DNA from: a virus
Reading direction: 5' to 3' (one strand)
IMG/VR virus record: IMGVR_UViG_3300046804_005798
Span: 1 to 64,000 of that record
Length of the DNA: 64,000 nucleotides
Positions 1-64,000 of the stretch are shown here, piece after piece (within the stretch, counting starts at the first letter, position 1; the number at the start of each line of letters is the position of its first letter). Below the pieces are notes generated by a model. That model saw nothing but the letters and a program-made list of their open reading frames with translations, did not search any database and had not been told where the DNA came from. The translations under genes were made by a program, and so were the position numbers.

Positions 1-1
1 T

Positions 2-70
2 GGATATGTTCCTCTTTCGGGAAGTGTTCTGAACAAAGCACGTCTTGCTGTTGGTCGTATTGGTAACTGA
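2..70 (+). CDS. C-terminal end of a truncated gene, product unknown
   Basis: The frame is open from the window edge to TGA at 68-70 and gives 22 residues ending in ALNK-like sequence, precisely LNKARLAVGRIGN. The start and bulk of the gene lie outside the window. The tail is too short to assign to a family. Confidence 0.5.
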   Translation, partial: GYVPLSGSVLNKARLAVGRIGN

Positions 71-100
71 TATACATAAAATAAATTATCACATACCGAT

Positions 101-460
101 ATGAAATATCCAATCATTTTTGCTTTTGCTTCTATGATTGCTGGTCCTGCTTTTGCAGGACCTTTTGTAAACGTTGAAGCAAATGCAGCACTTTCTGGTT
201 CCAGTTATGCTGGAACTATTACTGAAGCACACGCAGGATATGAGGGTTCTTCGGGAAACTTCTCATATTATGGACAGATTGGACCTGCACTAGTTACTCC
301 TGATGGTGGAGATACTGATGTTCAACTATCTGGTAAGATTGGTGGTGGAGTAGATGTCACTGAAAAACTTAATGTTTATGGTGAATACTGGGCACTAACT
401 GGTGGTGAGGTTGAGAACCTGACTTCTAATTTTAAACTTGGAGTAAAGTATTCATTTTAA
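101..460 (+). CDS. Small exported beta-rich protein
   Basis: 119 residues. Residues 1-19 form a clear signal peptide (Lys near the start, hydrophobic core, cleavage after AFA). The mature part has alternating aromatic, Gly and polar residues and ends in VKYSF; a terminal Phe is typical of outer-membrane beta-strands. It resembles a small porin-like or OmpA-like barrel and is probably exported during infection. No enzymatic motif is visible. It is followed by a strong terminator. Host membrane remodelling is inference only. Confidence 0.75.
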   Translation: MKYPIIFAFASMIAGPAFAGPFVNVEANAALSGSSYAGTITEAHAGYEGSSGNFSYYGQIGPALVTPDGGDTDVQLSGKIGGGVDVTEKLNVYGEYWALTGGEVENLTSNFKLGVKYSF

Positions 461-500
461 TTTAGTAAGCATTTATACTTAATCTAGTCAGGATTTTCTA

Positions 501-529
501 ACAAGGGTGGGTTTCCCCCCTTGTTTTTT
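501..529 (+). terminator. Rho-independent terminator after the exported protein
   Basis: ACAAGGG-t-GGG pairs with CCCCCCTTGT across a TTT loop (about 10 base pairs, one bulge), followed by TTTTTTC. It separates the first gene from hli. The T-run also overlaps a weak -35-like TTGTTT (521-526) that is 17 bases before TATAAT (544-549), a possible hli promoter. Confidence 0.9.
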
Positions 530-576
530 CTTTAGGTTTCCTATATAATTCTGTAACAGTTCTTTACAAAGGAATT

Positions 577-786
577 ATGACGGTAACAACTAATGATCGT
601 GGGCAACAGAATATGTGGGCAAAAGAACCTTCGATGTATATGACCAAGGAAGACCTTGAGCGTTATGGTATTGAACCTTACGCTGAGAAAGCGGAGCGTT
701 TAAACGGACGCACCGCGATGATTGGATTTGTATCAGCAATTCTTTCATATGCTCTTACTGGAAAACTTTTCTTTGGTATTATTTGA
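577..786 (+). CDS. hli: High-light-inducible protein (Hli/HLIP)
   Basis: 69 residues with one chlorophyll a/b-binding-like helix. The diagnostic motif AEKAERLNGRTAMIGF begins near residue 37, and the Glu and Asn-Gly-Arg that ligate chlorophyll are present, followed by a hydrophobic stretch to the C-terminus. Cyanobacterial Hli proteins bind chlorophyll and carotenoid at photosystem II under stress. Cyanophage copies are thought to protect photosynthesis during infection, which fits psbA and petF in the same window. The N-terminal extension of about 35 residues is polar and unassigned. Confidence 0.96.
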   Translation: MTVTTNDRGQQNMWAKEPSMYMTKEDLERYGIEPYAEKAERLNGRTAMIGFVSAILSYALTGKLFFGII

Positions 787-799
787 GTTTTAATTTTAC

Positions 800-840
800 A
801 TACCATACATTATAAATAATATAAAATATATGTTTGGTAT
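800..840 (+). promoter_or_regulatory. Late promoter inside an inverted repeat before the HNH gene
   Basis: ATACCA-t-ACAT (800-810) pairs with ATGT-t-TGGTAT (830-840) with one T-T mismatch. The 3' arm abuts the ATG at 841. A T4-type late promoter TATAAATA (811-818) lies in the loop, so a late transcript starting near 824 would lack the 5' arm. The pairing is visible; the regulatory role is inferred from T4 homing-endonuclease genes with this design. Confidence 0.6.
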
Positions 841-1341
841 ATGAAATCTCTTTACAGCATCGGTGATAAAATACACCGACTTACTATCAAAGGAAAAACA
901 GTTTGCACTACCCCAAGTGGAAGAAATCGTTCTCATTATATTTGTGAATGTGAATGTGGAAATGAAGTAAAGGTTGAGGGATATAACCTCAATAATGGTC
1001 GTTATAAATCCTGTGGATGTAAAAGAGCATCTGCTGGTGGAATATCTAACACAAAAAAGTATAGAATGTGGAAATCTGCACAAGAGCGTGCTATTAAAAA
1101 AGGATTAGAATTTTCTATACGAGTTGAAGATATTGAAATACCAAAAAATTGCCCTTTGTTGAACATAACACTCATTGAAGGTGATAGAGAATACACTCCT
1201 TCACTTGATAGAATTGATAGTAAAAAAGGATATACTCCAGACAATGTGTGGGTTATATCTCATAGAGCAAATCAAATAAAAAATGATGCTACACTTGAAG
1301 AATTAAAACTCATAACAGAAAACCTATCAAAAATAACTTGA
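841..1341 (+). CDS. HNH-type homing endonuclease with N-terminal zinc ribbon
   Basis: 166 residues. A zinc-ribbon-like part (CECECGNE near residue 40, then SCGC near 58) is followed by a C-terminal nuclease core with CPLLNI and SLDRIDSKKGYTPDNVWVIS, typical of phage HNH/endonuclease VII-like enzymes. It sits alone between hli and petF, with its own late-promoter leader, as a freestanding mobile gene would. The target site is not identifiable. Its last bases overlap the -35 element of a promoter facing petF. Confidence 0.85.
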   Translation: MKSLYSIGDKIHRLTIKGKTVCTTPSGRNRSHYICECECGNEVKVEGYNLNNGRYKSCGCKRASAGGISNTKKYRMWKSAQERAIKKGLEFSIRVEDIEIPKNCPLLNITLIEGDREYTPSLDRIDSKKGYTPDNVWVISHRANQIKNDATLEELKLITENLSKIT

Positions 1342-1366
1342 CAATGACTTCAATTATCTTTACAAT
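1338..1366 (+). promoter_or_regulatory. Sigma70-like promoter before petF
   Basis: TTGACA (1338-1343) and TACAAT (1361-1366) are separated by 17 bases. The -35 overlaps the stop codon of the HNH gene. It would transcribe petF and the following genes; a start near 1373 would exclude the start codon of the 28-residue peptide at 1344. Confidence 0.6.
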
Positions 1367-1430
1367 TACTAGTGTCGCCTTCTTTGTTTTGTTGGCACAC
1401 TCCGTAAATCAACTATCAGAAACTTATTAA
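1344..1430 (+). CDS. 28-residue membrane peptide
   Basis: An ATG three bases after the HNH stop opens a frame for 28 residues with one hydrophobic segment (SIIFTITSVAFFVLLAHS). It ends four bases before petF. Size and layout resemble small photosystem or cytochrome b6f subunits, but no specific match is recognised. A promoter overlaps its first codons, so it may not be translated from that promoter. Confidence 0.4.
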   Translation: MTSIIFTITSVAFFVLLAHSVNQLSETY

Positions 1431-1433
1431 TTT

Positions 1434-1724
1434 ATGTCTTACAATGTTACTCTCCGCTCTCCCGATGGCACCGAAACCACTATCCAATGTGATGCGGATA
1501 CTTACATTCTTGACGCAGCAGAGGAAGCAGAAGTTGAACTTCCATACTCATGCCGCGCTGGTGCTTGTTCCTCTTGTGCTGGTAAGGTAATTGAAGGAAC
1601 TGTTGATAATGAAGATCAAACATTCTTGGATGACGATCAACTTGCAGATGGTTTCATTCTCACTTGCACTGCATATCCTAAGTCAGATTGCGTTATCCTG
1701 ATCGAACAAGAGGAAAATCTGTGA
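1434..1724 (+). CDS. petF: Plant-type [2Fe-2S] ferredoxin
   Basis: 96 residues, the usual length. Cluster cysteines are Cys40, Cys45, Cys48 ([15 protein letters not shown]) and Cys78 (LTCTAYP), exactly spaced. It carries electrons from photosystem I to reductases. In cyanophages ferredoxin is linked to bilin reductases and ribonucleotide reduction, but no partner lies in this window. The next gene starts in the stop codon, indicating co-transcription. Confidence 0.97.
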
Positions 1725-1933
1725 GTGCTGGTATGCTTGGGCAATTTAATCTTGCCCTTCAAGAACTTGTAGAAAGTGGTGCTTGGGATCGAGATGTAGA
1801 ACTAGAAGTCAAGATCGCAGGAACTCTTAAAAACGATAAGTTCATAGTTATTAAACCAATTAAAGAAAAACTGGTCTGTAACTCAGATCCAGAACTTAAA
1901 CAAAAACACCCTTATCAAGGAGAAAAACAATGA
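1721..1933 (+). CDS. Conserved small protein of unknown function
   Basis: Starts either at GTG 1721, overlapping the petF stop as GTGA, or at ATG 1733; the overlap favours 1721. About 70 residues, charged, with a beta-like stretch ([12 protein letters not shown]) and a polar tail. It overlaps the next hli gene by ATGA. Family not recognised; the tight coupling to petF and hli suggests one operon. Confidence 0.7.
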
Positions 1934-2037
1934 ATGAAAGAGCAGAACGTATTAATGGATGGGCAGCAATGATTGGTATTGTTGCTGCAATGGGCAGTTA
2001 TGCTGCAACTGGTCAAATTATTCCGGGCATTTGGTGA
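1930..2037 (+). CDS. hli: Short high-light-inducible protein
   Basis: Only 35 residues: [20 protein letters not shown] then a hydrophobic end. It keeps the pigment-binding core (ERxNGxxAMIG) and lacks the N-terminal extension of the first hli. Overlaps the upstream gene by ATGA and ends one base into the ATG at 2037. Short Hli of this form occur in marine cyanobacteria and their phages. Confidence 0.92.
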   Translation: MNERAERINGWAAMIGIVAAMGSYAATGQIIPGIW

Positions 2038-2048
2038 TGGAGGTTAAA

Positions 2049-2576
2049 ATGCGTAAAGAACAATATCAGGTTCCTCAAGTACAGTTTCAATTTCGTGAAA
2101 ACGGTGAATTTGTAACTCGTACATCTTCCGAACTTTTCAATGGAAAGCGTGTGGTCATTTTTAGTCTGCCTGGTGCTTTCACTCCTACTTGCAGTGCCTA
2201 TCAGCTACCTGGATTCGAAGAGAAATACGACGACTTTATTGGTCTTGGCATCGACGATATTTACTGCATCTCTGTTAATGATGGGTTTGTGATGAATGCA
2301 TGGGCACAAGACCAAAACATTGGAAAAGTAAAACTAATTCCAGATGGCAATGCATATTTTACACGTTCTATGGGAATGCTTGTCAATAAGTCCAACCTTG
2401 GTTTCGGTGATCGGTCTTGGCGTTATGCTGCAGTCGTGGATAACGGAATCATCGAAAAACTATTCATTGAAGTGGGGCAACGGGACAATGCCGACACCGA
2501 CCCTTATGAGCAGACTACTCCGGAGAATGTTTTTGAATATGTGAAAACTACAGTTCGAGAAACTGTTGCTGCTTGA
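2049..2576 (+). CDS. Peroxiredoxin (Prx5-like)
   Basis: 175 residues from ATG 2049, chosen because GGAGG lies five bases upstream; an in-frame ATG at 2037 lacks a site. The peroxidatic motif PGAFTPTCSAYQLPGF puts the active Cys near residue 48, and the Arg and Trp-rich C-terminal half fits the Prx5/AhpC-TSA fold. It reduces peroxides, probably with glutaredoxin or thioredoxin; a glutaredoxin gene is at 27783. Protection against photo-oxidative stress is inference. A terminator follows directly. Confidence 0.93.
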   Translation: MRKEQYQVPQVQFQFRENGEFVTRTSSELFNGKRVVIFSLPGAFTPTCSAYQLPGFEEKYDDFIGLGIDDIYCISVNDGFVMNAWAQDQNIGKVKLIPDGNAYFTRSMGMLVNKSNLGFGDRSWRYAAVVDNGIIEKLFIEVGQRDNADTDPYEQTTPENVFEYVKTTVRETVAA

Positions 2577-2584
2577 AAAGAATC

Positions 2585-2610
2585 AAAGCGTCCAAAAGGG
2601 CGCTTTTTTT
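2585..2610 (+). terminator. Terminator after the petF-hli-peroxiredoxin operon
   Basis: AAAGCGTCC, loop AAAA, GGGCGCTTT (9 pairs, one G-T) then seven T. Confidence 0.92.
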
Positions 2611-2617
2611 ATAAATA
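2610..2617 (+). promoter_or_regulatory. T4-type late promoter before the lysis-like cassette
   Basis: TATAAATA directly after the terminator T-run, 25 bases upstream of the ATG at 2643. Confidence 0.65.
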
Positions 2618-2642
2618 CATTCAGTGTTTATAGAAGTATTCA

Positions 2643-3314
2643 ATGACCTTAGATCTTCATAACTTTTTTAAGTATTATGATGATGGTAATTCGAATCACG
2701 TAGCAGCGGTTCAGTGGTTAGAGGATAACCTTCCCGCTCAATTCATGGACGATTCGGAGACAGAGTGGGTTTCAATTTTCAGAACAAAGCCACCAGCTCC
2801 AGAAGTTCTTGCAGTTCCATACTTTAACCAAGTAGATAACTACAGAGATGCACATAGAACTTGCAACTCTTCATCATGTGCTATGTGTCTTGCGTTCCTC
2901 AAGCCAGGAAGCATTAAAGGTGATGACGAATACGTTAAGAAAGTATTTGAGATTGGCGATACAACTGACCATGCCGTACAGACGAAGGTTCTGGCAGCTT
3001 ATGGTGTTAAGTCACACTTTAGTTACAATCTATCTTTTGCTGATATCGATAAAAGTCTGGACGCTGGGAAGCCCGTTGTTATTGGCATACTCCATAGGGG
3101 TTCTCTTTCTGCACCTACTGGTGGGCACATGTGTGTTGTAATTGGCAAGACACCAGATGGTAAAGGATATTATGTAAATGATCCATATGGATCATGTAAT
3201 GATAATTATACTGGGCCAGTAACAAATGGTAAGAAGACCATTTATACCAAAGCAATGCTCAAAGCACGTTGGTGCCCAGGAGGCAACGATGGATGGGGAA
3301 GAATTTTCGATTAA
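2643..3314 (+). CDS. C39-like cysteine peptidase with shared N-terminal module
   Basis: 223 residues. Residues 1-45 (LHNFFKxYDDxNxNHVxAVQWLE) also begin the lysozyme at 3413, so they probably form a common targeting domain. Residues 58-205 look like a Peptidase_C39_2 fold: CNSSSCAM with Cys74 in the catalytic position, GGHMCVVIG with His162 and VNDPYG with Asp180. These enzymes cleave peptides, in phages often cell-wall cross-links. The neighbouring lysozyme suggests a two-enzyme lysis pair; the substrate is inferred. The next small gene overlaps its end by 26 bases. Confidence 0.82.
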   Translation: MTLDLHNFFKYYDDGNSNHVAAVQWLEDNLPAQFMDDSETEWVSIFRTKPPAPEVLAVPYFNQVDNYRDAHRTCNSSSCAMCLAFLKPGSIKGDDEYVKKVFEIGDTTDHAVQTKVLAAYGVKSHFSYNLSFADIDKSLDAGKPVVIGILHRGSLSAPTGGHMCVVIGKTPDGKGYYVNDPYGSCNDNYTGPVTNGKKTIYTKAMLKARWCPGGNDGWGRIFD

Positions 3315-3426
3315 TTTTAAGAGGAAGATCTTACAAAGAATCAAAGATCTTACGAATCACGGCAAGCACGTAGAGGCAAATCAACTTTATCAAAAGTATT
3401 TCGGAGGGCAAAATGGCAAGGATTGA
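3289..3426 (+). CDS. Small helical protein between peptidase and lysozyme
   Basis: 45 residues (MDGEEFSINF...YFGGQNGKD), mostly charged helix. ATG 3289 is preceded by AGGAGG (3278-3283) at five bases, a strong ribosome site inside the peptidase gene, which decides this start. It overlaps both neighbours (26 and 14 bases), suggesting translational coupling. Function unknown; no transmembrane segment. Confidence 0.6.
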   Translation: MDGEEFSINFKRKILQRIKDLTNHGKHVEANQLYQKYFGGQNGKD

Positions 3427-4105
3427 TTTACACAACTTTTTTAAATTCTATGATGATAGAAATCCTAATCATGTTAAAGCAGTTCAGTGGTTAGAGGATC
3501 ATCTACCAAATAAGTTTCTTGAGGATAATGTAGACTGGGCTGAAATCTATCGAGGAAAAAAGTCTAGTGCTGCAGTAGCATCTACATCAACTTCTTCTGC
3601 TCCTGCAGCATCTTCTTCACCTGCATCTGTAGGTGGTGATGATGTGCCAATGATGGGAATTAAGTTAATCAAGGAATTTGAAGGTTGTAGGCTGGATGCT
3701 TATCCGGATCCCCTCAGTGGTAATTTACCAATCACTATTGGTTGGGGTTGCACCCGTAAAAAAGATGGATCACCATTTCATATGGGCGATAAAATTACCC
3801 AATCAGAAGCAGATGAACTTCTGATTGATGAGTGTAAAAAGCACTTTTTACCCTCACTTCGTAAAATTCCACACTGGGGAGAAATGTCAGATGGTAAACG
3901 CGGAGCACTTCTCAGTTTTGCTTATAATCTTGGCGCTGGTTTCTACGGCGGCGATAACTTTAATACTATTACTAAACGCTTGAAGAATAAAGAGTGGGAT
4001 TTAGTTCCCGATGCATTGTATCTCTACAGAAATCCTGGTTCAAATGTAGAAGCAGGACTTGCCCGTAGAAGAAAGGCTGAAGGTGAAGCTTGGAAAAAAG
4101 GTTAA
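3413..4105 (+). CDS. GH24 (T4-type) lysozyme with extra N-terminal domain
   Basis: 230 residues. Residues 1-47 match the N-terminus of the peptidase at 2643. A Ser/Ala-rich linker (51-75) leads to a muramidase domain: FEGCRLDAY with catalytic Glu90, PITIGWG, and the C-terminal GLARRRKAEGEAW typical of T4-like lysozymes. It hydrolyses the glycan strands of peptidoglycan and is the likely endolysin. GGAGG precedes the ATG. A putative holin follows at 4124. Confidence 0.93.
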   Translation: MARIDLHNFFKFYDDRNPNHVKAVQWLEDHLPNKFLEDNVDWAEIYRGKKSSAAVASTSTSSAPAASSSPASVGGDDVPMMGIKLIKEFEGCRLDAYPDPLSGNLPITIGWGCTRKKDGSPFHMGDKITQSEADELLIDECKKHFLPSLRKIPHWGEMSDGKRGALLSFAYNLGAGFYGGDNFNTITKRLKNKEWDLVPDALYLYRNPGSNVEAGLARRRKAEGEAWKKG

Positions 4106-4123
4106 CTTTACAAACTCACTAAA

Positions 4124-4537
4124 ATGGACCCTCAAAAGAAAAGAGAAACTTGTATGAGTCAAATTATTCGTATTGCTATTTTGGGTTGGTCTGCCGCACT
4201 TCTTACGGCAAGTTATGCTGGGGCTCTTGCTAAAATGGACCCAACATTTATTGCTACTGTGTTTACTGCGTCCGCAGCAACATTTGGAATTAATACTATG
4301 AAGAAAGGTGGAGATGATGATGATGAAAAAAAGTCTGAAGCAAAAAGAGAGGAGTTTGTAGAAGCACCTCCAATACCTGCTGCAGAGGCAGTGGTAGAGG
4401 AAGTTGTTGAGCAAACAGTAAGTGAAGAACCATTAGTTCAAACTGGTTATAAAGAAGAAACTTCTCTTGAAGAAAGAGTTGAAGCTCTAGAAGCGAAGGT
4501 TGATGAAGAAAAACCCTATTCAAGAGGAGATCTCTGA
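4124..4537 (+). CDS. Membrane protein with acidic tail, holin candidate
   Basis: 137 residues (ATG 4154 is an alternative start). Two hydrophobic segments, about residues 13-35 and 39-57, are followed by Lys-Lys-Gly-Gly, a run of Asp, and a long acidic tail ending in a coiled-coil-like EERVEALEAKVDEE. Position right after the lysozyme and the two-segment layout suggest a class II-like holin, but the long acidic tail is unusual and no family is recognised. Confidence 0.7.
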   Translation: MDPQKKRETCMSQIIRIAILGWSAALLTASYAGALAKMDPTFIATVFTASAATFGINTMKKGGDDDDEKKSEAKREEFVEAPPIPAAEAVVEEVVEQTVSEEPLVQTGYKEETSLEERVEALEAKVDEEKPYSRGDL

Positions 4538-4653
4538 TGTCAAAATCTGCTAATAAAAGTAAAAAAGGTGGAGCGGGTTCTGCCAATAACAAAAAGCAAA
4601 ATTCTGGTAATGCCAATGCTAAAAAAGCAAAGAATGGTGGTAAGAAAAAGTGA
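4537..4653 (+). CDS. 38-residue Lys/Asn/Gly-rich basic peptide
   Basis: ATG 4537 overlaps the previous stop (TGATG). The peptide is almost entirely Lys, Asn, Gly, Ser and Ala, strongly basic and probably disordered. It directly follows a protein with an acidic tail, so electrostatic pairing is possible but unproven. Family not recognised. Confidence 0.55.
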   Translation: MSKSANKSKKGGAGSANNKKQNSGNANAKKAKNGGKKK

Positions 4654-4829
4654 TAGAATTTATCGCTTTTATGATTATAGGTTATGTGGAAATTTCTCCA
4701 GGTGAATGTCAAGTTGAATATCTTCGTTATAATGAAATACACTCACTAGTTGTACCATGTCAAGAGAATGGAACACTCCTAAAAGGGAGTGTTGGAATGC
4801 TCCAATCCACAAAATACTCCAAGCCATAG
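4650..4829 (+). CDS. Possible small protein, GTG start
   Basis: GTG 4650 overlaps the preceding stop (GTGA) and opens 59 codons starting MIEFIAFMIIGYVEISPG with two Cys later. It overlaps the gene at 4757 by 73 bases in another frame. Only one of the two may be real in the shared part; the coupling to the upstream stop is the main support. Confidence 0.4.
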   Translation: MIEFIAFMIIGYVEISPGECQVEYLRYNEIHSLVVPCQENGTLLKGSVGMLQSTKYSKP

Positions 4830-4957
4830 ACAATCACACCCGTCTTTTTATGGAGACGGGTGATTTTTGGCATGAAGAACAGGCCCAGATCTTGAGAAAA
4901 TATGTAAAAGATTTGAAAGTCTGGATACACAAAGAAGAAGGATGGTGGGATGAATGA
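4757..4957 (+). CDS. Conserved small helical protein
   Basis: 66 residues, Trp-rich, with a helical core (HKILQAIDNHTRLF...EEQAQILRKYVKDLKVWIHKEEG). It ends ATGA over the start of the next gene. The start is less sure than the C-terminal half, because the DNA for the first 15 codons also forms a perfect AACACTCC/GGGAGTGTT-type hairpin (about 4768-4787). Unknown function. Confidence 0.65.
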   Translation: MSREWNTPKRECWNAPIHKILQAIDNHTRLFMETGDFWHEEQAQILRKYVKDLKVWIHKEEGWWDE

Positions 4958-5700
4958 AAAAAATTCTCACAGCAATCGGTTTATCATTAAGTCTAACTCT
5001 TCCAGTATATGCTGATAAGTTGTTAAGCACACAACCCACAGTGAGACCATATAGTGCAGAAGCAATGGGTTGTATGATACTTTTGGAGTGTACTGAAGGT
5101 CTTGAAAAACTATCGACAGAATCAGAATTTTTAAAGAGTGAAGATTTTGCTCCATTTAGAGATGAAATTATTAGAGTTATAACTGCTCTCAATAAACTTG
5201 AAGTTCCTGTTTATGTCGCACCAGAAAGATATTTTACTCCAAGAACAGTAGGATTATACAAACCAAACTATAATCGTTTCTTCATTAATGAAATTCTTCT
5301 TAAAGATCCAAGAGAATTTTTAGGAACACTTCGTCACGAAGGTTGGCATACAGTTCAAGATTGTATGGGTGGTGGACTACAAACTTCATTTATGGCACAA
5401 GTACATCAGGATAGTGAGATACCTGCTTGGTTAATGAAGATGACTAAACTTACTTATGAATCGATGATGCAAAGTCGTGCAGTTCCATGGGAAGCAGATG
5501 CTAATTGGGCAGAAGAACAGTCAAATGTAACTGCTGAAAAATTAGAGATGTGTGCAAAAGGTCCCTTGTGGGATCAAATTCGTCCAACTCCTTTGACTAT
5601 GGATTGGTTGATTGGATGTGGATTTATGAAACCACAAGACGGTTTATACCCCTACTATCCAAACAAGAAAGTACAATATTGTACGGAAGGTAAATACTAG
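4954..5700 (+). CDS. Secreted HExxH zinc-metallopeptidase-like protein
   Basis: 248 residues. Residues 1-20 are a signal peptide (cleavage after VYA). LGTLRHEGWHTVQDC holds an HExxH zinc site (His128, Glu129, His132), and VPWEADANWAEE offers Glu180 as a third ligand, the gluzincin arrangement. Six or more Cys suggest disulfides in the periplasm. The gene lies next to lysis-like genes, so a role in the host envelope is plausible. The family is not recognised by name and the substrate is unknown. Confidence 0.72.
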   Translation: MKKILTAIGLSLSLTLPVYADKLLSTQPTVRPYSAEAMGCMILLECTEGLEKLSTESEFLKSEDFAPFRDEIIRVITALNKLEVPVYVAPERYFTPRTVGLYKPNYNRFFINEILLKDPREFLGTLRHEGWHTVQDCMGGGLQTSFMAQVHQDSEIPAWLMKMTKLTYESMMQSRAVPWEADANWAEEQSNVTAEKLEMCAKGPLWDQIRPTPLTMDWLIGCGFMKPQDGLYPYYPNKKVQYCTEGKY

Positions 5701-5718
5701 TAGTTGAATATAAAAAAA

Positions 5719-6192
5719 ATGAGTGAAGTTCAGTTCAAGAAGCACAGAGTATTCCGTGAAACAGATGCAGTTGTTTTCTATGATATATCGGTCGAGCATT
5801 CAAATGCTCAGGATCTGGTTGTTCACACTGGTCCGGCTATCAGTCCTCCTGATGATATTGTAGGAGCAAAACAATTTTATATTCATTATCACCAGGTAGA
5901 CCATAATCGTGTTCTATCTGGACTTCGCACGTTTGAACTTGTAAATCCAGAGTGGAGATACCCCTATCATATCGTCCATCTCAATCGTTCTTCTGGTGCT
6001 CTTGTCATTCCTAAGATGACTTATCATCGTTCATATTCTGGTGAAGATGGATCTATCGTGATTAACCAAGCAATCCGCGATGATGAGTTTAATCCAGAGA
6101 CAGAATTTGTTCCAGTATCTGCAGCAAAGAATCATGATCTTTATCACATTCTTGCACACGAAAAACCAGTTATTCATACCCTTGGAGAATAA
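5719..6192 (+). CDS. Conserved protein of unknown function, cupin-like composition
   Basis: 157 residues from ATG 5719 (an in-frame TTG at 5704 is less likely). Beta-rich with many His: YIHYHQVDHNRV near 55-66, YHIVHLN near 88, MTYHRS near 105, NHDLYHILAHEKPVIH at the end. The clustered His could bind metal as in cupins, but no canonical cupin motif is clear. The next small gene overlaps the stop by one base. Confidence 0.7.
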   Translation: MSEVQFKKHRVFRETDAVVFYDISVEHSNAQDLVVHTGPAISPPDDIVGAKQFYIHYHQVDHNRVLSGLRTFELVNPEWRYPYHIVHLNRSSGALVIPKMTYHRSYSGEDGSIVINQAIRDDEFNPETEFVPVSAAKNHDLYHILAHEKPVIHTLGE

Positions 6193-6344
6193 TGGATCAA
6201 TTTCCTTGGGGTGTTGTAATTATTTTATCTTGTGGTCTTGCCTTTACTGCATACATCATTTACTACATACTAAAGTTAGCATCTGAGGAGATGAAAGATG
6301 AAGAACCTAGCAATCATTCTGTCGGCAACGAGTCTGGCAATTAG
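6192..6344 (+). CDS. Small single-pass membrane protein
   Basis: 50 residues: short N-terminus, hydrophobic VVIILSCGLAFTAYIIYYIL, then a polar tail. ATG 6192 overlaps the previous stop by one base. Its last 47 bases overlap the next gene in another frame. The two overlapping membrane proteins recall embedded Rz/Rz1-type lysis genes, but neither shows a lipobox, so this is only a suggestion. Confidence 0.5.
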   Translation: MDQFPWGVVIILSCGLAFTAYIIYYILKLASEEMKDEEPSNHSVGNESGN

Positions 6345-6504
6345 TGGAGCACTTTGTTATGGTGCCTATGTAACTTATAAAAAAGCAGAAGCAATTCTCA
6401 ATAATCCTGAAGAGTTTGTTGGTGCTGTTGTAGAGAAAAAAATTAAAAGCACTCTACCAATTTTTAAAACAAATAAAGAAAATAAATTTGGATTTCCATT
6501 CTAA
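6298..6504 (+). CDS. Small membrane-anchored protein
   Basis: 68 residues with an N-terminal hydrophobic segment (LAIILSATSLAISGALCYGAYV) and a basic tail KKAEAILNNPEEF...KKIKSTLP. A purine-rich GAGGAG site precedes ATG 6298. Could be a signal-anchored periplasmic protein. Family not recognised. Confidence 0.6.
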   Translation: MKNLAIILSATSLAISGALCYGAYVTYKKAEAILNNPEEFVGAVVEKKIKSTLPIFKTNKENKFGFPF

Positions 6505-6511
6505 ATACTAA

Positions 6512-6588
6512 TGCTTATGTGTGGTAACTTAAGCAAAAGATTGGGGGCAGAAATGCCTCTTTTCTTGTATAAATAATATTACCACACA
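6512..6588 (+). promoter_or_regulatory. Pairing-arm leader with hairpin and late promoter before GIY-YIG gene
   Basis: Hairpin TGCTTA (6512-6517)/TAAGCA (6530-6535) exposes TGTGTGGTAA (6518-6527) in its loop; this is perfectly complementary to TTACCACACA (6579-6588), ten bases before the ATG at 6598. Between them lie a second hairpin GGGGCA-gaaa-TGCCTC (6544-6559, one G-T) and late promoter TATAAATA (6568-6575). Read-through RNA could fold as a pseudoknot that masks the start; late RNA could not. The same plan recurs at 7733 and 58561. Confidence 0.72.
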
Positions 6589-6597
6589 TAAAGCAGT

Positions 6598-7269
6598 ATG
6601 AATAACTATTACACTTACGCATACTTGCGTGAAGATAAAACTCCCTATTACATCGGCAAGGGTAAAGGTAATAGAGTATATTCTAAAGGTAGAAGAGTAT
6701 TTTTACCTCCTAAAGATAGGTCTAGAATTATATTTCTCAAACAAAATCTTACTGAAGATGAAGCATTTAAGCACGAAATTTATATGATTGGTGTGTTTGG
6801 TAGGAAAGATCTTGGAACTGGTATTCTTCACAATAAAACCAATGGTGGCGATGGATTGAAAAATCCTTCAGAAAAAACCAAAGAAAAATTAAGCAAAGCA
6901 CGACAAGGAAAACCTCTTTCTGAAGAACATAAAAGAAAAATAAGTGAAAAGATGAAAGGTAGAATTCTTTCAGAAGAGCATAAAGAAAAACTGAGTGAAG
7001 TAAAACGGGGTATAATTTTTTCAGAAGAAAGTAAAAGAAAAATGAGTGAATCTCAAAAGGGTAAAACTCTATCAGAAGAACATAAGAAAAAAATAGGAGA
7101 ATCTGGAAGGGGAAGAATACATTCTGATGAAAGTAAAAAGAAAATGAGCGAAAAACTTAAAGGGAAAACTCTTTCAGAAGAACATAAAAGAAAAATTAGT
7201 GAAAAACTTAAAGGGAGAACTCTCTCAGAAGAGCATAAAAGAAAAATTGTTAGACGAAAATCTAAATAG
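6598..7269 (+). CDS. GIY-YIG homing endonuclease with NUMOD3 repeats
   Basis: 223 residues. N-terminal GIY-YIG nuclease: [20 protein letters not shown] with the motif tyrosines, Arg in GNRVY, Glu in FKHEIYMI and Asn in NKTNGGDG. From about residue 90 come eight consecutive NUMOD3-type DNA-binding repeats built on [15 protein letters not shown], an unusually long array. It cuts DNA to promote its own spread; the target is unknown. Freestanding, not in an intron. Confidence 0.93.
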
Positions 7270-7292
7270 TAAGAGTATATAAAATTAAAAAA

Positions 7293-7724
7293 ATGGCGGA
7301 TAGAGACCCATACATTTATAGAATCAAAGAGATTCATAAGGTTGTAGATGGAGATACAATAGATGCGTCAATTGATTTGGGGTTTGATATAAGTTTAGAA
7401 AAAAGGATTCGTCTTGCTGGTGTCGATACCCCAGAAAGTCGCACGGCAGATGCGAATGAAAAGAAATATGGACTTGAATCAAAAGAATGGTTGAAGCATC
7501 GTTGTGAAGGTGCTAAGAACATTCTCATTAAGACTGAACTTCCAGACTCCACAGAAAAGTATGGAAGAATCATTGGACATTTGTTTATTAATGATGAGGC
7601 AACTTCACTAAACAACCAGATGATTGCTGAAGGTTATGCCTGGGAATACTCAGGAGGAACCAAAGTAAAAGATTTTGAAAAACTTAAACAAATTCGCAAA
7701 TCAAAAGGAACTCTGGTAGAATAA
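7293..7724 (+). CDS. Staphylococcal-nuclease-like (thermonuclease) protein
   Basis: 143 residues. OB-fold SNase motifs are intact: VVDGDTID with the calcium-binding Asp19 and Asp21, RIRLAGVDTPE with catalytic Arg40 and Glu48, and KYGRIIG with the second Arg. No signal peptide, so it acts in the host cytoplasm or virion, possibly in host DNA breakdown. It lies between two homing endonuclease genes. Confidence 0.9.
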   Translation: MADRDPYIYRIKEIHKVVDGDTIDASIDLGFDISLEKRIRLAGVDTPESRTADANEKKYGLESKEWLKHRCEGAKNILIKTELPDSTEKYGRIIGHLFINDEATSLNNQMIAEGYAWEYSGGTKVKDFEKLKQIRKSKGTLVE

Positions 7725-7732
7725 ATAGTAAT

Positions 7733-7807
7733 ACCTGTGTGGTTCGCATCTATCAGGTAGAAGGGGTGCTTCGGCACCTTTTCTTGTATAAATAGTATTG
7801 CGAACCA
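7733..7807 (+). promoter_or_regulatory. Pairing-arm leader with UUCG hairpin and late promoter before HNH gene
   Basis: Hairpin ACCTG (7733-7737)/CAGGT (7754-7758) presents TGGTTCGCA (7740-7748), complementary to TGCGAACCA (7799-7807), eleven bases before the ATG at 7819. Between are GGTGC-ttcg-GCACC (7765-7778), a terminator-like hairpin followed by TTTTCTT, and TATAAATA (7787-7794). Architecture is the same as at 6512 but every paired arm has a different sequence. Confidence 0.72.
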
Positions 7808-7818
7808 TAACAGAGTAG

Positions 7819-8265
7819 ATGAAACACATTCACCATATTGTGCCTAAACATATGGGAGGCACGGATGACCCTATCAATCTTATAGAGTTGAGTGTAGAAG
7901 AACACGCAGAAGCACATAGAAAACTCTATGAGGAATATGGTAATGAATATGATAGGATTGCTTATGAAGCACTATCGGGAATGATAAAAAAGGAAGAAGT
8001 AATACAACAAGTATTGAGTGAGGCAGGAAAAAGAGGAGGTGCTCCAAAAGGTAGAGTTCCTTGGAATAAAGGAAAGAAAGGAGTTCAAAAAAATCCTTAT
8101 CTTGTTGAACTTAATAAAAGCAGAAAAGGAAAATCTATTAGTGATGAAGCAAAAGCAAAAGTTAGTGCTGCTAATAAAGGAAGAAAAAGACCAGATTTGG
8201 TAGAAAGAAATAAAAAAAGAAAAGGAACCTATATAAGCAGGGATGATAAAGGAAGATTTATATGA
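7819..8265 (+). CDS. HNH homing endonuclease with NUMOD3 repeats
   Basis: 148 residues. Compact HNH at the very N-terminus: HIHHIVPKHMGGTDDPINLIELSVEEHAEAH (catalytic His-His, Asn, His). The C-terminal half has NUMOD3-like GKKGVQKNP and GKSISDEAKAKVSAANKG repeats for DNA binding. It overlaps the next gene by ATGA. Freestanding mobile gene behind its own late promoter. Confidence 0.9.
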   Translation: MKHIHHIVPKHMGGTDDPINLIELSVEEHAEAHRKLYEEYGNEYDRIAYEALSGMIKKEEVIQQVLSEAGKRGGAPKGRVPWNKGKKGVQKNPYLVELNKSRKGKSISDEAKAKVSAANKGRKRPDLVERNKKRKGTYISRDDKGRFI

Positions 8266-8462
8266 TTTACTTTAATATTGTTAGACTATTCATCATTATC
8301 TGGGCTGCATTAATGATTTCTGCTGTTGAGTCTGTTGCAATTAGAACAGAAGGGCAGGTAGAACTTGAAAGTACAAATCGTGATGCTTATGCAAAAGTAC
8401 TCGTTCTTGCAGTCGGTTCTTTTCTTGGAGATGCTGCTTTTAAGTTGAAGGGAAAAAAATAA
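8262..8462 (+). CDS. Small membrane protein
   Basis: 66 residues with hydrophobic segments at about 3-24 and 44-57 and a Lys-rich C-terminus. ATG 8262 overlaps the HNH stop. Holin-like in size and layout, but so is the candidate at 4124. Family not recognised. Confidence 0.6.
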   Translation: MIYFNIVRLFIIIWAALMISAVESVAIRTEGQVELESTNRDAYAKVLVLAVGSFLGDAAFKLKGKK

Positions 8463-8563
8463 TTATTTTTTTGTTAGGAGACTCTCACGAAGAGGACGTA
8501 AAAAATCTTTACAGTTTGATACTACTTTGTTAAATAGTAGAGATTTGTTTAAGGTGTTACAAA

Positions 8564-8701
8564 ATGACCACGGCACCAGCAAAGGATAATCGTAAAGAAG
8601 AGAAGGATAATATCTTTCTAGAAATTCTTTCTAATATTTTTGTTCAATTGCCAGCGATGGTTATTGTATGGATTATCTCTCAATTTACGTCAGAAAGATA
8701 A
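8564..8701 (+). CDS. 45-residue tail-anchored membrane protein
   Basis: Charged N-terminal half (KDNRKEEKDN) followed by one transmembrane segment near the C-terminus (VQLPAMVIVWIIS). It meets the minus-strand gene at 8690 tail to tail with a 12-base overlap. In its leader CTACT-ttgttaaat-AGTAG (8522-8540) flanks a late-promoter-like TTAAATAG. Function unknown. Confidence 0.5.
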   Translation: MTTAPAKDNRKEEKDNIFLEILSNIFVQLPAMVIVWIISQFTSER

Positions 8702-9523
8702 TCTAGCGGATAATTTTTTAGCAATCTTTTTAGCAGGGGCAAAGAGAGACTTAAATCTTTCTTTGCCTTCTTTTGTGAATTTATCTTTGATTACATCATC
8801 AATAATGATTTTATTATCAATCTCGTAGAGAGCATTGATTTCTACTTGATCACGAATATATTGTTCTACATTAGAGACTTGCTCTACAAGTCTTGTACCT
8901 TCGGCAGAATATTCGAAGATATCAATGTGTCCACCTTCTGCTAGGACGTAATGCAAAACGGGTTTGACTTGTTTGATTTTAATCTTAAACTTATTTTTTG
9001 TTGCTTCTTTGATGATTGGTTCTGCTGCATTTTTAACTACATTCAAAACTGTTGTAGATACCATCGTAGCAGCAGTGGTTACTACTGCGACAGCACCAGC
9101 CGTAGCAACAAGAGAAGGGTCAGGTAAATTAATATCGATTCCATTTATAGTAAAGGTTGGGGTAGTTGATTTATCTGCTGGGATCTCTGCTATTGGTATT
9201 GGAGTTTGAGATGGGGGGGTTTGAGTAATCTGAGGCAGTTGAGGGGGAGGGGTAGTATCTGGCAATCCTCTTTCCTTTGGTTTTTCTTCCTGTTGTTGTT
9301 TTTCGCGTTCTGCTTTTACTGCAGCATCAAACTCTGCTTGAGTTGGAACATTAATAACTGGATATTTAATCGTAGTATTTGGAGCATCTATAATAGGTAC
9401 TTCTAATCCGCGAACCACTGGTGCTTCTGTTGATCTAACAACTGGGGGATTTATTGTTGGAATGATACTAGGACCAGTAATTCTTATGTCAGTGCTTTGT
9501 ATCTCAATTGGGTTTATTTCCAT
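8690..9523 (-). CDS. Proline-rich protein with central hydrophobic segment, probably structural
   Basis: 277 residues. N-terminal 130 residues are rich in Pro, Thr and Ile with repeated IxxP phrases (PTINPPVV, APVVRGLEVPII), a fibre-like or cell-envelope-spanning composition. A hydrophobic Ala/Val/Thr segment sits at about 145-168, followed by a charged C-terminal domain rich in Lys and Ile. A virion or membrane role is likely; no family is recognised. It lies on the minus strand like the exported proteins at 10241-11591. Confidence 0.7.
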   Translation of the reverse strand: MEINPIEIQSTDIRITGPSIIPTINPPVVRSTEAPVVRGLEVPIIDAPNTTIKYPVINVPTQAEFDAAVKAEREKQQQEEKPKERGLPDTTPPPQLPQITQTPPSQTPIPIAEIPADKSTTPTFTINGIDINLPDPSLVATAGAVAVVTTAATMVSTTVLNVVKNAAEPIIKEATKNKFKIKIKQVKPVLHYVLAEGGHIDIFEYSAEGTRLVEQVSNVEQYIRDQVEINALYEIDNKIIIDDVIKDKFTKEGKERFKSLFAPAKKIAKKLSARLSF

Positions 9524-9551
9524 ACGTTTTAGTATTCTAATTAATACTTAT

Positions 9552-9559
9552 TATAAATA
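9552..9559 (+). promoter_or_regulatory. Late promoter before GIY-YIG gene
   Basis: TATAAATA 26 bases before ATG 9586. A short TAATTA (9538-9543) can pair with TAATTA (9581-9586) over the start, a weaker form of the pairing-arm arrangement seen before other endonuclease genes. Confidence 0.55.
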
Positions 9560-9585
9560 ATACTGATAATATATTTAAGATAATT

Positions 9586-10251
9586 ATGAAATATTATACT
9601 TATGCATATTTGTGTGAAGATGGAACACCTTATTATATTGGCAAAGGGAAAGAAAATAGAATATACAAAAAACATATTGTTCCAATTCCCACAGAGGATA
9701 GAATTTTATTTTTGAAGAAAAATATTTCTGAAGAAGATGCAATTAAACACGAAGTTTATATGATTTCAATATTTGGTAGAAAAAATAATGGAACTGGAAT
9801 TTTGAGAAATCTTACTGATGGTGGCGAAGGAAGTTCTGGAAGAAAATTATCAAAAGAAACTATTGAAAGAATGAGTATTGCTGCTAAAAATCGCAAGATA
9901 AGTGATGAAGGACGAAAAAAATTAAGTGAAAGAAGTAAAAGAATGGGAAAATGGAAAGGTGAAGATAATCCAGGATCAAAAATGAAGGGATTAAAAAGAG
10001 ATAAACCTTTCACTGAAGAACATAAGAAAAAAATTTCATTATCAAATACTGGAAAAAAACATAATAGAGACATTAAACCATTGACAAATTGCAGAAAAAT
10101 AAAAGTTTATTTTGTTGATGGTTCTATTATTGAATGTTGGGGTATTAGAGAATTTGAAAGGCAATACGGATATTTACCAAAACCAGATAATAGAACTGGA
10201 AAATTTTATGGTAAAGCAAAAAATATATTAAAAGTAGAAACTATTTTGTAA
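9586..10251 (+). CDS. GIY-YIG homing endonuclease with NUMOD3 repeats
   Basis: 221 residues. [31 protein letters not shown] and NLTDGGEG give the GIY-YIG core, close in sequence to the enzyme at 6598. Two or three NUMOD3-like repeats (RKLSKETIERMS, KPFTEEHKKKISLSNTGKK) are followed by a C-terminal domain (KVYFVDGSIIECWGIREFER) resembling a modular DNA-binding element. It is inserted on the plus strand between two minus-strand genes and overlaps the 3' end of the next by 11 bases. Confidence 0.92.
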   Translation: MKYYTYAYLCEDGTPYYIGKGKENRIYKKHIVPIPTEDRILFLKKNISEEDAIKHEVYMISIFGRKNNGTGILRNLTDGGEGSSGRKLSKETIERMSIAAKNRKISDEGRKKLSERSKRMGKWKGEDNPGSKMKGLKRDKPFTEEHKKKISLSNTGKKHNRDIKPLTNCRKIKVYFVDGSIIECWGIREFERQYGYLPKPDNRTGKFYGKAKNILKVETIL

Positions 10252-10837
10252 TTTTAGAAATAACTTTGCCATCACCAGTCATTAAATATCCATTTGGTGA
10301 TGGTCCAACTATATCAGCACATACTTTTCCATAAGGACTTTTTGGATGAAAGAATCCACCAGATTTAATTACTTCTAAGCACTTCAAAATTCTTACAATC
10401 TCAAAATCTAAACGACTTTTTTCATATTCACTTTGCTGCCTAGCAATTTCGGTTGCCGCTCTTTTCTTACATAATTCCATTAAATTTCCATCTAATGGAA
10501 TATTGAGACCAGCAGAGACTCCCCAGTTGCCATTTCTCGAAGCAAAACTTTCTGGATCATCACTATTATTGCCACTGTGCATTAAAAATGGTGATATTGA
10601 AAATGTTGCTCCTTGGCAACTAACTCCACCACCATATGTATTAACTGCATAAGGACCTTGCAATACTTGAACCGCTTGATTGGTTACATTGCCCGTAGCA
10701 GATGCTGAAGGTCCTGCAATGTTTGTATTACTTGGTGCTGGAGTACTTTGTGCGAATGCGGTTCCAGTTGAAATTATTGTGTAAAGACAGAGATTGATGT
10801 AGTGGTTGATTGTGTTTCTGTAGTGCGGTCTATCCAT
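10241..10837 (-). CDS. Exported protein of unknown function
   Basis: 198 residues with a weak signal-like N-terminus ending in GTAFAQS (cleavage after AFA). The mature part is Asn/Ser/Gly-rich (NVTNQAVQVLQGPYAVNTYGG), then a basic helical part with two Cys, ending in a Gly-rich tail. Its start overlaps the upstream gene by 64 bases. It is the last gene of a minus-strand set of exported proteins. Function unknown. Confidence 0.65.
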   Translation of the reverse strand: MDRPHYRNTINHYINLCLYTIISTGTAFAQSTPAPSNTNIAGPSASATGNVTNQAVQVLQGPYAVNTYGGGVSCQGATFSISPFLMHSGNNSDDPESFASRNGNWGVSAGLNIPLDGNLMELCKKRAATEIARQQSEYEKSRLDFEIVRILKCLEVIKSGGFFHPKSPYGKVCADIVGPSPNGYLMTGDGKVISKITK

Positions 10838-11133
10838 GTTTCTTTAGCCACTCCAGGGCCGAGATAGGTTTCACTGAACTGGAATGGGGCACCTTGGGTC
10901 ATGATACTATAATTTGCTCCCTGTTGGGGAGCACCAGGAATGTTAATATTAGTTCCAGATACAGTATAAGATGTGCCAGTTGTATATTCAACTTGGCGAA
11001 TAGTTTCTATTATTTTTGTAGTAGATTCTGTAGTCGCATTGATTGTGCCCCTAGTAAAATTAGGCACAACACTTTCTGCTAGGGCAGGACAAGAAAACCC
11101 TAGCAGGAACAAACCTGCTAGGATATGTCTCAT
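10774..11133 (-). CDS. Exported protein, paralogue of the upstream gene
   Basis: 119 residues with a signal peptide (cleavage after ALA, residue 19). The mature part shares with the gene at 11130-11591 the phrases SYTVSGTNI, then Gly/Ala, then GAPFQFSETY (PGQAFTFSESF there) and a Ser/Thr-rich SISVF end. Start overlaps the upstream stop by ATGA. Probably translationally coupled surface or periplasmic proteins. Confidence 0.7.
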   Translation of the reverse strand: MRHILAGLFLLGFSCPALAESVVPNFTRGTINATTESTTKIIETIRQVEYTTGTSYTVSGTNINIPGAPQQGANYSIMTQGAPFQFSETYLGPGVAKETWIDRTTETQSTTTSISVFTQ

Positions 11134-11591
11134 TTGAATACGCTCAACTCAATGCTACGTTGTGCAGTTGCTGTAGTTCCTGCTCCACCAGCAGTAACAG
11201 TAGGAACACCAGTGGGTGATAATGTTCCTGCAAGAGTACCTTTTTCTCCACCAACTTGAGTTACACTATCTCCATAGAGATTTGGAGAACCAATAACACC
11301 ATTAGTAACTGTTTGATTTGTTACAGGGGTATCAGCAGCATTGAAACTTTCTGAGAAAGTAAATGCTTGTCCTGGAGTATTGATATCATAGGTTCCAGCA
11401 CCACCTACACCACCAAAGGATGTGGATTGGATATTGGTTCCTGATGCTGAATAAGAAGCACCAATTCGTGTTGATTGAACTGCGGCACCATCAACTTTCA
11501 ATTGTACGGAGTCAGTAATTCTTGATGTGATTTCAGCAGCATTAACTGGGATTGCGAAGAATAACGAAAAGGCCAATAGAAGTCTTTTCAT
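11130..11591 (-). CDS. Exported Gly/Thr-rich protein, first gene of minus-strand set
   Basis: 153 residues; signal peptide cleaved after VNA (residue 18). Mature sequence is beta-like and low in charge, with GASYSASGTNIQSTSF and PGQAFTFSESF. Upstream, AAACACTA and TAGTGTTT (11609-11632) form a hairpin around a late-promoter-like CTAAATAC on the minus strand. Function unknown. Confidence 0.7.
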   Translation of the reverse strand: MKRLLLAFSLFFAIPVNAAEITSRITDSVQLKVDGAAVQSTRIGASYSASGTNIQSTSFGGVGGAGTYDINTPGQAFTFSESFNAADTPVTNQTVTNGVIGSPNLYGDSVTQVGGEKGTLAGTLSPTGVPTVTAGGAGTTATAQRSIELSVFK

Positions 11592-11678
11592 TTTTCTTAT
11601 TTTGTTGTAAACACTATGAGTATTTAGTGTTTATGGTACATTCAATTTGAATAAATAATTGAAAGTATAATAAGAAAA

Positions 11679-12014
11679 ATGTCAGTTGCTGAAATTAGTA
11701 ATTTGGTGATTTACAAGGGTACTGATTTTTCTGCAACATTTAATCTGTTTAATCCCGATAGTTCTGCTGCTATTCTTTCTGGATTGACTACTTCTTATGC
11801 TAAAATTCGTAAACATCCTACATCAACAAATTATCAAGAATTTTCTAAAACAATTGCATCTTCTACTGGCACCATTACTCTTAGTTTGACATCAACTCAA
11901 ACTGAACAGTTAAGTGAAGGTAGAAATTATTTTGATGTTATATTGACATTATACGAACAAAAAACTTCAGTTCTTAAAGGAACTGCAATGGTCTACGAGA
12001 GTGCATCTGTATGA
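11679..12014 (+). CDS. Small tail-associated protein
   Basis: 111 residues, beta-sandwich-like composition (LVIYKGTDFSATFNLFN, KTSVLKGTAMVYES). Overlaps the next gene by ATGA and stands first in the tail-fibre cluster. Likely a fibre adaptor or accessory protein; family not recognised. Confidence 0.65.
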   Translation: MSVAEISNLVIYKGTDFSATFNLFNPDSSAAILSGLTTSYAKIRKHPTSTNYQEFSKTIASSTGTITLSLTSTQTEQLSEGRNYFDVILTLYEQKTSVLKGTAMVYESASV

Positions 12015-12352
12015 CTTATAAAGTTTCTCTTTCTTCCGGAAATAATTACTCTGTAAAAATACCTCAATCCCAAAAATATAAAATAAATTATCAACCCATA
12101 ACACAACTCATGCCACAATCATTAAGCGAACTAACGGATGTTGAATTGAGTGGTAATAATTACGATAAGTATGTTTTATTATATGATTCCATTTCTGGAA
12201 AATGGAAGGATGTGAATCCAGATGAGGTGTTGTCCGCAGCAACTACAACTCTTGATGCAAATAGAACAACATACACTCTTCCAACTGATTTTGAAGATAA
12301 GTTGGCTATAGACCTTGATAATAAAATTGATGTTGATGGTGGATTCTTTTAG
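12011..12352 (+). CDS. Small tail-fibre-associated protein
   Basis: 113 residues with a coil-like N-terminus and LSELTDVELSGNN...YDSISGKWKDVNPDE, a phrase common in phage tail-fibre proteins, where SLxDLxDV and WxxxxP repeats build beta structures. Co-transcribed with the gene at 11679. A late-promoter-like GATAAATA (12364-12371) follows for the large fibre gene. Confidence 0.7.
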   Translation: MTYKVSLSSGNNYSVKIPQSQKYKINYQPITQLMPQSLSELTDVELSGNNYDKYVLLYDSISGKWKDVNPDEVLSAATTTLDANRTTYTLPTDFEDKLAIDLDNKIDVDGGFF

Positions 12353-12427
12353 TCTGCATATTTGATAAATAGTAAAAAACTCTTATATAAGAGTTTCTAG
12401 GGTATATACCACTAATGCGAGGATTGA

Positions 12428-15400
12428 ATGGCAGATCCTACTATTAAAATTAAACGGTCCGGAGTTGCGGGAAAAATTCCGACCGTAGATAATTTGCAAC
12501 TCGGTGAATTAGCTGTTAATACTTTTGATGGAAAATTATATATTGAGAAAGATCAAAGTAGTGTGGGAATAGCAACTACAATTATTGTAGTTAATCCTTG
12601 GTCTGTAGGAACAGGAACGAACACCTATAATACTTATTTTAATTCCGGTTTTGTTGGAATTGGAACCACAAATCCATCATCAAAATTATCCGTAGTTGGT
12701 GATGGATTATTTACTGGAGTTGTAACAGCATCATCATTCAGTGGTAATGCTTTAAGTGCTACTTATGCAGACGTAGCTGGAGTATCTACAAGTGTTATAG
12801 GTGGTATAGGTTCCATTACACAACTTAATGTTTCTGGTGTTTCAACATTAGGTATTACTAGTGCCACTAATTTAACAACCCAAAACATTAATAACTCTGG
12901 TGTTACAACTACCAACTCTCTGAACATTGGTGCAACACAGGTCATTAGTTCTGCAAGACAACTTCAGAACATTGTTTCACTTGATGATACTACTACAGCA
13001 ACAATTGAATCTGCAATTCAAAATGCAACTAATAATTTTACAAACCTTCAAGTAACAGGCATCTCAACTCTTGGAGTCACTAGTGCTACAAACTTAACAG
13101 CACAACAACTTAATGTTAGTGGTTTATCAACTTTTGCAGGTATTACCACTCATACGGAATCACTCTTTGGAACTCAAGCATCCTTTACTGGCATAGTAAC
13201 AGCATCATCATTCAGTGGTAATGCATCAAGTGCTACTTATGCTACCATAGCAGGAGTATCTACAGATGTTATAGGGGGTATTGCATCAGTTACTTCATTA
13301 AGTGTAAGTGGTATAAGCACTTTAGATGGTGCTTCTACAACTAATTTAACAGCACAACAATTAAACGTTTCTGGCATAACAACAGTCGGATTTATTACTG
13401 CAACAAACCTATATGTTGCTGGTGTTGGAACTTTCTTGTCTTCTGGATTAAATATAAGAAACCCAGAAAATACTTTTGGTTATACAATTGCTGGTAATGC
13501 AATTACTGCTGATAGAATTCTTACATTACCAGTCGTCACATCAAACACTGGTATTGCAGTAACCGGATTAAATCAATCATTTACTGGAACTCAAACATTT
13601 TCTTCGTTAACCGCAACTAGCACTCTTACTGTTTCTGGTACTCTTTCTGTTACTAGTGCAAACATTACTCATACTGGAACTACTGAAAACTTTACTGCTG
13701 CATCATATACTACAGGTACAGTCACAATAGGTGGTCCATTACAAACTGGTACAATTACTGTAGGACAAGCAACAACATCACAAACACTTAACCTTGCTAC
13801 TGGTGTTTCTCTTGCATCTACAACCAAGACAATCAACTTTGGTACTGGTGGTGCTTCTGGTTCCTTTACTCAAATCAACATTGGACCAACTGCTGGTGTC
13901 GGTACTGTTATTATTAACTCTGGAACTAGACTTGGTATTGGTTCTGCAATTCCAAGAGCGGCACTTGATGTAGTTGGTGATGGAAGAGTTTCTGGTGTAG
14001 TCACAGCAATCACTTTTATTGGTGCTCTTACAGGAACTGCAACAACAGCCTCAAGTGTTGTAGTAGATTCTGTAGGACTTGGAACTCATACTTACGGTGA
14101 TTATGTCAGAGATATTACAGGAACATCCAACCAAATCACAGTTACTTCTGGAACTGGTGAAGGTTCAACACCAACTTTAAGTCTTCCAAATAATCTAGTT
14201 CTTCCTCAAGATGTGACGGTTACAAGAGATCTTCAAGTCAATCGTAACTTAAATGTAACTGGAAATATTACTCTTGGTGGTACAACTGCATTTATTAATG
14301 TTCAAGAATTGGTAGTTAGTGATCCTGATCTTGTTCTTGGATATAGAACAGATGCATTTGGTAATGATATTTCAAATGATAATACTGCAAATCATGGTGG
14401 TATTGCAGTTGCATCTACTGAAGGAACTCCATTAGTTAGTTTGTTTATTGCTGGTATTGAAACTACACCTGCTACATATAAGAAAATTATGTGGTTTAAG
14501 TCTGGTACTTTTGCTGGACTTGGAACTGATGCTTGGTTAACTAATTATGCTGTTGGTATTGGTTCTACTCAATTCCCAACAGGAACAAGACTTGCTGCTG
14601 GTTCAGTTCAATTTACTGAAAATGATTTAGCAGTTGTAAGAAACATTAATGCTTCTGGTATTGGTACAATTCCAACTCTATCAGGTACTACAGCAACTTA
14701 TAACACTGGTAACTTTACTACTGGTAATATTGTAACTGGTGTTGTCACTAACATCTCTGGTACTAATCTTAATTATACTGGTGTTGGTACTATAACGACT
14801 CTTAATAGTACAACAGGAAATATAACAACTCTTAATAGTACTACTGCTAATATTGTTACTGGTGTTGTTACAGATATTTCAGGTACTAATCTTAATTATA
14901 CTGGTGTTGGTACTATAACGACTCTTAATAGTACTGATGCTAATTTAACAAACATTAATTCAACTGGCATCAGTACTCTTGGAGTTACAAGTGCAACTAA
15001 TTTAACTGCACAACAACTCAATGTTTCTGGTGTCTCAACACTTGGAGTTACCACATTCACAGGTGCCGTAAGTTTTGGAACTTCTGCTTACTTTGGCGAT
15101 AATAGTAGGTTGTATTTAGGTGATAGTAATGATCTGCAAATTTATCATAATGGAAATGATAGCGTAATTTCAGATTCTGGATTTGGGCAACTTTACATAG
15201 GAACTAATGGAAGTAGAGTAGAGATAAGCAAAGGTTATGGAACTGAATCAATGGCTAGGTTCCTCACAGACGGTGCAGTAGAACTCTATTACGATAACTC
15301 TAAAGAATTTGAAACCACTGGATACGGTGCTACTGTCTTTGGAGTTCTTCAATCACAAGGACTTCAAGTTAATTCTGGTGTCTCAACAGTTGGTTTCTTA

Positions 15401-16495
15401 ACGGCAACCAATATCTGGAATGCTGGCATCACAACCTCTTCAAGACTTACCCTGAACGGAGCAAATGACACCACAGATGGTGGAGGACAGATATATCTTA
15501 ATGGAGCAACGGGAAACCGTATTGACTTTAATAATAATGGTGTTGCTGCTCCTACAATTACAACAAGAAGTGCTGGAACCAAGATAGTTTTATATCCAAA
15601 TGTAGGTGGTTCTACTGTTGATTATGCACTTGGTATTGATAATGGCACTTTATGGTATACCATTCCATCTGCACAAAATACCAGACAACACCGTTGGTAT
15701 GCAGGAACCACACAACTCGCAGACCTCAAAGGTAGTGGTGAATTAGTTATTGGTTCTACGAGTCTCACAGGAACTGCAACTCAAAGACTTCAAGTTGCTG
15801 GTGGTGCTTATATTAGTAGTTCTGTTGGTATAGGAACCACAAATCCAGAGAAACTTTTACATTTATCAACTTTTGTTGCAACTCCACTCATTATACAAAG
15901 AACAACAGTCAATAATAGTGCAGCAGAATATAGAAATACTACTGCTTCTATGTGGGCAGGTTTATTAAGTAATGCAACTGGATGGGGTGTTGGAGCAACA
16001 GCAGATTTAGGTGCTGATGCTCAAATTGTAGTTACAAGAACAGGTGGAGAATTACTAGTAGGAAGTGTATCCGCAACAGGAACAGCATCACAAAGACTAC
16101 AAGTTACTGGTGGTGCTTATGTAAGTGGTAATCTTGGTGTTGGAATTACAATTCCAACATCATCTTTACATGTTGTCGGTAATGCTTATATTACCGGAGT
16201 TACAACTTCTACTGACTTTGATTCACTTTCTGATATAAATTTCAAAACAAATATCAATCAAATTACAAACCCACTTGAAAAGGTAATGCAGATTCGTGGC
16301 GTTACCTTTAATTGGAAGGATGGCAATCGTAATTCTGCTGGTGTTATCGCACAAGAAATTGAAAAAGTCTTACCAGAACTGGTTCATGGTGAAGAAACCA
16401 AGACAGTAAACTATAATGGGTTGATTGGTTTGTTGATTGAATGTGTGAAAAAACAACAAGAAGAGATTAATGAGCTAAAGAGAAAAGTCAACTAA
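12428..16495 (+). CDS. Large tail fibre with C-terminal S74 intramolecular chaperone
   Basis: 1355 residues. N-terminal MADPTIKIKRSGVAGKIP and LQLGELAVNTFDGKLYIE are typical of virion-attached fibre bases. The body is a long series of beta repeats such as GVSTLGVTSATNLTAQQLNV. At about residue 1264 LSDINFKTNI begins a Peptidase_S74 domain: Ser and Lys form the self-cleaving dyad, and a C-terminal coiled coil KKQQEEINELKRK completes it. The chaperone drives trimerisation and is then cut off. Very likely a receptor-binding fibre. Confidence 0.92.
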   Translation: MADPTIKIKRSGVAGKIPTVDNLQLGELAVNTFDGKLYIEKDQSSVGIATTIIVVNPWSVGTGTNTYNTYFNSGFVGIGTTNPSSKLSVVGDGLFTGVVTASSFSGNALSATYADVAGVSTSVIGGIGSITQLNVSGVSTLGITSATNLTTQNINNSGVTTTNSLNIGATQVISSARQLQNIVSLDDTTTATIESAIQNATNNFTNLQVTGISTLGVTSATNLTAQQLNVSGLSTFAGITTHTESLFGTQASFTGIVTASSFSGNASSATYATIAGVSTDVIGGIASVTSLSVSGISTLDGASTTNLTAQQLNVSGITTVGFITATNLYVAGVGTFLSSGLNIRNPENTFGYTIAGNAITADRILTLPVVTSNTGIAVTGLNQSFTGTQTFSSLTATSTLTVSGTLSVTSANITHTGTTENFTAASYTTGTVTIGGPLQTGTITVGQATTSQTLNLATGVSLASTTKTINFGTGGASGSFTQINIGPTAGVGTVIINSGTRLGIGSAIPRAALDVVGDGRVSGVVTAITFIGALTGTATTASSVVVDSVGLGTHTYGDYVRDITGTSNQITVTSGTGEGSTPTLSLPNNLVLPQDVTVTRDLQVNRNLNVTGNITLGGTTAFINVQELVVSDPDLVLGYRTDAFGNDISNDNTANHGGIAVASTEGTPLVSLFIAGIETTPATYKKIMWFKSGTFAGLGTDAWLTNYAVGIGSTQFPTGTRLAAGSVQFTENDLAVVRNINASGIGTIPTLSGTTATYNTGNFTTGNIVTGVVTNISGTNLNYTGVGTITTLNSTTGNITTLNSTTANIVTGVVTDISGTNLNYTGVGTITTLNSTDANLTNINSTGISTLGVTSATNLTAQQLNVSGVSTLGVTTFTGAVSFGTSAYFGDNSRLYLGDSNDLQIYHNGNDSVISDSGFGQLYIGTNGSRVEISKGYGTESMARFLTDGAVELYYDNSKEFETTGYGATVFGVLQSQGLQVNSGVSTVGFLTATNIWNAGITTSSRLTLNGANDTTDGGGQIYLNGATGNRIDFNNNGVAAPTITTRSAGTKIVLYPNVGGSTVDYALGIDNGTLWYTIPSAQNTRQHRWYAGTTQLADLKGSGELVIGSTSLTGTATQRLQVAGGAYISSSVGIGTTNPEKLLHLSTFVATPLIIQRTTVNNSAAEYRNTTASMWAGLLSNATGWGVGATADLGADAQIVVTRTGGELLVGSVSATGTASQRLQVTGGAYVSGNLGVGITIPTSSLHVVGNAYITGVTTSTDFDSLSDINFKTNINQITNPLEKVMQIRGVTFNWKDGNRNSAGVIAQEIEKVLPELVHGEETKTVNYNGLIGLLIECVKKQQEEINELKRKVN

Positions 16496-16533
16496 ATAAT
16501 ACAAAATACCCAGTGGAAACACGAAGACGGTAA

Positions 16534-19500
16534 ATGGCAATAAAAATCATAGGTTCTACTATCATCGATGATAGTAGAAATATAGTTAACGCTGGTATTG
16601 CAACTGTAACTTCCGTAAGCATCGGTAATACGCAAGTTGTCAGTTCTGCAAGACAACTTCAGAATATTATCTCTCTGGATGCAACAACAACTGCAACGAT
16701 TGAATCTGCAATTGCTAATGCTCCTAATACCTTTACTGATTTAAGTGTTTCGGGTGTTAGCACTCTTGGTGTTACAAGTGCTACAAACTTAACAGCACAA
16801 CAACTGAATGTTTCTGGTGTTTCTACTTTAGGAACTGTTCAAATATTATCCGGTATCGTTACAGCAACTTCTGGTGTTGTGACTTATTATGGTGATGGTT
16901 CTAAACTTACTGATATTCAAGTATCATCAACTTCTGGAATTGCCACTTATGCATCAACTGCTGGTATAGCAACTTATTCATCAACTTCTGGAATTGCCAC
17001 TTATGCATCAACTGCTGGTATAGCAACTTATTCATCAACTTCTGGAATTGCTACTTATGCAAATGATGCCGGTGTAGCATCTTATGCAATTTATGCGGCA
17101 TCTGCAGGAATTGCTACTTATGCTAATAATGCAGGTATAGCAACTTACGCATCAACTGCTGGTATAGCAACTTATGCATCAACAGCAGGAGTATCCACTG
17201 CACTTCAAAACTCAAGAACTTTTGAAATCACTGGTGACGTTGTTGCATCACAAATCAGTTTTGATGGAACCGGTAATGTATCACTTGCAGCCACCATTCA
17301 ACCAAATTCTGTTGCTCTTGGAACTGATACTACGGGCGATTATGTAACTAACATTACAGGAACATCCAACCAAATCACAGTTACTTCTGGAACTGGTGAA
17401 GGTTCAACACCAACTTTAAGTATTCCGAATCAGTTTACTGCACCACAAGATGTAACAGTTACCAGAGACTTGCAAGTTGATCGTAATTTAAATGTAAATG
17501 GTAATATCACGATTGGTGGAACATCTGCTACAATTTTCTCATCGACACTAAACATTTATGATCCAGATATTGTTTTAGGTGTAAGAACTGATGGAAGTGG
17601 TAATGATGCTTCAACGGATAACACAGCAAATCATGGTGGTATTGCGATTGCATCAACTGAAGGAACCCCACTAGTTTCACTTTATGATGTTGGTGTTGGG
17701 GAAACTAATCCATCCACATATAAAAAGTTTATGTGGTTTAAATCGGGTACTTTCTCTGGACTTGGAACAGATGCTTGGATTAGTAATTATGCTATTGGTA
17801 TTGGTTCAACACAAGTTCCAAATGGAGTAAGACTTGCTGCTGGTGGAATGCAAGTTACTGATACAACAGTAAGTACTCCGCAGTTAAGTGTTTCGGGTGT
17901 TTCTACATTCACTGGAACCGTAAGTTTTGGAACTTCTGCTTACTTTGGTGATAATAATAGAGCATATTTTGGTGATAGTAATGATTTAGAGATTTATCAT
18001 AGTGGAACTAATAGTTTTATTTTAGATAATGGAACTGGAAATCTTGTTTTAGGAACAAATGGAGACAGAGTTTCCATAGTAAAAGGAACTGGAACAGAAA
18101 CTCTTGCAAGATTTAATATAGATGATTCTGTAGAACTTTGGTTTAATAATGTAAAAGAATTTGAAACCACTGGATACGGTGCAACAGTCTTTGGAACTTT
18201 ACAGACACAAGGACTTCAAGTTAATTCTGGTGTCTCAACAGTCGGTTTCTTAACGGCAACTAATATTTGGAATTCTGGTATAACCACATCATCATCATTC
18301 GTAAAATCTGGAGGAACTTCAAATGAGTTCCTCAAAGCAGATGGATCTGTTGATTCATCTACTTATTTAACTTCTTATACTGAAACTGATACTTTAGATT
18401 CTATCACTACAAGAGGCAATACTACAACTAATGGTATTTCTGTAGGAATCTTAACAGCAACTTCTGGTAACTTTAGTGGTATTATAACTTCTTCTGGTGC
18501 TAATGTTTCTGGAATAACTACAATATCAGTCAATAGTCCCACTGATGCAGCATTAAGAATTACTCAACTTGGATCTGGAAATGCTCTTGTAGTTGAAGAT
18601 GAAACAAATCCAGATTCAACTCCATTTGTTATTGATGCCTCTGGTTCTGTTGGTATTGGAACCACAAATCCAGGATCAAAACTTACTGTTAATGGTGCAG
18701 TACAAATACAACAAGATTCTGGTTCTAATAATAGACTTGTTTTTAGAGGACAACCTGGATCTTCTTATCGTTGGAATATTGATAACTATTCATCCTCCAA
18801 TGAATTTAGAATTTTTAGAGAAGATGATGCTACTGCGGCAAATGGATTTTCTCCCTTTAGTATTAGCACTACCGGTACTTTAACTGCTAATAAATTTTCT
18901 GGTGATGGTTCTTTACTTACAGGTATTACAGCATCAGGTAGTGGTGTTGCAATACAAAATCAAGGTTCTAACGTTGGAACTGCTACCACTATAAATTTCA
19001 GTACAAATCTAACAGCATCATTTTCTTCTGGTACTGCAACTATATCTCTTTCTAATAATCCTTCAATCAGTGGCATACTTACAGCAGACCAAGTTTATAC
19101 ATCAAATAATGGTAACGGACAAAATATAAGAATAGGTGATGATTTTTGGTTGGGTGATGTTAATGTAGCAAATACTACACGTTTTTCTGGTGCTCAAGAT
19201 AGCACCAGAGCGTTTGTTATTTTTGGTAGTTCTGATGATGTTGCATTAGGAAGAACTGGAACAGGTCCTTTATATTATGGAGGAAATTTTAATGCTGCTG
19301 GAATATCTACACTTGGCATTACTTCTACCACTAACTTAACAACGCAACAACTGAATGTTTCTGGTATTGGCACATTCCAATCAAGCAATCTAAAAATAAG
19401 AAACCCAGCAAACACTTTTGAATATTCTATTGTTGGTTCTGCAATTGCTGCAAACAGAAACCTTACATTACCTTTAATTACTAGTAATGATACTGTTGCA

Positions 19501-21057
19501 GTTCTTGGTTTATCTCAAACTTTTACTGGTGCTAATAATTCATTTTCAGGTATAAGTGCTAGTGGTACATTAAGTGCTACTGGTCTTCTTTCATTAATTG
19601 GTTCAGCCACAGCGGCTCATGTATTTGGTAGCAACCAAGGATCAGGAACGTTAACATTTGGTGGATCTGGTGGTACTGGTACAATTACTTTTGGTCGTTC
19701 TACTGCAACTCAACAAACTGATATTCAAACAGGTGCATCAGGTGTAGGAACCACTAAAACTATTAACTTAGGTACTAATGGTTTATCAGGTTCCTTTACT
19801 CAAATCAACATCGGACCAACTGCTGGTATTGGTACTGTTGTTATTAACTCCGGAACTAGACTTGGTATTGGGTCTGCAGTTCCAACAGCAGCACTTGATG
19901 TAGTAGGGGATGTTAGAGTTTCTGGTATAGTCACGGCAACAACATTTGTAGGTACTTTAACTGGAACCGCAACAACTGCAACAGCATTACAAAATGCAAG
20001 AAACTTTTCAATCACTGGAAATTTTGTAACTGCTTCCGACATATCATTTGATGGAACTGGTAATGTAGCACTTGCTGCAACAATCACCCCAGATTCAATT
20101 GGACTTGGTACTTATACAAGTGGTGATTATGTAAAAAATATTTCTGGAACATCAAACCAGATTACAGTTACCTCTGGAACTGGTGAAGGTTCTACACCAA
20201 CACTCAGCATCCCATCACAATTTACTGCACCACAAGATGTAACAGTTACAAGAGACCTTCAAGTTAATCGTAACTTGAATGTAACTGGAAATATTACTCT
20301 TGGTGGAACAACAGCATTTATTAATGCTCAAGAACTAAAAGTTTATGACCCAGATCTTGTTCTTGGTGTTAGAACAGATGGTGGTGGTAATGATATTTCC
20401 AATGACACAACGGCAAATCACGGTGGTATTGCTATTGCATCAACAGAGGGTAGTCCATTAGTTCAACTCTATAATCCTGGTATTGGAGAATCAACACTTG
20501 CCACATATAAGAAAATTATGTGGTTTAAGTCCGGTTCCTTTACTGGTCTCAATACTGATGCTTGGTTAATTAACTATGCTGTTGGTATTGGTTCAACACA
20601 ATTCCCAACAGGAACTCGTCTTGCTGCTGGTAATGTTCAATTTACTCAAAATGATTTGGCAGTTGTAAAAAACATTAATGCTTCCGGTATAGTCACTGCA
20701 TCAAGTTTTAGTGGTAATGCTTCAAGTGCTACTTATGCCACAACTTCTGGAGCATCAACAGATGTAATTGGTGGTATTGCTTCAGTAACACAATTGAGTG
20801 TTTCTGGAATATCTACACTTGGAGTTACTAGTACTACTATCTTAACAGCACAACAACTCAATGTCTCTGGTGTAGTAACAGCAACATCATTTAGTGGTTC
20901 TGGAACTAATTTAACAGGTATTGTAACTTCTATTGTTGCTGGAACTAATATTACTATTTCCGGTTCAACTGGACAAGTTACTATTAACTCAACTGCTTCT
21001 GGTGGAGGTGGTAGTGCAGATGCTCTTGATATTTTAGAAGTGATGTTATTTGCATAA
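16534..21057 (+). CDS. Large repetitive tail fibre, no S74 domain
   Basis: 1507 residues. It shares long stretches with the fibre at 12428 (SARQLQNI, TGTSNQITVTSGTGEG, PQDVTVTRDLQVNRNLNVTG, NHGGIAIASTEG), so the two arose by duplication or recombination. It has the 18-residue tandem repeat listed separately. The C-terminus is short (GGGGSADALDILEVMLFA) and lacks the chaperone, so it may fold with help from another protein. A membrane or enzyme domain is not visible. Confidence 0.9.
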   Translation: MAIKIIGSTIIDDSRNIVNAGIATVTSVSIGNTQVVSSARQLQNIISLDATTTATIESAIANAPNTFTDLSVSGVSTLGVTSATNLTAQQLNVSGVSTLGTVQILSGIVTATSGVVTYYGDGSKLTDIQVSSTSGIATYASTAGIATYSSTSGIATYASTAGIATYSSTSGIATYANDAGVASYAIYAASAGIATYANNAGIATYASTAGIATYASTAGVSTALQNSRTFEITGDVVASQISFDGTGNVSLAATIQPNSVALGTDTTGDYVTNITGTSNQITVTSGTGEGSTPTLSIPNQFTAPQDVTVTRDLQVDRNLNVNGNITIGGTSATIFSSTLNIYDPDIVLGVRTDGSGNDASTDNTANHGGIAIASTEGTPLVSLYDVGVGETNPSTYKKFMWFKSGTFSGLGTDAWISNYAIGIGSTQVPNGVRLAAGGMQVTDTTVSTPQLSVSGVSTFTGTVSFGTSAYFGDNNRAYFGDSNDLEIYHSGTNSFILDNGTGNLVLGTNGDRVSIVKGTGTETLARFNIDDSVELWFNNVKEFETTGYGATVFGTLQTQGLQVNSGVSTVGFLTATNIWNSGITTSSSFVKSGGTSNEFLKADGSVDSSTYLTSYTETDTLDSITTRGNTTTNGISVGILTATSGNFSGIITSSGANVSGITTISVNSPTDAALRITQLGSGNALVVEDETNPDSTPFVIDASGSVGIGTTNPGSKLTVNGAVQIQQDSGSNNRLVFRGQPGSSYRWNIDNYSSSNEFRIFREDDATAANGFSPFSISTTGTLTANKFSGDGSLLTGITASGSGVAIQNQGSNVGTATTINFSTNLTASFSSGTATISLSNNPSISGILTADQVYTSNNGNGQNIRIGDDFWLGDVNVANTTRFSGAQDSTRAFVIFGSSDDVALGRTGTGPLYYGGNFNAAGISTLGITSTTNLTTQQLNVSGIGTFQSSNLKIRNPANTFEYSIVGSAIAANRNLTLPLITSNDTVAVLGLSQTFTGANNSFSGISASGTLSATGLLSLIGSATAAHVFGSNQGSGTLTFGGSGGTGTITFGRSTATQQTDIQTGASGVGTTKTINLGTNGLSGSFTQINIGPTAGIGTVVINSGTRLGIGSAVPTAALDVVGDVRVSGIVTATTFVGTLTGTATTATALQNARNFSITGNFVTASDISFDGTGNVALAATITPDSIGLGTYTSGDYVKNISGTSNQITVTSGTGEGSTPTLSIPSQFTAPQDVTVTRDLQVNRNLNVTGNITLGGTTAFINAQELKVYDPDLVLGVRTDGGGNDISNDTTANHGGIAIASTEGSPLVQLYNPGIGESTLATYKKIMWFKSGSFTGLNTDAWLINYAVGIGSTQFPTGTRLAAGNVQFTQNDLAVVKNINASGIVTASSFSGNASSATYATTSGASTDVIGGIASVTQLSVSGISTLGVTSTTILTAQQLNVSGVVTATSFSGSGTNLTGIVTSIVAGTNITISGSTGQVTINSTASGGGGSADALDILEVMLFA
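16927..17190 (+). repeat. 54-base tandem repeat in tail fibre
   Basis: Two nearly exact 54-base copies start at 16927 and 16981, followed by degenerate copies. They encode the 9-residue pair GIATYASTA / GIATYSSTS. Low-complexity fibre repeat, able to expand or contract. Confidence 0.85.
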
Positions 21058-21081
21058 ATATTCAAAAACTATAAAGATATA

Positions 21082-21489
21082 ATGGCACTCGCAAAGGCAA
21101 ATTTAGGATTTCCAGTTGTAGTTTCTGCAGGAACAACAGCAACAGTTTATAGTGTTGGTTCTGCGAAGACGGCATATATTAGAAGTATTGTAATTTTTAA
21201 TAGTAATGTTGGAACTGCAAATACTGGACTTTCACAAACAGTTCAAATCTATGCAGTTCCAAATAGTGGTGGTTCTGTAGGAGTTGCAACAGCAGGAAAT
21301 AGAATTGGTAGAGTTTCATTAACTGCTGATGATACATTTTTTTACGATTTGCAATATCCAATTACTTTACAAAATACTGGAGATAGCATTCAAGTTTTTA
21401 ATGAGGGTTCATTTGCGTGGTCACTTTCTGGAATTGCGACGGCAACTAATCCAGTAAATGTTATGATATTAGGCGATAGAGAGGCATAA
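21082..21489 (+). CDS. Small fibre-cluster protein
   Basis: 135 residues, beta-rich (TATVYSVGSAKTAYIRSIVIFN, VQIYAVPNSGG, VNVMILGDREA). It follows the second fibre with a CATAAATA late box just upstream and precedes the Gly-rich adhesin. Probably a fibre cap or accessory; family not recognised. Confidence 0.7.
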   Translation: MALAKANLGFPVVVSAGTTATVYSVGSAKTAYIRSIVIFNSNVGTANTGLSQTVQIYAVPNSGGSVGVATAGNRIGRVSLTADDTFFYDLQYPITLQNTGDSIQVFNEGSFAWSLSGIATATNPVNVMILGDREA

Positions 21490-21493
21490 GAAT

Positions 21494-22462
21494 ATGTCTT
21501 TTAGAGCTGCTAAGTTTGGATTAAGAACTGCTCTTAGTGATTATATTCTAAGTGGAAAGAGTAAGACACAACACTCACAGAATATCACAAGAGTTTCTGC
21601 AGATGGGGGAACGATTTTAACTCCAGGTAATGGATATCGTTATCATATTTTTACCGCACCAGGAACCTTGCGTATAGGTAATGGTGGAACTCTTGATTAT
21701 ATCGCCGTTGCTGGTGGGGGCGGTGGTGGTGGAACAGGAACACCTCCAACATTTTCTGGAGGTGGTGGAGGAGCAGGTGGATATTTAACTAGAAATAATG
21801 TAAGTTTTAATGCAGGAACTTATACAATTACTATTGGTGGCGGAGGTGGGGGTAGCACTGGACCAACTACTAAAGGGGTCGCTGGAACGCCGACGACTAT
21901 TTCTGGTCCTCCATTATTTACTACATTAACCGCAACTGGCGGTGGAGGTGGAGGAGCTAGTGGTAGTACACCAGGAAGTACTGGAGGATCTGGAGGGGGA
22001 GGTGCATCTCCTCTCGGTGCTGGTGGCTCTGCAACATCAGGACAAGGAAATAATGGCGGATCTGGAGCTCCAACAGCAACTCCAATTCCATCATCTGCTG
22101 GTGGAGGAGGTGGTGCAGGAGGAACTGGAGGAACTGGAACAACAGGAGCAGCTTCAGGTCCTGGAGGTATTGGATTACCAGCATTTCAGGGAGATTCTGG
22201 AATTCCTCCAGCATATGGAACACCTGGACCAGCATCTGGAAGATATTTTGCTGGTGGTGGAGGAGGAGCATCAAATACTTCTGGATCTGGAGGGGGAATT
22301 GGTGGAGCAGGGGGAGGTGGTGCTGGAGCAGTTTCTCCAACAGCTACTGGTACTCCTGGAACTACAAATACGGGTGGAGGTGGTGGAGGAGGCGCTGGAG
22401 CCCCATCTGGAACAGGCGGCGGCGGTGGTTCTGGTATTGTAATTATCCGATACCTTGTGTAG
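21494..22462 (+). CDS. Glycine-rich tail adhesin
   Basis: 322 residues. After a 65-residue beta start (ILTPGNGYRYHIFTAPGT) come about ten poly-Gly blocks alternating with Thr/Ser/Pro segments, ending GGGGGSGIVIIRYLV. Such Gly sandwiches form polyglycine II bundles at fibre tips, as in T4-like gp38 adhesins, and set receptor specificity. The variable segments between Gly runs are the likely contact loops. Confidence 0.88.
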   Translation: MSFRAAKFGLRTALSDYILSGKSKTQHSQNITRVSADGGTILTPGNGYRYHIFTAPGTLRIGNGGTLDYIAVAGGGGGGGTGTPPTFSGGGGGAGGYLTRNNVSFNAGTYTITIGGGGGGSTGPTTKGVAGTPTTISGPPLFTTLTATGGGGGGASGSTPGSTGGSGGGGASPLGAGGSATSGQGNNGGSGAPTATPIPSSAGGGGGAGGTGGTGTTGAASGPGGIGLPAFQGDSGIPPAYGTPGPASGRYFAGGGGGASNTSGSGGGIGGAGGGGAGAVSPTATGTPGTTNTGGGGGGGAGAPSGTGGGGGSGIVIIRYLV

Positions 22463-22513
22463 TGACAAATTAGAATTAGTATAGTATACTTTTGATATAG
22501 TATAAGTTGAAAC

Positions 22514-23134
22514 ATGGCATTTCAGTCAATATGGTATTTTAGTGATATTCCTCAAAAAATTGTAGAAACAATTGAAGAAGATCTAACAAATACCTTTCAA
22601 GATCAAATGGGAGATTCACGATTGATGGGAGATGCTCTCAATCGTGATAAAAGAAATTCAAAGAATGCGTGGATCCCAACAACACATTGGACTGCAGGAT
22701 TTGTATGGCATTATATTGAACGAGCAAATCGTGAAAATTTTCTTTACGATATTAGAAATATTGATGGTGAATCAATGCAGTTCACCCAATATAGTGAAGG
22801 AGAATTTTATGGTTGGCATAATGATGCTGGTATTTCCTGTCATTATAAACCAGTAAGTGTTGGTAACCATCACGAAGGAAGGGCACAAGATTATTTGAAT
22901 GAAAATCTTGAACTTGTACGAAAACTTTCATTTGTCGTTCAACTTTCAGATCCTGACGATTATGAAGGTGGAAATCTTCAACTTCTTGCCGAGGATGGTA
23001 AGTCTTATTTTGCTCCAAGAAAAAGAGGAACTGTGATTGTTTTTGACTCTAGAACTCAACACCGTGTTCTCAAAGTAACTAAAGGAATTCGTAAGAGTCT
23101 TGTTGGTTGGGTTGTAGGTCCGAGGTGGAAATAA
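22514..23134 (+). CDS. 2-oxoglutarate/Fe(II) oxygenase (prolyl-4-hydroxylase-like)
   Basis: 206 residues. Iron ligands are His and Asp in YGWHNDAG (about 96-98) and the distal His in DSRTQHRVLKVTKGIRKSLVGW, with the Arg/Lys that binds 2-oxoglutarate. LSFVVQLSDPDDYEGGNLQL is the jelly-roll core. Phage PKHD-type enzymes lie beside fibre genes and may hydroxylate fibre or host proteins; the substrate is inferred. The next gene encodes a second oxygenase. Confidence 0.9.
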   Translation: MAFQSIWYFSDIPQKIVETIEEDLTNTFQDQMGDSRLMGDALNRDKRNSKNAWIPTTHWTAGFVWHYIERANRENFLYDIRNIDGESMQFTQYSEGEFYGWHNDAGISCHYKPVSVGNHHEGRAQDYLNENLELVRKLSFVVQLSDPDDYEGGNLQLLAEDGKSYFAPRKRGTVIVFDSRTQHRVLKVTKGIRKSLVGWVVGPRWK

Positions 23135-23135
23135 T

Positions 23136-23855
23136 ATGGCAGAACAAATGACAGAAGAACAACTCTTCTTCCAGGAAAGATTAAATACTGGAACTTCTTG
23201 GACTCGTAATGAGTTTTTTGAAAAAAATGGATATCTTGTGATTAAAAATCTATGGGATTCCCAAGAACTTTATCGGTCAGTTCCGGAAGAAAGAGGGCAA
23301 ATAAATTATTGGGGTAAAGGATTAGATCAATTTACCTACACAGAACTGGAAATGCAAGTAGAAGGTTCTCTTGCTTGTTATTGGCATCCACAATATCGTT
23401 CAATTCATTCCAAAATTCGTATTAAATTAGAAAAAGAACTTGGGAGAAAACTTTATAATACTTATTATTATGACCGTTTTTATTTTCCGGGACAAGCACT
23501 AACAAAACACGCAGATCGTGATGCTTGTGAGATTTCCGTAACAGTTCATATTAGTTCTAATCTCCAAGAACCTTGGCCGATTTGGATTAAGACTCCAGAT
23601 ACTTATGCAGATAAGAAAAAAACTTTAATTACTCAAAGAGGCGAAAATCGTTCAGTGATTTTAAATGCTGGAGATGGAATGGTTTATAAAGGATGTGAGA
23701 GACCTCATTGGAGAGATCCAATGCCAACTGAATATCAAAGAACTTGGTATGGTAAAAGAGTAGAAAAAGATGGACTTTATTATCATCAAATCTTTTTTCA
23801 TTATGTTCTTGCAGATGGTCAAAGAGTGCAATATGCAAATGATATGGCAAAATAA
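23136..23855 (+). CDS. Second 2OG-Fe(II) oxygenase-like protein
   Basis: 239 residues. KHADRDACEISVTVHIS supplies the HxD ligand pair. RPHWRDP carries a possible distal His and IFFHYVLADGQR ends the jelly roll. It is quite different in sequence from the protein at 22514 and starts one base after its stop. Paired oxygenases after tail fibres recur in cyanophages. Activity is inferred; the distal His is less certain. Confidence 0.8.
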   Translation: MAEQMTEEQLFFQERLNTGTSWTRNEFFEKNGYLVIKNLWDSQELYRSVPEERGQINYWGKGLDQFTYTELEMQVEGSLACYWHPQYRSIHSKIRIKLEKELGRKLYNTYYYDRFYFPGQALTKHADRDACEISVTVHISSNLQEPWPIWIKTPDTYADKKKTLITQRGENRSVILNAGDGMVYKGCERPHWRDPMPTEYQRTWYGKRVEKDGLYYHQIFFHYVLADGQRVQYANDMAK

Positions 23856-23876
23856 AAAATACTTTTTGACCCCCCC

Positions 23877-23906
23877 TTGACACCAGGTTAAGAGGGGTGT
23901 TATGAT
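23877..23906 (+). promoter_or_regulatory. Early sigma70 promoter of psbA with overlapping late box
   Basis: TTGACA (23877-23882), 18-base spacer, TATGAT (23901-23906). The -10 overlaps GATAAATA (23904-23911), a T4-type late box, so psbA may be transcribed both early and late. Confidence 0.8.
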
Positions 23907-23920
23907 AAATACAACAACGG

Positions 23921-24035
23921 GTTAAGAAATGTAACAGGTTCTTAACACAAGTTCTTGCCGAAAAGGGACGAAACTCCTCACCGAGACTAGGCAAGTAAAA
24001 GATGTCTCTCATATCCTAGACTGAGGGTGTCTAGG
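23921..24035 (+). promoter_or_regulatory. Structured psbA 5' leader
   Basis: Three hairpins: GTTAAGAA/TTCTTAAC (23921-23946), CTTGCC/GGCAAG (23954-23995), CCTAGAC/GTCTAGG (24015-24035). The leader is about 175 bases long and there is no Shine-Dalgarno sequence before ATG 24090. It may control translation or RNA stability; not matched to a known RNA family. Confidence 0.55.
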
Positions 24036-24089
24036 AAATAAGTACCTCCACCATTTCCCTGATGGACTTACTTACTTTTAAACGTACAA

Positions 24090-26290
24090 ATGACTGCTAC
24101 ACTTTCACAACAAAAACAAACAAATTCCTGGGAACAATTCTGTAACTGGGTAACTTCAACCGATAATAGGTTGTATGTGGGATGGTTTGGAGTCCTTATG
24201 ATTCCTTGCCTACTTGCTGCTACAACTTGTTTCATCATCGCATTCATCGGTGCTCCCCCAGTGGACATTGATGGCATTCGTGAACCAGTTGCTGGATCTC
24301 TAATGTATGGAAATAACATCATCTCTGGTGCTGTTGTTCCAAGTTCTAACGCCATCGGCCTGCATTCGTAAAGGAGTGCCTTATACCAGAAATGGTATAA
24401 GCAAATCGGGTGAATTGCTGGAAACCTAACCCAGTGAAAGGATAAAAGTGTATAAATAGTAATATGGAAACCACTTCTATCCTAATGACTATCTACGAAC
24501 AGTTTATTGAGTATTGTAAAATTGAAAACTTTGATAGTCAGTACTATGAAAAACACCATATTGTTCCAAGACATTCTGGTGGTACTGATGATAAAGAAAA
24601 TCTAATTTACTTACCTCCACATATTCACACACTCGCACATTATTACCGTTGGTTGTCATTTCAAGAAATAGGTGACAAAGTTGCTTACGAAATGAGATGG
24701 AACCAAAATATGGAAGGTGTGAAACTTCGTTCTCAACTTGCTGTTGAAACTAATAAACAAAAGGGTAATACTTTTTGGAATAGTGAATGGCAAAGAGAGC
24801 AGGGACTAAAAGGTGGAACAAAAGGAGGTTCTGCTAATACTCAAAACCAGTTTATTGCTAGACAAAAAGTTGGTAAAACTTATGGAAAGCAAGTTGGTCT
24901 TTCAAGGCAAAAAAGTGATTTGGTAGAAATACTGAAACACTCCACATCTTGGAAACACAAAACTGGAAAAACTGTTACTCTTTTTCCACAAGAAAGTGTG
25001 ACTAAACTTTGTGAAGAACTCCAAAGTATTGAATACTTTGATATTCCAAACAAAGCACTTATAGGAAAACTTCTTCGTGGTGAAAAAAAACAACTTTATG
25101 GGTGGTCTTTTACTGGTATGGCAATCAGCAGCCAAGACACAGACGATACTTCTGTGTAAGGTTCATCGACTAGTCGGTTTCTCAAGCGTGAGATGTAATA
25201 CGACATTAGCGCCCGACACCCTCAATTTAGGGTGATGATATAGTCAGCACCATAAGGAAACTTATGGATTATGCGTTCTACCCCATCTGGGAAGCTGCTT
25301 CCCTAGATGAGTGGCTTTACAACGGTGGTCCTTTCCAACTCGTTGTCTTCCACTTCCTCATCGGCATCTACTGCTATATGGGTCGTGAATGGGAACTTTC
25401 TTACCGTCTAGGTATGCGTCCTTGGATTATGGTTGCTTACAGCGCACCTGTTGCTGCTGCATCTGCGGTATTCCTGGTCTATCCTTTCGGTCAAGGTTCT
25501 TTCTCTGATGCAATGCCTCTGGGTATCTCTGGTACGTTCAACTATATGCTTGTCTTCCAAGCAGAACACAACATTCTGATGCACCCCTTCCATATGCTTG
25601 GAGTTGCTGGTGTCTTCGGTGGTTCTCTGTTCAGTGCTATGCACGGTTCTCTGGTTACTTCCTCGCTGGTTCGTGAGACCACCGAGAATGAGTCCCAGAA
25701 CTATGGTTACAAGTTTGGTCAAGAAGAAGAGACCTACAACATCGTTGCTGCACACGGTTACTTTGGACGCCTTATTTTCCAATATGCTTCCTTCAATAAC
25801 TCCCGTTCGCTGCACTTCTTCCTTGCTGCTTGGCCTGTAGTTGGAATCTGGTTTGCTGCTCTTGGTGTAAGCACCATGGCATTCAACCTTAATGGTTTTA
25901 ACTTTAATCAATCACTTCTATCATCTGATGGTCGTGTGATTAATACCTGGGCTGACATTCTTAACCGAGCAAATCTTGGTTTTGAAGTAATGCACGAGCG
26001 TAGATTTGGGTATTGCGCTCTTTAAATCGGATGAATTGCTGGAAACCCCAAGTGGGCAATCAGCAGCCAAGTCCTAGATACATCTAGGAAAGGTTCAGAG
26101 ACTACCTGAGGAATAAAGTTTCCTTAATAACAGGCACGAGCGTCCGACACCAGAAATGGTGATGATATAGTCCAATCCTGGTAGTAATACCAGACAACCA
26201 AAGGAATAAAAGAATGCCCATAATTTTCCTTTGGACCTTGCATCTGTTGAAGCAACTCCTGTTGCCTTGACTGCACCGACCATCGGGTGA
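24090..26290 (+). CDS. psbA: Photosystem II D1 protein, split by two group I introns
   Basis: Exons 24090-24365, 25276-26001 and 26213-26290 join in frame to 359 residues, the normal D1 length. Junctions restore NAIGLH|FYPIW and [16 protein letters not shown], both invariant D1 segments. The product is the reaction-centre D1 protein that binds chlorophyll, pheophytin, QB and the Mn cluster; it ends ALTAPTIG with the usual processed tail. Phage psbA replaces photodamaged host D1 during infection. Reading without splicing gives stops just after each exon, which is not degeneration. Early and late promoters and a structured leader lie upstream. Confidence 0.97.
24451..24458 (+). promoter_or_regulatory. 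Late promoter inside psbA intron 1
   Basis: TATAAATA within the intron allows HNH expression independent of psbA transcription, as known for T4 intron ORFs. Confidence 0.7.
24485..25159 (+). CDS. Intron-encoded HNH homing endonuclease
   Basis: 224 residues from ATG 24485. An upstream in-frame ATG at 24464 would be at the predicted start of RNA from late promoter TATAAATA (24451-24458), so 24485 ([12 protein letters not shown]) is preferred. [25 protein letters not shown] is the HNH core. The middle is Gly/Lys/Gln-rich, and [17 protein letters not shown]...[12 protein letters not shown] resembles a DNA-binding repeat. The last 13 residues ([13 protein letters not shown]) are encoded by conserved ribozyme core sequence. 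It probably cleaves intronless psbA. Confidence 0.9.
   Translation: MTIYEQFIEYCKIENFDSQYYEKHHIVPRHSGGTDDKENLIYLPPHIHTLAHYYRWLSFQEIGDKVAYEMRWNQNMEGVKLRSQLAVETNKQKGNTFWNSEWQREQGLKGGTKGGSANTQNQFIARQKVGKTYGKQVGLSRQKSDLVEILKHSTSWKHKTGKTVTLFPQESVTKLCEELQSIEYFDIPNKALIGKLLRGEKKQLYGWSFTGMAISSQDTDDTSV
26002..26212 (+). ncRNA. Group I intron 2 of psbA (211 bases, no ORF)
   Basis: Exon end GAGCGT (25996-26001) pairs with guide GCGCTC (26015-26020) over six bases with a U-G at the splice site; the intron ends in G (26212). GAATTGCTGGAAACC, GGCAATCAGCAGCCAAG and P7 GACTA (26100-26104)/TAGTC (26168-26172) are clear. Position and size resemble the small psbA intron reported from Synechococcus phage S-PM2. 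Confidence 0.95.
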
Positions 26291-26298
26291 TATAATAA

Positions 26299-26333
26299 AG
26301 GGGAACTCTTCGGAGTTCCTTTTTTTATAAATA
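26299..26333 (+). terminator. psbA terminator fused to a late promoter
   Basis: GGAACTC-ttcg-GAGTTCC (26302-26319) with flanking A/T pairs and seven T; TATAAATA (26326-26333) begins in the T-run and serves the next gene. Confidence 0.9.
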
Positions 26334-26356
26334 TTTATGCACGAAAGAAAACACGA

Positions 26357-26785
26357 ATGACTAAACTTTACTCTGAACTTTATAGGACTTGTATGACTTG
26401 TAGTAAGGAAAAACTTGCTACTGAGTTCTATGTTCGCAATAAAAAAACTGGAGTTCGACATTCATCTTGTAAAGAATGTGATAAAGCAAGAGTAAAAGCA
26501 CGGCATCAAGCAAATCCAGAACGCACGAGAAATAATGACTTGAAGAGAAACTATGGTATAACCCTCCAAGAACATCAACAAATGTTTGAAGAGCAAAATG
26601 GAGTTTGTGCTACTTGTAAAAGTCCTGGTGATGGAAAATGGAAAAAACTTTGTGTAGACCACGACCATAAGACAGGAAAGGTTAGACAACTTCTTTGTAG
26701 GAGATGTAATATGATATTAGGACAAGCATATGATAATATAAGTCTCTTTGAGGAATATATTAAATACCTACAAAAGCACCAATAA
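26357..26785 (+). CDS. Endonuclease VII-like freestanding homing endonuclease
   Basis: 142 residues. CMTCSKEK...CKECD and CATCKSPG...CRRCN give two zinc Cys pairs each side; LCVDHDHKTGKVRQLLCRRCN is the endonuclease VII/HNH core with catalytic Asp-His. Position directly after psbA, whose intron 2 has no ORF, matches the freestanding enzyme F-CphI downstream of intron-bearing psbA in S-PM2. It likely cuts psbA at or near the intron 2 site. Homology to F-CphI is inferred from context and fold, not checked. Confidence 0.88.
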   Translation: MTKLYSELYRTCMTCSKEKLATEFYVRNKKTGVRHSSCKECDKARVKARHQANPERTRNNDLKRNYGITLQEHQQMFEEQNGVCATCKSPGDGKWKKLCVDHDHKTGKVRQLLCRRCNMILGQAYDNISLFEEYIKYLQKHQ

Positions 26786-26786
26786 T

Positions 26787-26906
26787 ATGTCTCATAATAA
26801 TCAACACGAACCTATGCCTAACTGGGTAATCTGGGCAGGTGTAGGTATGATGATATTCACAGTTCTTATATTTGCCATATTCACTCTTTCAATGATGTAC
26901 TTTTAA
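26787..26906 (+). CDS. 39-residue membrane peptide
   Basis: Begins one base after the endonuclease stop. Polar N-terminus with HNNQHEPMPN, then one hydrophobic helix (WVIWAGVGMMIFTVLIFAIFTL). Layout resembles small photosystem-type peptides, but none is matched. Confidence 0.5.
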   Translation: MSHNNQHEPMPNWVIWAGVGMMIFTVLIFAIFTLSMMYF

Positions 26907-26909
26907 CAT

Positions 26910-26984
26910 ATGTTACTCATTCTTACATTCTTCATACTCTTCGGAGTGTTTATGTTTATAATGTCGATTACCCAAGATTTATGA
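26910..26984 (+). CDS. 24-residue hydrophobic peptide
   Basis: One membrane helix (LLILTFFILFGVFMFIM) ending ITQDL. Four bases after the preceding peptide gene. Plausible micro-protein; coding status uncertain. Confidence 0.35.
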   Translation: MLLILTFFILFGVFMFIMSITQDL

Positions 26985-26990
26985 GAAATA

Positions 26991-27023
26991 AATATTCACA
27001 AGTCGCAAGTACTTATGAATATT
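26991..27023 (+). promoter_or_regulatory. Hairpin covering the HNH start codon
   Basis: AATATTCA (26991-26998) pairs with TGAATATT (27016-27023), which includes the ATG at 27015, with an inner AAGT/ACTT extension. A late-like AAATAAATA precedes the 5' arm. Confidence 0.5.
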
Positions 27024-27386
27024 CTCCAGTCGCCTCAAGACTACTTGTTCAATTTACAGACAACAAGTTCATCAGAAGCAAGACGATTATGGAGAAAAAA
27101 TATAAAAGAAAGTTGGAATCATAAATGCGCTTATTGTAACTCGGAAGAAAATTTGACATTAGATCACGTTGTTCCACAATCAAAAGGTGGTTTGGATATT
27201 ACAAGAAATGTAGTATGCTGTTGTCACTCTTGCAATCAATCTAAAGGACATGAATATTGGAAATTGTGGTATGTTCAACAAGACTTCTATAATGAAGATA
27301 GTTTGAATAAAATAGAAGACTGGATGAAACCACCAAAACCTACGAATCTTTACGTTTATCGTCCAAGAAGGAATAATGCTTCATGA
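27015..27386 (+). CDS. Classical HNH endonuclease
   Basis: 123 residues. CAYCNSEENLTLDHVVPQS and NVVCCCHSCNQSKG give the full CxxC...DHxxP...N...CxxCN...K signature of HNH nucleases related to McrA. N-terminal 30 residues and C-terminal PPKPTNLYVYRPRR may contact DNA. Third endonuclease gene in the psbA neighbourhood, so it may compete for or cooperate in cutting there. Ends ATGA over the next gene. Confidence 0.9.
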   Translation: MNILQSPQDYLFNLQTTSSSEARRLWRKNIKESWNHKCAYCNSEENLTLDHVVPQSKGGLDITRNVVCCCHSCNQSKGHEYWKLWYVQQDFYNEDSLNKIEDWMKPPKPTNLYVYRPRRNNAS

Positions 27387-27526
27387 TAGATTCAACAACT
27401 CCATATAAATTATCAGAGATCATCAGAGACACTTGGCCTGGTCTTTACACTTCGCCAAAAAAGACTTATAATGACAATCCACCATCTACATCAAATGAAT
27501 CAGATACAAAAACTTCAACAGATTGA
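27383..27526 (+). CDS. Small polar protein
   Basis: 47 residues: MIDSTTPYKLSEIIRDTWPGL then a Ser/Thr/Asp-rich tail. Coupled to the HNH gene by ATGA and overlapped in another frame by the gene at 27495. Unknown function. Confidence 0.5.
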   Translation: MIDSTTPYKLSEIIRDTWPGLYTSPKKTYNDNPPSTSNESDTKTSTD

Positions 27527-27638
27527 ATATACTGATCATTATTCGGTCTTTGATAAAAATGGTAAAAAAATCTGCGATACTGCAACAATTCAGGATGCTA
27601 TGCTAATGGCATCTTTTGTGGAGGGGGAGGACTTATAA
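27495..27638 (+). CDS. Small conserved-looking protein
   Basis: 47 residues, with a hairpin-like YSVFDKNGKKICDTATIQDAMLMASF. Overlaps the preceding gene by 32 bases. Unknown function. Confidence 0.5.
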   Translation: MNQIQKLQQIEYTDHYSVFDKNGKKICDTATIQDAMLMASFVEGEDL

Positions 27639-27759
27639 ACAAGTTAAAATTCTTCTTGACCAAGTTGTAAATGTTCTATCAACAAGAATGGAAGATGATA
27701 ACCAACTTAAAGCACAAAATATTTTGCCAGAAAGAATGGCAGAACCTGTGATCGTATAA
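27616..27759 (+). CDS. Possible small protein, TTG start
   Basis: TTG 27616 opens 47 codons (QVKILLDQVVNVLSTRMEDD...). GGAGGGGGAGG lies just inside it rather than before it, so the start is doubtful; it is the only sizeable frame between 27638 and 27783. Confidence 0.3.
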   Translation: MWRGRTYKQVKILLDQVVNVLSTRMEDDNQLKAQNILPERMAEPVIV

Positions 27760-27782
27760 ATTATCTTATATACTTAACAATT

Positions 27783-28022
27783 ATGAAATTTACAGTTTAT
27801 TCAAAAGACGGTTGCCCCTATTGCAGCAAAATTAAACAGGTGCTGGAGTTGGCAAATCTTGAGCACGTTGTTTATAATCTTGGCGAACACTTTGATCGCG
27901 AAGGATTTTATGCTGAATTTGGAGAGGGATCTACATTTCCGCAAGTTATCCTAAATGACCAAACTCATCTTGGGGGATGTGTAGACACTGTTCAATATCT
28001 CAAGGAACAAAATTTAGTCTAA
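27783..28022 (+). CDS. grx: Glutaredoxin
   Basis: 79 residues. Active site CPYC (Cys11, Cys14), TFPQVIL with the cis-Pro, and LGGCVDTVQYL are standard. It transfers electrons from glutathione to ribonucleotide reductase and other targets, as T4 NrdC does. The peroxiredoxin at 2049 could be another partner. Overlaps the next gene by one base. Confidence 0.96.
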   Translation: MKFTVYSKDGCPYCSKIKQVLELANLEHVVYNLGEHFDREGFYAEFGEGSTFPQVILNDQTHLGGCVDTVQYLKEQNLV

Positions 28023-28381
28023 TGGAATCTACCTTTCACGAAGTTTATTTTGATGTTGAAAAGGCAATCGATCTTGCTTTCAATGGACAATTTGTTTTAA
28101 AGTTTTATGATTATCTAAAAATTCGTGGAACACTTAAACGTGAAGTAGAAGAATTTATTAAAAGTACTACTGCAAATGAAATCAGCAATCTTGTGATGGA
28201 TTTGGACGAATACCTGGAAGGTGGTTCTGATGAAATACATAAACAATTGCGAGAGGGTTATGGACATATTCCAAAACCACAAGCAAGAAAGATACGGAAT
28301 TATCTTTATGCGATTCTCGAAGACGCTTGGAAATATAATTATGATAAACGGCCAGGAAGACGGAAAAAGCAAACTAAATAA
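28022..28381 (+). CDS. Conserved cyanophage protein of unknown function
   Basis: 119 residues from ATG 28022. Helical and charged; C-terminal HIPKPQARKIRNYLYAILEDAWKYNYDKRPGRRKK is strongly basic, suggesting nucleic-acid contact. Overlapped at its end by the next gene. Confidence 0.75.
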   Translation: MESTFHEVYFDVEKAIDLAFNGQFVLKFYDYLKIRGTLKREVEEFIKSTTANEISNLVMDLDEYLEGGSDEIHKQLREGYGHIPKPQARKIRNYLYAILEDAWKYNYDKRPGRRKKQTK

Positions 28382-28550
28382 ATCTGAACCCGAAATTAAT
28401 CGGGGAGTTGAATTACTACTTAGGAATAGGAGGAAGAGAGAGTCATCAAAACCAAAAACTTTTCAAGTGAAGTTTGGTAAAATGATTTCTCTCTTTCGTA
28501 GAGAGTTTCATTTCTTTATAGAATTTCACTTTGATGTCAAGAAAAACTAA
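28341..28550 (+). CDS. Small basic protein
   Basis: 69 residues (MINGQEDGKSKLNK...). The start is ATG 28341 inside the upstream gene. Highly basic middle (NRRKRESSKPK) and a Phe-rich end VKFGKMISLFRREFHFFIEFHF. Unknown function. Confidence 0.6.
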   Translation: MINGQEDGKSKLNKSEPEINRGVELLLRNRRKRESSKPKTFQVKFGKMISLFRREFHFFIEFHFDVKKN

Positions 28551-28567
28551 CTCTCTGGAGAAGACAA

Positions 28568-28804
28568 ATGGAATCAGCATATGTAATAACATTTTCTATA
28601 ATGTTCACTTTGCTATTTTTTATGGTTGGTAGTATAATAGGATGGTTAACATATATGCATTTGTTAGGAACAAGAACTCCATATTTACATCCAGAGTTTT
28701 TTGATGAAAATGGACAAATCATACCTGATGAAGTTGTTTCTGTCAGATTTGAAGAAGGATATTTTGATGATGAAGAAGAATTTGATGAAGAAGATGATGA
28801 TTAA
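28568..28804 (+). CDS. Membrane protein with acidic C-terminus
   Basis: 78 residues. One transmembrane segment (residues 5-30), then YLHPEFFDENGQIIPDEVVSVRFEEGYFDDEE and a run of Asp/Glu. GGAGAAG precedes ATG. Unknown function; likely inner membrane with an acidic cytoplasmic tail. Confidence 0.75.
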   Translation: MESAYVITFSIMFTLLFFMVGSIIGWLTYMHLLGTRTPYLHPEFFDENGQIIPDEVVSVRFEEGYFDDEEEFDEEDDD

Positions 28805-28851
28805 AAAATACAACTAAATATGTTAAATTTATACAATTGCGATTGAAATTT

Positions 28852-29427
28852 ATGACTGCGACAAAAACTAATAAAATTTCAACTGAAAAATCAATTGAAA
28901 TTCTTCCAACTAATCCATTTATATTTGAAATTTTAGAACTTGCATCAAAGCAAAGAAGTAATGAAAAGAAAGTGGAAGTTCTAAAAATTTATGATGACCC
29001 CTCCCTTAAAACTGTTTTAATTTGGAACTTTGATGAATCTATAATTACTCTTCTTCCTGAAGGGGATGTTCCTTATTCAAGCACTAGTGAACAGACATCT
29101 TACAGCGGAACTTTAAGTTCTAAAGTTCAAGATGCAGTGTCTAAAATGGAAGAATTGGATTCAAATTCTTTAGGATCTATGGATCAGGGCAGATCTTCAA
29201 TTCGAAAAGAATATCAAATGTTTTATAATTTTGTAAAGGGTGGTAATGACGGATTGAGTTCTATTCGTAGAGAAACAATGTTCATTAATATCCTACAAGG
29301 TCTGCATCCAAAAGAAGCAGAACTTATTTGCCTAGTGAAAGATAAAAAGCTAACAGATAAATACAAAATTAGTTTTGATAATGTAAAAGAAGCATATCCC
29401 GATATTCAGTGGGGTGGCCGTTCATGA
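28852..29427 (+). CDS. DUF6433-like conserved cyanophage protein
   Basis: 191 residues from ATG 28852 (TTG 28837 is in frame upstream). The C-terminus NILQGLHPKEAELICLVKDKKLTDKYKISFDNVKEAYPDIQWGGRS is the hallmark of a family found in nearly all T4-like cyanophages, with no known role. The middle is Ser-rich and loop-like. Ends ATGA over the next gene. Confidence 0.8.
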   Translation: MTATKTNKISTEKSIEILPTNPFIFEILELASKQRSNEKKVEVLKIYDDPSLKTVLIWNFDESIITLLPEGDVPYSSTSEQTSYSGTLSSKVQDAVSKMEELDSNSLGSMDQGRSSIRKEYQMFYNFVKGGNDGLSSIRRETMFINILQGLHPKEAELICLVKDKKLTDKYKISFDNVKEAYPDIQWGGRS

Positions 29428-29759
29428 CAGTAGTTACAGAGAAAGGAAAAAAGATGGCAGAAACTTCAAAGCGAGAAAAAAAAGTTCTGCCTCATGAGTA
29501 TGGATGTGAAATTCTTCTTGAGAAAACAACTCTTGAAAAAGCTAAGGATACTTCATTTCCAAATGATGCTTATCTAGTTTGGTATAATGAAAATAATGAA
29601 GATTTTATTGACTTGGTAAGAGGAACAAGAGTTCGAATTTTTGATATGTATTATGATCGTTTTGGTGCCAATTCAATTCAAAAAATTGATTTTGGATATG
29701 GCAGAACTAACCCAAAACTTTGGGGATATAAACAACCAGAGAAGAAGAAAAAGAAATGA
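29424..29759 (+). CDS. Conserved protein of unknown function
   Basis: 111 residues from ATG 29424 (ATG 29454 is possible). Beta-rich core (YLVWYNENNEDFIDLVRGTRVRIFDMYYDRFG) and a final Lys-rich tail PEKKKKK. Overlaps both neighbours by ATGA, so it belongs to the operon leading to speD. Confidence 0.75.
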   Translation: MTVVTEKGKKMAETSKREKKVLPHEYGCEILLEKTTLEKAKDTSFPNDAYLVWYNENNEDFIDLVRGTRVRIFDMYYDRFGANSIQKIDFGYGRTNPKLWGYKQPEKKKKK

Positions 29760-29974
29760 GTGAAGGATTTAAAGGGTTCACTAAATCTGCTGATGATAAA
29801 GAGTTGAGACTTTATATTAAGAACAAAGAAGTTAATAAATTAATCAAGGAATATAAAAAATTAAAAAAATATCAAAGGTCTTCTATTTTTGAAATTGAAA
29901 AACTTTCTGGACAAGAAACGAAAATAGATAAATTAATTAACCAATATGGGATAGATTCTGAAGCAATTGAATAA
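29756..29974 (+). CDS. Small helical protein
   Basis: 72 residues, mostly charged helix (LRLYIKNKEVNKLIKEYKKLKKYQ). Overlaps speD by one base (TAATG). Unknown function. Confidence 0.7.
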   Translation: MSEGFKGFTKSADDKELRLYIKNKEVNKLIKEYKKLKKYQRSSIFEIEKLSGQETKIDKLINQYGIDSEAIE

Positions 29975-30300
29975 TGGGAAAACATTACTTACTTAACTTG
30001 TATGGATGCTCGTTCGTTCTTTTGGACGACGAGCGTTGTCTTATTGATTTATTAGAAAACGCAGCGGTTGCTAGTGGTGCCACTGTGGTTCAGACTATTT
30101 CAAAAAAGTTTGAACCACAAGGAGTTACTGTAATTTGTTTGCTTTCTGAAAGTCATATTAGTATTCATACTTGGCCAGAGGAAGGTAAAGCGGCAGTAGA
30201 TGTTTATACCTGTGGAGATTGTAATCCAAAGATTGGATGTGACATTATCATTCAACAGTTGTATGCGACCGATCATACATTGAGTTATATTGAGAGATAA
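29974..30300 (+). CDS. speD: S-adenosylmethionine decarboxylase proenzyme
   Basis: 108 residues, prokaryotic short type. LLSESHISIHTWPE contains the self-cleavage site Glu59-Ser60 that yields the pyruvoyl group, with His65 and Cys80 (TCGDC) also conserved. It makes decarboxylated AdoMet for spermidine synthesis. speD is common in cyanophages and may support DNA packaging or host polyamine balance. Last gene of its operon; a new promoter follows. Confidence 0.96.
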   Translation: MGKHYLLNLYGCSFVLLDDERCLIDLLENAAVASGATVVQTISKKFEPQGVTVICLLSESHISIHTWPEEGKAAVDVYTCGDCNPKIGCDIIIQQLYATDHTLSYIER

Positions 30301-30325
30301 ACTGTAACAAATATTACAAAAGTGC

Positions 30326-30355
30326 TTGTCTATATAGTGTAACTAGAGGTATAAT
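30326..30355 (+). promoter_or_regulatory. Sigma70-like promoter of the riboswitch transcript
   Basis: TTGTCT (30326-30331), 18-base spacer, TATAAT (30350-30355). Start near 30362 puts the first riboswitch bases (CGTTC, 30366) at the 5' end of the RNA. Confidence 0.75.
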
Positions 30356-30365
30356 AATCCTCTAA

Positions 30366-30669
30366 CGTTCATCCTATGACTAAAGCACTTTTGCTTTTAG
30401 CATGGGTTCCTTTCCTCTTTGTTTCAGCGCCACAAGCATCTAGTATCCAACAGGTTGCTGTTTCTTGTGACACCGCGATGGAACTAATGGACATCGTTAA
30501 AAACGACGATGTAGTAAACCAAAAGATAGAGGACCGATTGTTATTAGAACTCCGAAAGGATTTCATAGTAAGGTGCTAAAACCTAATAGGACGGAAGTAA
30601 GCCGACGCGGAACGGATCGTTCATTCGCTATTCGCAAATAGCGAACGCAAACGCCGACTGAAGGAACGC
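30366..30669 (+). promoter_or_regulatory. Glutamine-riboswitch-like RNA split by an ORF
   Basis: Three conserved blocks of the glnA/Downstream-peptide riboswitch core are present in order: CGTTCATCC (30366-30374), GGACGGAAGTAAG (30589-30601) and GAAGGAACGC (30660s-30669). CGTTC pairs with GAACG (30664-30668) as P1, and TCCTAT (30372-30377) with ATAGGA (30586-30591) as P2. The P2 loop, normally a few bases, holds the 67-codon ORF 30376-30579. Inside the 3' part is a nine-pair hairpin TTCGCTATT/AATAGCGAA. The next gene encodes the YRGV peptide expected downstream of this RNA. Confidence 0.72.
30376..30579 (+). CDS. Small exported protein encoded within the riboswitch loop
   Basis: 67 residues with signal peptide MTKALLLLAWVPFLFVSAPQAS and a short helical mature part with two Cys (SCDTAMELMDIV, RKDFIVRC). 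Its ATG immediately follows CGTTCATCCT and its stop is seven bases before ATAGGA, so it fills the P2 loop exactly. It lacks a clear ribosome site. Ligand-dependent folding could affect its translation. Unknown function. Confidence 0.7.
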   Translation: MTKALLLLAWVPFLFVSAPQASSIQQVAVSCDTAMELMDIVKNDDVVNQKIEDRLLLELRKDFIVRC

Positions 30670-30701
30670 TCTTTAACCTAAAAAACTAAGGAGAAAACCT
30701 A

Positions 30702-30839
30702 ATGTCTAAAGTCGTATACAGAGGCGTAGAGTATGATACTCAAAAGCGTTTAGAGTATCAACAACAAATGATGCAACAACCTCAACAATACAACGAAACC
30801 TATCGTGGTGTTAAGTTTGTAAAGGAGGGGCACAAATGA
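30702..30839 (+). CDS. YRGV-repeat (DUF4278-like) peptide
   Basis: 45 residues: VVYRGVEYDT near the start and TYRGVKFVKEGHK at the end, with a Gln-rich middle. Short YRG(V)xY proteins are cyanobacterial and often sit behind the Downstream-peptide glutamine riboswitch. AAGGAG precedes the ATG. Overlaps the next peptide by ATGA. Function unknown; response to nitrogen status is inferred. Confidence 0.8.
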   Translation: MSKVVYRGVEYDTQKRLEYQQQMMQQPQQYNETYRGVKFVKEGHK

Positions 30840-30937
30840 ATACTTACTTCGTTCGTTATCTTAAGAAAAAAGCGAAGAAGGAAAAACTCCTTCATAACGC
30901 ACAACTGAATATGGCAAAGCAACCTCAAGTTGCTTAA
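30836..30937 (+). CDS. 33-residue basic peptide
   Basis: MNTYFVRYLKKKAKKEKLLHN with many Lys. GGAGG five bases before the ATG inside the upstream gene. A strong terminator follows, so it closes this operon. Unknown function. Confidence 0.65.
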   Translation: MNTYFVRYLKKKAKKEKLLHNAQLNMAKQPQVA

Positions 30938-30943
30938 TAAATT

Positions 30944-30974
30944 AGAGAGGGACTTGACTCCCTCTCTTTTTTTA
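30944..30974 (+). terminator. Terminator closing the riboswitch operon
   Basis: AGAGAGGG (30944-30951), loop, CCCTCTCT (30960-30967), then T-run. Its loop contains the -35 of the next promoter. Confidence 0.92.
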
Positions 30975-30982
30975 TCTATAAT
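30954..30982 (+). promoter_or_regulatory. Sigma70-like promoter inside the terminator
   Basis: TTGACT (30954-30959) in the terminator loop, 17 bases, TATAAT (30977-30982). Drives the acidic protein and thyX. Confidence 0.75.
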
Positions 30983-31005
30983 TACCTTTGTGAGGGTTAA
31001 TCAAG

Positions 31006-31248
31006 ATGGATAAAGAAAAGCTTAAGTTAATCATCAGAAACCTTGAGTCTCTTGTCGATTGTCTTAAATCAGAAGTATATTCTGATGTAGATGCATATAA
31101 ACCAGATCTTCAGTATGAAGAAGTAGCACCTTATATTGATGATTACGATGAGGTGTTCTATGATGATGAGAGTGATGAACTAGCAGATTTAATGAAAGTA
31201 AATCAAAAATACAAACTTACAAACGATGATGATGGAGATGGACTGTGA
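31006..31248 (+). CDS. Acidic small protein upstream of thyX
   Basis: 80 residues: helical N-terminus (KEKLKLIIRNLESLVDCLKSEV) then a strongly acidic, Tyr/Asp-rich part (YIDDYDEVFYDDESDE, NDDDGDG). Could mimic nucleic acid or bind a partner; no family recognised. Overlaps thyX by ATGA-type GTGA. Confidence 0.7.
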   Translation: MDKEKLKLIIRNLESLVDCLKSEVYSDVDAYKPDLQYEEVAPYIDDYDEVFYDDESDELADLMKVNQKYKLTNDDDGDGL

Positions 31249-31997
31249 AACCTATTAAAGCAAAAGACCTTCTTGAACTGGATAAAAATCTTGAAGTAGT
31301 AATGCTTCAATGTTATCCACTTCCAGAGCAAGTAATTTATCAAGCAGGAAAATGCGACTATTCAGAAACACCAATTCATAATCAAAAAATTCCTAAACCA
31401 AGTGAATGTGGAGAATGGGTTGTTGAACGTCTTTTAAGTAATGAGAAAGGACACTGGGGACCTCTAGAACACCCTTCAATTACTTTTTCTGTGTCTGGGT
31501 ACGTTCACAACGTTGCAATGCAAGCAAGGACCCATAGAGTAGGAGTTAGTTTTGATGTTCAATCTCAACGATATACTGGAAAAAGAGTCATTAAGGTTGC
31601 TAGTGGAGAACTAAAACCAAAAGATGTATTTTATGTCCGCCCTCCAGGATTTTATACTAATCGTTATGGTAAAAAATATGATTGGACAGAAGAAGATTAT
31701 GTGGATGAATTAAATTGGATTGTAGAAGGATGTAAGCGTTATGCAGTAAAATATGATAAAGGAATGTGTGAAGAACATATTCGTGATTATCTTGCTCAAG
31801 CAATTCGTCAAAACTTTGTAGTTTCTTTTAATCTTCGTTCAGTTCTGCATCTTTTAGATTTGAGAGCAAAAATGGATGCTCAGTTAGAAATTCAAGCACT
31901 TTGTGAGCAAATTGCACCTCATCTTGAAAAGTGGGCTCCACACGTTTGGAAGTATTATGAAGAGAAAAGATTACATCGTGCTCGTTTAAGTCCTTAA
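31245..31997 (+). CDS. thyX: FAD-dependent thymidylate synthase
   Basis: 250 residues; starts with GTG overlapping the previous stop. ThyX signature RTHRxxSFxxQSxRY spans residues 95-110. It methylates dUMP to dTMP using folate, FAD and NADPH, feeding phage DNA synthesis. Shares an early promoter with the gene at 31006. A GIY-YIG gene follows after a late promoter. Confidence 0.97.
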   Translation: MKPIKAKDLLELDKNLEVVMLQCYPLPEQVIYQAGKCDYSETPIHNQKIPKPSECGEWVVERLLSNEKGHWGPLEHPSITFSVSGYVHNVAMQARTHRVGVSFDVQSQRYTGKRVIKVASGELKPKDVFYVRPPGFYTNRYGKKYDWTEEDYVDELNWIVEGCKRYAVKYDKGMCEEHIRDYLAQAIRQNFVVSFNLRSVLHLLDLRAKMDAQLEIQALCEQIAPHLEKWAPHVWKYYEEKRLHRARLSP

Positions 31998-32033
31998 TAC
32001 TATAAATATTGGTAGAGTAAAACTATCGTATTA
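31995..32033 (+). promoter_or_regulatory. Late promoter in the bulge of a start-covering hairpin
   Basis: TAATAC (31995-32000) pairs with GTATTA (32028-32033, including A of the ATG), and GGTAG (32011-32015) with CTATC (32023-32027, one G-T). The ten bases bulged out on the 5' side are TATAAATATT, the late promoter. RNA starting near 32013 loses the outer stem. Confidence 0.65.
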
Positions 32034-32743
32034 TGGTTTCACATTACATTTATAAGATAACTAATACTCTAAATCAAAAAATTTATGTTGGAAAATCTAA
32101 AAATCCAAAAGTTAGATGGAGACAACATAAATCTCACTCTAAAAAAAGAAATACAAAATTATATTATGCTATGAGAAAATATGGTGTAGAAAATTTTACA
32201 TTTGAAATTTTAGAGGAGTGTTTGGAAAGTCAAGTAAATGAAAGAGAAACACACTATGTTTCTCTTTTGGAACCATATTATAATATGACTAATGGTGGTG
32301 ATGGTGGGGGATTTTTAAACAAAAAACATGGCGATAAGTGGAAAAGTGCAATTAAACAAAGTAATTCTAAAAAAGTTGCTTGTTATGACTTGGAAGGAAA
32401 TCTCATAAAAGTTTATGAAAGTTGTAGAGAAGCTTCTTATGATATTTTTGATAAAAACAGTAGAGGCATAGATGCTGTAACCAGAGGAGAATATCAAACT
32501 TATGGTGGATATCAATGGAAATCTTTTGATAAAAAACCAGATTTAAAAATTAAACCGTATAAAAGAACATCGCATAAAATTAGAAAAGTTGGAAAATATG
32601 ATTTGTCTAATAATCTAATACAAGTATATGATAGTATGTCTATTGCTGCTGAAAAAAATAATGCTTCAACTTCAAAAATAACTCTAGTATGTCAAGGAAA
32701 AAGAAAAACACACTCTGGACATATTTGGAAATATATTGTATAG
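32033..32743 (+). CDS. GIY-YIG homing endonuclease with two NUMOD1-type repeats
   Basis: 236 residues. YIYKITNTLNQKIYVGKS, RWRQHKS, ERETHYVSLLEPYYNMTNGGDGG form the nuclease core. Two repeats of the NUMOD1/IENR1 kind follow (KVACYDLEGNLIKVYESCREAS and KVGKYDLSNNLIQVYDSMSIAA, each ending in GGYQWK or GHIWKY). It sits between thyX and small conserved genes and is different in repeat type from the other GIY-YIG genes here. Confidence 0.93.
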   Translation: MVSHYIYKITNTLNQKIYVGKSKNPKVRWRQHKSHSKKRNTKLYYAMRKYGVENFTFEILEECLESQVNERETHYVSLLEPYYNMTNGGDGGGFLNKKHGDKWKSAIKQSNSKKVACYDLEGNLIKVYESCREASYDIFDKNSRGIDAVTRGEYQTYGGYQWKSFDKKPDLKIKPYKRTSHKIRKVGKYDLSNNLIQVYDSMSIAAEKNNASTSKITLVCQGKRKTHSGHIWKYIV

Positions 32744-32766
32744 TATCCTAAAAACTAACAAGTAAA

Positions 32767-32925
32767 ATGAAAACTTGGTGCTTAAAAGATCATTTAACCG
32801 GACATATTTTTAAAGTTATTCTTACTCAAGAAGAACTTGATAATTTTTTTCAAAAAAATCCAAATGTTAGTGAGTGTATTGAATGCATTGAATGTGAAGA
32901 TGCTCCATCACTAACACTTGAATAA
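32767..32925 (+). CDS. 52-residue Cys-containing protein
   Basis: MKTWCLKDHLTGHIFKVILTQEELDNFF...SECIECIECEDAPS. The CIECIEC cluster could bind metal. Unknown function; probably real because it fills the gap before a conserved gene. Confidence 0.6.
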   Translation: MKTWCLKDHLTGHIFKVILTQEELDNFFQKNPNVSECIECIECEDAPSLTLE

Positions 32926-32954
32926 ATATCCTTACATACTATGGAGGTGTAACA

Positions 32955-33203
32955 TTGGCAACATATCCAGTTTACAATAAAGTCACAGGCGAACAAAAAG
33001 AAGTTACGATGAGTGTTCATGATTGGGACCAGTGGAAAAAAGATAACGCAGAATGGGATAGAGATTGGAGTGATCCATCTACTTGTCCAAGTTCTGGGGA
33101 GTTAGGTGAAGTTTATGATAGACTGAAGAAATCTCATCCAGGATGGAATGATGTTCTACACCAAGCATCAAAGGCTCCTGGATCAAAAGTAAAACCAATC
33201 TAA
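32955..33203 (+). CDS. Small FmdB-like conserved protein, TTG start
   Basis: 82 residues starting at TTG 32955, chosen because GGAGGTG lies six bases upstream. YPVYNKVTGEQKEVTMSVHDWDQWKKDNAEWDRD resembles FmdB-type regulatory proteins but the zinc Cys pairs are missing. The same kind of protein sits next to phoH in other cyanophages. Role unknown. Confidence 0.75.
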   Translation: MATYPVYNKVTGEQKEVTMSVHDWDQWKKDNAEWDRDWSDPSTCPSSGELGEVYDRLKKSHPGWNDVLHQASKAPGSKVKPI

Positions 33204-33209
33204 TTTTAT

Positions 33210-33971
33210 ATGGCAAGAAGAAAGAGAACATCTGACCAACCAATCGGTGTTGGTATGACTACTAGACAGATGAAGCGTAAGAAACCAATTAGTTTTGATA
33301 TAATGAGGGAGGTTGAACCTCTCACAGAAAATCAAAAAAGATTATTTGAATCTTATGACCAGAACAAACATATCGTTGCTTATGGATGTGCTGGTACAGG
33401 TAAAACATTTATTACACTATATAATGCTTTACAAGATGTTCTTGATGAAAGAAGTCCTTACGAAAAAATTTATATCGTAAGGTCTCTTGTTGCTACTCGT
33501 GAAATTGGTTTCCTTCCTGGAGACCATGAGGATAAGTCTTCACTTTATCAGATTCCTTATAAGAACATGGTGAAGTATATGTTTGAGTTACCCGACGAAG
33601 CATCATTTGAAATGCTCTATGGAAATCTCAAAACACAAGGAACAATTAGTTTTTGGAGTACTTCTTTTATTAGGGGAACTACTCTGGACAAATCAATTAT
33701 TATTGTTGATGAAATGCAAAATCTTTCATTTCACGAATTAGATTCTATTATTACTAGGGTTGGTGAAGATAGTAAAATTATGTTTTGTGGAGATGCCACA
33801 CAAAGTGATTTAATTAAAACAAATGATAGAAATGGTATTATTGATTTCCTAAAAATCTTAAGAGTTATGCCATCTTTTGAACTAATTGAATTCGGTATTG
33901 AAGATGTATGTAGATCTGGTCTTGTTAAAGAATATCTAACTGCAAAATACGAATTGGGTTTAACTTTATAA
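33210..33971 (+). CDS. phoH: PhoH-like ATPase
   Basis: 253 residues. Walker A GCAGTGKT at about 59-66 and Walker B SIIIVDEMQN near 163, with MFCGDATQSD after it, are the PhoH P-loop pattern. phoH is a widespread cyanophage gene, in hosts linked to phosphate stress, but its activity in phages is not known. Likely cytoplasmic RNA or nucleotide metabolism. Confidence 0.96.
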   Translation: MARRKRTSDQPIGVGMTTRQMKRKKPISFDIMREVEPLTENQKRLFESYDQNKHIVAYGCAGTGKTFITLYNALQDVLDERSPYEKIYIVRSLVATREIGFLPGDHEDKSSLYQIPYKNMVKYMFELPDEASFEMLYGNLKTQGTISFWSTSFIRGTTLDKSIIIVDEMQNLSFHELDSIITRVGEDSKIMFCGDATQSDLIKTNDRNGIIDFLKILRVMPSFELIEFGIEDVCRSGLVKEYLTAKYELGLTL

Positions 33972-34035
33972 CTTAACACTGGACTAGTAATGGAAAACTC
34001 TGGCAAAAAATTACAAATCATAATAATAAACAAAA

Positions 34036-34716
34036 ATGACATTTATCCATCATAATTTTTTAGGTGATATAGAATTAGAAAAGAAAGAAACAAACGGCAT
34101 TCGATTGTACAATCTTCCTGATGGTCAATGGGTGCCTTCGATTACTTCTGTTACTTCTTTTTATAATCGAGATATCTTTGTTAAGTGGAGGAAAAGAGTA
34201 GGATTAGAAGAAGCAAATCGCATTACAAAAAAAGCAACGGCAAGAGGAACTGATTTTCACCAAGTCTCTCAAGATTATCTTGAAAACAAAGAACTAAACT
34301 GGGATGATTATCAACCTCTAACAAAGTTTATGTTTCATCACGCAAAACCTTATCTTGATAAGATAAATAATATTCATGCAATTGAAAGAACTCTTTATTC
34401 AGAATACTTAGGGCTTGCTGGACGAGTTGACTGTATTGCTGAATATGAAGGAGAGTTGGCAGTTATTGACTTTAAAACTTCGGAAAAAATAAAACCAGAA
34501 GAATGGATTGAAAATTATTTTGTTCAAGAAACATTTTATGCTGCTGCATACTATGAAATGACTGGACAAGTTGTTAAAAAACTTATTACACTAATGGTAA
34601 CTCCTGGTGGAGAAGTAAAAGTATTTGACAAAAGGAATAAAGGGGATTATATTAAGTTATTAGTTCGCTACATTAAAGAATTTGTACGTCACAATACTAG
34701 GCAAAATGGAGAATGA
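34036..34716 (+). CDS. RecB/MGME1-like PD-(D/E)XK exonuclease
   Basis: 226 residues. LAGRVDCIAEYEGELAVIDFKTSEK holds Asp, Asp and the Glu/Lys-type motif of PD-(D/E)XK nucleases; ARGTDFHQVSQDYLE and VQETFYAAAYYEM are the accessory helices of MGME1-like enzymes. It probably degrades or trims DNA during replication or host genome breakdown. Neighbours are replication genes. Confidence 0.88.
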   Translation: MTFIHHNFLGDIELEKKETNGIRLYNLPDGQWVPSITSVTSFYNRDIFVKWRKRVGLEEANRITKKATARGTDFHQVSQDYLENKELNWDDYQPLTKFMFHHAKPYLDKINNIHAIERTLYSEYLGLAGRVDCIAEYEGELAVIDFKTSEKIKPEEWIENYFVQETFYAAAYYEMTGQVVKKLITLMVTPGGEVKVFDKRNKGDYIKLLVRYIKEFVRHNTRQNGE

Positions 34717-34963
34717 ATTAGAAAAGGTACTGGAAAGTAAATTTTTTTGTCCATCAAGGTTCGCTCAAGAGATTGAGAATCTTGTTCAAATTAATGAGGA
34801 TATGAGTTACATTGATGCAATCATTCATTTCTGTGAATTGAATGGTATCGATGTTGAGTCGGTTCCTAAACTTATTTCCAAACCTCTTAAAGATAAAATT
34901 AAGTATGAAGCAATGGAACTTAATTTTCTTAAAAAAACTTCCCGAGCAAAATTAATTTTTTAA
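34706..34963 (+). CDS. 33: Late-transcription co-activator gp33
   Basis: 85 residues from ATG 34706, overlapping the upstream gene by 11 bases. CPSRFAQEIENLVQ...YIDAIIHFCELNGIDVESVPKLI and the C-terminal helix KYEAMELNFLKK match the gp33 family. gp33 links RNA polymerase to the sliding clamp at TATAAATA promoters, which are abundant here. Confidence 0.8.
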   Translation: MENELEKVLESKFFCPSRFAQEIENLVQINEDMSYIDAIIHFCELNGIDVESVPKLISKPLKDKIKYEAMELNFLKKTSRAKLIF

Positions 34964-34971
34964 TTTATTGA

Positions 34972-35568
34972 ATGATGCCCTTTGACTGTTATAAAACTTA
35001 CATTGCATTGAAGAATCACTTTACGAAGGATTCTTATGATTACTTGAAATATTCAGGGAAAACTAGAGCATCATTAGATTCTTTCTACAAGCGTCGGGAT
35101 CGTTTCTGGTTTGAAAAGGTATCCAGACAAAAAACAGATAAAGAAGTTGAAGAGTTTTTTGTTGCAAACTTTGTCTCCTGTAGTGATCCACAATCTTTAT
35201 GGATTGGTGAGATTATTAAAGAGGGTGAGTCAACATACAAGCAATGGCAGAAGCGTATTCAATCTCTTTCCTATACTTTTAAAGAAGAGATTAGAAATGT
35301 CTTCACCCCAAAAAACTTTAATAGTATGTTTTTGATTCAAACGGGACGACACCCTCAAGTTTTAAAAGAACATTTGCAAAGTCGTCTTTCTTTGGAGGCA
35401 ATGGTAATTCTGGATAGAATACTTGGATATAAGTCTCAGTTTGATAAAAAGTTAGATGATCCTGTTTGGAAACTAACTTCTATGCGTATGAGTAAGTATT
35501 CACCTTTCCTACATATTGATGTATTTCGTTATAAGAAAATTTTGAAAGAAGTAGTTTTAGGAGATTGA
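34972..35568 (+). CDS. 59: Helicase loader gp59
   Basis: 198 residues, all-helical. MMPFDCYKTYIALKNHF...YDYLKYSGKTRASLDSFYKRRDRFWFEKVSR is the gp59 signature. It loads the gp41 helicase on gp32-coated DNA. gp33 before it and gp32 two genes later keep the T4 module order. The next gene starts on the last base of its stop. Confidence 0.92.
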   Translation: MMPFDCYKTYIALKNHFTKDSYDYLKYSGKTRASLDSFYKRRDRFWFEKVSRQKTDKEVEEFFVANFVSCSDPQSLWIGEIIKEGESTYKQWQKRIQSLSYTFKEEIRNVFTPKNFNSMFLIQTGRHPQVLKEHLQSRLSLEAMVILDRILGYKSQFDKKLDDPVWKLTSMRMSKYSPFLHIDVFRYKKILKEVVLGD

Positions 35569-35912
35569 TGACTTTTTTTAATTCCGAAGTTGTCCGTGCA
35601 GAGATGACAGAAATTGCTGAACTTCAGGAAATAGTTTATCGAAATGTATTTGATTTTCCTAGTATGACCAAAGAGGAAAAGATGAATCATATTGATGTTC
35701 TTGAAAGACTTTTAGATAAACAAAAGATTCTTTATACTCGTATGAGTTTATCAGATGATCCTGAAGCAAAGAAAATGAAAGAAAGAATTTATGAATCTGC
35801 TTCTATCATGGGTCTTCCTTCTAACGTTGATATGAATATCGTCTTTAATAACATGTCAAAGATGCTTGAAGCAATGAAGGAAAGAATTGACAAAACAGGT
35901 TCAGACCTGTAG
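35568..35912 (+). CDS. DUF1825 family protein
   Basis: 114 residues from ATG 35568. FFNSEVVRAEMTEIAELQEIVY...LSDDPEAKKMKERI...TGSDL matches DUF1825, a family otherwise found in cyanobacteria. In cyanophages it lies between gp59 and gp32, suggesting a link to replication, but its function is unknown. Confidence 0.9.
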   Translation: MTFFNSEVVRAEMTEIAELQEIVYRNVFDFPSMTKEEKMNHIDVLERLLDKQKILYTRMSLSDDPEAKKMKERIYESASIMGLPSNVDMNIVFNNMSKMLEAMKERIDKTGSDL

Positions 35913-35960
35913 AATAACGAGGTATACAAAAGCCAAATCCTACTAATACGGAGAAATCTA

Positions 35961-36908
35961 ATGTCTTTCGAAAATCTCAAAAAACAATCTAAACTGGGTT
36001 CTCTCACTTCTAAATTGGTAAAAGAAGTTGAGAAGATGAGTACAACTTCTGGAGGTGCTGATGATCGTCTTTGGAAACCAGAAATGGATAAAACTGGTAA
36101 CGGTTTCGCAGTAATCCGTTTCCTTCCTGCCCCTGAGGGTGAAGAACTTCCCTGGGCAAAAATGTACTCCCATGCCTTCCAAGGTCCTGGTGGTTGGTAC
36201 ATTGAAAATTCTTTGACTACTATTGGTCAGAAAGATCCTCTTGGTGAACATAATCGTGAACTGTGGAATAGTGGTTCAGAAACAAATAAAGAAACTGTTC
36301 GTAAGCAGAAGCGTAAACTATCTTACTACAGCAATATCTACGTTGTAAAAGATCCTGCAAATCCTTCTAACGAAGGTAAAGTCTTCCTCTTCAAGTATGG
36401 TAAGAAGATCTTTGATAAGATTATGGAAGCAATGCAACCTGAGTTTGAAGATGAAACTCCCATCAATCCCTTTGACTTCTGGCAGGGTGCAAACTTCAAA
36501 CTCAAAATCGTAAAGAAAGATGGGTATTGGAACTATGACAAATCTGAATTTGGTTCTATTGAACCACTACTGGATGATGACGATGCTCTGGAAGCACTTT
36601 GGAAAAAAGAGTATTCTCTGACTGCTCTTACTGCTTCCGACCAATTCAAGTCTTATGAAGAACTTGAGCGTCGTATGAATATGGTTCTTGGTCTGAAGAA
36701 TGCTTCTCCTACTCGTTCTCGTGCAGTAGTCGAGCAAGAAGATGAACTTGAAGAGTTTGCACAAACTCCCACCGTTCAAGAGCGTGTAGTGGAAGAACTT
36801 GAACAGTCTTATGCTCGTTCTAAGTCTCCTTCACTTCCCAAGATTACTTCAGAGGATGAAGATGAGGATGATGCTCTTTCTTATTTTCAGCGTCTTGCTG
36901 AAGATTGA
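35961..36908 (+). CDS. 32: Single-stranded DNA-binding protein gp32
   Basis: 315 residues. N-terminal basic cooperativity segment (FENLKKQSKLGSLTSKL), core with GFAVIRFLPAP, KLSYYSNIYVVKDPANP and LFKYGKKIFDKI, and acidic C-terminal tail (EDEDEDDALSYFQ) that contacts gp59 and polymerase. The T4 zinc-binding Cys residues are absent, as in cyanophages. Translation starts after CGGAG. A terminator follows inside the opposing gene. Confidence 0.96.
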   Translation: MSFENLKKQSKLGSLTSKLVKEVEKMSTTSGGADDRLWKPEMDKTGNGFAVIRFLPAPEGEELPWAKMYSHAFQGPGGWYIENSLTTIGQKDPLGEHNRELWNSGSETNKETVRKQKRKLSYYSNIYVVKDPANPSNEGKVFLFKYGKKIFDKIMEAMQPEFEDETPINPFDFWQGANFKLKIVKKDGYWNYDKSEFGSIEPLLDDDDALEALWKKEYSLTALTASDQFKSYEELERRMNMVLGLKNASPTRSRAVVEQEDELEEFAQTPTVQERVVEELEQSYARSKSPSLPKITSEDEDEDDALSYFQRLAED

Positions 36909-37577
36909 TCATTCATAAAGTCTGATATTATCACCTTTCTTAAGGGTCTCGCTAACATATTGCGAAGACCCTTTTTTATATGCCATAATTTCTTTCATAT
37001 CATTTAATACAATATTCAGGTATGTTGGTTTCAGTATAAAAATGTTTCTTTTATCCTCTTCAAGTTTTTCTTCATATTCATAGTTTGTGACTGGAATTGC
37101 TATATTTGTTAGAGTTTCTGTTACATCAATATAGAAATCAAAATAAGAAATAGAATAATCTGATTGAACTTGTAGTCCTGCAGGAACAATTGTTACACCT
37201 TGACTATTTTTTATTTCTGGAGTTTCGTAGTGATGTATTCCATTATAAAGAGTGTTATAGTCGCCATATTTTTTGAGAAGGAACTCATCAAAATCATTTG
37301 CATTTAAAGGCCATTCTGTTTGAACATTGATAACATTGTTACAAATAAGAACTAACCAATCTAATGAAGAGTCTTGATATACCTTAAATGCAACATTATC
37401 GGGTCTATCATCTCCTTCAATTTTATATTTTGTAAAAAATGATAAGTTTTGGAAAATATCTTCTCTTAATTTTCCTCTTTTAAATAAATTCTTGACTCTA
37501 GCATAATCTCCTATCTGAGCATCTGGTATTCTGCTGACGTAATCTAAGTCTGGAACTTGGCGAAAATAACTTGGCAT
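36909..37577 (-). CDS. 53: Baseplate wedge protein gp53
   Basis: 222 residues. YFRQVPDLDY, NLFKRGKLREDIFQNLSFFTKYKIEGDDRPDNVAFKVY and LDWLVLICNNVINVQTEWPL are typical of gp53, which closes the wedge around the hub. Last gene of a minus-strand set (gp4, unknown, gp48, gp53). Its 3' end also encodes the gp32 terminator on the other strand. Confidence 0.93.
   Translation of the reverse strand: MPSYFRQVPDLDYVSRIPDAQIGDYARVKNLFKRGKLREDIFQNLSFFTKYKIEGDDRPDNVAFKVYQDSSLDWLVLICNNVINVQTEWPLNANDFDEFLLKKYGDYNTLYNGIHHYETPEIKNSQGVTIVPAGLQVQSDYSISYFDFYIDVTETLTNIAIPVTNYEYEEKLEEDKRNIFILKPTYLNIVLNDMKEIMAYKKGSSQYVSETLKKGDNIRLYE
36944..36977 (+). terminator. gp32 terminator within antisense gp53
   Basis: GGGTCTCGC pairs with GCGaAGACCC around an AT-rich loop, then TTTTTT on the plus strand. 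It lies in the last codons of the minus-strand gp53 gene. Confidence 0.85.
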
Positions 37578-37578
37578 T

Positions 37579-38955
37579 TTAGAAACCTATGCTATTGATT
37601 TTGTCTGGGGATTCGTTACCATATTCATCATCATATAGTGGAACGAGTTCTTGGAATTGTAGAGATAATTCATATGATGTCATAGATGGTTCTCCAGCAA
37701 AAGTCATATAATTTCCATCTGGAGTATAATTGACATTACATTGAGTTAAAGCACATTCTTTAAATTTATTTAAGTATGGGTGTTGTCTATTTTTTGATGT
37801 TATATATGATATTGCAAAGGTGTGTGGTGATTTCAAAAGATAAGATTTACTACTTCTCTTTACTGACATTGCTTGTTTAAAGAACCTTATAATCTTTCTC
37901 ACTTCTTTTGCTTCTGCTTCTTCTCTTGGAGATAATCTAAAGGTAAATGAAAATGTTCTTAGACTTGGACTATTAAACAATAACTCAAGGTTTGGGTTTA
38001 CTATTGCACCATATTGTCTTTGCATTATATTTGCAGTGCCAGTTGCAGCTTGAGTAAATTTTGAGGTAAAAATACTTTTTAAATCCCCTGTACTACCCTT
38101 TGCTTTATCGAGTTGATCTCCAGTCGCGGTTTCTGCTGCTGCTCCACCACCTGAAATAGCAGATTGTGCTATGTCAGCAAAAGCTTTTGATAGATCATCT
38201 AATGAATCTCCCTGCCAATCAACTCCGTTGGAATCTGATATTCCTCCTGGAATTGGTAGTACTACAGTTCCTAAAATTTCTCTTTTTCCAAGTTCTGGTA
38301 TACCACCACTACTGACCGACACTATTCTGTTTCCAGCTGCACTTTCTGCAGACTTAAGACCAGATGCAACATATTGCACTATACTAAATTTTATACAATC
38401 TTGTTCTTCTACTTGTAGAGTTATTGGATATTTTGCATTTCCATAACTTCCTTTACCATACCTTGTTCCATCAGCATAAGTTGCAGCTTCTTGCGATAAT
38501 TCTTCTCTTTGTGCATCTGTTGCTGCTTGTTCGGGATTTGTGTCTGGATTTGAAGGTTTTACGTTAGAATCGTTTCCTTTCGAAATTTGTTCTACTTGTT
38601 TTGGTGTTGCTCCTGCTTTTGTTGCAGTTTGACTTGCTGCAGATAAAGCTTGTTTGTTTAAAGCACCACCGGGTTGAAGGGATTTTAATTCACTTTCTGT
38701 AAGTCCACTGCTTGTTGATAATGCCTTTGGTGGTTTAGAACCCGGTTCCGACCAAGTTTTTCCACCATCAAAACTCTCACCATATGCTACAAATGATTTT
38801 CCACTTCTTGTGGTGACTTCTTTTTGTAAAGTGATTGATGATGCTTTAATATTTCCATCACTTACATTAGAATCAAGTTTTACATTGTATGTTTGTCCAT
38901 TTAACTTAAAAGGATTGCTAGTATCTCCCTTTGCTCCATCGGTATTATATGCCAT
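37579..38955 (-). CDS. 48: Tail tube cap / baseplate protein gp48
   Basis: 458 residues from ATG 38955 (an in-frame TTG at 38958 is less likely). The C-terminal half has the gp48 core: IVNPNLELLFNSPSLRTFSF, FRLSPREEAEAKEVRKIIRFFK, NVNYTPDGNYMTFAG, SYELSLQFQELVPLY. The N-terminal 180 residues are a Ser/Ala/Gln-rich cyanophage extension. Sits on the hub where the tube starts. One base separates it from gp53. Confidence 0.9.
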   Translation of the reverse strand: MAYNTDGAKGDTSNPFKLNGQTYNVKLDSNVSDGNIKASSITLQKEVTTRSGKSFVAYGESFDGGKTWSEPGSKPPKALSTSSGLTESELKSLQPGGALNKQALSAASQTATKAGATPKQVEQISKGNDSNVKPSNPDTNPEQAATDAQREELSQEAATYADGTRYGKGSYGNAKYPITLQVEEQDCIKFSIVQYVASGLKSAESAAGNRIVSVSSGGIPELGKREILGTVVLPIPGGISDSNGVDWQGDSLDDLSKAFADIAQSAISGGGAAAETATGDQLDKAKGSTGDLKSIFTSKFTQAATGTANIMQRQYGAIVNPNLELLFNSPSLRTFSFTFRLSPREEAEAKEVRKIIRFFKQAMSVKRSSKSYLLKSPHTFAISYITSKNRQHPYLNKFKECALTQCNVNYTPDGNYMTFAGEPSMTSYELSLQFQELVPLYDDEYGNESPDKINSIGF

Positions 38956-39028
38956 CAAACAACCTCCTCACTGAAGGAACCTATGAAGATGTGTTGTCCT
39001 AAGCAGATAGACATTTGGACCAAGTTTT

Positions 39029-39415
39029 TTATTTATTTAGACGGAATTTTGCATATGGGATGGAAAGCATCTCATCTAGTTCTTCATATTTTACAACGTG
39101 AAGTTTACCCATAATCTCTTCCCATGTATACTGTCTCCCCTCTCTCCAGTGAAAATTAATTGCTTTAAATCCCCATCTTTCTAATGAAGTACATGCAATC
39201 AGTGGATGTTGGTCATATTCAATATCGGGTGTTTTGGGGGTATAAACAAACGTATAAAATTTTCCTGGTTCTGGATATAAAACTTCTTGCTTCAATACAT
39301 CCATTATAATCATCATTAAATCTTCTGGATCATTTGTATTTGACTCGCCAATTCTTTTTTTGAGTTCTTTCATTCTAGGTGGAATGTTTGTATATTTTCC
39401 AAAACCATCTGCCAT
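39029..39415 (-). CDS. Conserved T4-like cyanophage protein of unknown function
   Basis: 128 residues. KFYTFVYTPKTPDIEYDQHPLIACTSLERWGFKAINFHWREGRQYTW is a distinct beta-rich block; T4 family name not recognised. Start overlaps the gp4 stop by one base and gp48 follows, so a virion-assembly role is likely. Confidence 0.75.
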   Translation of the reverse strand: MADGFGKYTNIPPRMKELKKRIGESNTNDPEDLMMIIMDVLKQEVLYPEPGKFYTFVYTPKTPDIEYDQHPLIACTSLERWGFKAINFHWREGRQYTWEEIMGKLHVVKYEELDEMLSIPYAKFRLNK

Positions 39416-39858
39416 TACTTGATACCTAATTCTTGTTCTGTTATTATACGAAATTCGATCATATTATCTTTACAGAATTCTTGTGCAGCACTCCACTTTG
39501 CTTGATTAGTTGCATAGGTATAAACTTCATGAAGATAAGACTTAGTTGTTCTTGATCTTGGTTGGGGTGCAACTGTCTCTTTTTTTGGTTTAATCTCAAT
39601 AATATACTTTTTAATTTCTCCAGATTGTTCTTTAACTTTAATAATAAAATCTGGAAAATAGTTTCTTATTTTTTGTTTAACCGGGTCATAGTATTTGATG
39701 CGAATTTCTTCACTACCCCATGAAATAATATTTTCATTCAGGTCACACCAGTAGCAAAATTTTCTTTCCCAACTACTTCTACATATAATCTTATTTGGAT
39801 CACCAATGTACTTTTGAGGATAAGATGGTTTGTAGATGCTTTTTATGCTTTCTGCCAT
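39415..39858 (-). CDS. 4: Head completion protein gp4
   Basis: 147 residues from ATG 39858 (MAESIKSIY); the longer frame to 39888 would begin at the expected start of late RNA. SYPQKYIGDPNKIICRSSWERKFCYWCDLNENIISWGSEEI, YFPDFIIKV and IEIKPKKET form the gp4 fold, similar to TnsA-type nucleases (Glu, Asp, Glu-x-Lys). It acts in head maturation after packaging. Confidence 0.92.
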   Translation of the reverse strand: MAESIKSIYKPSYPQKYIGDPNKIICRSSWERKFCYWCDLNENIISWGSEEIRIKYYDPVKQKIRNYFPDFIIKVKEQSGEIKKYIIEIKPKKETVAPQPRSRTTKSYLHEVYTYATNQAKWSAAQEFCKDNMIEFRIITEQELGIK

Positions 39859-39892
39859 TATCCTTACTACATAATATATAAAGGTCAAAAAG

Positions 39893-39900
39893 TATTTATA
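39893..39900 (-). promoter_or_regulatory. Minus-strand late promoter of the gp4-gp53 operon
   Basis: TATAAATA on the minus strand (plus TATTTATA); RNA start near 39887 fits the gp4 start at 39858. Confidence 0.65.
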
Positions 39901-39901
39901 A

Positions 39902-40750
39902 ATGCCTACTCCAAAAACTTTATCTGATATAAAGGCAAATTTACTTCTTAAACCAGCACTTACTTCACATTTTGAAGTTGAGGTAGGTTATCCTACAAAG
40001 AGAGGAGATTTTTTGAAATACTTAAAAGATAATGGCGTTGCATATACTTCAGCAACCTCTGGGGCATTAACTTTACTATGTTCTGAGGCAACATTGCCTG
40101 GTTCTTCTTTAGCAACTCATGAAATTAATAATGATTTTCATGGAGTTACCGAAAGACATGTTTATAGAAGAATTTATGATGATAGAATTGATTTGACTTT
40201 TTATGTTGATGCACAAAATTATATGCCAATTAGATTTTTTGAAACTTGGATAAAATATACTGTAAATGAGAGTATTGCTGAGAAAAGAGAATCTGGTGGA
40301 AATATATTGGGTCCCGTGGGAAGTTTAAATTCCCAATATTTCTATAGGGTTAGGTATCCAAATGATTATAAGGGATCTTTGAAAATAGTTAAGTTTGAAA
40401 GAGATTATGCTTCCAATTTGACATATGAATTTAAAGATGCATTTCCGATTTCAATTTCTTCTATGCCAATATCTTATGATTCATCATCTTTATTAAAATG
40501 TACCGTATCTATGACTTATATAAGATATGTTTTGTATCCATCTTCTAAAAATAATGATAAGGTGCCAGATCAGACACCAGAATCTTCTAATAGTGGAGTC
40601 GTTTTGAATAATGAATATAACTGGGCACAAAATTATAATCAATCATTTGGGGGGGGATTTAATGCTGGTGGAGTTCCTGACCTTCCTGCACTAAGTTCTG
40701 GCAATACTGTTTCTGGATTTACTGTTGGTGCAAATTCCAACATTGCTTAA
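39902..40750 (+). CDS. 54: Baseplate tail-tube initiator gp54
   Basis: 282 residues. KPALTSHFEVEVGYP, ATLPGSSLATHEINNDFHGVTERHVYRRIYDDRIDLTFYVD and FFETWIKYT form a tail-tube-like fold; T4 gp54 has this role at the tube base, beside gp48. C-terminal Asn/Gly-rich tail. The start is 43 bases from the divergent gp4 gene. Confidence 0.85.
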   Translation: MPTPKTLSDIKANLLLKPALTSHFEVEVGYPTKRGDFLKYLKDNGVAYTSATSGALTLLCSEATLPGSSLATHEINNDFHGVTERHVYRRIYDDRIDLTFYVDAQNYMPIRFFETWIKYTVNESIAEKRESGGNILGPVGSLNSQYFYRVRYPNDYKGSLKIVKFERDYASNLTYEFKDAFPISISSMPISYDSSSLLKCTVSMTYIRYVLYPSSKNNDKVPDQTPESSNSGVVLNNEYNWAQNYNQSFGGGFNAGGVPDLPALSSGNTVSGFTVGANSNIA

Positions 40751-40791
40751 GTACAATAAATAAATTTACACTGAATTACCTATAGGATATT

Positions 40792-41511
40792 ATGCCTTTA
40801 CCTAAGATTGCTACACCAACTTATGAACTTGAATTGCCTTCAACTGGAGAGACGATTCGATATAGACCTTTTCTCGTCAAGGAAGAAAAAGTATTAGTGA
40901 TTGCTTTGGAGAGTGAAGACACTAAGCAAATTACTAGTGCTATTAAGAATGTTATTAAAAATTGTGTTATAACAAAAAATATAAAAGTAGAATCCTTACC
41001 TACTTTTGATATTGAATATCTTTTCCTTAACATCAGAGGAAAATCTGTCGGAGAAGATATTGAGGTTAATGTGATTTGTCCAGATGATCAGGAGACGACA
41101 ACTACAATTAAGTTGAATCTTGATGACATCAAAGTTGAGAAAAATGAGAAGCACACTAATAAAATAAAGGTTGATAAGAGTATTGTGATGGAAATGAAAT
41201 ATCCATCACTTGATCAATTCATTAAAAATAATTTTGATTTTACTGATACAAATGCTATGGAACAATCTTTTGATTTGATTGCTTCTTGCATTGATAAAAT
41301 TTATACTGAAGATGAAGTTTGGGCAGCGGCCGATGTAACCAAGAAAGAACTTGGCGATTTTTTGGAACAAATGAATTCATCACAATTTAAAGAAATTGAA
41401 AAATTCTTTGAAACAATGCCAAGACTATCACATAAGGTTACCGTTGTAAATCCAAAAACTAAAGTTGAAAGTGAAGTTGTTTTAGAAGGGTTAGCAAGTT
41501 TTTTCGCATAG
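40792..41511 (+). CDS. 26: Baseplate hub protein gp26
   Basis: 239 residues. LPKIATPTYELELPSTGETIRYRPFLVKEEKVLVIALES is the conserved N-terminus of gp26-type hub assembly proteins; acidic helical C-terminal half. Followed by gp51, as in T4. AATAAATA late-like box lies upstream. Confidence 0.9.
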   Translation: MPLPKIATPTYELELPSTGETIRYRPFLVKEEKVLVIALESEDTKQITSAIKNVIKNCVITKNIKVESLPTFDIEYLFLNIRGKSVGEDIEVNVICPDDQETTTTIKLNLDDIKVEKNEKHTNKIKVDKSIVMEMKYPSLDQFIKNNFDFTDTNAMEQSFDLIASCIDKIYTEDEVWAAADVTKKELGDFLEQMNSSQFKEIEKFFETMPRLSHKVTVVNPKTKVESEVVLEGLASFFA

Positions 41512-41522
41512 CCCTAGTTCAT

Positions 41523-41702
41523 ATGGATCTGGAAAGTTATTTCCGTCTTAATTTTGCCTTGATGCAATACCATAAATATTCTTTGACAGAAATTGAAAAT
41601 ATGATGCCTTGGGAACGAGACATCTATGTTGTTTTATTACAACAGCATTTGGAAGAAGAAAAATTAAAACAACAGCAATCGAATGGCACTCAATTCTTCT
41701 AA
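41523..41702 (+). CDS. 51: Baseplate hub assembly catalyst gp51
   Basis: 59 residues: MDLESYFRLNFALMQYHKYSLTEIENMMPWERDIYVVLL, matching short gp51-type proteins of cyanophages. Catalyses hub assembly without remaining in the virion. Overlaps the next gene by 20 bases. Confidence 0.8.
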   Translation: MDLESYFRLNFALMQYHKYSLTEIENMMPWERDIYVVLLQQHLEEEKLKQQQSNGTQFF

Positions 41703-44115
41703 AAATTTGCCAGCATTAATGCCATCAAAGGCAAAGAATGGGAGTGCCCTTGTTAATGAAAAAATAGATGAAAGGATATTAAGATTACTTGGATTAGAAG
41801 ATATATTTGATATTGATTATGATACTTATTCTTCTCTTTTAAGAGAAAGAATGGCTGCTGCAAGAATGACAAAGCAGACTATTGCAACAGAAGAAGTTGA
41901 AATGATAACTGATGAGTGGAAACGAATAAAGGGTAAAAAAGGTAGATTTAAAGTAAAGAAAATAACTGCAGCAAGTTTTAAAAAAGGAACCGCATTTGGT
42001 ATTAATCTTAAAAATAAAAAACTTGTTGCGAGAATAAAACCACTTGCACTCCCTCCAGCAGCGGATGAAATAAAGGGTCAAGATGATACTAAAGAAATTA
42101 TAGGTCTTCTTGGAGAAATAATAAAAAATTTAACACTACAAAATAAAGTTCAAAAAAGTTCTAATGAAAGATCTAGAAAAGAAGCAGAAGATGCCAAGAG
42201 AGGTCTTGCTGAATCTAGATTAGAAAAAGGATTTTCTGCTGCAATAAAAGTCGCTGAAAAAATTATTGCACCGGTAAAATCTTTATTGAATAGAATTATT
42301 GATTTTATAACTCAAATTTTTATAGGTAGATCTATTGTTTTACTTTTGGAGTGGTTTGGTAATAAGGATAATAGGGATAAGGTTCAGTCCATTATTAGAT
42401 TTTTTGGTGATCATTGGCCAAAACTTTTAGCACTTTACATTAGGTTTGGGACACAATTTGGAAGGTTTGTTGGTGGACTTTCTAAACTTGTAATTTCTGG
42501 GACATTAAGACTTGTACAACTTGCTGCTAAACTTGTTGGTGCTAAAGGTGCTGCTAGATTCTTAGGTGGATGGGGTGGTAAGTTACTGGGTGCTGGTTTA
42601 ACAGTTGCAACAACTGTTGGAACCACTATGGCTTTAAGTAGTGGTATTGAAAATTTTGCAGGACTCGAAAATTTGGGAAAAGAACCCCCACCAAAAACTC
42701 CTGGTTATTTTGGTGGGGGTTTAGCACAATTTAAAAATCTATTAGGATTTTTTGGTGGTGGACCTGGATTTGTAAGTGGACAAAAAGGAATTGATAAGGT
42801 TCCTGCTATGCTTACTGATGGTGAATTTGTTATGTCTCGTGGTGCTGTTCAAAAATATGGTGTGGGAACACTTGAGTCAATGAATGCTGCTGGTGGTGGC
42901 ACAAATAGACCTAGGATGATAAATGGAGCAACATACGCTTATGGTGGTGGATTAGTAGGTACAGATAGATCTAGCGATTCTTCTTATAGAAAAAATGAAC
43001 AAGAATTGAAGAAGCAGAAAAAGGAAGAGAATATTAGTGGTCGTGCAGGGTCTCCTGGTGCTGCTTTATCGGTTCAACAAAGAGTTCAAAGAATAGAAAA
43101 GCAACTTGCAGCACAAAAAGCACTTAGTTCTGGTGGTTTGTCTTTAAAAGGAACGCAGGGATTTGATATTGGTAAAGGTTATGCAGCATCTTATAAAGGT
43201 AGGGATTCTATTGTAGTTAAAGACGCTGTTAAGCAAGGAACGAGATATGGTGATATTATGGTTGAACCAGAAATCACAATTGCAGGCAAACGTTATTTTG
43301 CCCAGCAGAAAGGAAATGATATAATTTATTCTTCTAATTTTGCTAGAGGTTTATCCGGACAGGTAGACAAATATGGTGCTAGAAATAAATCATATCAAGG
43401 AAAAGGTGCTGGAATTCTTGGTGGATTTGGATTAAAGAGGGATAATAAGAGTTTGCCAAAAACTAAAATAATGATGGGTCCAGATGGACCATTTGTTGGA
43501 TATCTTAGATTCCGTGGTGGTCAACCAGAATATGCAAGACCAACAGAAAGAAAGAGTGGATTTTTGGAACAACTTACAAATCTCTTTGATCCTAAGGGGG
43601 CAAGGTCTAGGCAGGAAACTTTGAATGCCCGATCAATGAGACTTTCTGCAATTACTGATTTGGAACAATATAGAAAGGAGGGGATGACCGAAGATAACAT
43701 TAAAAAAATGTTAGGTCCAAATTTATATAAGAATGCCATAAATGATTCAAAAGCAAAACAGTCTGCGTTTTCCAAGAAAAATACTATAATACAAGATTCA
43801 CATAGAGCTCAGGAAAGAAACTATTATAAGAATCGTGGTATTGGGGGAATGGGCGGACTTGGATCTAGTTATCGGGGACAAGAACTTCAATTATCAGCAA
43901 AAGCAAATGCTGCTAGGATATCGCCAACCAAACCAAAAACAAGACAATTGACACCTCCATCAAGACAACCTGTTGTTGTTAGAACAAAACCAGTTGGAAG
44001 TGGAAATGGTGGAGTGACAAAATCATCTGGAGGAAGACCAAGAACTCCAAACTTTGGTGCAAGTTGTCCATCTAGCAATGCGCCAAGAAGCAAGAAAATT
44101 TTAGGAATTTTTTAA
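41683..44115 (+). CDS. Tape-measure-like tail protein
   Basis: 810 residues. Helical N-terminus, hydrophobic segments at about 205-235 and 270-325, then KVPAMLTDGEFVMSRGAVQKYG (about 367), a phrase typical of tape-measure and hub proteins, and a basic Ser/Gly-rich C-terminal half. Position after gp26/gp51 fits T4 gp29, the tail-length ruler. Overlaps gp51 by 20 bases. Exact T4 counterpart uncertain. Confidence 0.75.
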   Translation: MALNSSKNLPALMPSKAKNGSALVNEKIDERILRLLGLEDIFDIDYDTYSSLLRERMAAARMTKQTIATEEVEMITDEWKRIKGKKGRFKVKKITAASFKKGTAFGINLKNKKLVARIKPLALPPAADEIKGQDDTKEIIGLLGEIIKNLTLQNKVQKSSNERSRKEAEDAKRGLAESRLEKGFSAAIKVAEKIIAPVKSLLNRIIDFITQIFIGRSIVLLLEWFGNKDNRDKVQSIIRFFGDHWPKLLALYIRFGTQFGRFVGGLSKLVISGTLRLVQLAAKLVGAKGAARFLGGWGGKLLGAGLTVATTVGTTMALSSGIENFAGLENLGKEPPPKTPGYFGGGLAQFKNLLGFFGGGPGFVSGQKGIDKVPAMLTDGEFVMSRGAVQKYGVGTLESMNAAGGGTNRPRMINGATYAYGGGLVGTDRSSDSSYRKNEQELKKQKKEENISGRAGSPGAALSVQQRVQRIEKQLAAQKALSSGGLSLKGTQGFDIGKGYAASYKGRDSIVVKDAVKQGTRYGDIMVEPEITIAGKRYFAQQKGNDIIYSSNFARGLSGQVDKYGARNKSYQGKGAGILGGFGLKRDNKSLPKTKIMMGPDGPFVGYLRFRGGQPEYARPTERKSGFLEQLTNLFDPKGARSRQETLNARSMRLSAITDLEQYRKEGMTEDNIKKMLGPNLYKNAINDSKAKQSAFSKKNTIIQDSHRAQERNYYKNRGIGGMGGLGSSYRGQELQLSAKANAARISPTKPKTRQLTPPSRQPVVVRTKPVGSGNGGVTKSSGGRPRTPNFGASCPSSNAPRSKKILGIF

Positions 44116-44118
44116 TAA

Positions 44119-47025
44119 ATGAAACCTAAATCACTACCTCCATTAAAAATAAATTCAACAAAACTTTTACCAGGTTCTAGCATTTCTGCTATCACTAAAA
44201 GAATTAGTGTTAAATCTTTATCGAGTGGAGATAAATCTTTTTCTAAAAGTAATCTTGGAATCATAAAAAAACAGGTTATTAAAATTGGCGATTTAGTAAA
44301 GACTAATACATTATTAAAGCAAGCAGAAGAGACTAAAAAAAGGAAACTGTTAGAACAAAAAAAGTTTTCTGAGAGAGAAGAAAAATTAGAGGCAAAACCA
44401 GAGAAAAAAGAGAACAATAAAGTTAAACTTCCTGGAGTTCCGAAATTAAGTTTTCTTGATAGAATTAAAAAGTTTTTATTCAATATTTTACTTGGGTTTA
44501 TAGTTGTTAGATTGCTACCACAACTTCCTAAGTTAATGGGAGTTGTAAAGTTAGCAGGGCAAGCACTTGATTTTGTCACTAATTGGGGAGGAAAATTATT
44601 AAATGGTCTTGTGACCTTCATTGATTGGGGATATAAAGCATATGATAATACAAGAAATTTTTTGAAGAATATTGGAGGAGAAAATACTCTTAAAGTTTTT
44701 GATGGATTTATTGGTGCAATGGATAAGGTAATTGAAGCATCTATTATTGCTGCAATTGCTTTTGGAGAACTTCGTGATACCGGTGGTGGAGGTCCTGGTG
44801 GAGGAAGACCTGGAAGAGGTGGAAGACCTGGAAGAGGTGGAAGACCTGGAGTAACTCAGGGGCGAGGAGGACAAGGACAAAGACCTAGAGTTCCTGGGAC
44901 TGGACCAAGAGTTACTACTGGTCAGGGAGGTAGGTTTAGACTTCCTACCAGAGGAGCAGTCGTTAAAGGTGGATTACTTGGATTAGTAACTCTTATTCCC
45001 GATATTCTTAACTCTTGGGACTTGTGGCAAAATCAAGGAAGAGGAAAGGATGCATTAAGAACATTTTTTAGTGCTGTTACTGGTGCTATTGCCGGGTTAG
45101 GTGCCGTTGCTGCTGTAGAGGCTGGAGCAGCTGCTTTGGGTATAACCGGTGTTGGTATTCCCGCCGCTATCGCTCTTGCCGTTACTGGATTTGCTGCTTC
45201 TTCTTTAGCTGGAACAGGTGCATATAATTTAGCTGATGCATTTCTTAGAAAAATAGGATTGGTTGATAATGATCCTGAAACCGGAAAACCTTATGCATAT
45301 AGAAGTGGTGGTCCAGTTACAAGAGGTGGAAAATTAACAGGTCCTGCAAAAAGAGAAGTTAAAAAAACTAAAGTAAAGCGAGAAGTAAGTATTACGCCAC
45401 CAAAATTAAAACCGGGTGCTGATGTTGGTGGTGGTAAGGAAATAGAAAAAATGTTTCCAAAGTCAACTAAAAGTGATACGATGAATCCTTTGGGATATTC
45501 TGAAAATTTTTATGAAAAGACTAGTGATATTCCTTTCTTTGGTCCAATTTTTGGATTAGTTACTAAAACTTTATTGGGAGATAAACCAAACTCTCTTGAT
45601 TATGAAAATATTGGAAAGGGTTTAAATTCTTGGATGAGTAATACATTCAGTAGTGAAGTGTTGAGAACTGGTGGAGCATTTGCAGGTGGTGGTGAAGTTA
45701 ATACTGAAATGTTTATGAGAGGTGAAGACTTAACAAAAGTGATTGCAAAGTCAGTAGAGGAGACAGTTTCATCAAGAGTTGATAACGTTTTAAATGATTT
45801 GATGAAACAGTTGGGATTAAAGGAAATAGATCGTGGAAAAGAACCTGGAGAAACAGCACCTGGTGCAGAGGATGAGCCTTCAGGTTCTCCTACTCTTACT
45901 GGCAACACAAATGCAGAAAAAGTTTTTAGATACTTGGTAGATAACGAAGGATTCACTCCAGAGGCATCTGCTGGTGTTATTGGAAATTTAATGCAAGAAT
46001 CTGGAGTCAATCCAAAGTCTAGGCAACTTGGTGGTGGTCCTGGTAGGGGTATTATGCAGTGGACAGAATCTGAAAGATGGGCATCTCTAACTGCATGGGC
46101 AAATAATTCGGGTAAGGATCCATGGGCATTAGAAACTCAAGTTGAGTGGATGATTAAAGAAATGAAGTCTTATGGAACTTATAATAGAATTAAAGGAGTA
46201 AGTTCATATAAAAAAGCAGTTGAAATATTTGAGAAAGAAATGGAGAGAGCAGGAACTCCAAATTATCCACGTAGATATCAATTTGCCGCAGATGCTCTTG
46301 CAAGTTTTAGTAGTGGTGCTGGATCTGGTGGTGCTGGCGGAAGTTTCACACAACTCTCAAACAATCCCGATGCAAAGAGAGGATCAAAACTTGCAGGAGA
46401 ACTTGGAAGATTTTTGGATGCAAAAGGTTTGGGGAGATGGGGATCTGGTGTAAATCAACATCCAGAACATCGCCCTTGGAGTCCAGAGAGTGGACATAGT
46501 GCTAATTCACTTCATTATGCATCTCAGGGAGCAAGGGCAATTGATATTGGTGGATATGGAAGAAGTCGTGGATATTCTGACCAAGATCAAATTCTTGCAG
46601 GAATTGCGGAATTCAATAAGTTAAAGGGTGTCAAACCAGTTCAATTATTAAAAGATGGATATCCAGGTCATGATAATCATGTTCACGTTGCTTATGGTAG
46701 AGGTGGTCTTGTCAGAGGATTTACTAAGGCAATCCTTGGAGAAAGGGGTGTTGAGTTTGTTCTTGATACTGATACCACATCAGCATTAGAACAAAACTTT
46801 CCTGGATTTTTGGATGCATTAAACAAAGCAAATTATAATGGAGCTATTAATGTTTTGAGAAATTATGCTTATTATGAATCTGGTTCTATGATAGAAGTTA
46901 TTGTGGAGCAACCAGAACCAGAAATTGTTATGGTTCCTGTTCCAACCCCACAACAATCAGTTATTTCATCATCTACACCACTATCTTCAAATTCTTGGCG
47001 AGATCATGCATATATGCAGGGTTAA
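44119..47025 (+). CDS. Large tail protein with lysozyme-like and LAS-peptidase-like domains
   Basis: 968 residues. N-terminal helical part with a membrane-like segment at about 118-142, then a low-complexity GGxPGRGG repeat (about 222-245). Residues ~594-730 resemble phage tail lysozyme (EKVFRYLVDNEGFTPEASAGVIGNLMQESGVNP, GRGIMQWTESERW). Residues ~754-860 resemble a zinc LAS/M15-type peptidase: HSANSLHY, AIDIGG, HDNHVHVAY. It would cut peptidoglycan glycan and peptide during injection. Starts three bases after the tape-like gene. Confidence 0.82.
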   Translation: MKPKSLPPLKINSTKLLPGSSISAITKRISVKSLSSGDKSFSKSNLGIIKKQVIKIGDLVKTNTLLKQAEETKKRKLLEQKKFSEREEKLEAKPEKKENNKVKLPGVPKLSFLDRIKKFLFNILLGFIVVRLLPQLPKLMGVVKLAGQALDFVTNWGGKLLNGLVTFIDWGYKAYDNTRNFLKNIGGENTLKVFDGFIGAMDKVIEASIIAAIAFGELRDTGGGGPGGGRPGRGGRPGRGGRPGVTQGRGGQGQRPRVPGTGPRVTTGQGGRFRLPTRGAVVKGGLLGLVTLIPDILNSWDLWQNQGRGKDALRTFFSAVTGAIAGLGAVAAVEAGAAALGITGVGIPAAIALAVTGFAASSLAGTGAYNLADAFLRKIGLVDNDPETGKPYAYRSGGPVTRGGKLTGPAKREVKKTKVKREVSITPPKLKPGADVGGGKEIEKMFPKSTKSDTMNPLGYSENFYEKTSDIPFFGPIFGLVTKTLLGDKPNSLDYENIGKGLNSWMSNTFSSEVLRTGGAFAGGGEVNTEMFMRGEDLTKVIAKSVEETVSSRVDNVLNDLMKQLGLKEIDRGKEPGETAPGAEDEPSGSPTLTGNTNAEKVFRYLVDNEGFTPEASAGVIGNLMQESGVNPKSRQLGGGPGRGIMQWTESERWASLTAWANNSGKDPWALETQVEWMIKEMKSYGTYNRIKGVSSYKKAVEIFEKEMERAGTPNYPRRYQFAADALASFSSGAGSGGAGGSFTQLSNNPDAKRGSKLAGELGRFLDAKGLGRWGSGVNQHPEHRPWSPESGHSANSLHYASQGARAIDIGGYGRSRGYSDQDQILAGIAEFNKLKGVKPVQLLKDGYPGHDNHVHVAYGRGGLVRGFTKAILGERGVEFVLDTDTTSALEQNFPGFLDALNKANYNGAINVLRNYAYYESGSMIEVIVEQPEPEIVMVPVPTPQQSVISSSTPLSSNSWRDHAYMQG

Positions 47026-47050
47026 ATAGTATAAAAAAGTATTCATATAA

Positions 47051-48424
47051 ATGTCTCAGAAAACAGTAGATTCTAGGTCCGTTTCTATAGATGAGTTTTT
47101 AATTTCCTCTATAGACAATAAAGTTATTAAAGACATCCCTGACATTATAACAGATTTATATTATTATGAGAGTATTTTAGATCCCTCTATTCGAGTTCAA
47201 ATAGTTTATGCTGATACTGGTAATACAGTTGAAAAAGATGGAGTTTATAAGACACTTCTTGAAGGAATGCCTTTAGAATATGGACTTGATTCTCGAATAA
47301 AATTGAGAGATTATAATGATGTTGAGTTAAATTTAAATGTCAATATTAGTTCTATTACTCCACTATCAAAAGACACTACTAAGTCTTTAGTTGGTGTTGA
47401 GTTTATCTCTCCAGAAGCAATAGACAACTATAAATGCGTTGTTAGAAAAAGATATGACGGAAAAATATCGGACCATGTAAGAAATATTTTAACTGATTCT
47501 GAACTCTTAAGTACGGAGAAAAAACTAGATATTGAAGAAACTGAGAATACCTTTAATTTTTTTGGTAATCAAAAGAGACCTTTTTATCACATTCTCTGGT
47601 TAGCAAAAAGAAGTGTCCCTAGCATACAAAATGCAAAGGGAAATACTGCTGGATTTCTTTTCTTTGAGACATCTGATGGATTTAAATTTAAATCTATAGA
47701 TGGAATGTTGTCTGAAAATGAACCTAGTGGTAGTAAGAAAAATATAAAAAGTTTTGTCTACAACCAAACTGCAGATCTTCCTGTTGAATATGATGGAAAA
47801 ATAGTAGATATAATTCCACCAACTCCAGGTGGAGATATTCAAACAAAACTTGAAGCTGGTACATATTCTACGAGAACAATATTATTTGATCCGTTCAATT
47901 GTTATTATGAAGTCATTAATCCAAATTCTCAAGGACAAGCAACTGAGCTTGGATCTGAAGAAAATCTTCAAAAAGCAGGGAAGTCTTTGCCAAAAATAAA
48001 TCCAAAATTTAAAAAGGAGGGAAGAAATAAAGATTTTTCAAGAACTCAATACATGCTTCTTGACACAGGTTCAATTCCAAGTGGAAGTACAAAGCAGCAA
48101 ATAGAAAAATCAAAAGAACAAAATTTTGATCCTAAAAATATTTTAAACCAATCTTCGATGAGATATAATCAACTTTTTTCATCTCAAACAACAATAACAC
48201 TTGACCGTGCCGATTTTAGTTTACATGCAGGAGATTTAATTTATGTAAGCACTCCAGAACTTTCAAGTAAAAAGATTCAGGATTTTGATGAATATTTGGG
48301 TGGATACTATTTAATTGCTGATATATGTCATTATATAAACATAAAAACTGCTGGATTCACAAAAATAGTAGCAGTTAGAGATTCTGTTGGCACAAAAGGC
48401 ACACCAAAATATAATCCACAATAA
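47051..48424 (+). CDS. Baseplate hub subunit, gp27-like
   Basis: 457 residues. VSIDEFLISSIDNKVIKDIPDIITDLYYYESILDPSIRVQIVY and MPLEYGLDSRIKLRD resemble the hub tube domain; C-terminal half with DFSLHAGDLIYVSTPEL and IADICHYI is typical of phage late control/hub proteins. T4 gp27 forms the trimer holding gp5, which follows two genes later. Confidence 0.78.
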   Translation: MSQKTVDSRSVSIDEFLISSIDNKVIKDIPDIITDLYYYESILDPSIRVQIVYADTGNTVEKDGVYKTLLEGMPLEYGLDSRIKLRDYNDVELNLNVNISSITPLSKDTTKSLVGVEFISPEAIDNYKCVVRKRYDGKISDHVRNILTDSELLSTEKKLDIEETENTFNFFGNQKRPFYHILWLAKRSVPSIQNAKGNTAGFLFFETSDGFKFKSIDGMLSENEPSGSKKNIKSFVYNQTADLPVEYDGKIVDIIPPTPGGDIQTKLEAGTYSTRTILFDPFNCYYEVINPNSQGQATELGSEENLQKAGKSLPKINPKFKKEGRNKDFSRTQYMLLDTGSIPSGSTKQQIEKSKEQNFDPKNILNQSSMRYNQLFSSQTTITLDRADFSLHAGDLIYVSTPELSSKKIQDFDEYLGGYYLIADICHYINIKTAGFTKIVAVRDSVGTKGTPKYNPQ

Positions 48425-48460
48425 AGTTGTTAAATAGTCATAGTATCTTTACGCATAGTT

Positions 48461-48673
48461 ATGGAAAGCGTAGAACACCACATTCAGCATGATAAAAATT
48501 TACTTGATGACCCAACTATATCTGCTCAATCAAGAAGACACACTGAAAGTGAATTGGAGTCTTTAGAAAAATGGGTCAAAAATCACCCAAACGATCATCA
48601 TGATCCAACTGCTTTAGAATTATATTGTGACGAAAATCCTGGTGCATTAGAGTGTAAGATATATGAAGACTAA
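48461..48673 (+). CDS. cp12: CP12-like protein
   Basis: 70 residues. The C-terminus LELYCDENPGALECKIYED is the CP12 tail that inserts into GAPDH, with the Cys pair spaced as in CP12. The N-terminal half (EHHIQHDKNLLDD...SRRHTESELESLEKW) is helical and lacks the N-terminal CP12 Cys pair. CP12 shuts down the Calvin cycle by joining GAPDH and PRK, diverting NADPH to nucleotide synthesis. Its stop overlaps gp5 by one base, so it is expressed late with structural genes, which is odd for a metabolic regulator. Confidence 0.72.
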   Translation: MESVEHHIQHDKNLLDDPTISAQSRRHTESELESLEKWVKNHPNDHHDPTALELYCDENPGALECKIYED

Positions 48674-50400
48674 TGAGTGAAGGATCTTTATTTAACCCTG
48701 GATTTTTAGGAGCACATTTTAACTGGTGGATAGGTCAGATCGCTGATGATTCCACTTGGAGAGATAATGCTGCATCTGGAAAACATGACTCGCCACAATC
48801 TGTGCCTGGATGGGGACGCAGATATAAAGTGAGAATTATAGGACTCCATGATAAAGAAGAGGAAGTAATATCTTCAGATCAACTTCCTTGGGCTCAAGTA
48901 ATGTACCCAATTACTGCGGGTGGTGGACAAACTGGTGCTTCTCAAACACCAAATCTTCGTCAAGGAAATTTTGTATTTGGATTTTTTCTTGACGGACAAG
49001 ACCAACAAGTTCCTGTAATTATGGGAGTGCTGGGCAATAATGCACAGACTCAATTAAAAACAAAAATAGGCAATAATGATTCCAACTTTGCAGCAACTAG
49101 CGGATATGCTGAAGGAAAAGATCCTCCGATCGGAAGTGCAAAACCAAAAGTTCCTGACGATAGAATAGGAGTTCAAAAACCAAAAGGAAATATACAATCT
49201 GAAGAGTGCTCTCCTGCACCACCGGGTGTCGCTATTAATGAGTTCGGACTTCGTGCTGATAAATCATTAAATTCTCAACAATTTTCTGATCAGCAAAGTG
49301 CAATAAGAGAAGCACAGGCTAGAGGTTTAACCGGAGATGAGAGAACTAGATTCATTCAGAAAGCTGTTGCGGATGGAATAAGGGCAAGATGTAAAGAAGC
49401 AAGTTCACCAACATCTCCTTCTCAACCAGGTGCTACAATTGAAAATCCGGATGATAATCATATTCAAACAAATGCGGACACAAAAAGAAATGAATTATAT
49501 TTGAAGAAAAGAGTATTAATGAGTCCATGTGATCAGGTAGGTTCTGCATTAAAAGCGATTAATATATTATTAGAAAATCTCACCAGAGATATAGATAAAA
49601 TTTTACAAACAGCACAAAGTTATATTGACGCAGCTTCTCAAATTTTATCCAGTGATATTAAGAAATTGATATTTGATTACTCTTGTCAAATAGCGAAGTA
49701 TATGAAAATTGTTTTTGATAAAATATTGGAATATATTCTTAAAAAAATTAACATTTCTATGGCAAAGACTGTTGATGTAATGTATCCAAATCAAAGACAT
49801 CAATATCTTGATATTAAAGATCAAATTACCGAAAAAATTTATTCTCTTTTTGGTAGAATTATTGAAAATTTATGTGATCAAATCGGAGCAGCGTTAAATC
49901 AAATACTTGATATAAAAAATCCATCTAGAGATCGTGATCCATATACTGGTTATAATGGAGATGCTCCTTATGTTCCGATTTGTTCTGTAGAAAAACTAGT
50001 TGGAGATGTTGTTGCAGCAAATCAAAGTGATATTAATAATGGTATTGATGAGATTTTGAAAGGTATAAATGTATTTTTATCCGATATAAGTTCTCAACTT
50101 GCTGAAGTAAGTAGTAGTTTATCTGATATAACTGCCACCATTAGTTCTATAAGTTCTAGTTTAAGTAGTGCATTGAGATTTGAAAATATAAAATTAAATA
50201 TTTTTAAAGGAGATTTAAAACCAAGTTGTCCATCTTCCAATTTCTACACGTTACATAAGGGTGGCGGATCTTCTGAAGAAGCACAATTTCCAAATTATAG
50301 TTCAGTTGCTAAAAATGTACAATCTGCAACTAAAATTTCTTTCTCTCCTGGAATTGACTTTGCACAACCAGCAAAGAACACTGAAGATTTGAAATATTAA
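48673..50400 (+). CDS. 5: Baseplate hub spike protein gp5
   Basis: 575 residues. The N-terminal OB domain (FNWWIGQIADDSTWRDN, KVRIIGLHDKEEEVISSDQLPWAQVMYPI, FVFGFFLDGQDQQVPVIMGVLG) matches gp5/VgrG. The T4 lysozyme domain is missing; instead there is a long helical part with many Asp/Ile and an end rich in Ser (SSSLSDITATISSISSSLSS). The lysozyme role seems moved to the protein at 44119 and the needle to the one at 55138. Confidence 0.88.
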   Translation: MSEGSLFNPGFLGAHFNWWIGQIADDSTWRDNAASGKHDSPQSVPGWGRRYKVRIIGLHDKEEEVISSDQLPWAQVMYPITAGGGQTGASQTPNLRQGNFVFGFFLDGQDQQVPVIMGVLGNNAQTQLKTKIGNNDSNFAATSGYAEGKDPPIGSAKPKVPDDRIGVQKPKGNIQSEECSPAPPGVAINEFGLRADKSLNSQQFSDQQSAIREAQARGLTGDERTRFIQKAVADGIRARCKEASSPTSPSQPGATIENPDDNHIQTNADTKRNELYLKKRVLMSPCDQVGSALKAINILLENLTRDIDKILQTAQSYIDAASQILSSDIKKLIFDYSCQIAKYMKIVFDKILEYILKKINISMAKTVDVMYPNQRHQYLDIKDQITEKIYSLFGRIIENLCDQIGAALNQILDIKNPSRDRDPYTGYNGDAPYVPICSVEKLVGDVVAANQSDINNGIDEILKGINVFLSDISSQLAEVSSSLSDITATISSISSSLSSALRFENIKLNIFKGDLKPSCPSSNFYTLHKGGGSSEEAQFPNYSSVAKNVQSATKISFSPGIDFAQPAKNTEDLKY

Positions 50401-50455
50401 GTGGGACAATAAATATTAGCAATGAAATCAAAGAACTTAGTATTTAATATATCGA

Positions 50456-53400
50456 ATGGCAAGTAATCTATTCGGACAACCTTCAAAAGATGATATTAGA
50501 GTAGGGTACATCGATCCCAAGTTGGGATATATTAGTGATGTGTCTATATGTGAAGCTAATGAATATGGTAAAGATAATCCAGGCACGATTTTTTTATTCA
50601 AGAATGGTAATAATATTCTTCAATATTTAACTCTTAACGAAGTTAATAGACTTACTCCATCTGATTTGGAGTCAAATCAAGATTGTGAAGGAATAAATCA
50701 GAAAAAACCCTGCGGACCACCGGTCATTCAAATTTACGGAGGACGTGGAGTAGGTGCTCAAGCAAATCCAGTTATTGGTGCCGATGGATCATTGTTGGCA
50801 GTTGATTTGGTTCGTGGCGGACATGGATATCAATATAATCCACAGGTAACTGCAAATGACCATTGCTATTATGGTAGTGGTTCTGTGCTTAAGGCAGTGA
50901 TTGGAGAGGTTTCAACCGGATTTGAAACTTATGCCGATGAGGAAGATTTTGAAGAATATGAAATTTGCGATCCAAACGAGGTTGGATTTGGTAGAAAATA
51001 TGGTTCAAATGGTGAAGATTTAGGTCCATGGGAACCAAGTAATTATGTAAATATAGGATTGGATCCTATAAGGGAAGAGGTAGAAAAATATGGAAAGGTT
51101 GTAAGAGCTCTTGCGAGGTCTCCATTTTGGGATACTCGAAAAAGAAAACCAAATAAAATAACAGCAAGCGATTCTAAAGTAACGCCCTATCAAACACATA
51201 ATGTTACTTTTGGTAGTGCTTGGTCTGACTTTATGAATTCTTATGCGGTTTCTCCAGTTTCACCATCAAATATAAAAGGGAGTGATTATTCTGGAATACT
51301 TTTTACAATGGAATGGAATGAAGATTTTCCTTTGACTGGAGAATACGTTTTTAGGGGATTATGTGATAATGTTTCACAACTTTATGTTGATAATGAAAAG
51401 GTATTTGATTTAGGTAACTTTAACGGGTCTGTGAATGATGTCAGAAAAATAATTACAGAAGGTATTCACACCATTCGTATAGATCTTTTAAATGTTCCAA
51501 TATATGAAACAAAAGTTACATCAGGATCTAGTTCTAATTTAACAAATAACATTAAACCAAAATTTATTCAGGAAGGTAAAAATTATTTTCTAGAAGTTGG
51601 TGGCACTGGAACTGGTGAAGTAACAATTTTAATGGATATTGATGACCAAAGTTTTATCGCAGGACTTGCTGCTAAAGAAGTTATTATACCCTCAGATGGT
51701 AATGATTTATCCTTCAAAAGGAGATCTGATACTCCACAAAAAGAAACAATTAAAAAGACTGGAAAATTTAGTGCTGGAAAAACTTATGGACCAATACAGA
51801 TTAATGGAGCATCTCCGGGTGCAGGAACTCCTAAAGTTAGTAACAATAAGTTAGGTCTTCTTGACACTGATGGAAGTGATGAAAATATAAAAGTTATCAT
51901 AACAGATATTAAAAATAATACGAGTTCTTCTGTAAGTTCTCAATCAACAACATCTTCTACTGGACTAATAAAAACAGTTCAAGTTTTTAATACTTCAAGT
52001 TATATTGATAAAGCTAATAGAAAACTTTGGAGAACTAATGCATCTTCTGGACTCAATTCAGATTTTTTGACTCAATATGGAGTTTCACCTTTTGATACTA
52101 CAACAAGAGAAGCACAGACTGATAGTTTTGCTGGCATTCATGTTATAAGATGGGAGAGTATAAATTTTCCTATTGATGGTAACTACAATATTGATATTAT
52201 GGTCGATGACAATGTGACTTTATATATTGGAAACCGTTCAACTGGTGGAAAAATTGATGATGGTTCTGGATTATTAAAAGATGAAATTGTGATTAGGAAG
52301 AATGGATTTAATTCTCAAGGTAATAGCAGAGGAAAAACAACAGAATCTAGATTTTTTAAAGCAGGTAGTTATAGAATTAGGGCTGAGTTGGAGCAAATTT
52401 CTGGAAAGCCTTTGGCAAAGGGCAATCCTATGGCTCTTGCTATCAATATAGAGGTTTCCCAAGTTGAACAAAAAATAGTATCTCCAAAATCTTGGAATGA
52501 AAATCCTATGGGAGTTTCAGTAACTATTGATGCTCCACCCGAACCAGCTCCTCCACAAGAGGCAATTCCGGAGCAGGAGGGAAGATGCCCAAATAATCCA
52601 ATATGGACGACTAGATTTCCCACCACATCTCAAAGTTGGTATCCAGTTAAATTTTCAAGTCCAAGAATAATAACAGAGACAATTACTGTAGACAATCCAA
52701 CACCAACTCAACAAAAGAAGGAAGTGAGTTTTACTGTTTATGGTGAAGGGGCAATAAAAGATTTATCCTTTGTCTTCACTGCAGTTGATGGTTCGCACAC
52801 CTTTGTCATAAATGGTGCAGATACAAATAAAAAATCAAGAGTTGAAAAAATTACTATAACTCCAAATTTAAATTATATTGTTAAATCCAAAGAAGATTCT
52901 TCTAAATTTAGCTCTGTCGAACAGGGTTTGGTTAAGGGTGGAACTAAAGACAAGGAAAGTGGAGTTGGATCCTCAAATAGGATTTTCGCAGATTATACTG
53001 CAACTAACAATGATAATGATGATATACAAATAACGACATCTATTGGTTCTTTTTCTAGTTCAAATAAGAGAAAGGCAAAAAACAGTGGTAGGAATACATA
53101 TGATTTAACATATAGATTGGAGTCTGCTTCAGCAGTTGTAAATAATAGTACTACTTCAACAAGAACTTATGAGGCTCCTGGTTGGAGTAGATTTATGAAT
53201 CGTTATGCAATCTCTCCCGTCAAACCTTTAGATACTCCTGGAAGTGATAGTTCTGGAGCAACATATTCTACTTCTTGGAGTATTGACATTCCATATGATG
53301 GATTTTATGGTTTAAGAGGAACTAGAGATAATAAAGGTAGGATATTAATTGATAATAATGAAATATCGACTCTTGATGGATTTAATAATGAGTCGCCAAA

Positions 53401-55105
53401 GTTAGTAAAAACTTTTCTTTCTAAAGGAAGGCATACTATTACTGCAGAACTTTACAATGAACCAATAGAAACTCAAAGTGTTATAGATCAAAAAATCTTC
53501 AGAACTAAAGATTGGCAAGTTGATACCCAAAGTACAATCACTACCCCATCAAAAATAAAAGCAAAATTTGTTCAAAAGGGAAAACAATATTACCTGGAAG
53601 TTGAAGGGACTGGAAGTGGTGAAATATTCTTTGCAATGGATATTAATGATAGATCATTTATCTTTGGTGTAGCTGCAAAAGAAATTAGTATTCCTTCAGA
53701 TAATGGACAAATATCTTTTAAGAGAAATTCGGATAAAGAAATTATTAGAAAATCCGGAAAATTTAGTGCTGGAAAAACTTATGGACCAATTCAAATTATT
53801 GGTGCCTCACCTGGATCAGGAACTCCTAAAGTCAGTAGTAATAAGTTAGCTCTTCTTGACGCTGAAGGAAATGATGAAAATATTAAGTTTATAATAACCG
53901 ACGTTAAAAACAGTGGAACATCTTCTTCCACTGTTCAGCAGACTCTATCTGGCGGCACATCAAAAGATGGCGTAACATATAGTGGTCCAAATCTTTTCCA
54001 TTATACTGATAGTAGATGGGGAGATTTTATGAATAATCATTCAATATCACCATATCTACCTCCACTTGATTCTGATAATCCACAGATAAATGGTAAAAAA
54101 ACTTATACTTGGAAAGGAGTTAAATTTCCTGAAAGTGGACAATACAAAGTGGCATTTCAAGCAGATAATAGTGCATCTTTATTGATTAATGGAATAAAGG
54201 TTTTAGATTCAAGAGGATTCACGGGAATTCCTCCATTTGATGCTGTTAATATTACTGCAGGAACTTATGATATCGTCGTAGAAATGGAAAATACTCCAGA
54301 CTTTACTAATATTTTCACAAAAAATCCTGTAGGATTTGGTCTTGTTATTATAAAGGAAATCTCCCAATCATCAAATAAACAAACTCCATGGACATCAAAT
54401 CCCATGGGAATTTCTGCAATTCTAATTCCACCCCCTTGTCCAAAAAAGTTGAGTGGTAGAGGAGTTGTTACTGAAATTATAGTAGAAGATCCTGGAAATG
54501 GATATACGCCACCACCAACAATAATTCCAAGTACAACAGGAACTAGTACATATCCAGTTATTTTAAGATTAGAAAATGTAATAGTTACAAATCCAGGTAT
54601 AAATTATAGATGCGGAGAGGACAAAATTATAGTCACTCCCAGTAATGGTGCAGTGTTAGATTATGAATGCGATTCTTTTGGTAGAATTACTACAGTAACG
54701 CCTGTTAATCCTGGTATAGGTTTTACCTCATATCCAAGTATAACTATTCAAACTGAAACAGGAATTAATTTTGAAGCAATACCAGTTCTTGTGCCAGTTA
54801 GAGATCCTATTGTAGTAGATACGGCAAAACTTATTCAAGTCACAGATTTGGTTGGTCTTAAACAGAATGGTTATATTGATGGTAGAGCATATTATGGATC
54901 TGTATTTTATAAAGATAATGTTAGATATGCTGGATTCTATGAGACTCCGGGAGAACTTGTTCAAGTATATAATACCTTACAAGAAAGTATTGATGCTAAG
55001 GTTACTTCTGCGCCAACTGCAATTGAAAGATCTGGTACTGATACAGAACTCAGTTCTAACAATCCAAAACTCAATATTCCAAATACTCCAGAGAATTTTA
55101 TTTGA
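50456..55105 (+). CDS. Giant structural protein with repeated PA14-like domains
   Basis: 1549 residues. Four related modules begin near residues 255, 530, 910 and 1187, each with F(M)NxxxxSP followed by a beta sandwich (FPLTGEYVFRGLCDN, IPYDGFYGLRGTRDN, FPESGQYKVAFQADN). Two further copies of KFSAGKTYGPIQI...SPGxGTPKVSxNKL lie near 437 and 1101. The PA14-like sandwich binds carbohydrates in other proteins. Located between gp5 and the spike protein, so probably a baseplate or short-fibre protein. Confidence 0.8.
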   Translation: MASNLFGQPSKDDIRVGYIDPKLGYISDVSICEANEYGKDNPGTIFLFKNGNNILQYLTLNEVNRLTPSDLESNQDCEGINQKKPCGPPVIQIYGGRGVGAQANPVIGADGSLLAVDLVRGGHGYQYNPQVTANDHCYYGSGSVLKAVIGEVSTGFETYADEEDFEEYEICDPNEVGFGRKYGSNGEDLGPWEPSNYVNIGLDPIREEVEKYGKVVRALARSPFWDTRKRKPNKITASDSKVTPYQTHNVTFGSAWSDFMNSYAVSPVSPSNIKGSDYSGILFTMEWNEDFPLTGEYVFRGLCDNVSQLYVDNEKVFDLGNFNGSVNDVRKIITEGIHTIRIDLLNVPIYETKVTSGSSSNLTNNIKPKFIQEGKNYFLEVGGTGTGEVTILMDIDDQSFIAGLAAKEVIIPSDGNDLSFKRRSDTPQKETIKKTGKFSAGKTYGPIQINGASPGAGTPKVSNNKLGLLDTDGSDENIKVIITDIKNNTSSSVSSQSTTSSTGLIKTVQVFNTSSYIDKANRKLWRTNASSGLNSDFLTQYGVSPFDTTTREAQTDSFAGIHVIRWESINFPIDGNYNIDIMVDDNVTLYIGNRSTGGKIDDGSGLLKDEIVIRKNGFNSQGNSRGKTTESRFFKAGSYRIRAELEQISGKPLAKGNPMALAINIEVSQVEQKIVSPKSWNENPMGVSVTIDAPPEPAPPQEAIPEQEGRCPNNPIWTTRFPTTSQSWYPVKFSSPRIITETITVDNPTPTQQKKEVSFTVYGEGAIKDLSFVFTAVDGSHTFVINGADTNKKSRVEKITITPNLNYIVKSKEDSSKFSSVEQGLVKGGTKDKESGVGSSNRIFADYTATNNDNDDIQITTSIGSFSSSNKRKAKNSGRNTYDLTYRLESASAVVNNSTTSTRTYEAPGWSRFMNRYAISPVKPLDTPGSDSSGATYSTSWSIDIPYDGFYGLRGTRDNKGRILIDNNEISTLDGFNNESPKLVKTFLSKGRHTITAELYNEPIETQSVIDQKIFRTKDWQVDTQSTITTPSKIKAKFVQKGKQYYLEVEGTGSGEIFFAMDINDRSFIFGVAAKEISIPSDNGQISFKRNSDKEIIRKSGKFSAGKTYGPIQIIGASPGSGTPKVSSNKLALLDAEGNDENIKFIITDVKNSGTSSSTVQQTLSGGTSKDGVTYSGPNLFHYTDSRWGDFMNNHSISPYLPPLDSDNPQINGKKTYTWKGVKFPESGQYKVAFQADNSASLLINGIKVLDSRGFTGIPPFDAVNITAGTYDIVVEMENTPDFTNIFTKNPVGFGLVIIKEISQSSNKQTPWTSNPMGISAILIPPPCPKKLSGRGVVTEIIVEDPGNGYTPPPTIIPSTTGTSTYPVILRLENVIVTNPGINYRCGEDKIIVTPSNGAVLDYECDSFGRITTVTPVNPGIGFTSYPSITIQTETGINFEAIPVLVPVRDPIVVDTAKLIQVTDLVGLKQNGYIDGRAYYGSVFYKDNVRYAGFYETPGELVQVYNTLQESIDAKVTSAPTAIERSGTDTELSSNNPKLNIPNTPENFI

Positions 55106-55137
55106 AATGATTAAATAGTGTATACCAATTTATAATA

Positions 55138-55800
55138 ATGGCAACTTCTCAGAATAGATTCAATAATAGATCTGGGTCACCCAGAAGTGCTGCATATGCA
55201 TCTGGATCTCTTCCAGAAAACAACACTGCTAAGAAAAATTATACAGGACTTCGTTATGGTAATGATCATGGATCAATAAATTTTGGACATATTCACAAGT
55301 CTGGAGATTGTACTGCAGACGTATTATTGCAAGCTTCTGATGGGAGACACTCTATTTCTTTGGATAAAGAGGGTCCAAGAAAATCTTGTACTCAAATTAC
55401 TGCCCCTGGTAGGATATCTATTGAATCTGGAGAAGACCTTACTGAAACTGAAGACTCTCTTTACATTGGTTCTTGGAATGGTAATATAGATATTAATGCA
55501 TTAAATGGAAAAATCAGACTTATTGGAACTGATATTGAATTAATTGCAGTTGGTGAGGGTGGTTCCAAGGGGAATATTCGAATGAAAGCCCCAAGTGGAA
55601 CAATAGAACTTGATGGTAAAAAGGTAATAATAAATGCAAAGGCAATGTACAAATTGGCAACATCTGGAAAAGCAGAAATTGCTGCTAATAGTTGCTTGAG
55701 TATCTATAGTTCTGTAATAAGAGGCGTGACGGATGCTGTTGCAAATAAAGATGGAAAAAATGGGGGTAGAAACTTCCAAGTCAAACAATCTGAATTTTAA
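55138..55800 (+). CDS. Needle/spike-like beta-helix protein
   Basis: 220 residues. SGDCTADVLLQASDGRHSISLDKEGPRKSCTQITAPGRISIESGEDL and SWNGNIDINALNGKIRLIGTDIELIAVGEGGSKGNIRMKAPSGTIELDGKKVIINAK are beta-helix repeats like the gp5 C-terminal domain or VgrG tip. As gp5 here has no lysozyme or needle, this separate gene probably supplies it. Confidence 0.8.
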   Translation: MATSQNRFNNRSGSPRSAAYASGSLPENNTAKKNYTGLRYGNDHGSINFGHIHKSGDCTADVLLQASDGRHSISLDKEGPRKSCTQITAPGRISIESGEDLTETEDSLYIGSWNGNIDINALNGKIRLIGTDIELIAVGEGGSKGNIRMKAPSGTIELDGKKVIINAKAMYKLATSGKAEIAANSCLSIYSSVIRGVTDAVANKDGKNGGRNFQVKQSEF

Positions 55801-55811
55801 GGAGATAAAAA

Positions 55812-56471
55812 ATGGCACAATGTTCTGATGATCTTGCTTTGGGTGGACAGTTGATGGTCGGTGCAGGGCTTCCACCTATGATGGGTGTTGGTCCTGGAAA
55901 AATTAATGGATCTGCTTTTGTTGAAGGTCCTATGCAAATTGGTGCAGCTAAAGAATATGGCAGTGTTGATGCCACAATGATGGTTGGCAGAACTTTCAAT
56001 TCTGATTCTAGATCTCCATTTTATTCTTTATGGGCAAAACTTTATTCTAGATTTCAAAGTTTTGTAAGAGTTGATTTACTTCTAAAATCCAGATATATTG
56101 AAGCTGAAGTTGTAAGAACAAGAGTTCTTCAGGCAACAATTAAGAATTTTGTAATTGATCATCCAACAAAACCTGGTAAGAAATTAGTTCACACTTGCCT
56201 TGAAGGACCGGAAAATGGCGTTTACATTCGAGGAAGAGTATTAAATAGAAACTACATTGAACTTCCAGATTATTGGAAAGAACTTGTGGATGTAGAAACA
56301 ATTACAGTTTCTCTAACTCCAATTGGATCTCATCAAGACATTATTGTAAAAAGAATTGATGAAGAAAAGGTGCATTTGCAGTCAAAGGCAAATATGCCAA
56401 TAAATTGTTTTTATCATGTTTTTGCGGAGAGAAAAGATGTTAGACCTTTAGAAGTGGAGATTGACGGATAA
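55812..56471 (+). CDS. Tail-tip fibre-like protein with PAAR-like start
   Basis: 219 residues. N-terminal Gly/Met-rich repeats (GGQLMVGAGLPPMMGVGPGKINGSAFVEGPMQIG) look like a spike-tip or needle start. The C-terminal 110 residues (FVIDHPTKPGKKLVHTCLEGPENGVYIRGRVLNRNYIELPDYWKELV) are shared with the next gene. Likely a short-fibre or collar domain. Ends one base inside the next start. Confidence 0.75.
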   Translation: MAQCSDDLALGGQLMVGAGLPPMMGVGPGKINGSAFVEGPMQIGAAKEYGSVDATMMVGRTFNSDSRSPFYSLWAKLYSRFQSFVRVDLLLKSRYIEAEVVRTRVLQATIKNFVIDHPTKPGKKLVHTCLEGPENGVYIRGRVLNRNYIELPDYWKELVDVETITVSLTPIGSHQDIIVKRIDEEKVHLQSKANMPINCFYHVFAERKDVRPLEVEIDG

Positions 56472-57235
56472 TGGCATTTACTTTTCAAAAATACGGAACA
56501 TTTGCCGGACCTGGGGTTGATATAAACTATAGAAATAATGATGATTTTTCTTTAGATCCTTTTGATGGATACTGGAATATTGATGATGTTTCCATGGTTC
56601 TTGCAAATGTAGTTGAATCGCCATCTGATTATGTTTATATGCATTTGAATGGATTTGACACTTCTGTTGTTACTTTAGAAAGAAGTCAGGGAAATATTCC
56701 TAATTTTAATGTAAACGCAAATCAAACAACTTTTAGTGGTAATGTTGATATTGGGGGGGATCTTACTGTAGAAGGTAATTTATTGGTCGAAACTATTTCT
56801 GGAACTGCTTGGTCAAATTTAGTTAGTGATGTAAACAGTAAGAAATCTTTTGATATTTCTCATCCCTCAAAGGGAGGATATAGACTTAGATACATTTGCC
56901 TTGAAGGACCTGAGGCAGAAGTTTATTTTAGAGGAAAACTTTCTAATGGAAATGTTATAGAACTTCCAGATTATTGGAAAGATTTGGTTGATATTGAAAC
57001 TGTGGGTGTAACTCTAACCCCCATTGGGTGTTATCAAGAACTCTTTGTAGAAAAAATTGAATGGGGAAGTAAGATTATTGTAAAAAATAATGCAGGTGGT
57101 GCCGTTAATTGTTCTTACGTTGTCTATGGAGAAAGAAAAGATGTTGATAAAAATATTTCAGAATATCAAGGAACAAGTCCTGCCGATTATCCTGGTGACA
57201 ATTCTCAATATGTGATTAATGGTGTAAGGGCTTGA
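56471..57235 (+). CDS. Fibre-like protein, paralogue of the upstream C-terminus
   Basis: 254 residues. FSGNVDIGGDLTVEGNLLVE is a tail-fibre phrase; FDISHPSKGGYRLRYICLEGPEAEVYFRGKLSNGNVIELPDYWKDLVD parallels the upstream gene. The ends diverge. A strong promoter overlaps its last codons. Confidence 0.78.
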   Translation: MAFTFQKYGTFAGPGVDINYRNNDDFSLDPFDGYWNIDDVSMVLANVVESPSDYVYMHLNGFDTSVVTLERSQGNIPNFNVNANQTTFSGNVDIGGDLTVEGNLLVETISGTAWSNLVSDVNSKKSFDISHPSKGGYRLRYICLEGPEAEVYFRGKLSNGNVIELPDYWKDLVDIETVGVTLTPIGCYQELFVEKIEWGSKIIVKNNAGGAVNCSYVVYGERKDVDKNISEYQGTSPADYPGDNSQYVINGVRA

Positions 57236-57260
57236 CGCCCTCTCCAGGACCTGCTATGAT
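57232..57260 (+). promoter_or_regulatory. Sigma70-like early promoter
   Basis: TTGACG (57232-57237), 17 bases, TATGAT (57255-57260); near consensus. The -35 overlaps the stop of the fibre-like gene. It starts the small-gene and tRNA region. Confidence 0.85.
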
Positions 57261-57285
57261 ACCTAGGTAATCAACGGACGACCGA

Positions 57286-57468
57286 ATGCAAGACGAGTAC
57301 CTCTCACGCTGCGTGGTTGACCCTATCAAACGTACAGTGTACTTGTACTCCAATGAAGGGTCAGAAAAACAATTGACATGTGATACTGTTGAAGAGTTTA
57401 TGAACGTGCTAGAATTCGTTCGTGCTACAGTGGATGAAGAGACACTCTCATACGCAAATCCACTTTAA
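57286..57468 (+). CDS. Small conserved early protein
   Basis: 60 residues: CVVDPIKRTVYLYSNEGSEKQLTCDTVEEFMNVLEFVR. Directly behind a strong early promoter. Common as a small cyanophage gene; function unknown. Confidence 0.75.
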   Translation: MQDEYLSRCVVDPIKRTVYLYSNEGSEKQLTCDTVEEFMNVLEFVRATVDEETLSYANPL

Positions 57469-57527
57469 GTTCCATTTTTGGTCGAAAAAAATCCCGGTAA
57501 AAATTCTCACACGATACTTTTTTCAAA

Positions 57528-57707
57528 ATGCGTCCAGAAACACGAGAATCAATGGAAATGCTGTTCGCAGCAAAGTGGAATGTTCCAACGGCAGCAAAGA
57601 ATTGTAATCTTACAAACAAAGAAATGAAGATTACATTTAATGAATATTGCCGTTTACATCCTCCAACTTATGTGGTAGAATCAGGTAGTCAACTCAGTTT
57701 TTTCTGA
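57528..57707 (+). CDS. Small conserved protein
   Basis: 59 residues: MRPETRESMEMLFAAKWNVPTAAKNCNLTNKEMKITFNEYCRLHPPTY, helix-turn-helix-like spacing. Ends nine bases before the tRNA-Leu gene. Could bind DNA; no family recognised. Confidence 0.65.
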   Translation: MRPETRESMEMLFAAKWNVPTAAKNCNLTNKEMKITFNEYCRLHPPTYVVESGSQLSFF

Positions 57708-57715
57708 GTTTTTAT

Positions 57716-57997
57716 GCGAGTATGGTGGAATCGGTAGACACACCAGACTTATGAAAATTGAGCCTCATTTGGGAAACCTTGTGAGTGTAACTCCTCAAAT
57801 TCGGTGAAACCTGTAAAATGGCAATACCGAGCCAAGCATCGTAAGATGAAGGTGTAGAGACTAGACGGGGAGCACCTAAACCAAAAGGTATGGTGAAGGT
57901 ATAGTCCAGACCACAAACCGAAAGGGTAGTGAAAACTATAGTGGTACGAAAATCTGTTGAGCGTATGCTCGTGGGAGTTCAAGTCTCCCTACTCGCA
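57716..57997 (+). tRNA. trnL: tRNA-Leu (UAA), interrupted by a group I intron
   Basis: Exons 57716-57750 and 57949-57997 join to an 84-base tRNA-Leu: acceptor GCGAGTA/TACTCGC, anticodon stem CAGA/TCTG with loop CTTAAAA (UAA), and variable arm and T-arm GGGAG-ttcaagt-CTCCC. The discriminator base is A. No CCA is encoded. The intron sits between anticodon bases 34 and 35, exactly as in cyanobacterial tRNA-Leu(UAA). UUA is frequent in this AT-rich phage. Confidence 0.94.
57751..57948 (+). ncRNA. Group I intron in tRNA-Leu(UAA)
   Basis: 198 bases, ending in G. Core: AATTGAGCC, GGTGAAACC, GGCAATACCGAGCCAAGC, GAAGGTGTAGAGACTAGACGGGG and GGTATAGTCC; P7 is GACTA (57859-57863)/TAGTC (57902-57906). 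It follows the chloroplast/cyanobacterial trnL intron closely and has no ORF. Confidence 0.93.
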
Positions 57998-58042
57998 CTG
58001 AGGTTTAACCTCTAAATAGTCAAAAGTAGTAGGAAAACTCCT

Positions 58043-58312
58043 ATGAAGTACAGAATTGATGCCGCATATGTCTGGTACAATCGCGGAAGACAAATTGTTT
58101 TAATGTACTTTATAAATAAAATTCCTTTTACTTTTGATGAACTCGATGACGAATCTTTATTCGACTTAGAGTTGATCAAATTAGCAGACAATGAAAGACG
58201 CTTTGAACCAGAGGACTTGTATCAATCTTCTTACTATCTTATGTTAGAAGAATGTCATCCTCTTATGTTTGAGTTGGATTTAGAAAATCCTGAAATGTTG
58301 CCTGTTGATTAA
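58043..58312 (+). CDS. Conserved protein between two tRNAs
   Basis: 89 residues, mixed (KYRIDAAYVWYNRGRQIVLMYFINKIPFTFDELDDESLFDLELIKLADNE). Acidic C-terminal half. TCTAAATA late-like box upstream. Unknown function. Confidence 0.7.
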   Translation: MKYRIDAAYVWYNRGRQIVLMYFINKIPFTFDELDDESLFDLELIKLADNERRFEPEDLYQSSYYLMLEECHPLMFELDLENPEMLPVD

Positions 58313-58315
58313 TTT

Positions 58316-58388
58316 GCTGGTGTAACTCAATTGGTAGAGTAATTCTTTTGTAAAGAATAAGTTGCAGGATCGTGCCCTGTCACCAGCT
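58316..58388 (+). tRNA. trnT: tRNA-Thr (UGU)
   Basis: 73 bases. Acceptor GCTGGTG/CACCAGC, D-arm AACTC-aattggtaga-GAG-type, anticodon stem ATTCT/AGAAT with loop TTTGTAA (TGT). GCAGG/CCCTGT T-arm. No encoded CCA; discriminator T. Confidence 0.9.
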
Positions 58389-58407
58389 TGAGTTCTATAA
58401 CTCCAAA

Positions 58408-58551
58408 ATGTCACTTATTTCACAAAGAGATAGAGAAGTTGCTGTAAAAGCACTTGAGCATTATTCATCTTTCGTAAAAGACGAATCTGATAAGATGGAA
58501 CTGAATGCTCTTATAAATTGGATTAAATTAGAGATTAGTAAAAATGAATAA
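58408..58551 (+). CDS. Small helical protein
   Basis: 47 residues (REVAVKALEHYSSFVKDESDKMELNALINWIKLEI). AAAATG start without strong ribosome site. Unknown function. Confidence 0.5.
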   Translation: MSLISQRDREVAVKALEHYSSFVKDESDKMELNALINWIKLEISKNE

Positions 58552-58560
58552 ATATCATTA

Positions 58561-58629
58561 CCTGTGACCGGCAAATTTACAGGAGGAGGGTGAAAATCCC
58601 TCCATTTTTATATAAATAATAATGCCGGT
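58561..58629 (+). promoter_or_regulatory. Pairing-arm leader with hairpin and late promoter before HNH gene
   Basis: CCTGT (58561-58565)/ACAGG (58579-58583) hairpin exposes ACCGGCA (58567-58573), complementary to TGCCGGT (58623-58629); the pairing can extend to ten bases with one G-T. Between are GGAGGG/CCCTCC (58585-58603) and TATAAATA (58611-58618). ATG 58644 follows. Confidence 0.72.
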
Positions 58630-58643
58630 TACAGAGTAGAACT

Positions 58644-59186
58644 ATGTCAAAGTATGATTTTCTTCATCAACTTGAAGAGGATGAAGAGTGTAAAGAATTA
58701 AGAGATTACCCTGGATATTTTATTACTACGAAAGGAAGAGTTTGGAGCAGTATAAAAGGAAAGGGTAGATGGATGAGTTCATATAAACAAGGGCAATATT
58801 ATTGGGGGGTTATGATTGGTGGAAGAAATGGTGGCAATAAACTTATACATCAATTGGTTGGAAGAAATTTTTTAAATGAATACAGAATTGGACTGAAAAT
58901 CCTTCATAAAAATGAAAATCTAGATCATCCTAATATAAATTTTTTAGATAACCTTTATGTAGGAACTCAAAAAGATAATATTATAGATAAAAATACAAAA
59001 AATAGAGGAAGGCACGGCGGAAAACAACATTTGAGTATAAAGCAGGTTGAAGAAATTAAAACTATGTGGTACAATAGTAGTGGAGAAACCGTTAATAAAT
59101 TTTCTACAAGAATATGTGAGTTATATGGAGTTAGTAGAACTACAATTTCTTATATCATAAAAGAAAAAACTTGGTATTATGTTTAG
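58644..59186 (+). CDS. HNH homing endonuclease with NUMOD4 and HTH domains
   Basis: 180 residues. N-terminal NUMOD4-like ELRDYPGYFITTKGRVWSS; HNH_3 core LIHQLVGRNFLN...LHKNENLDHPNINFLDNLYVGTQKDNI; C-terminal LSIKQVEEIKTMW...ISYIIKEKTWYYV helix-turn-helix that reads DNA. Freestanding, near the tRNAs, behind its own leader. Confidence 0.92.
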   Translation: MSKYDFLHQLEEDEECKELRDYPGYFITTKGRVWSSIKGKGRWMSSYKQGQYYWGVMIGGRNGGNKLIHQLVGRNFLNEYRIGLKILHKNENLDHPNINFLDNLYVGTQKDNIIDKNTKNRGRHGGKQHLSIKQVEEIKTMWYNSSGETVNKFSTRICELYGVSRTTISYIIKEKTWYYV

Positions 59187-59231
59187 AAAGGAGGTAGATC
59201 AATTAAAATAAATCTCTGGTACTGTAAAGAT

Positions 59232-59375
59232 ATGAGTCAATGGAGATGGACTCTTACTGATGACTCGCGACCTATCCTTAAACAGGAATCTGGACAAAGA
59301 CCATTTCTTAGGGATGCAATGAATGACGTTGCAAATACAGTAGAATATATGTTAGAATGCAAACAAAGTGAGTAA
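59232..59375 (+). CDS. Small conserved-like protein
   Basis: 47 residues: MSQWRWTLTDDSRPILKQESGQRPFLRDAMNDVANTVEYML. Precedes the Mom-like gene by ten bases. Unknown function. Confidence 0.5.
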   Translation: MSQWRWTLTDDSRPILKQESGQRPFLRDAMNDVANTVEYMLECKQSE

Positions 59376-59385
59376 AAATACTTAG

Positions 59386-60027
59386 ATGAAGAGTGAGTAT
59401 TTTATAGATAAGGTAGGTAAGGAAGAAATCAAAGATCTTCTTTATACCTACCATTATCTTAAAGACGAATCGAAGGATTTCAAAAGTGGATATAATTACT
59501 CACTTTACCGCAAGTCATTCACAGACATACTTAATATTGGCGGGTCTATTGGTGCTTGCATTTTCAGTACTCTCCCAGTTCCAGAAATTGCAGTAGGAGC
59601 ATTTGGACTAGAAAGAAATCAACAAGAAGGCATATACGAATTATCAAGACTTTGTATACATCCTGATATTCAAAAAGAAGAATATAATATCACATCTTGG
59701 TTCGTCAGTCGTTGTATAAGGAGATTTAGAAAAGATGCCCGCGTTCGTGCTATTCTTAGTTACGCTGACAATAATCACCACACTGGAATTATATACAGAG
59801 CTTGTAATTTTCAATACTATGGTTTGACTGATAAGAAATCTGACTTTTGGATTAAACAATTAGATGGTTCATTTATCAAACACTCAAGAGGTGCTATCAA
59901 AGGATTAGATGGAGAGTGGAGAGAGAGGAGTAGAAAACATCGGTATTTAATGATATTTGATAGGGAACTAAAAAAACGCTTGACATGGAAAGAAGAATTG
60001 TGGTATAATACAAAAGGCGATACTTAA
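59386..60027 (+). CDS. Mom-like GNAT-fold DNA-modification enzyme
   Basis: 213 residues. YELSRLCIHPD (84-94), NITSWFVSRCIRRF (101-114) and RAILSYADNNHHTGIIYRACNFQYYGLT (121-148) match the order ExSRL, N-x-SWFLS, SYAD-H-GxIYxAxNFxYxG of phage Mu Mom. Mom acts on adenine to give N6-carbamoylmethyl-adenine and shields DNA from restriction. Whether this one modifies phage DNA is not shown; a plain N-acyltransferase is the alternative. Its last codons hold a promoter. Confidence 0.78.
   Translation: MKSEYFIDKVGKEEIKDLLYTYHYLKDESKDFKSGYNYSLYRKSFTDILNIGGSIGACIFSTLPVPEIAVGAFGLERNQQEGIYELSRLCIHPDIQKEEYNITSWFVSRCIRRFRKDARVRAILSYADNNHHTGIIYRACNFQYYGLTDKKSDFWIKQLDGSFIKHSRGAIKGLDGEWRERSRKHRYLMIFDRELKKRLTWKEELWYNTKGDT
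59980..60009 (+). promoter_or_regulatory. Sigma70-like promoter in the 3' end of the Mom-like gene
   Basis: TTGACA (59980-59985), 18 bases, TATAAT (60004-60009). RNA start near 60016. The next terminator begins 36 bases later. Confidence 0.75.
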
Positions 60028-60051
60028 CCAAACTCCTTCCGTGTGCTTCAG

Positions 60052-60074
60052 AACCTCCCTCGTGGAGGTTTTGT
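60052..60074 (+). terminator. Terminator after the Mom-like gene
   Basis: AACCTCC (60052-60058), loop, GGAGGTT (60064-60070) then TTGTT. Modest T-run. With the promoter at 59980 it frames a possible RNA of about 60 bases. Confidence 0.7.
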
Positions 60075-60079
60075 TGTAT

Positions 60080-60087
60080 GATAAATA
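60080..60087 (+). promoter_or_regulatory. Late promoter of the large structural gene
   Basis: GATAAATA 31 bases before ATG 60119. Confidence 0.55.
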
Positions 60088-60118
60088 ATCCATAACGGAA
60101 ACTATAAGTGTTAATAAA

Positions 60119-63100
60119 ATGGGTCTTTCACGCCTTAATAATTTTCTGAAGTCTGCGAGAGGAACAGTTCTCTACGTTAATCCTAATGACTTAGATGCCA
60201 CTGATAGTATTGAAAATCAAGGTAACTCTTTGACTCGCCCATTTAAAACTATTCAGAGAGCATTAATTGAGTCTGCAAGATTTTCGTACCAGAAAGGTTT
60301 AAGTAATGATAGATTTAATAAAACTACAATTATTCTTTACCCTGGAGACCATATTGTAGATAATCGTCCTGGATTCATCCCTGATGGTGAAGGTATTTTT
60401 CTTCGTAGAGACGGAACAGTAACAAATGATTTCCCACCATATGATTTAAGTACAAATTTTGATTTAACAAATTCAGCAAACCAACTTTATAAACTTAACA
60501 GTATTCATGGTGGCGTTATTATCCCTCGCGGAACTTCGATTGTTGGGTTGGACTTAAGAAAGACTAAAATAAGACCAAAATATGTTCCAAATCCATTAAA
60601 TGATAATATTGAAAAATCAACTATTTTTAGAGTTACTGGTGGATGTTATTTCTGGCAGTTTTCTTTGTTTGATGCTGATCCAAATGGACAGTGTTATATT
60701 GATTATACTACCAATCTTTTTGTTCCGAACTTTTCTCACCACAAATTAACTTGTTTTGAATATGCTGATGGTGTAAATGAAGTAAGTATAGATGATGAAT
60801 ACATTACCAATAGAAATTTTGGTAGAACTGATCTTGAAATGTATTATGAAAAGGTTGGTCTTGTTTATGGACAATCATCTGGTCGTCCTATTGAACCAGA
60901 TTATCCAAGTTCAGGTCTTGATATTGAACCAAAAATCGACGAATATCGTATTGTTGGATCAACTGGATTTACTGTAGGTATAGCAAGTATAATATCAGGA
61001 GATGGAATAACTCCTGGTACAACAGTCACTGTAACTACAGAAGATGCTGTTCCTGGATTAGATGTAGATACCCCATTTAGAATTGAAGGTGTAACTGCAG
61101 ATGGTTATGATGGACAATTTGTAGTTACTGAAAAAATATCAGATACTATAATTAAATATCAAGTTCAAAACGAACCAACTCTTGCATTATCTACTTCTGA
61201 AGGAGCAACTCTTACATTACAATCAGATACCGTAAGTTCAGCATCTCCCTATATTTTTAACATCTCTCTTCGTTCCGTATATGGAATGTGTGGAATTCTT
61301 GCTGATGGGGATAAAGCAACTGGATTTAAATCTATGGTTGTTGCACAATTCACTGGAATTGGACTTCAAAAAGATGATAGGGCATTTGTCATTTTCGATG
61401 AAGAAACCGGATTATATCAAGATAGCTCAGTTCCAGGCAATGAGACTTTAAGTAATAATTCTAGATCTATTCATAATCCAGAGTGGAGAAATTTCCACAT
61501 TAAAGCTACTAATGATGCATTTATTCAAAATGTTTCAATTTTTGCAATTGGTTATGCGGAACATTTTGTCACTGAAAGTGGTGGCGACATGTCAATCACT
61601 AACTCAAACTCTAACTTTGGATCTAAAGCATTAGTTGCTAGTGGATTTAAGAGAAATGCTTTTCCTCAAGATGATCTTGGGTATATCACACATATTATAC
61701 CCCCAAAAGAGGTTTCCTTAGATGAATTTACTTATGAATTCAATGCTATTGATGTCGCAAAAACAATTTCTTTTGGGTCAACTGGAAACTTATATCTTTA
61801 TGGTCAAACAAACTCAGATGTTTACCCTGATAATGTGATTGAGGGGTATCGTATAGGTGCAAGACAAAATGATAGACTAAATGTACTTGTTTCTTCATCG
61901 GGAACAGTAACGGAATATTCTTCTAGAATTGTAATGCCACAGTCTCAGACAAGTTCTGAGAAATCATTTAATGTTACTAATAATTCCAATAATGTATTGA
62001 CCATTGGAGCGCATACTCTGACAAATGGGGAAAAAATTAGATTTTTAAGTGATATTGGAAAAATACCAGATGGACTTTTAAATAATCAAGTTTATTATGC
62101 AATCACACAGGTAAATGATGTTGGAATAGGAACGACTCAGATTAAAGTTGCAAAGACTCTAAGTGAGTCTCTTACACATACAAACACATCTCCAAAAAAT
62201 ATAACTTTCAATACTAAAGGAGGTTCTTTAAAAGTTGTAAGTAGGGTTTCTGATAAAATATCAGGTGATATTGGACATCCAATTCAATTTGATACTACGA
62301 GAAATCAGTGGTATATTAGAGTAGCATCGGCAAGCACTGAAAATGGAATTTATAATGTAATTGTAGGATTAGGAACAACTGCTCTTGGGGAAGCAACATC
62401 AAGAACGTATATCAAACGTAAAAAAGACAATAGATCTTTATCCGAAAGAATATATCGTGTCAGATATGTTATACCAAAAGATGTAGGTGCATCCAACGTA
62501 AGACCACCAAGTGATGGATATATTTTACAAGAATCAAACACTTCTATAGGATCTACTGATGGAGAAGTGCAAACTTATTTTGGTAGTGGATCAATTAGCA
62601 ATGCAAATGACCAAAGAAACTTCAGATTCATTGCCAATGCAAATTGGCAAAGTAATATTGCAAATGTTTCCACAGAACTTCCACACAACTTAACTATCGG
62701 TTCTCAAGTTGAAATAATAAATGTAGAGTCTAGTTTAAATCCTACTGGAGTAGGTAATTCTGGATTTAATGGCACATTTTCTGTCACAGGAATTAGTAGT
62801 GCAAAACATTTTTCTTTCAGTTTATTAGATAATCCAGGATCTTTTGCAAATAATACTAATTCTAGGGATACAACCCTCCCGTATTTTAAGAAAAAAGAGC
62901 ATAATAATACATACTATATTTTTAGAAATGAGCAAGTTCAAAAGTTTACACCACAAGTTGAAGATGGTATTTATTATTTGACAATTTTAAATTCATCTGT
63001 TATTCCGTCAGTTAATTATTTTACAGATGAAAAGTTTTCGCAAAATGTCAAAAACTTATATCCACAACTCGATAAGGATAATCCAGTATCAGATCCAATA

Positions 63101-64000
63101 GAGGCAAAATCTTTTGCACAATCTTCATTAATTGGAGAAACTTTAGTTGATGAACCAAAAAATAGTATTACAAAAGAAACTATTTCTAAGAATTTAATAG
63201 ATGTGGGCGTTGGAATTGGTGTTACTAACATTGTTTCAACAAGTTCAACTATTCACACTATTCATACCTCAATTGATCATGGATTAAATCGTATCACCAA
63301 AGTTTCAATTGCAAGTAGTGGACTTGGATATGGATTTGCATCTGCAGGAGATCTCTATAATGCACAATTGGTAGGTATTGGAACATCTATTACAGGAAAA
63401 TATGCAACGGCAAAGGTAACAGTCAATGCGGCTGGTAATATTACCAACGTAGTTATTATGGATGGTGGTAGTGCTTATGGGATAGGAAATTCTTTATCTG
63501 TTGTTGGACTCTCAACTTTTGCTGGATTTACTACTGCAATTGTAAATGTAACCAAAATTTATAATAATGTTGGAGACTCTATAAGAATTAATGGTGTAAG
63601 TTCAGAATCTTATTCATCTTTCAACAATCTTTATAGAATAACTGGAGTTGGTGTAGGATCTGCAAATAGTTTTACTGTAGAGTCTTCTGTTGGAGTTTCT
63701 ACATGGGTTTCTAGCACTGGCATTGGATCAGTTGTAACTTCAAATTCAACAGCATATTTAACTGGAGAGACTTTAAGAATTAGTTCTCTTGTATATGATA
63801 GAGTTAGTGGAATCGCTACAGTTATAACCCAAAACAGACATGGACTTAAGATTGATTCAAAAATTAGAATCGGTGGAGCAAATCAATCACTTTACAATGG
63901 AGACTTTGTAGTTACAGAAAATGTTGGACTTACTTCATTTAGAGTTAAGATTGGAATAGGAACAACTGCACCAACAGCTACTGGAACACTATATGGTTAT
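60119..64000 (+). CDS. Very large virion structural protein (C-terminus beyond window)
   Basis: Open for at least 1294 residues and running off the window. N-terminus: GLSRLNNFLKSARGTVLYVNPNDLDATDSIENQGNSLTRPFKTIQRALIESARFS, a pectate-lyase-like start seen in cyanophage structural proteins; GGVIIPRGTSIVGLDLRKTKIRP continues a beta-helix. Later parts have many GxxTxxxV beta repeats (GIGTTxxxVA) like the fibre genes. Probably a tail or baseplate fibre. Confidence 0.85.
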   Translation, partial: MGLSRLNNFLKSARGTVLYVNPNDLDATDSIENQGNSLTRPFKTIQRALIESARFSYQKGLSNDRFNKTTIILYPGDHIVDNRPGFIPDGEGIFLRRDGTVTNDFPPYDLSTNFDLTNSANQLYKLNSIHGGVIIPRGTSIVGLDLRKTKIRPKYVPNPLNDNIEKSTIFRVTGGCYFWQFSLFDADPNGQCYIDYTTNLFVPNFSHHKLTCFEYADGVNEVSIDDEYITNRNFGRTDLEMYYEKVGLVYGQSSGRPIEPDYPSSGLDIEPKIDEYRIVGSTGFTVGIASIISGDGITPGTTVTVTTEDAVPGLDVDTPFRIEGVTADGYDGQFVVTEKISDTIIKYQVQNEPTLALSTSEGATLTLQSDTVSSASPYIFNISLRSVYGMCGILADGDKATGFKSMVVAQFTGIGLQKDDRAFVIFDEETGLYQDSSVPGNETLSNNSRSIHNPEWRNFHIKATNDAFIQNVSIFAIGYAEHFVTESGGDMSITNSNSNFGSKALVASGFKRNAFPQDDLGYITHIIPPKEVSLDEFTYEFNAIDVAKTISFGSTGNLYLYGQTNSDVYPDNVIEGYRIGARQNDRLNVLVSSSGTVTEYSSRIVMPQSQTSSEKSFNVTNNSNNVLTIGAHTLTNGEKIRFLSDIGKIPDGLLNNQVYYAITQVNDVGIGTTQIKVAKTLSESLTHTNTSPKNITFNTKGGSLKVVSRVSDKISGDIGHPIQFDTTRNQWYIRVASASTENGIYNVIVGLGTTALGEATSRTYIKRKKDNRSLSERIYRVRYVIPKDVGASNVRPPSDGYILQESNTSIGSTDGEVQTYFGSGSISNANDQRNFRFIANANWQSNIANVSTELPHNLTIGSQVEIINVESSLNPTGVGNSGFNGTFSVTGISSAKHFSFSLLDNPGSFANNTNSRDTTLPYFKKKEHNNTYYIFRNEQVQKFTPQVEDGIYYLTILNSSVIPSVNYFTDEKFSQNVKNLYPQLDKDNPVSDPIEAKSFAQSSLIGETLVDEPKNSITKETISKNLIDVGVGIGVTNIVSTSSTIHTIHTSIDHGLNRITKVSIASSGLGYGFASAGDLYNAQLVGIGTSITGKYATAKVTVNAAGNITNVVIMDGGSAYGIGNSLSVVGLSTFAGFTTAIVNVTKIYNNVGDSIRINGVSSESYSSFNNLYRITGVGVGSANSFTVESSVGVSTWVSSTGIGSVVTSNSTAYLTGETLRISSLVYDRVSGIATVITQNRHGLKIDSKIRIGGANQSLYNGDFVVTENVGLTSFRVKIGIGTTAPTATGTLYGY

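Follow-up and report, generated by a model that had tools for sequence, protein, structure and literature searches.

What is the role of an inverted repeat that encloses a late promoter and runs up to the start codon of a predicted nuclease gene? The locus that raises this question lies in a window of 64,000 bases, the whole stretch of DNA analysed here, which forms the first part of a 72,883-base virus record. Because its genes include hli, petF, psbA with a group I intron, and head proteins, we assign the window to a T4-like cyanophage. We propose, with a probability of about 0.82, that positions 800-843 are a translational gate belonging to a mobile HNH homing endonuclease cassette.

The inverted repeat and the inserted cassette

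The features on which this proposal is built are the following.

577-786, + strand: hli gene just upstream of the leader, the likely source of read-through RNA
788-1335, + strand: inserted cassette of 548 bp, leader plus HNH ORF, from the empty-site comparison
800-810, + strand: 5' arm of the stem, ATACCATACAT (ATACCAtACAT), extendable to 793-810
811-818, + strand: T4-type late promoter TATAAATA, located in the loop and unchanged throughout the family alignment
824, + strand: expected late transcription start, inside the loop, placed by T4 spacing
830-840, + strand: 3' arm of the stem, ATGTTTGGTAT (ATGTtTGGTAT), extendable to 830-847, across the start codon
841-1341, + strand: predicted HNH / endonuclease VII-like homing endonuclease ORF, 166 aa (PHROG 3322 endonuclease, E 2.5e-30; PHROG 374 HNH, E 1.8e-16)

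Re-reading of the sequence bore out exactly what a preliminary description had reported, a ten-pair inverted repeat around TATAAATA whose 3' arm touches the ATG. The arms form ten Watson-Crick pairs with one T-T mismatch (806/834), and the 3' arm directly adjoins the ORF's ATG at 841-843; a longer repeat (793-810 / 830-847, 15 of 18 positions complementary) would include the start codon itself. TATAAATA, which had been read as a late promoter, is identical to the published T4-type and cyanophage late promoter. Taken by itself, the hairpin is weak and only moderately beyond chance in its 86% A+T spacer. An equally good symmetric, ungapped stem near the late promoter occurs in 0.16% of local Markov sequences (P = 0.0016), and the chance of such a stem over the window's 11 TATAAATA sites is about 2%. 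The folding energy of the whole leader is ordinary (z -1.06; 32/200 shuffles), and the leader does not stand out in a gapped duplex test (66/300). Whole-arm duplex energies and folding z-scores on single leaders are too insensitive for an AT-rich simple leader, for which the ungapped local stem test, an opening-energy test and comparative tests were added. With its T-T mismatch, the window copy has the weakest stem among its close relatives. An Rfam search returned nothing above the gathering score at the window leaders.

The 3' arm of the window copy has no clear Shine-Dalgarno sequence, so exclusion of the ribosome would act on the start codon region. A four-codon frame also begins in this arm (830-844; ATG TTT GGT ATA TGA) and has a counterpart in L007-L012 (ATG TGT GGT ATA TGA); its stop overlaps the HNH start (ATGA), an overlap that could couple translation.

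The HNH start codon named in the preliminary description holds up as well, the ORF being of the HNH / endonuclease VII kind by its PHROG 3322 match. Searches with this ORF gave no match in Pfam and nothing significant in the PDB. Based on the PHROG 3322 and 374 matches, together with the mobile cassette delimited by empty sites, we consider the ORF a predicted homing endonuclease. It sits between hli and a short gene preceding petF, and no + strand terminator was found between hli and the leader. The empty sites of L218 and L232 run from hli through ATTTGAG directly into ACTTGACAATGACTTC, with no insert, and L219/L220 match window positions 577-795 and 1338-1500 as one contiguous stretch; leader and ORF were therefore inserted together, at about 788-1335. 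The last codon and stop of the ORF (ACT TGA) are borrowed from the target site. Relatives occupy other nearby sites, each with its own leader, past petF in L019 and past the short gene in L020/L021. Directly after the insertion point, and overlapping the HNH stop codon, lies a near-consensus sigma-70 promoter (TTGACA-17-TACAAT, 1338-1366, 11/12). Because this promoter is also present in the empty-site relatives, the gene downstream keeps its promoter despite the insertion.

Conservation of the stem and evidence for its pairing in RNA

A scan of IMG/VR yielded 38 loci, many of them with leaders of the 800-843 plan. Across the 11-pair stem in an alignment of 11 leaders of the window's HNH family, pairing is kept in 97.2% of cells. 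Changes on both sides are found in 4 of the 11 pairs and account for 12 doubly changed cells, the pairs passing from A-U to G-C, U-A to A-U, A-U to U-G and A-U to C-G. Neither the covariation score nor the doubly changed count was matched in any of 500 shuffles, and a register slid by 1-3 columns leaves at most 53% paired; the relatives share descent, and the shuffle, Fisher and binomial figures of this analysis overstate their independence.

More distant relatives illustrate the same behaviour. The arms of L019 (TTTTCCTATCAT / ATCATAGGAAAA) and L020 (TCCTATAATACT / AGTATTATAGGA) differ strongly yet pair, and the late promoter has the variant form ACTAAATA in L020/L021. In RB11-B, TGTGATAAaAT pairs with ATatTATCACA, and the 3' arm again touches the ATG. 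The cultured phage S-SKS1 has paired arms, TACCTTCGTT / AACGAAGGTA, before a psbD-linked HNH gene, with GAAGG in the 3' arm; AGG or GAAGG is present in the 3' arm of L013-L024, L019 and S-SKS1. An Rfam search of the relatives gave only chance-level or sub-threshold matches, such as a sub-threshold rli48 match on the opposite strand in L127. Judged from this alignment, the 800-843 stem is under selection as pairing, and the relatives settle what the window copy alone does not.

The departures from perfect pairing bear on whether the selected structure is one of RNA or of DNA. In a protein-binding DNA dyad, single-sided departures to G-T and to A-C are expected to be equally frequent. Among 71 distinct stems from simple and complex leaders, the interior non-Watson-Crick cells comprise 28 G-U versus 4 A-C (p 2e-5, an indicative figure because the sequences are related). 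Since G-U departures far outnumber A-C, their excess points to pairing in the + strand RNA and not to a DNA operator. The arms are separated by 12 nt in L020 and by about 35 nt in RB11-B, the extremes of the window's HNH family, and by much more in complex leaders.

Predicted closure of the start region and alternative explanations

The cost of opening the start region, taken as -12 to +6, was computed for the read-through RNA and for a late RNA modelled from six bases after TATAAATA, where T4 spacing would place its start. For HNH gene 841 this cost is 12.0 kcal/mol in the read-through RNA versus 2.5 in the late RNA; with the upstream 60 bases shuffled, the mean is 5.6 and 12.0 is reached in 1 of 200 cases. 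The same contrast is seen in 11 of 12 relatives (9-25 for read-through versus 0.4-2.8 for late RNA), the exception being L018, in which the two RNAs are alike, and in three complex leaders (9.2-11.2 versus 1.6-2.3). The stem is thus predicted by the folding model to close the start region only in RNA begun upstream. Elsewhere in the window, opening costs do not rise above those of shuffles for a lysis-like gene and for four endonuclease late promoters; no such gate is present at the endonuclease late promoters 9552, 24451, 32001 and 26326. At the late promoter of an endolysin-like gene (2643), window 2610-2645 (TATAAATACattcaGTGTTTATA), the promoter forms part of the 5' arm of a small hairpin that follows a terminator. 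This arrangement recalls T4 gene e, and its opening test is not significant.

Strong enclosing stems, defined by a score of 11.5 or more, were counted at all TATAAATA sites shortly before an ORF in the fetched loci. They are found at 82 of 113 endonuclease late promoters versus 0 of 31 for other genes (Fisher p 1.5e-14, a guide only, the sequences being related). Four sites had been moved from the other genes to the endonucleases by N-terminal sequence: two resemble GIY-YIG and one NUMOD4/HNH proteins, and the assignment of the fourth, L203, is only probable. Counting L203 among the other genes gives 81/112 versus 1/32.

We propose that RNA from the upstream early (hli) unit would read into the cassette carrying both arms, and that this RNA would fold such that the hairpin pairs bases up to and including the start codon, preventing translation. 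Late in infection, the phage late sigma factor would use the loop's TATAAATA. The late RNA is expected to begin about six bases downstream of this motif, with the 5' arm missing, and its open 5' end, a 5' UTR of about 17 nt, would allow translation. We favour this T4 I-TevI/I-TevIII/mobE design, on which the early read-through RNA would be untranslatable and the late RNA translated.

In the T4 genes I-TevI, I-TevII, I-TevIII and segB and in Aeh1 mobE, early RNA has its ribosome site shut by a hairpin, whose 5' strand is missing from the RNA made at a late promoter (PMC2988022, PMC3014915). The start region of T4 gene e (lysozyme) is likewise closed by folding in the long early RNA, and transcripts from the late promoters do not contain the 5' strand (PMC3014915). 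Our computation for the T4 I-TevIII leader gives AGTATAAT-ATAAATATG-ATTATACT and then AAGAGG, the same order of arm, TATAAATA and arm as at 800-843; the T4 mobE leader has no late promoter, in agreement with the review. The cyanophage leader resembles those of I-TevIII and I-TevI in having the late promoter between or within the hairpin arms and a start predicted to be closed only in upstream-initiated RNA. Whereas these T4 genes are housed in group I introns, with a clear Shine-Dalgarno sequence (AGAGG) and, for I-TevI, a shown operator, the cyanophage gene is free-standing between hli and the short gene before petF and has no clear Shine-Dalgarno sequence. Aeh1 mobE and T4 segB are likewise free-standing, with a late promoter and a hairpin that covers the start region (PMC2988022, PMC3014915), but differ from it in phage group, host, insertion site and protein family. 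The likeness to T4 gene e extends to an early RNA closed over the start and a late RNA lacking the 5' strand; however, gene e is the phage's own lysis gene, and here the gate would be within a mobile endonuclease cassette.

With a candidate homing endonuclease downstream, a promoter between the arms and a conserved stem predicted to close the start, 800-843 is probably a T4-type hairpin-gated late leader. A literature search, with subscription journals largely outside its scope, found no description of such a leader for cyanophage endonucleases. A mechanism known from T4 and Aeromonas phages would now extend to uncultured and cultured cyanobacterial viruses, and the covariation argues for a gate that selection maintains and that is carried along with the gene. 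Such a gate also suggests how a selfish nuclease gene can sit in an early photosynthesis-gene operon (hli-petF) without being expressed early. The proposal is testable in the cultured phages S-SKS1 (simple leader) and S-SRM01 (complex leader).

It is also conceivable that the inverted repeat is a DNA operator, with the endonuclease binding the dyad at its own late promoter and repressing it. I-TevI represses its own late promoter in this way via an overlapping operator (PMC2988022), a dyad enclosing a promoter is typical of operators, and dimer binding would likewise make the two half-sites co-change. We nevertheless regard an operator as unlikely, since the strand-specific excess of G-U over A-C is unexpected for a DNA dyad, the arm spacing is too variable, from the 12 nt of L020 to the far longer distances of complex leaders, and the arms are wholly different between related endonucleases. 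A comparison by eye of the insertion junction (ATTTGAG followed by ACTTGACAATG) with 793-847 revealed no obvious copy.

Slightly less probable still is that the hairpin mainly affects RNA stability or transcription, through protection of the 5' end or attenuation of read-through, instead of ribosome access. Structured 5' regions do influence mRNA stability, and the terminator-like hairpin in most complex leaders makes control of read-through part of the wider design. The simple leader, however, has no terminator, its arms extend to the start codon, and the hairpin cannot protect the late RNA, which does not contain the 5' arm. A chance palindrome in an AT-rich spacer beside an ordinary late promoter would agree with the ordinary folding energy and duplex rank of the window copy alone, but we consider it very improbable: the local stem P of 0.0016 speaks against it, the compensatory changes in relatives largely refute it, and the strong stem is absent at non-endonuclease late promoters.

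Complex leaders and neighbouring observations

Beyond the simple gate proposed for 800-843, three leaders of the window have a more elaborate plan and, unlike 800-843, fold with energies well outside those of their shuffles.

6513-6591, + strand: complex leader of GIY-YIG gene 6598; arms 6515-6527 / 6579-6591; TATAAATA at 6568-6575; z -5.54
7733-7816, + strand: complex leader of HNH gene 7819; arms 7738-7748 / 7799-7809; TATAAATA at 7787-7794; z -5.35
58561-58637, + strand: complex leader of HNH gene 58644; arms 58562-58573 / 58623-58634; TATAAATA at 58611-58618; z -4.18

The earlier suggestion that 800-843 is a simpler version of the leaders at 6512, 7733 and 58561 is correct for the outer pairing, but those leaders add a terminator-like hairpin and a local hairpin that would compete for the 5' arm. 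Their elements follow one order (window 6513-6597, 7733-7818 and 58561-58643; L047-L212): local hairpin, terminator-like hairpin, TATAAATA, 3' arm, ATG. Across 32 distinct complex leaders from IMG/VR, the arms are hypervariable yet complementary, own arms scoring 14.7 versus 6.6 for swapped arms, and 28 of them have a terminator-like hairpin and T-rich tail ahead of the late promoter. For the start of the 5' arm, pairing to a local strand (GCTTA/TAAGC is one case) exceeds that of all 20,000 permutations. Because the local and distal pairings use an overlapping part of the 5' strand, they are expected to compete. The arrangement looks like gating at two levels, termination and closure of the start site. 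No Rfam family covers the complex leaders, which we put forward as candidates for a new RNA family. With no family match, we dropped the idea that they are ribozymes or riboswitches. The cultured phage S-SRM01 carries two complex leaders; in S-SRM01 (L304), the annotated start (292) of the NUMOD3 protein gene QPX48040.1 falls inside the leader; the gene probably starts at the ATG that follows the 3' arm, around locus position 349.

More speculatively, the simple 800-843 gate could be the basic version of a class of endonuclease leaders in cyanobacterial viruses that is portable and evolves fast. In the complex leaders, a 5' strand held in the loop of the local hairpin and followed by a terminator might then give an early short RNA that displays the complement of the late start and acts in trans as an antisense on the late endonuclease mRNA, besides gating in cis. 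We hold this extended scheme to be doubtful.

A second complex class precedes GIY-YIG genes (L139, L160, L173, L175, L176, L181, L189, L209 and L210) and has no Rfam match. It conserves GGCAGCAAC...TTGGCGGAT...GTTGCGTAAGTCC, with a hairpin loop complementary to the stretch touching the ATG, a pseudoknot-like arrangement. Elsewhere in the window, the region 25264-26785 holds psbA, interrupted by a group I intron (25952-26194), and after it an endonuclease VII-type gene (26357) that is preceded by a terminator and a late promoter, resembling the psbA intron and F-CphI pair of S-PM2. A second group I intron match (57741-57930; Rfam RF00028, 59.6 bits) lies upstream of a tRNA-Thr gene and HNH gene 58644, at a distance of a few hundred bases.

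Follow-up and report, generated by a model that had tools for sequence, protein, structure and literature searches.

A putative exported zinc peptidase, probably of cyanobacterial origin, encoded beside the lysis genes of a T4-like cyanophage

The window, meaning the whole stretch of 64,000 nucleotides analysed here (positions 1 to 64,000 of IMG/VR record IMGVR_UViG_3300046804_005798), is part of a T4-like cyanophage (a 72,883-base virus record). At the DNA level the named phages closest to it are DSL-LC03, DSL-LC02 and S-SRM01. As DSL-LC02 and DSL-LC03 come from Dishui Lake, the clade of the window is presumably a freshwater one. The window carries a metallopeptidase-like gene preceded by two endolysin genes, a gene for a putative holin and two small ORFs (Table 1). 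An earlier note on this DNA had read the metallopeptidase-like ORF as containing a signal peptide, an HEGWH motif, a downstream Glu and several Cys, and all of these were confirmed, the Glu being E180.

Table 1. Positions in the window of the metallopeptidase-like gene, its predicted features and the genes upstream of it
Feature	Position	Strand	Remarks
Late-promoter-like site TATAAATA	2610..2617	+	25 bases before the first endolysin gene
C39-like peptidase endolysin gene, first of the cassette	2643..3314	+	Pfam PF13529, PHROG 10051
Phage lysozyme endolysin gene	3413..4105	+	Pfam PF00959
DUF6450 protein gene, putatively holin-like	4124..4537	+	Hydrophobic at about residues 10-35 and 40-56 (the second weak), charged tail
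Small ORF, cassette member	4650..4829	+	N-terminal hydrophobic segment
66-aa ORF	4757..4957	+	4-base overlap with the metallopeptidase start
Metallopeptidase-like gene	4954..5700	+	ATG start, 248 aa, end coordinate includes the stop; PHROG 591 / T4-like GC 945
Predicted signal peptide, residues 1-20	4954..5013	+	Predicted from sequence; A20 invariant in the 8-row alignment
HEGWH, residues 128-132	5335..5349	+	Putative zinc ligands H128 and H132, putative catalytic E129; in 196/196 distinct relatives
C137, proposed disulfide partner of C200	5362..5364	+	194/196
Y168, candidate transition-state Tyr	5455..5457	+	196/196 distinct relatives
E180, proposed third zinc ligand, in PWEADANWA	5491..5493	+	196/196; within model helix 174-187
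C200, proposed disulfide partner of C137	5551..5553	+	194/196

The N-terminus of the product reads MKKILTAIGLSLSLTLPVYA followed by D at the predicted cleavage site, with a positive n-region, hydrophobic residues 3-20 (maximum mean KD 1.74) and an AxA-type end at residue 20. A crude signal-peptide rule was positive for 192 of 196 distinct relatives and also for 1177 of 3920 shuffled N-termini; as about 30% of the shuffled N-termini pass, the rule is supportive rather than strong. The protein contains six Cys residues, at positions 40, 46, 137, 200, 222 and 243. A C-terminal tail (residues 227-248, positions 5632-5697) holds C243, and C222 lies just upstream of it; the tail with C243, and C222, are missing from the marine copies in the 8-row alignment, and six Cys occur in 51 of the 196 relatives. 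Compared with PHROG 591, the clade of the window adds a C-terminal extension and two Cys.

Relatives were collected as the best 80 loci per query and were seeded by short peptides, some of which overlap the motif, so that the sample leans towards conservation. The 247 loci gave 246 matching frames (none in the DSL-LC03 locus), and 245 of these were near full length, L231 (162 aa) being dropped for its length. HEGWH was present exactly once per protein in all 245. The earlier note had made its reading depend on conservation of the zinc residues in homologues; H128, E129, H132 and E180 were invariant in 196/196 distinct relatives, as were G130, W131, Q135, D136, Y168, C40 and C46. C137 and C200 were both replaced by Ala in the same two relatives (L071 and L079). 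That both Cys are lost together suggests a disulfide between them, although L071 and L079 are close kin and perhaps reflect one event; the diverged paralogue of ACG-2014f likewise has no Cys pair matching C137 and C200. Twenty comparisons, pairing the window with every fourth of 80 close relatives, gave dN/dS ratios (NG86) of 0.062-0.15, which indicates purifying selection.

An AlphaFold2 model based on a 105-row alignment (pLDDT 85.9, pTM 0.80) contained a helix at residues 63-81, strands at 86-89, 100-103 and 108-112, a helix at 119-138 carrying HEGWH and a helix at 174-187 carrying E180, an order that we take to be the one expected for a gluzincin-type zincin. Structure prediction, which the earlier note had proposed as a check, returned a zincin-type layout in a confident model, while the matches to solved structures were weak (Z 7.0 at best). 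In Foldseek against solved structures the top rows were mostly zincins, with a best E of 0.13. VIA-align 2 placed IrrE/PprI at the top (Z 7.0, 6.8 and 6.5), followed by a regulator from Mycobacterium (6.4), lethal factor (at most 5.9), ArdC (5.6), a DPC-repair protease (4.7), PPEP-3 (4.4) and selecase (4.0); all these values possibly reflect a mere common arrangement. Against viral protein models there were eight matches at E 0.001 or better, and the named ones were all Synechococcus phage proteins.

The best structural neighbours, IrrE/PprI (3dte, Z 7.0, rmsd 3.9, 91 residues aligned, core only), are cytoplasmic regulators with HExxH and a downstream Glu, and IrrE/ImmA-type Pfam models were absent from the matches of the window protein and of the family alignment up to E 1. 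SprT-like/Spartan proteins, likewise zincins with HExxH (Z 4.7 for 6mdx, an entry titled protease-dependent DPC repair), act on DNA-linked proteins, whereas the window protein carries a predicted export signal. M34-type zincins, namely the lethal factor catalytic domain and PPEP, have a similar layout of zinc helix and Glu helix (5d1s, Z 5.5, rmsd 4.6, 120 aligned; 9g3t, Z 4.4), and in these families a Tyr precedes the Glu. The likeness is confined to the core fold; the targeting and binding parts of the M34-type proteins are missing from the window protein, and a profile search of solved-structure sequences gave no M34 match up to E 10. KaiC, cohesin, a calcium-binding adapter and other entries from that search, at E 0.2 or worse, were rejected.

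The window protein matched PHROG 591 (E 2.1e-53, residues 28-226, profile positions 27-225 of 226), a gene common to S-RIM8, S-SM2, Syn33 and S-RSM4 and labelled T4-like GC 945 in GenBank notes. The earlier description of an unrecognised family thus holds for Pfam and NCBIfam, which, like PADLOC, returned no family for the window protein, and fails for the phage orthologue collections. Sub-threshold matches to Glyco_trans_1_2, EntV, Peptidase_M50B and Peptidase_Mx1 were taken as chance. Among the listed records the annotation was mostly 'hypothetical protein', with a few entries as 'proteolytic enzyme' or 'SprT-like domain-containing protein Spartan'. SprT/Spartan was rejected as a family label, PF10263 being unmatched by the window protein and by eight alignment members; two host paralogues matched PF10263, only below the cut-off. 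Two further cyanophage groups, PHROG 16003 and PHROG 3541 (for example S-CREM2 gp108 and ACG-2014f gp089), share HExxHxxQD, ExEA and an N-terminal export-like segment with the window protein, and are shorter, remote paralogues. The S-CREM2 paralogue is annotated 'metallopeptidase', a word absent from the available text of PMC10665884, and its ORF108 (65598-66203) is absent from the 52-protein virion list in Table 3 as available from that paper.

A description of this family was not found in the available parts of PMC4949707, PMC10665884, PMC10343443, PMC3037559, PMC2984593 and PMC4508852, and '945' does not occur in the portion of PMC3037559 at hand. The enzyme of PMC10343443 is, from the sections available, an M23 protein and was set aside as unrelated to the PHROG 591 protein. 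HExxH ORFans have been predicted in ocean data, possibly including this family unnamed (PMC4508852, in part). S-RSM4 has the gene, and the exoproteome of WH8102 after infection with this phage has been described in a text whose available part mentions no phage protein in it; we regard this as neutral evidence (PMC4949707).

By tblastn, the peptidase gene was detected in 366 of 50,697 phage records, all cyanophages, as a count of sequence matches rather than of motif-bearing copies; three queries gave the same counts. This contradicts the earlier statement that phage-encoded exported metalloproteases are rare. The records with the peptidase comprised 301 named Synechococcus phage, 61 named Cyanophage and four named Prochlorococcus phage, as against 373, 61 and 24 for the yardstick gp6 of Syn33. 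The skew towards Synechococcus over Prochlorococcus corresponds to an odds ratio of 25 (Fisher p 1e-11), with the records being non-independent and the gp6 control counted by name and unmatched. As far as listed, Syn1 and Syn33, whose hosts are Synechococcus, account for the four Prochlorococcus-named records with two accessions apiece. Diverged Prochlorococcus-phage copies were sought with two more PHROG 591 queries and a host homologue, and the number of such records stayed at four; the host-homologue query matched 406 phage records, also reaching other paralogues, for instance in ACG-2014f and S-CREM2. Cyanophages P-TIM40 (host NATL2A) and P-RSM1 (host MIT9303) carry the peptidase, and the gene is thus not closed to Prochlorococcus phages. 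Copies more than 60% identical to the clade of the window were absent from the phage records. For a common gene entered largely as 'hypothetical protein', the name host-derived exported zinc peptidase would define a clear enzyme to test.

In the clade of the window the genes keep a fixed order, from the C39 endolysin through lysozyme, DUF6450, the small ORF and the 66-aa ORF to the peptidase. The two hydrophobic segments and charged tail of the DUF6450 protein are what would be expected of a class II holin. Within the best 80 loci (52 distinct peptidases, close kin, 82-91% identical to the window), C39, lysozyme and DUF6450 were all upstream of the peptidase in 35/35 loci with at least 5 kb upstream. 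Where at least 900 bases were present upstream, DUF6450 lay within 1.2 kb of the peptidase in 73 of 74 loci and the 66-aa ORF adjoined it in all 74. Of 50 loci, 43 had TAAATA no more than 150 bases from the C39 gene, and NATAAATA is reported as a late promoter of cyanophage S-PM2 in the available part of PMC2984593. TAAATA-type sites were also found inside the cassettes (28 in 139,555 bases), which weakens the case for transcription of the cassette as one unit. A variable stretch of more than 1.5 kb separates lysozyme and DUF6450 in 11 of 35 loci (L003, L011, L013 and others); the corresponding place in DSL-LC03 (L083:3576-5225) is occupied by a gene whose annotation reads autotransporter beta-barrel protein.

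The cassette also occurs without the peptidase, in the two cultured phages closest to the window by DNA. In DSL-LC03 every cassette gene from C39 to the 66-aa ORF is there, lysozyme, DUF6450 and the small ORF included, as is the ORF located after the peptidase in the window; the peptidase was not found by tblastn in this stretch. DSL-LC02 keeps C39, lysozyme and DUF6450, and its annotated stretch has no peptidase-sized gene between the ORF of 66-aa size and the genes that come next. At least these two phages thus do not need the enzyme for lysis, and the cassette persists whereas the peptidase gene is gained or lost. The small ORF, the 66-aa ORF and the peptidase-following ORF of DSL-LC03 lie on the strand opposite to the endolysins; this arrangement, with the peptidase missing from the interval between the latter two ORFs (L083:6213-6728), is a gain or loss accompanied by inversion.

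Conversely, the cassette was not found near marine copies of the peptidase. C39, lysozyme and DUF6450 were detected at E 1e-5 in 0/160 loci from the S-RIM8 and Syn33 queries (the best 80 loci per query, 139 distinct proteins, many flanks shorter than 3 kb). The commonest neighbours in these 160 loci were GC218 (65), GC219 (49), GC943 (45) and a 'plasmid stability protein' ORF (44), followed by gp5 (29), CP12 (21) and cpeT (20); the marine copies sit among cpeT, CP12, petE, PTOX, talC, zwf and gnd.

A genome scan gave six confirmed loci, one of them in Aphanocapsa feldmannii. The Aphanocapsa homologue (L253:7575-8363) was 50% identical to the window over a span of 48 residues, and its neighbouring frames look chromosomal by eye. 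The other five loci may be cyanophage sequence inside bacterial assemblies, as is probable for the PHROG 591-like genes of L248-L252, whose contigs bear the titles Proteobacteria, Nonlabens, Formosa and Bacteroidetes. The phage profile matched 9 of 292 cyanobacterial genomes at E 0.01; a profile rebuilt from host and phage rows matched 66 of the 292 at E 1e-4, with two or more genes in several of them, a count taken at the E cut-off, weakest matches included, from a profile drawing on some of the same genomes. Host and phage proteins have in common the pattern HExxHxxQxC, 41-70 residues, ExEA and then a Cys, and the host homologues also have N-terminal hydrophobic segments. Overall identity of these cyanobacterial proteins to the window protein is low, some genomes hold paralogues, and the host family has no name. 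Among 30 loci from the profile search, HExxH was present in 29 and HExxHxxQxC in 28, the exceptions being L287 and L284; L287 is a decayed host homologue, interrupted by several stops, in a single cyanobacterial genome. Of 51 superfamily rows, 48 have a Tyr at a distance of 6-15 residues ahead of the Glu, where about 29% would be expected; the rows behind the Tyr, Cys and spacing counts were chosen by HExxH-type patterns, and the rate of motif loss cannot be read from them.

In an unrooted tree of the 51 rows, 17 PHROG 591 rows formed one side of a branch (92/80) and joined the Aphanocapsa gene (100/94) inside the host genes, while two other cyanophage paralogues of the PHROG 16003/3541 type were placed elsewhere on long branches. 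The donor lineage is unsure because long branches meet in the tree. From these sequences, transfer from host to phage is probably the right direction and is the simplest reading; the unrooted tree would also fit the reverse. Comparison of host gene neighbourhoods showed no shared pathway. At three host loci (L310, L312 and L313) an S41-type protease gene, identified by Pfam for L310 and by N-terminal likeness for L312 and L313, is close to the homologue or profile match; at L310 the paralogue site is flanked by this S41 protease gene and a gene for a transcription-repair coupling factor.

The conserved zinc residues, the predicted signal peptide and the zincin-like model back the earlier proposal of a secreted HExxH metallopeptidase-like protein, and it is probable, as judged from sequence and model, that export, zinc site and peptidase nature all apply together. 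The explanation that we favour, tentatively, is a host-derived exported zinc peptidase of gluzincin-like type that would act on an envelope or lumen protein, perhaps late in infection. H128, H132 and E180 would hold the zinc and E129 would activate water. The ancestor would be an exported cyanobacterial protein, and the phage enzyme would leave the cytoplasm by the host Sec route, held together by a C137-C200 disulfide and perhaps also by C40-C46. In the clade of the window its production would be late, and its substrate would be a protein of the periplasm, the outer membrane or the thylakoid lumen. In that clade the peptidase might loosen the outer envelope, with the holin and endolysins dealing with the inner membrane and the wall. 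Such an accessory role in opening the envelope is our best single guess for the clade of the window, unlikely as it is when taken by itself and made less probable by the two DSL phages, and housekeeping in the lumen or periplasm is about as likely. The action on the host envelope suggested in the earlier note would fit the position of the gene in this clade; two near relatives manage with no peptidase. A lysis role is not obligatory in this clade, and for the marine relatives such a role is less certain. A stronger version would have some cyanophages using a captured exported peptidase in place of or beside a spanin, through late proteolysis of the outer envelope. The persistence of the cassette in DSL-LC02 and DSL-LC03 in the absence of the gene makes this version less probable, and we consider it a long shot; if true, it would be a new way of completing lysis of Gram-negative-type cells, by proteolysis rather than membrane fusion. 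The gene at any rate raises the testable question of whether proteolysis is a means by which some cyanophages breach the outer envelope. New in this analysis are the link to an unnamed exported host family, the joint Cys loss, the host skew and the neighbourhood of lysis genes, which one clade conserves and which is not obligatory.

An auxiliary protease of host physiology, which would work in the lumen or periplasm to maintain or remodel photosynthetic or nutrient-uptake proteins and would replace or boost a host paralogue, is about as possible as the accessory envelope role, and by itself still unlikely. Cyanobacterial signal peptides serve the thylakoid lumen too. The host-derived position of the gene in the tree, the metabolic neighbours of the marine copies listed above, the S41-type protease genes near host homologues, the tracking of Synechococcus rather than Prochlorococcus records and the absence of the gene from two lake phages with a lysis cassette all argue for such a protease; however, the neighbours vary by phage lineage, so that no single pathway partner emerges, and in the clade of the window it is lysis genes that adjoin the peptidase. 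Superinfection exclusion or receptor shaving, in which surface or porin proteins would be removed to block a second phage or free progeny from debris, is improbable. The predicted export signal would suit it, as would the occurrence of the gene, common in Synechococcus myoviruses and patchy among close relatives; accessory competition genes often show such patchiness. The context in the clade of the window is nevertheless late-type rather than early, and the exclusion of other phages suggested in the earlier note gained no specific support, PADLOC holding no matching defence model. It is similarly improbable that the product is an exported zinc-binding factor without proteolytic activity, such as an inhibitor, a sensor or a structural protein. 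HExxH proteins that are not peptidases exist, an oxygenase (8s5f, Z 4.7) is in the structure list and the fold matches are weak, but the catalytic Glu of HExxH is invariant in the relatives and the Tyr precedes the third ligand in nearly all superfamily rows, which argue for the exported peptidase.

Several other features of the region were observed. The two endolysins begin with a similar module of about 47 residues, near 60% identical in DSL-LC03 cross-hits, and PHROG 3617 covers both as one 405-residue protein, which points to an endolysin that was split or fused and whose N-terminal module is repeated. Directly after the peptidase, positions 5704-6192 matched PHROG 9052 'hemagglutinin', a match not found in the 80 clade loci at E 1e-5. 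Four homing/HNH-type endonuclease-like genes (841-1341, 6598-7269, 7819-8265 and 9586-10251) lie within 10 kb, and two of them are related (PHROG 15526).
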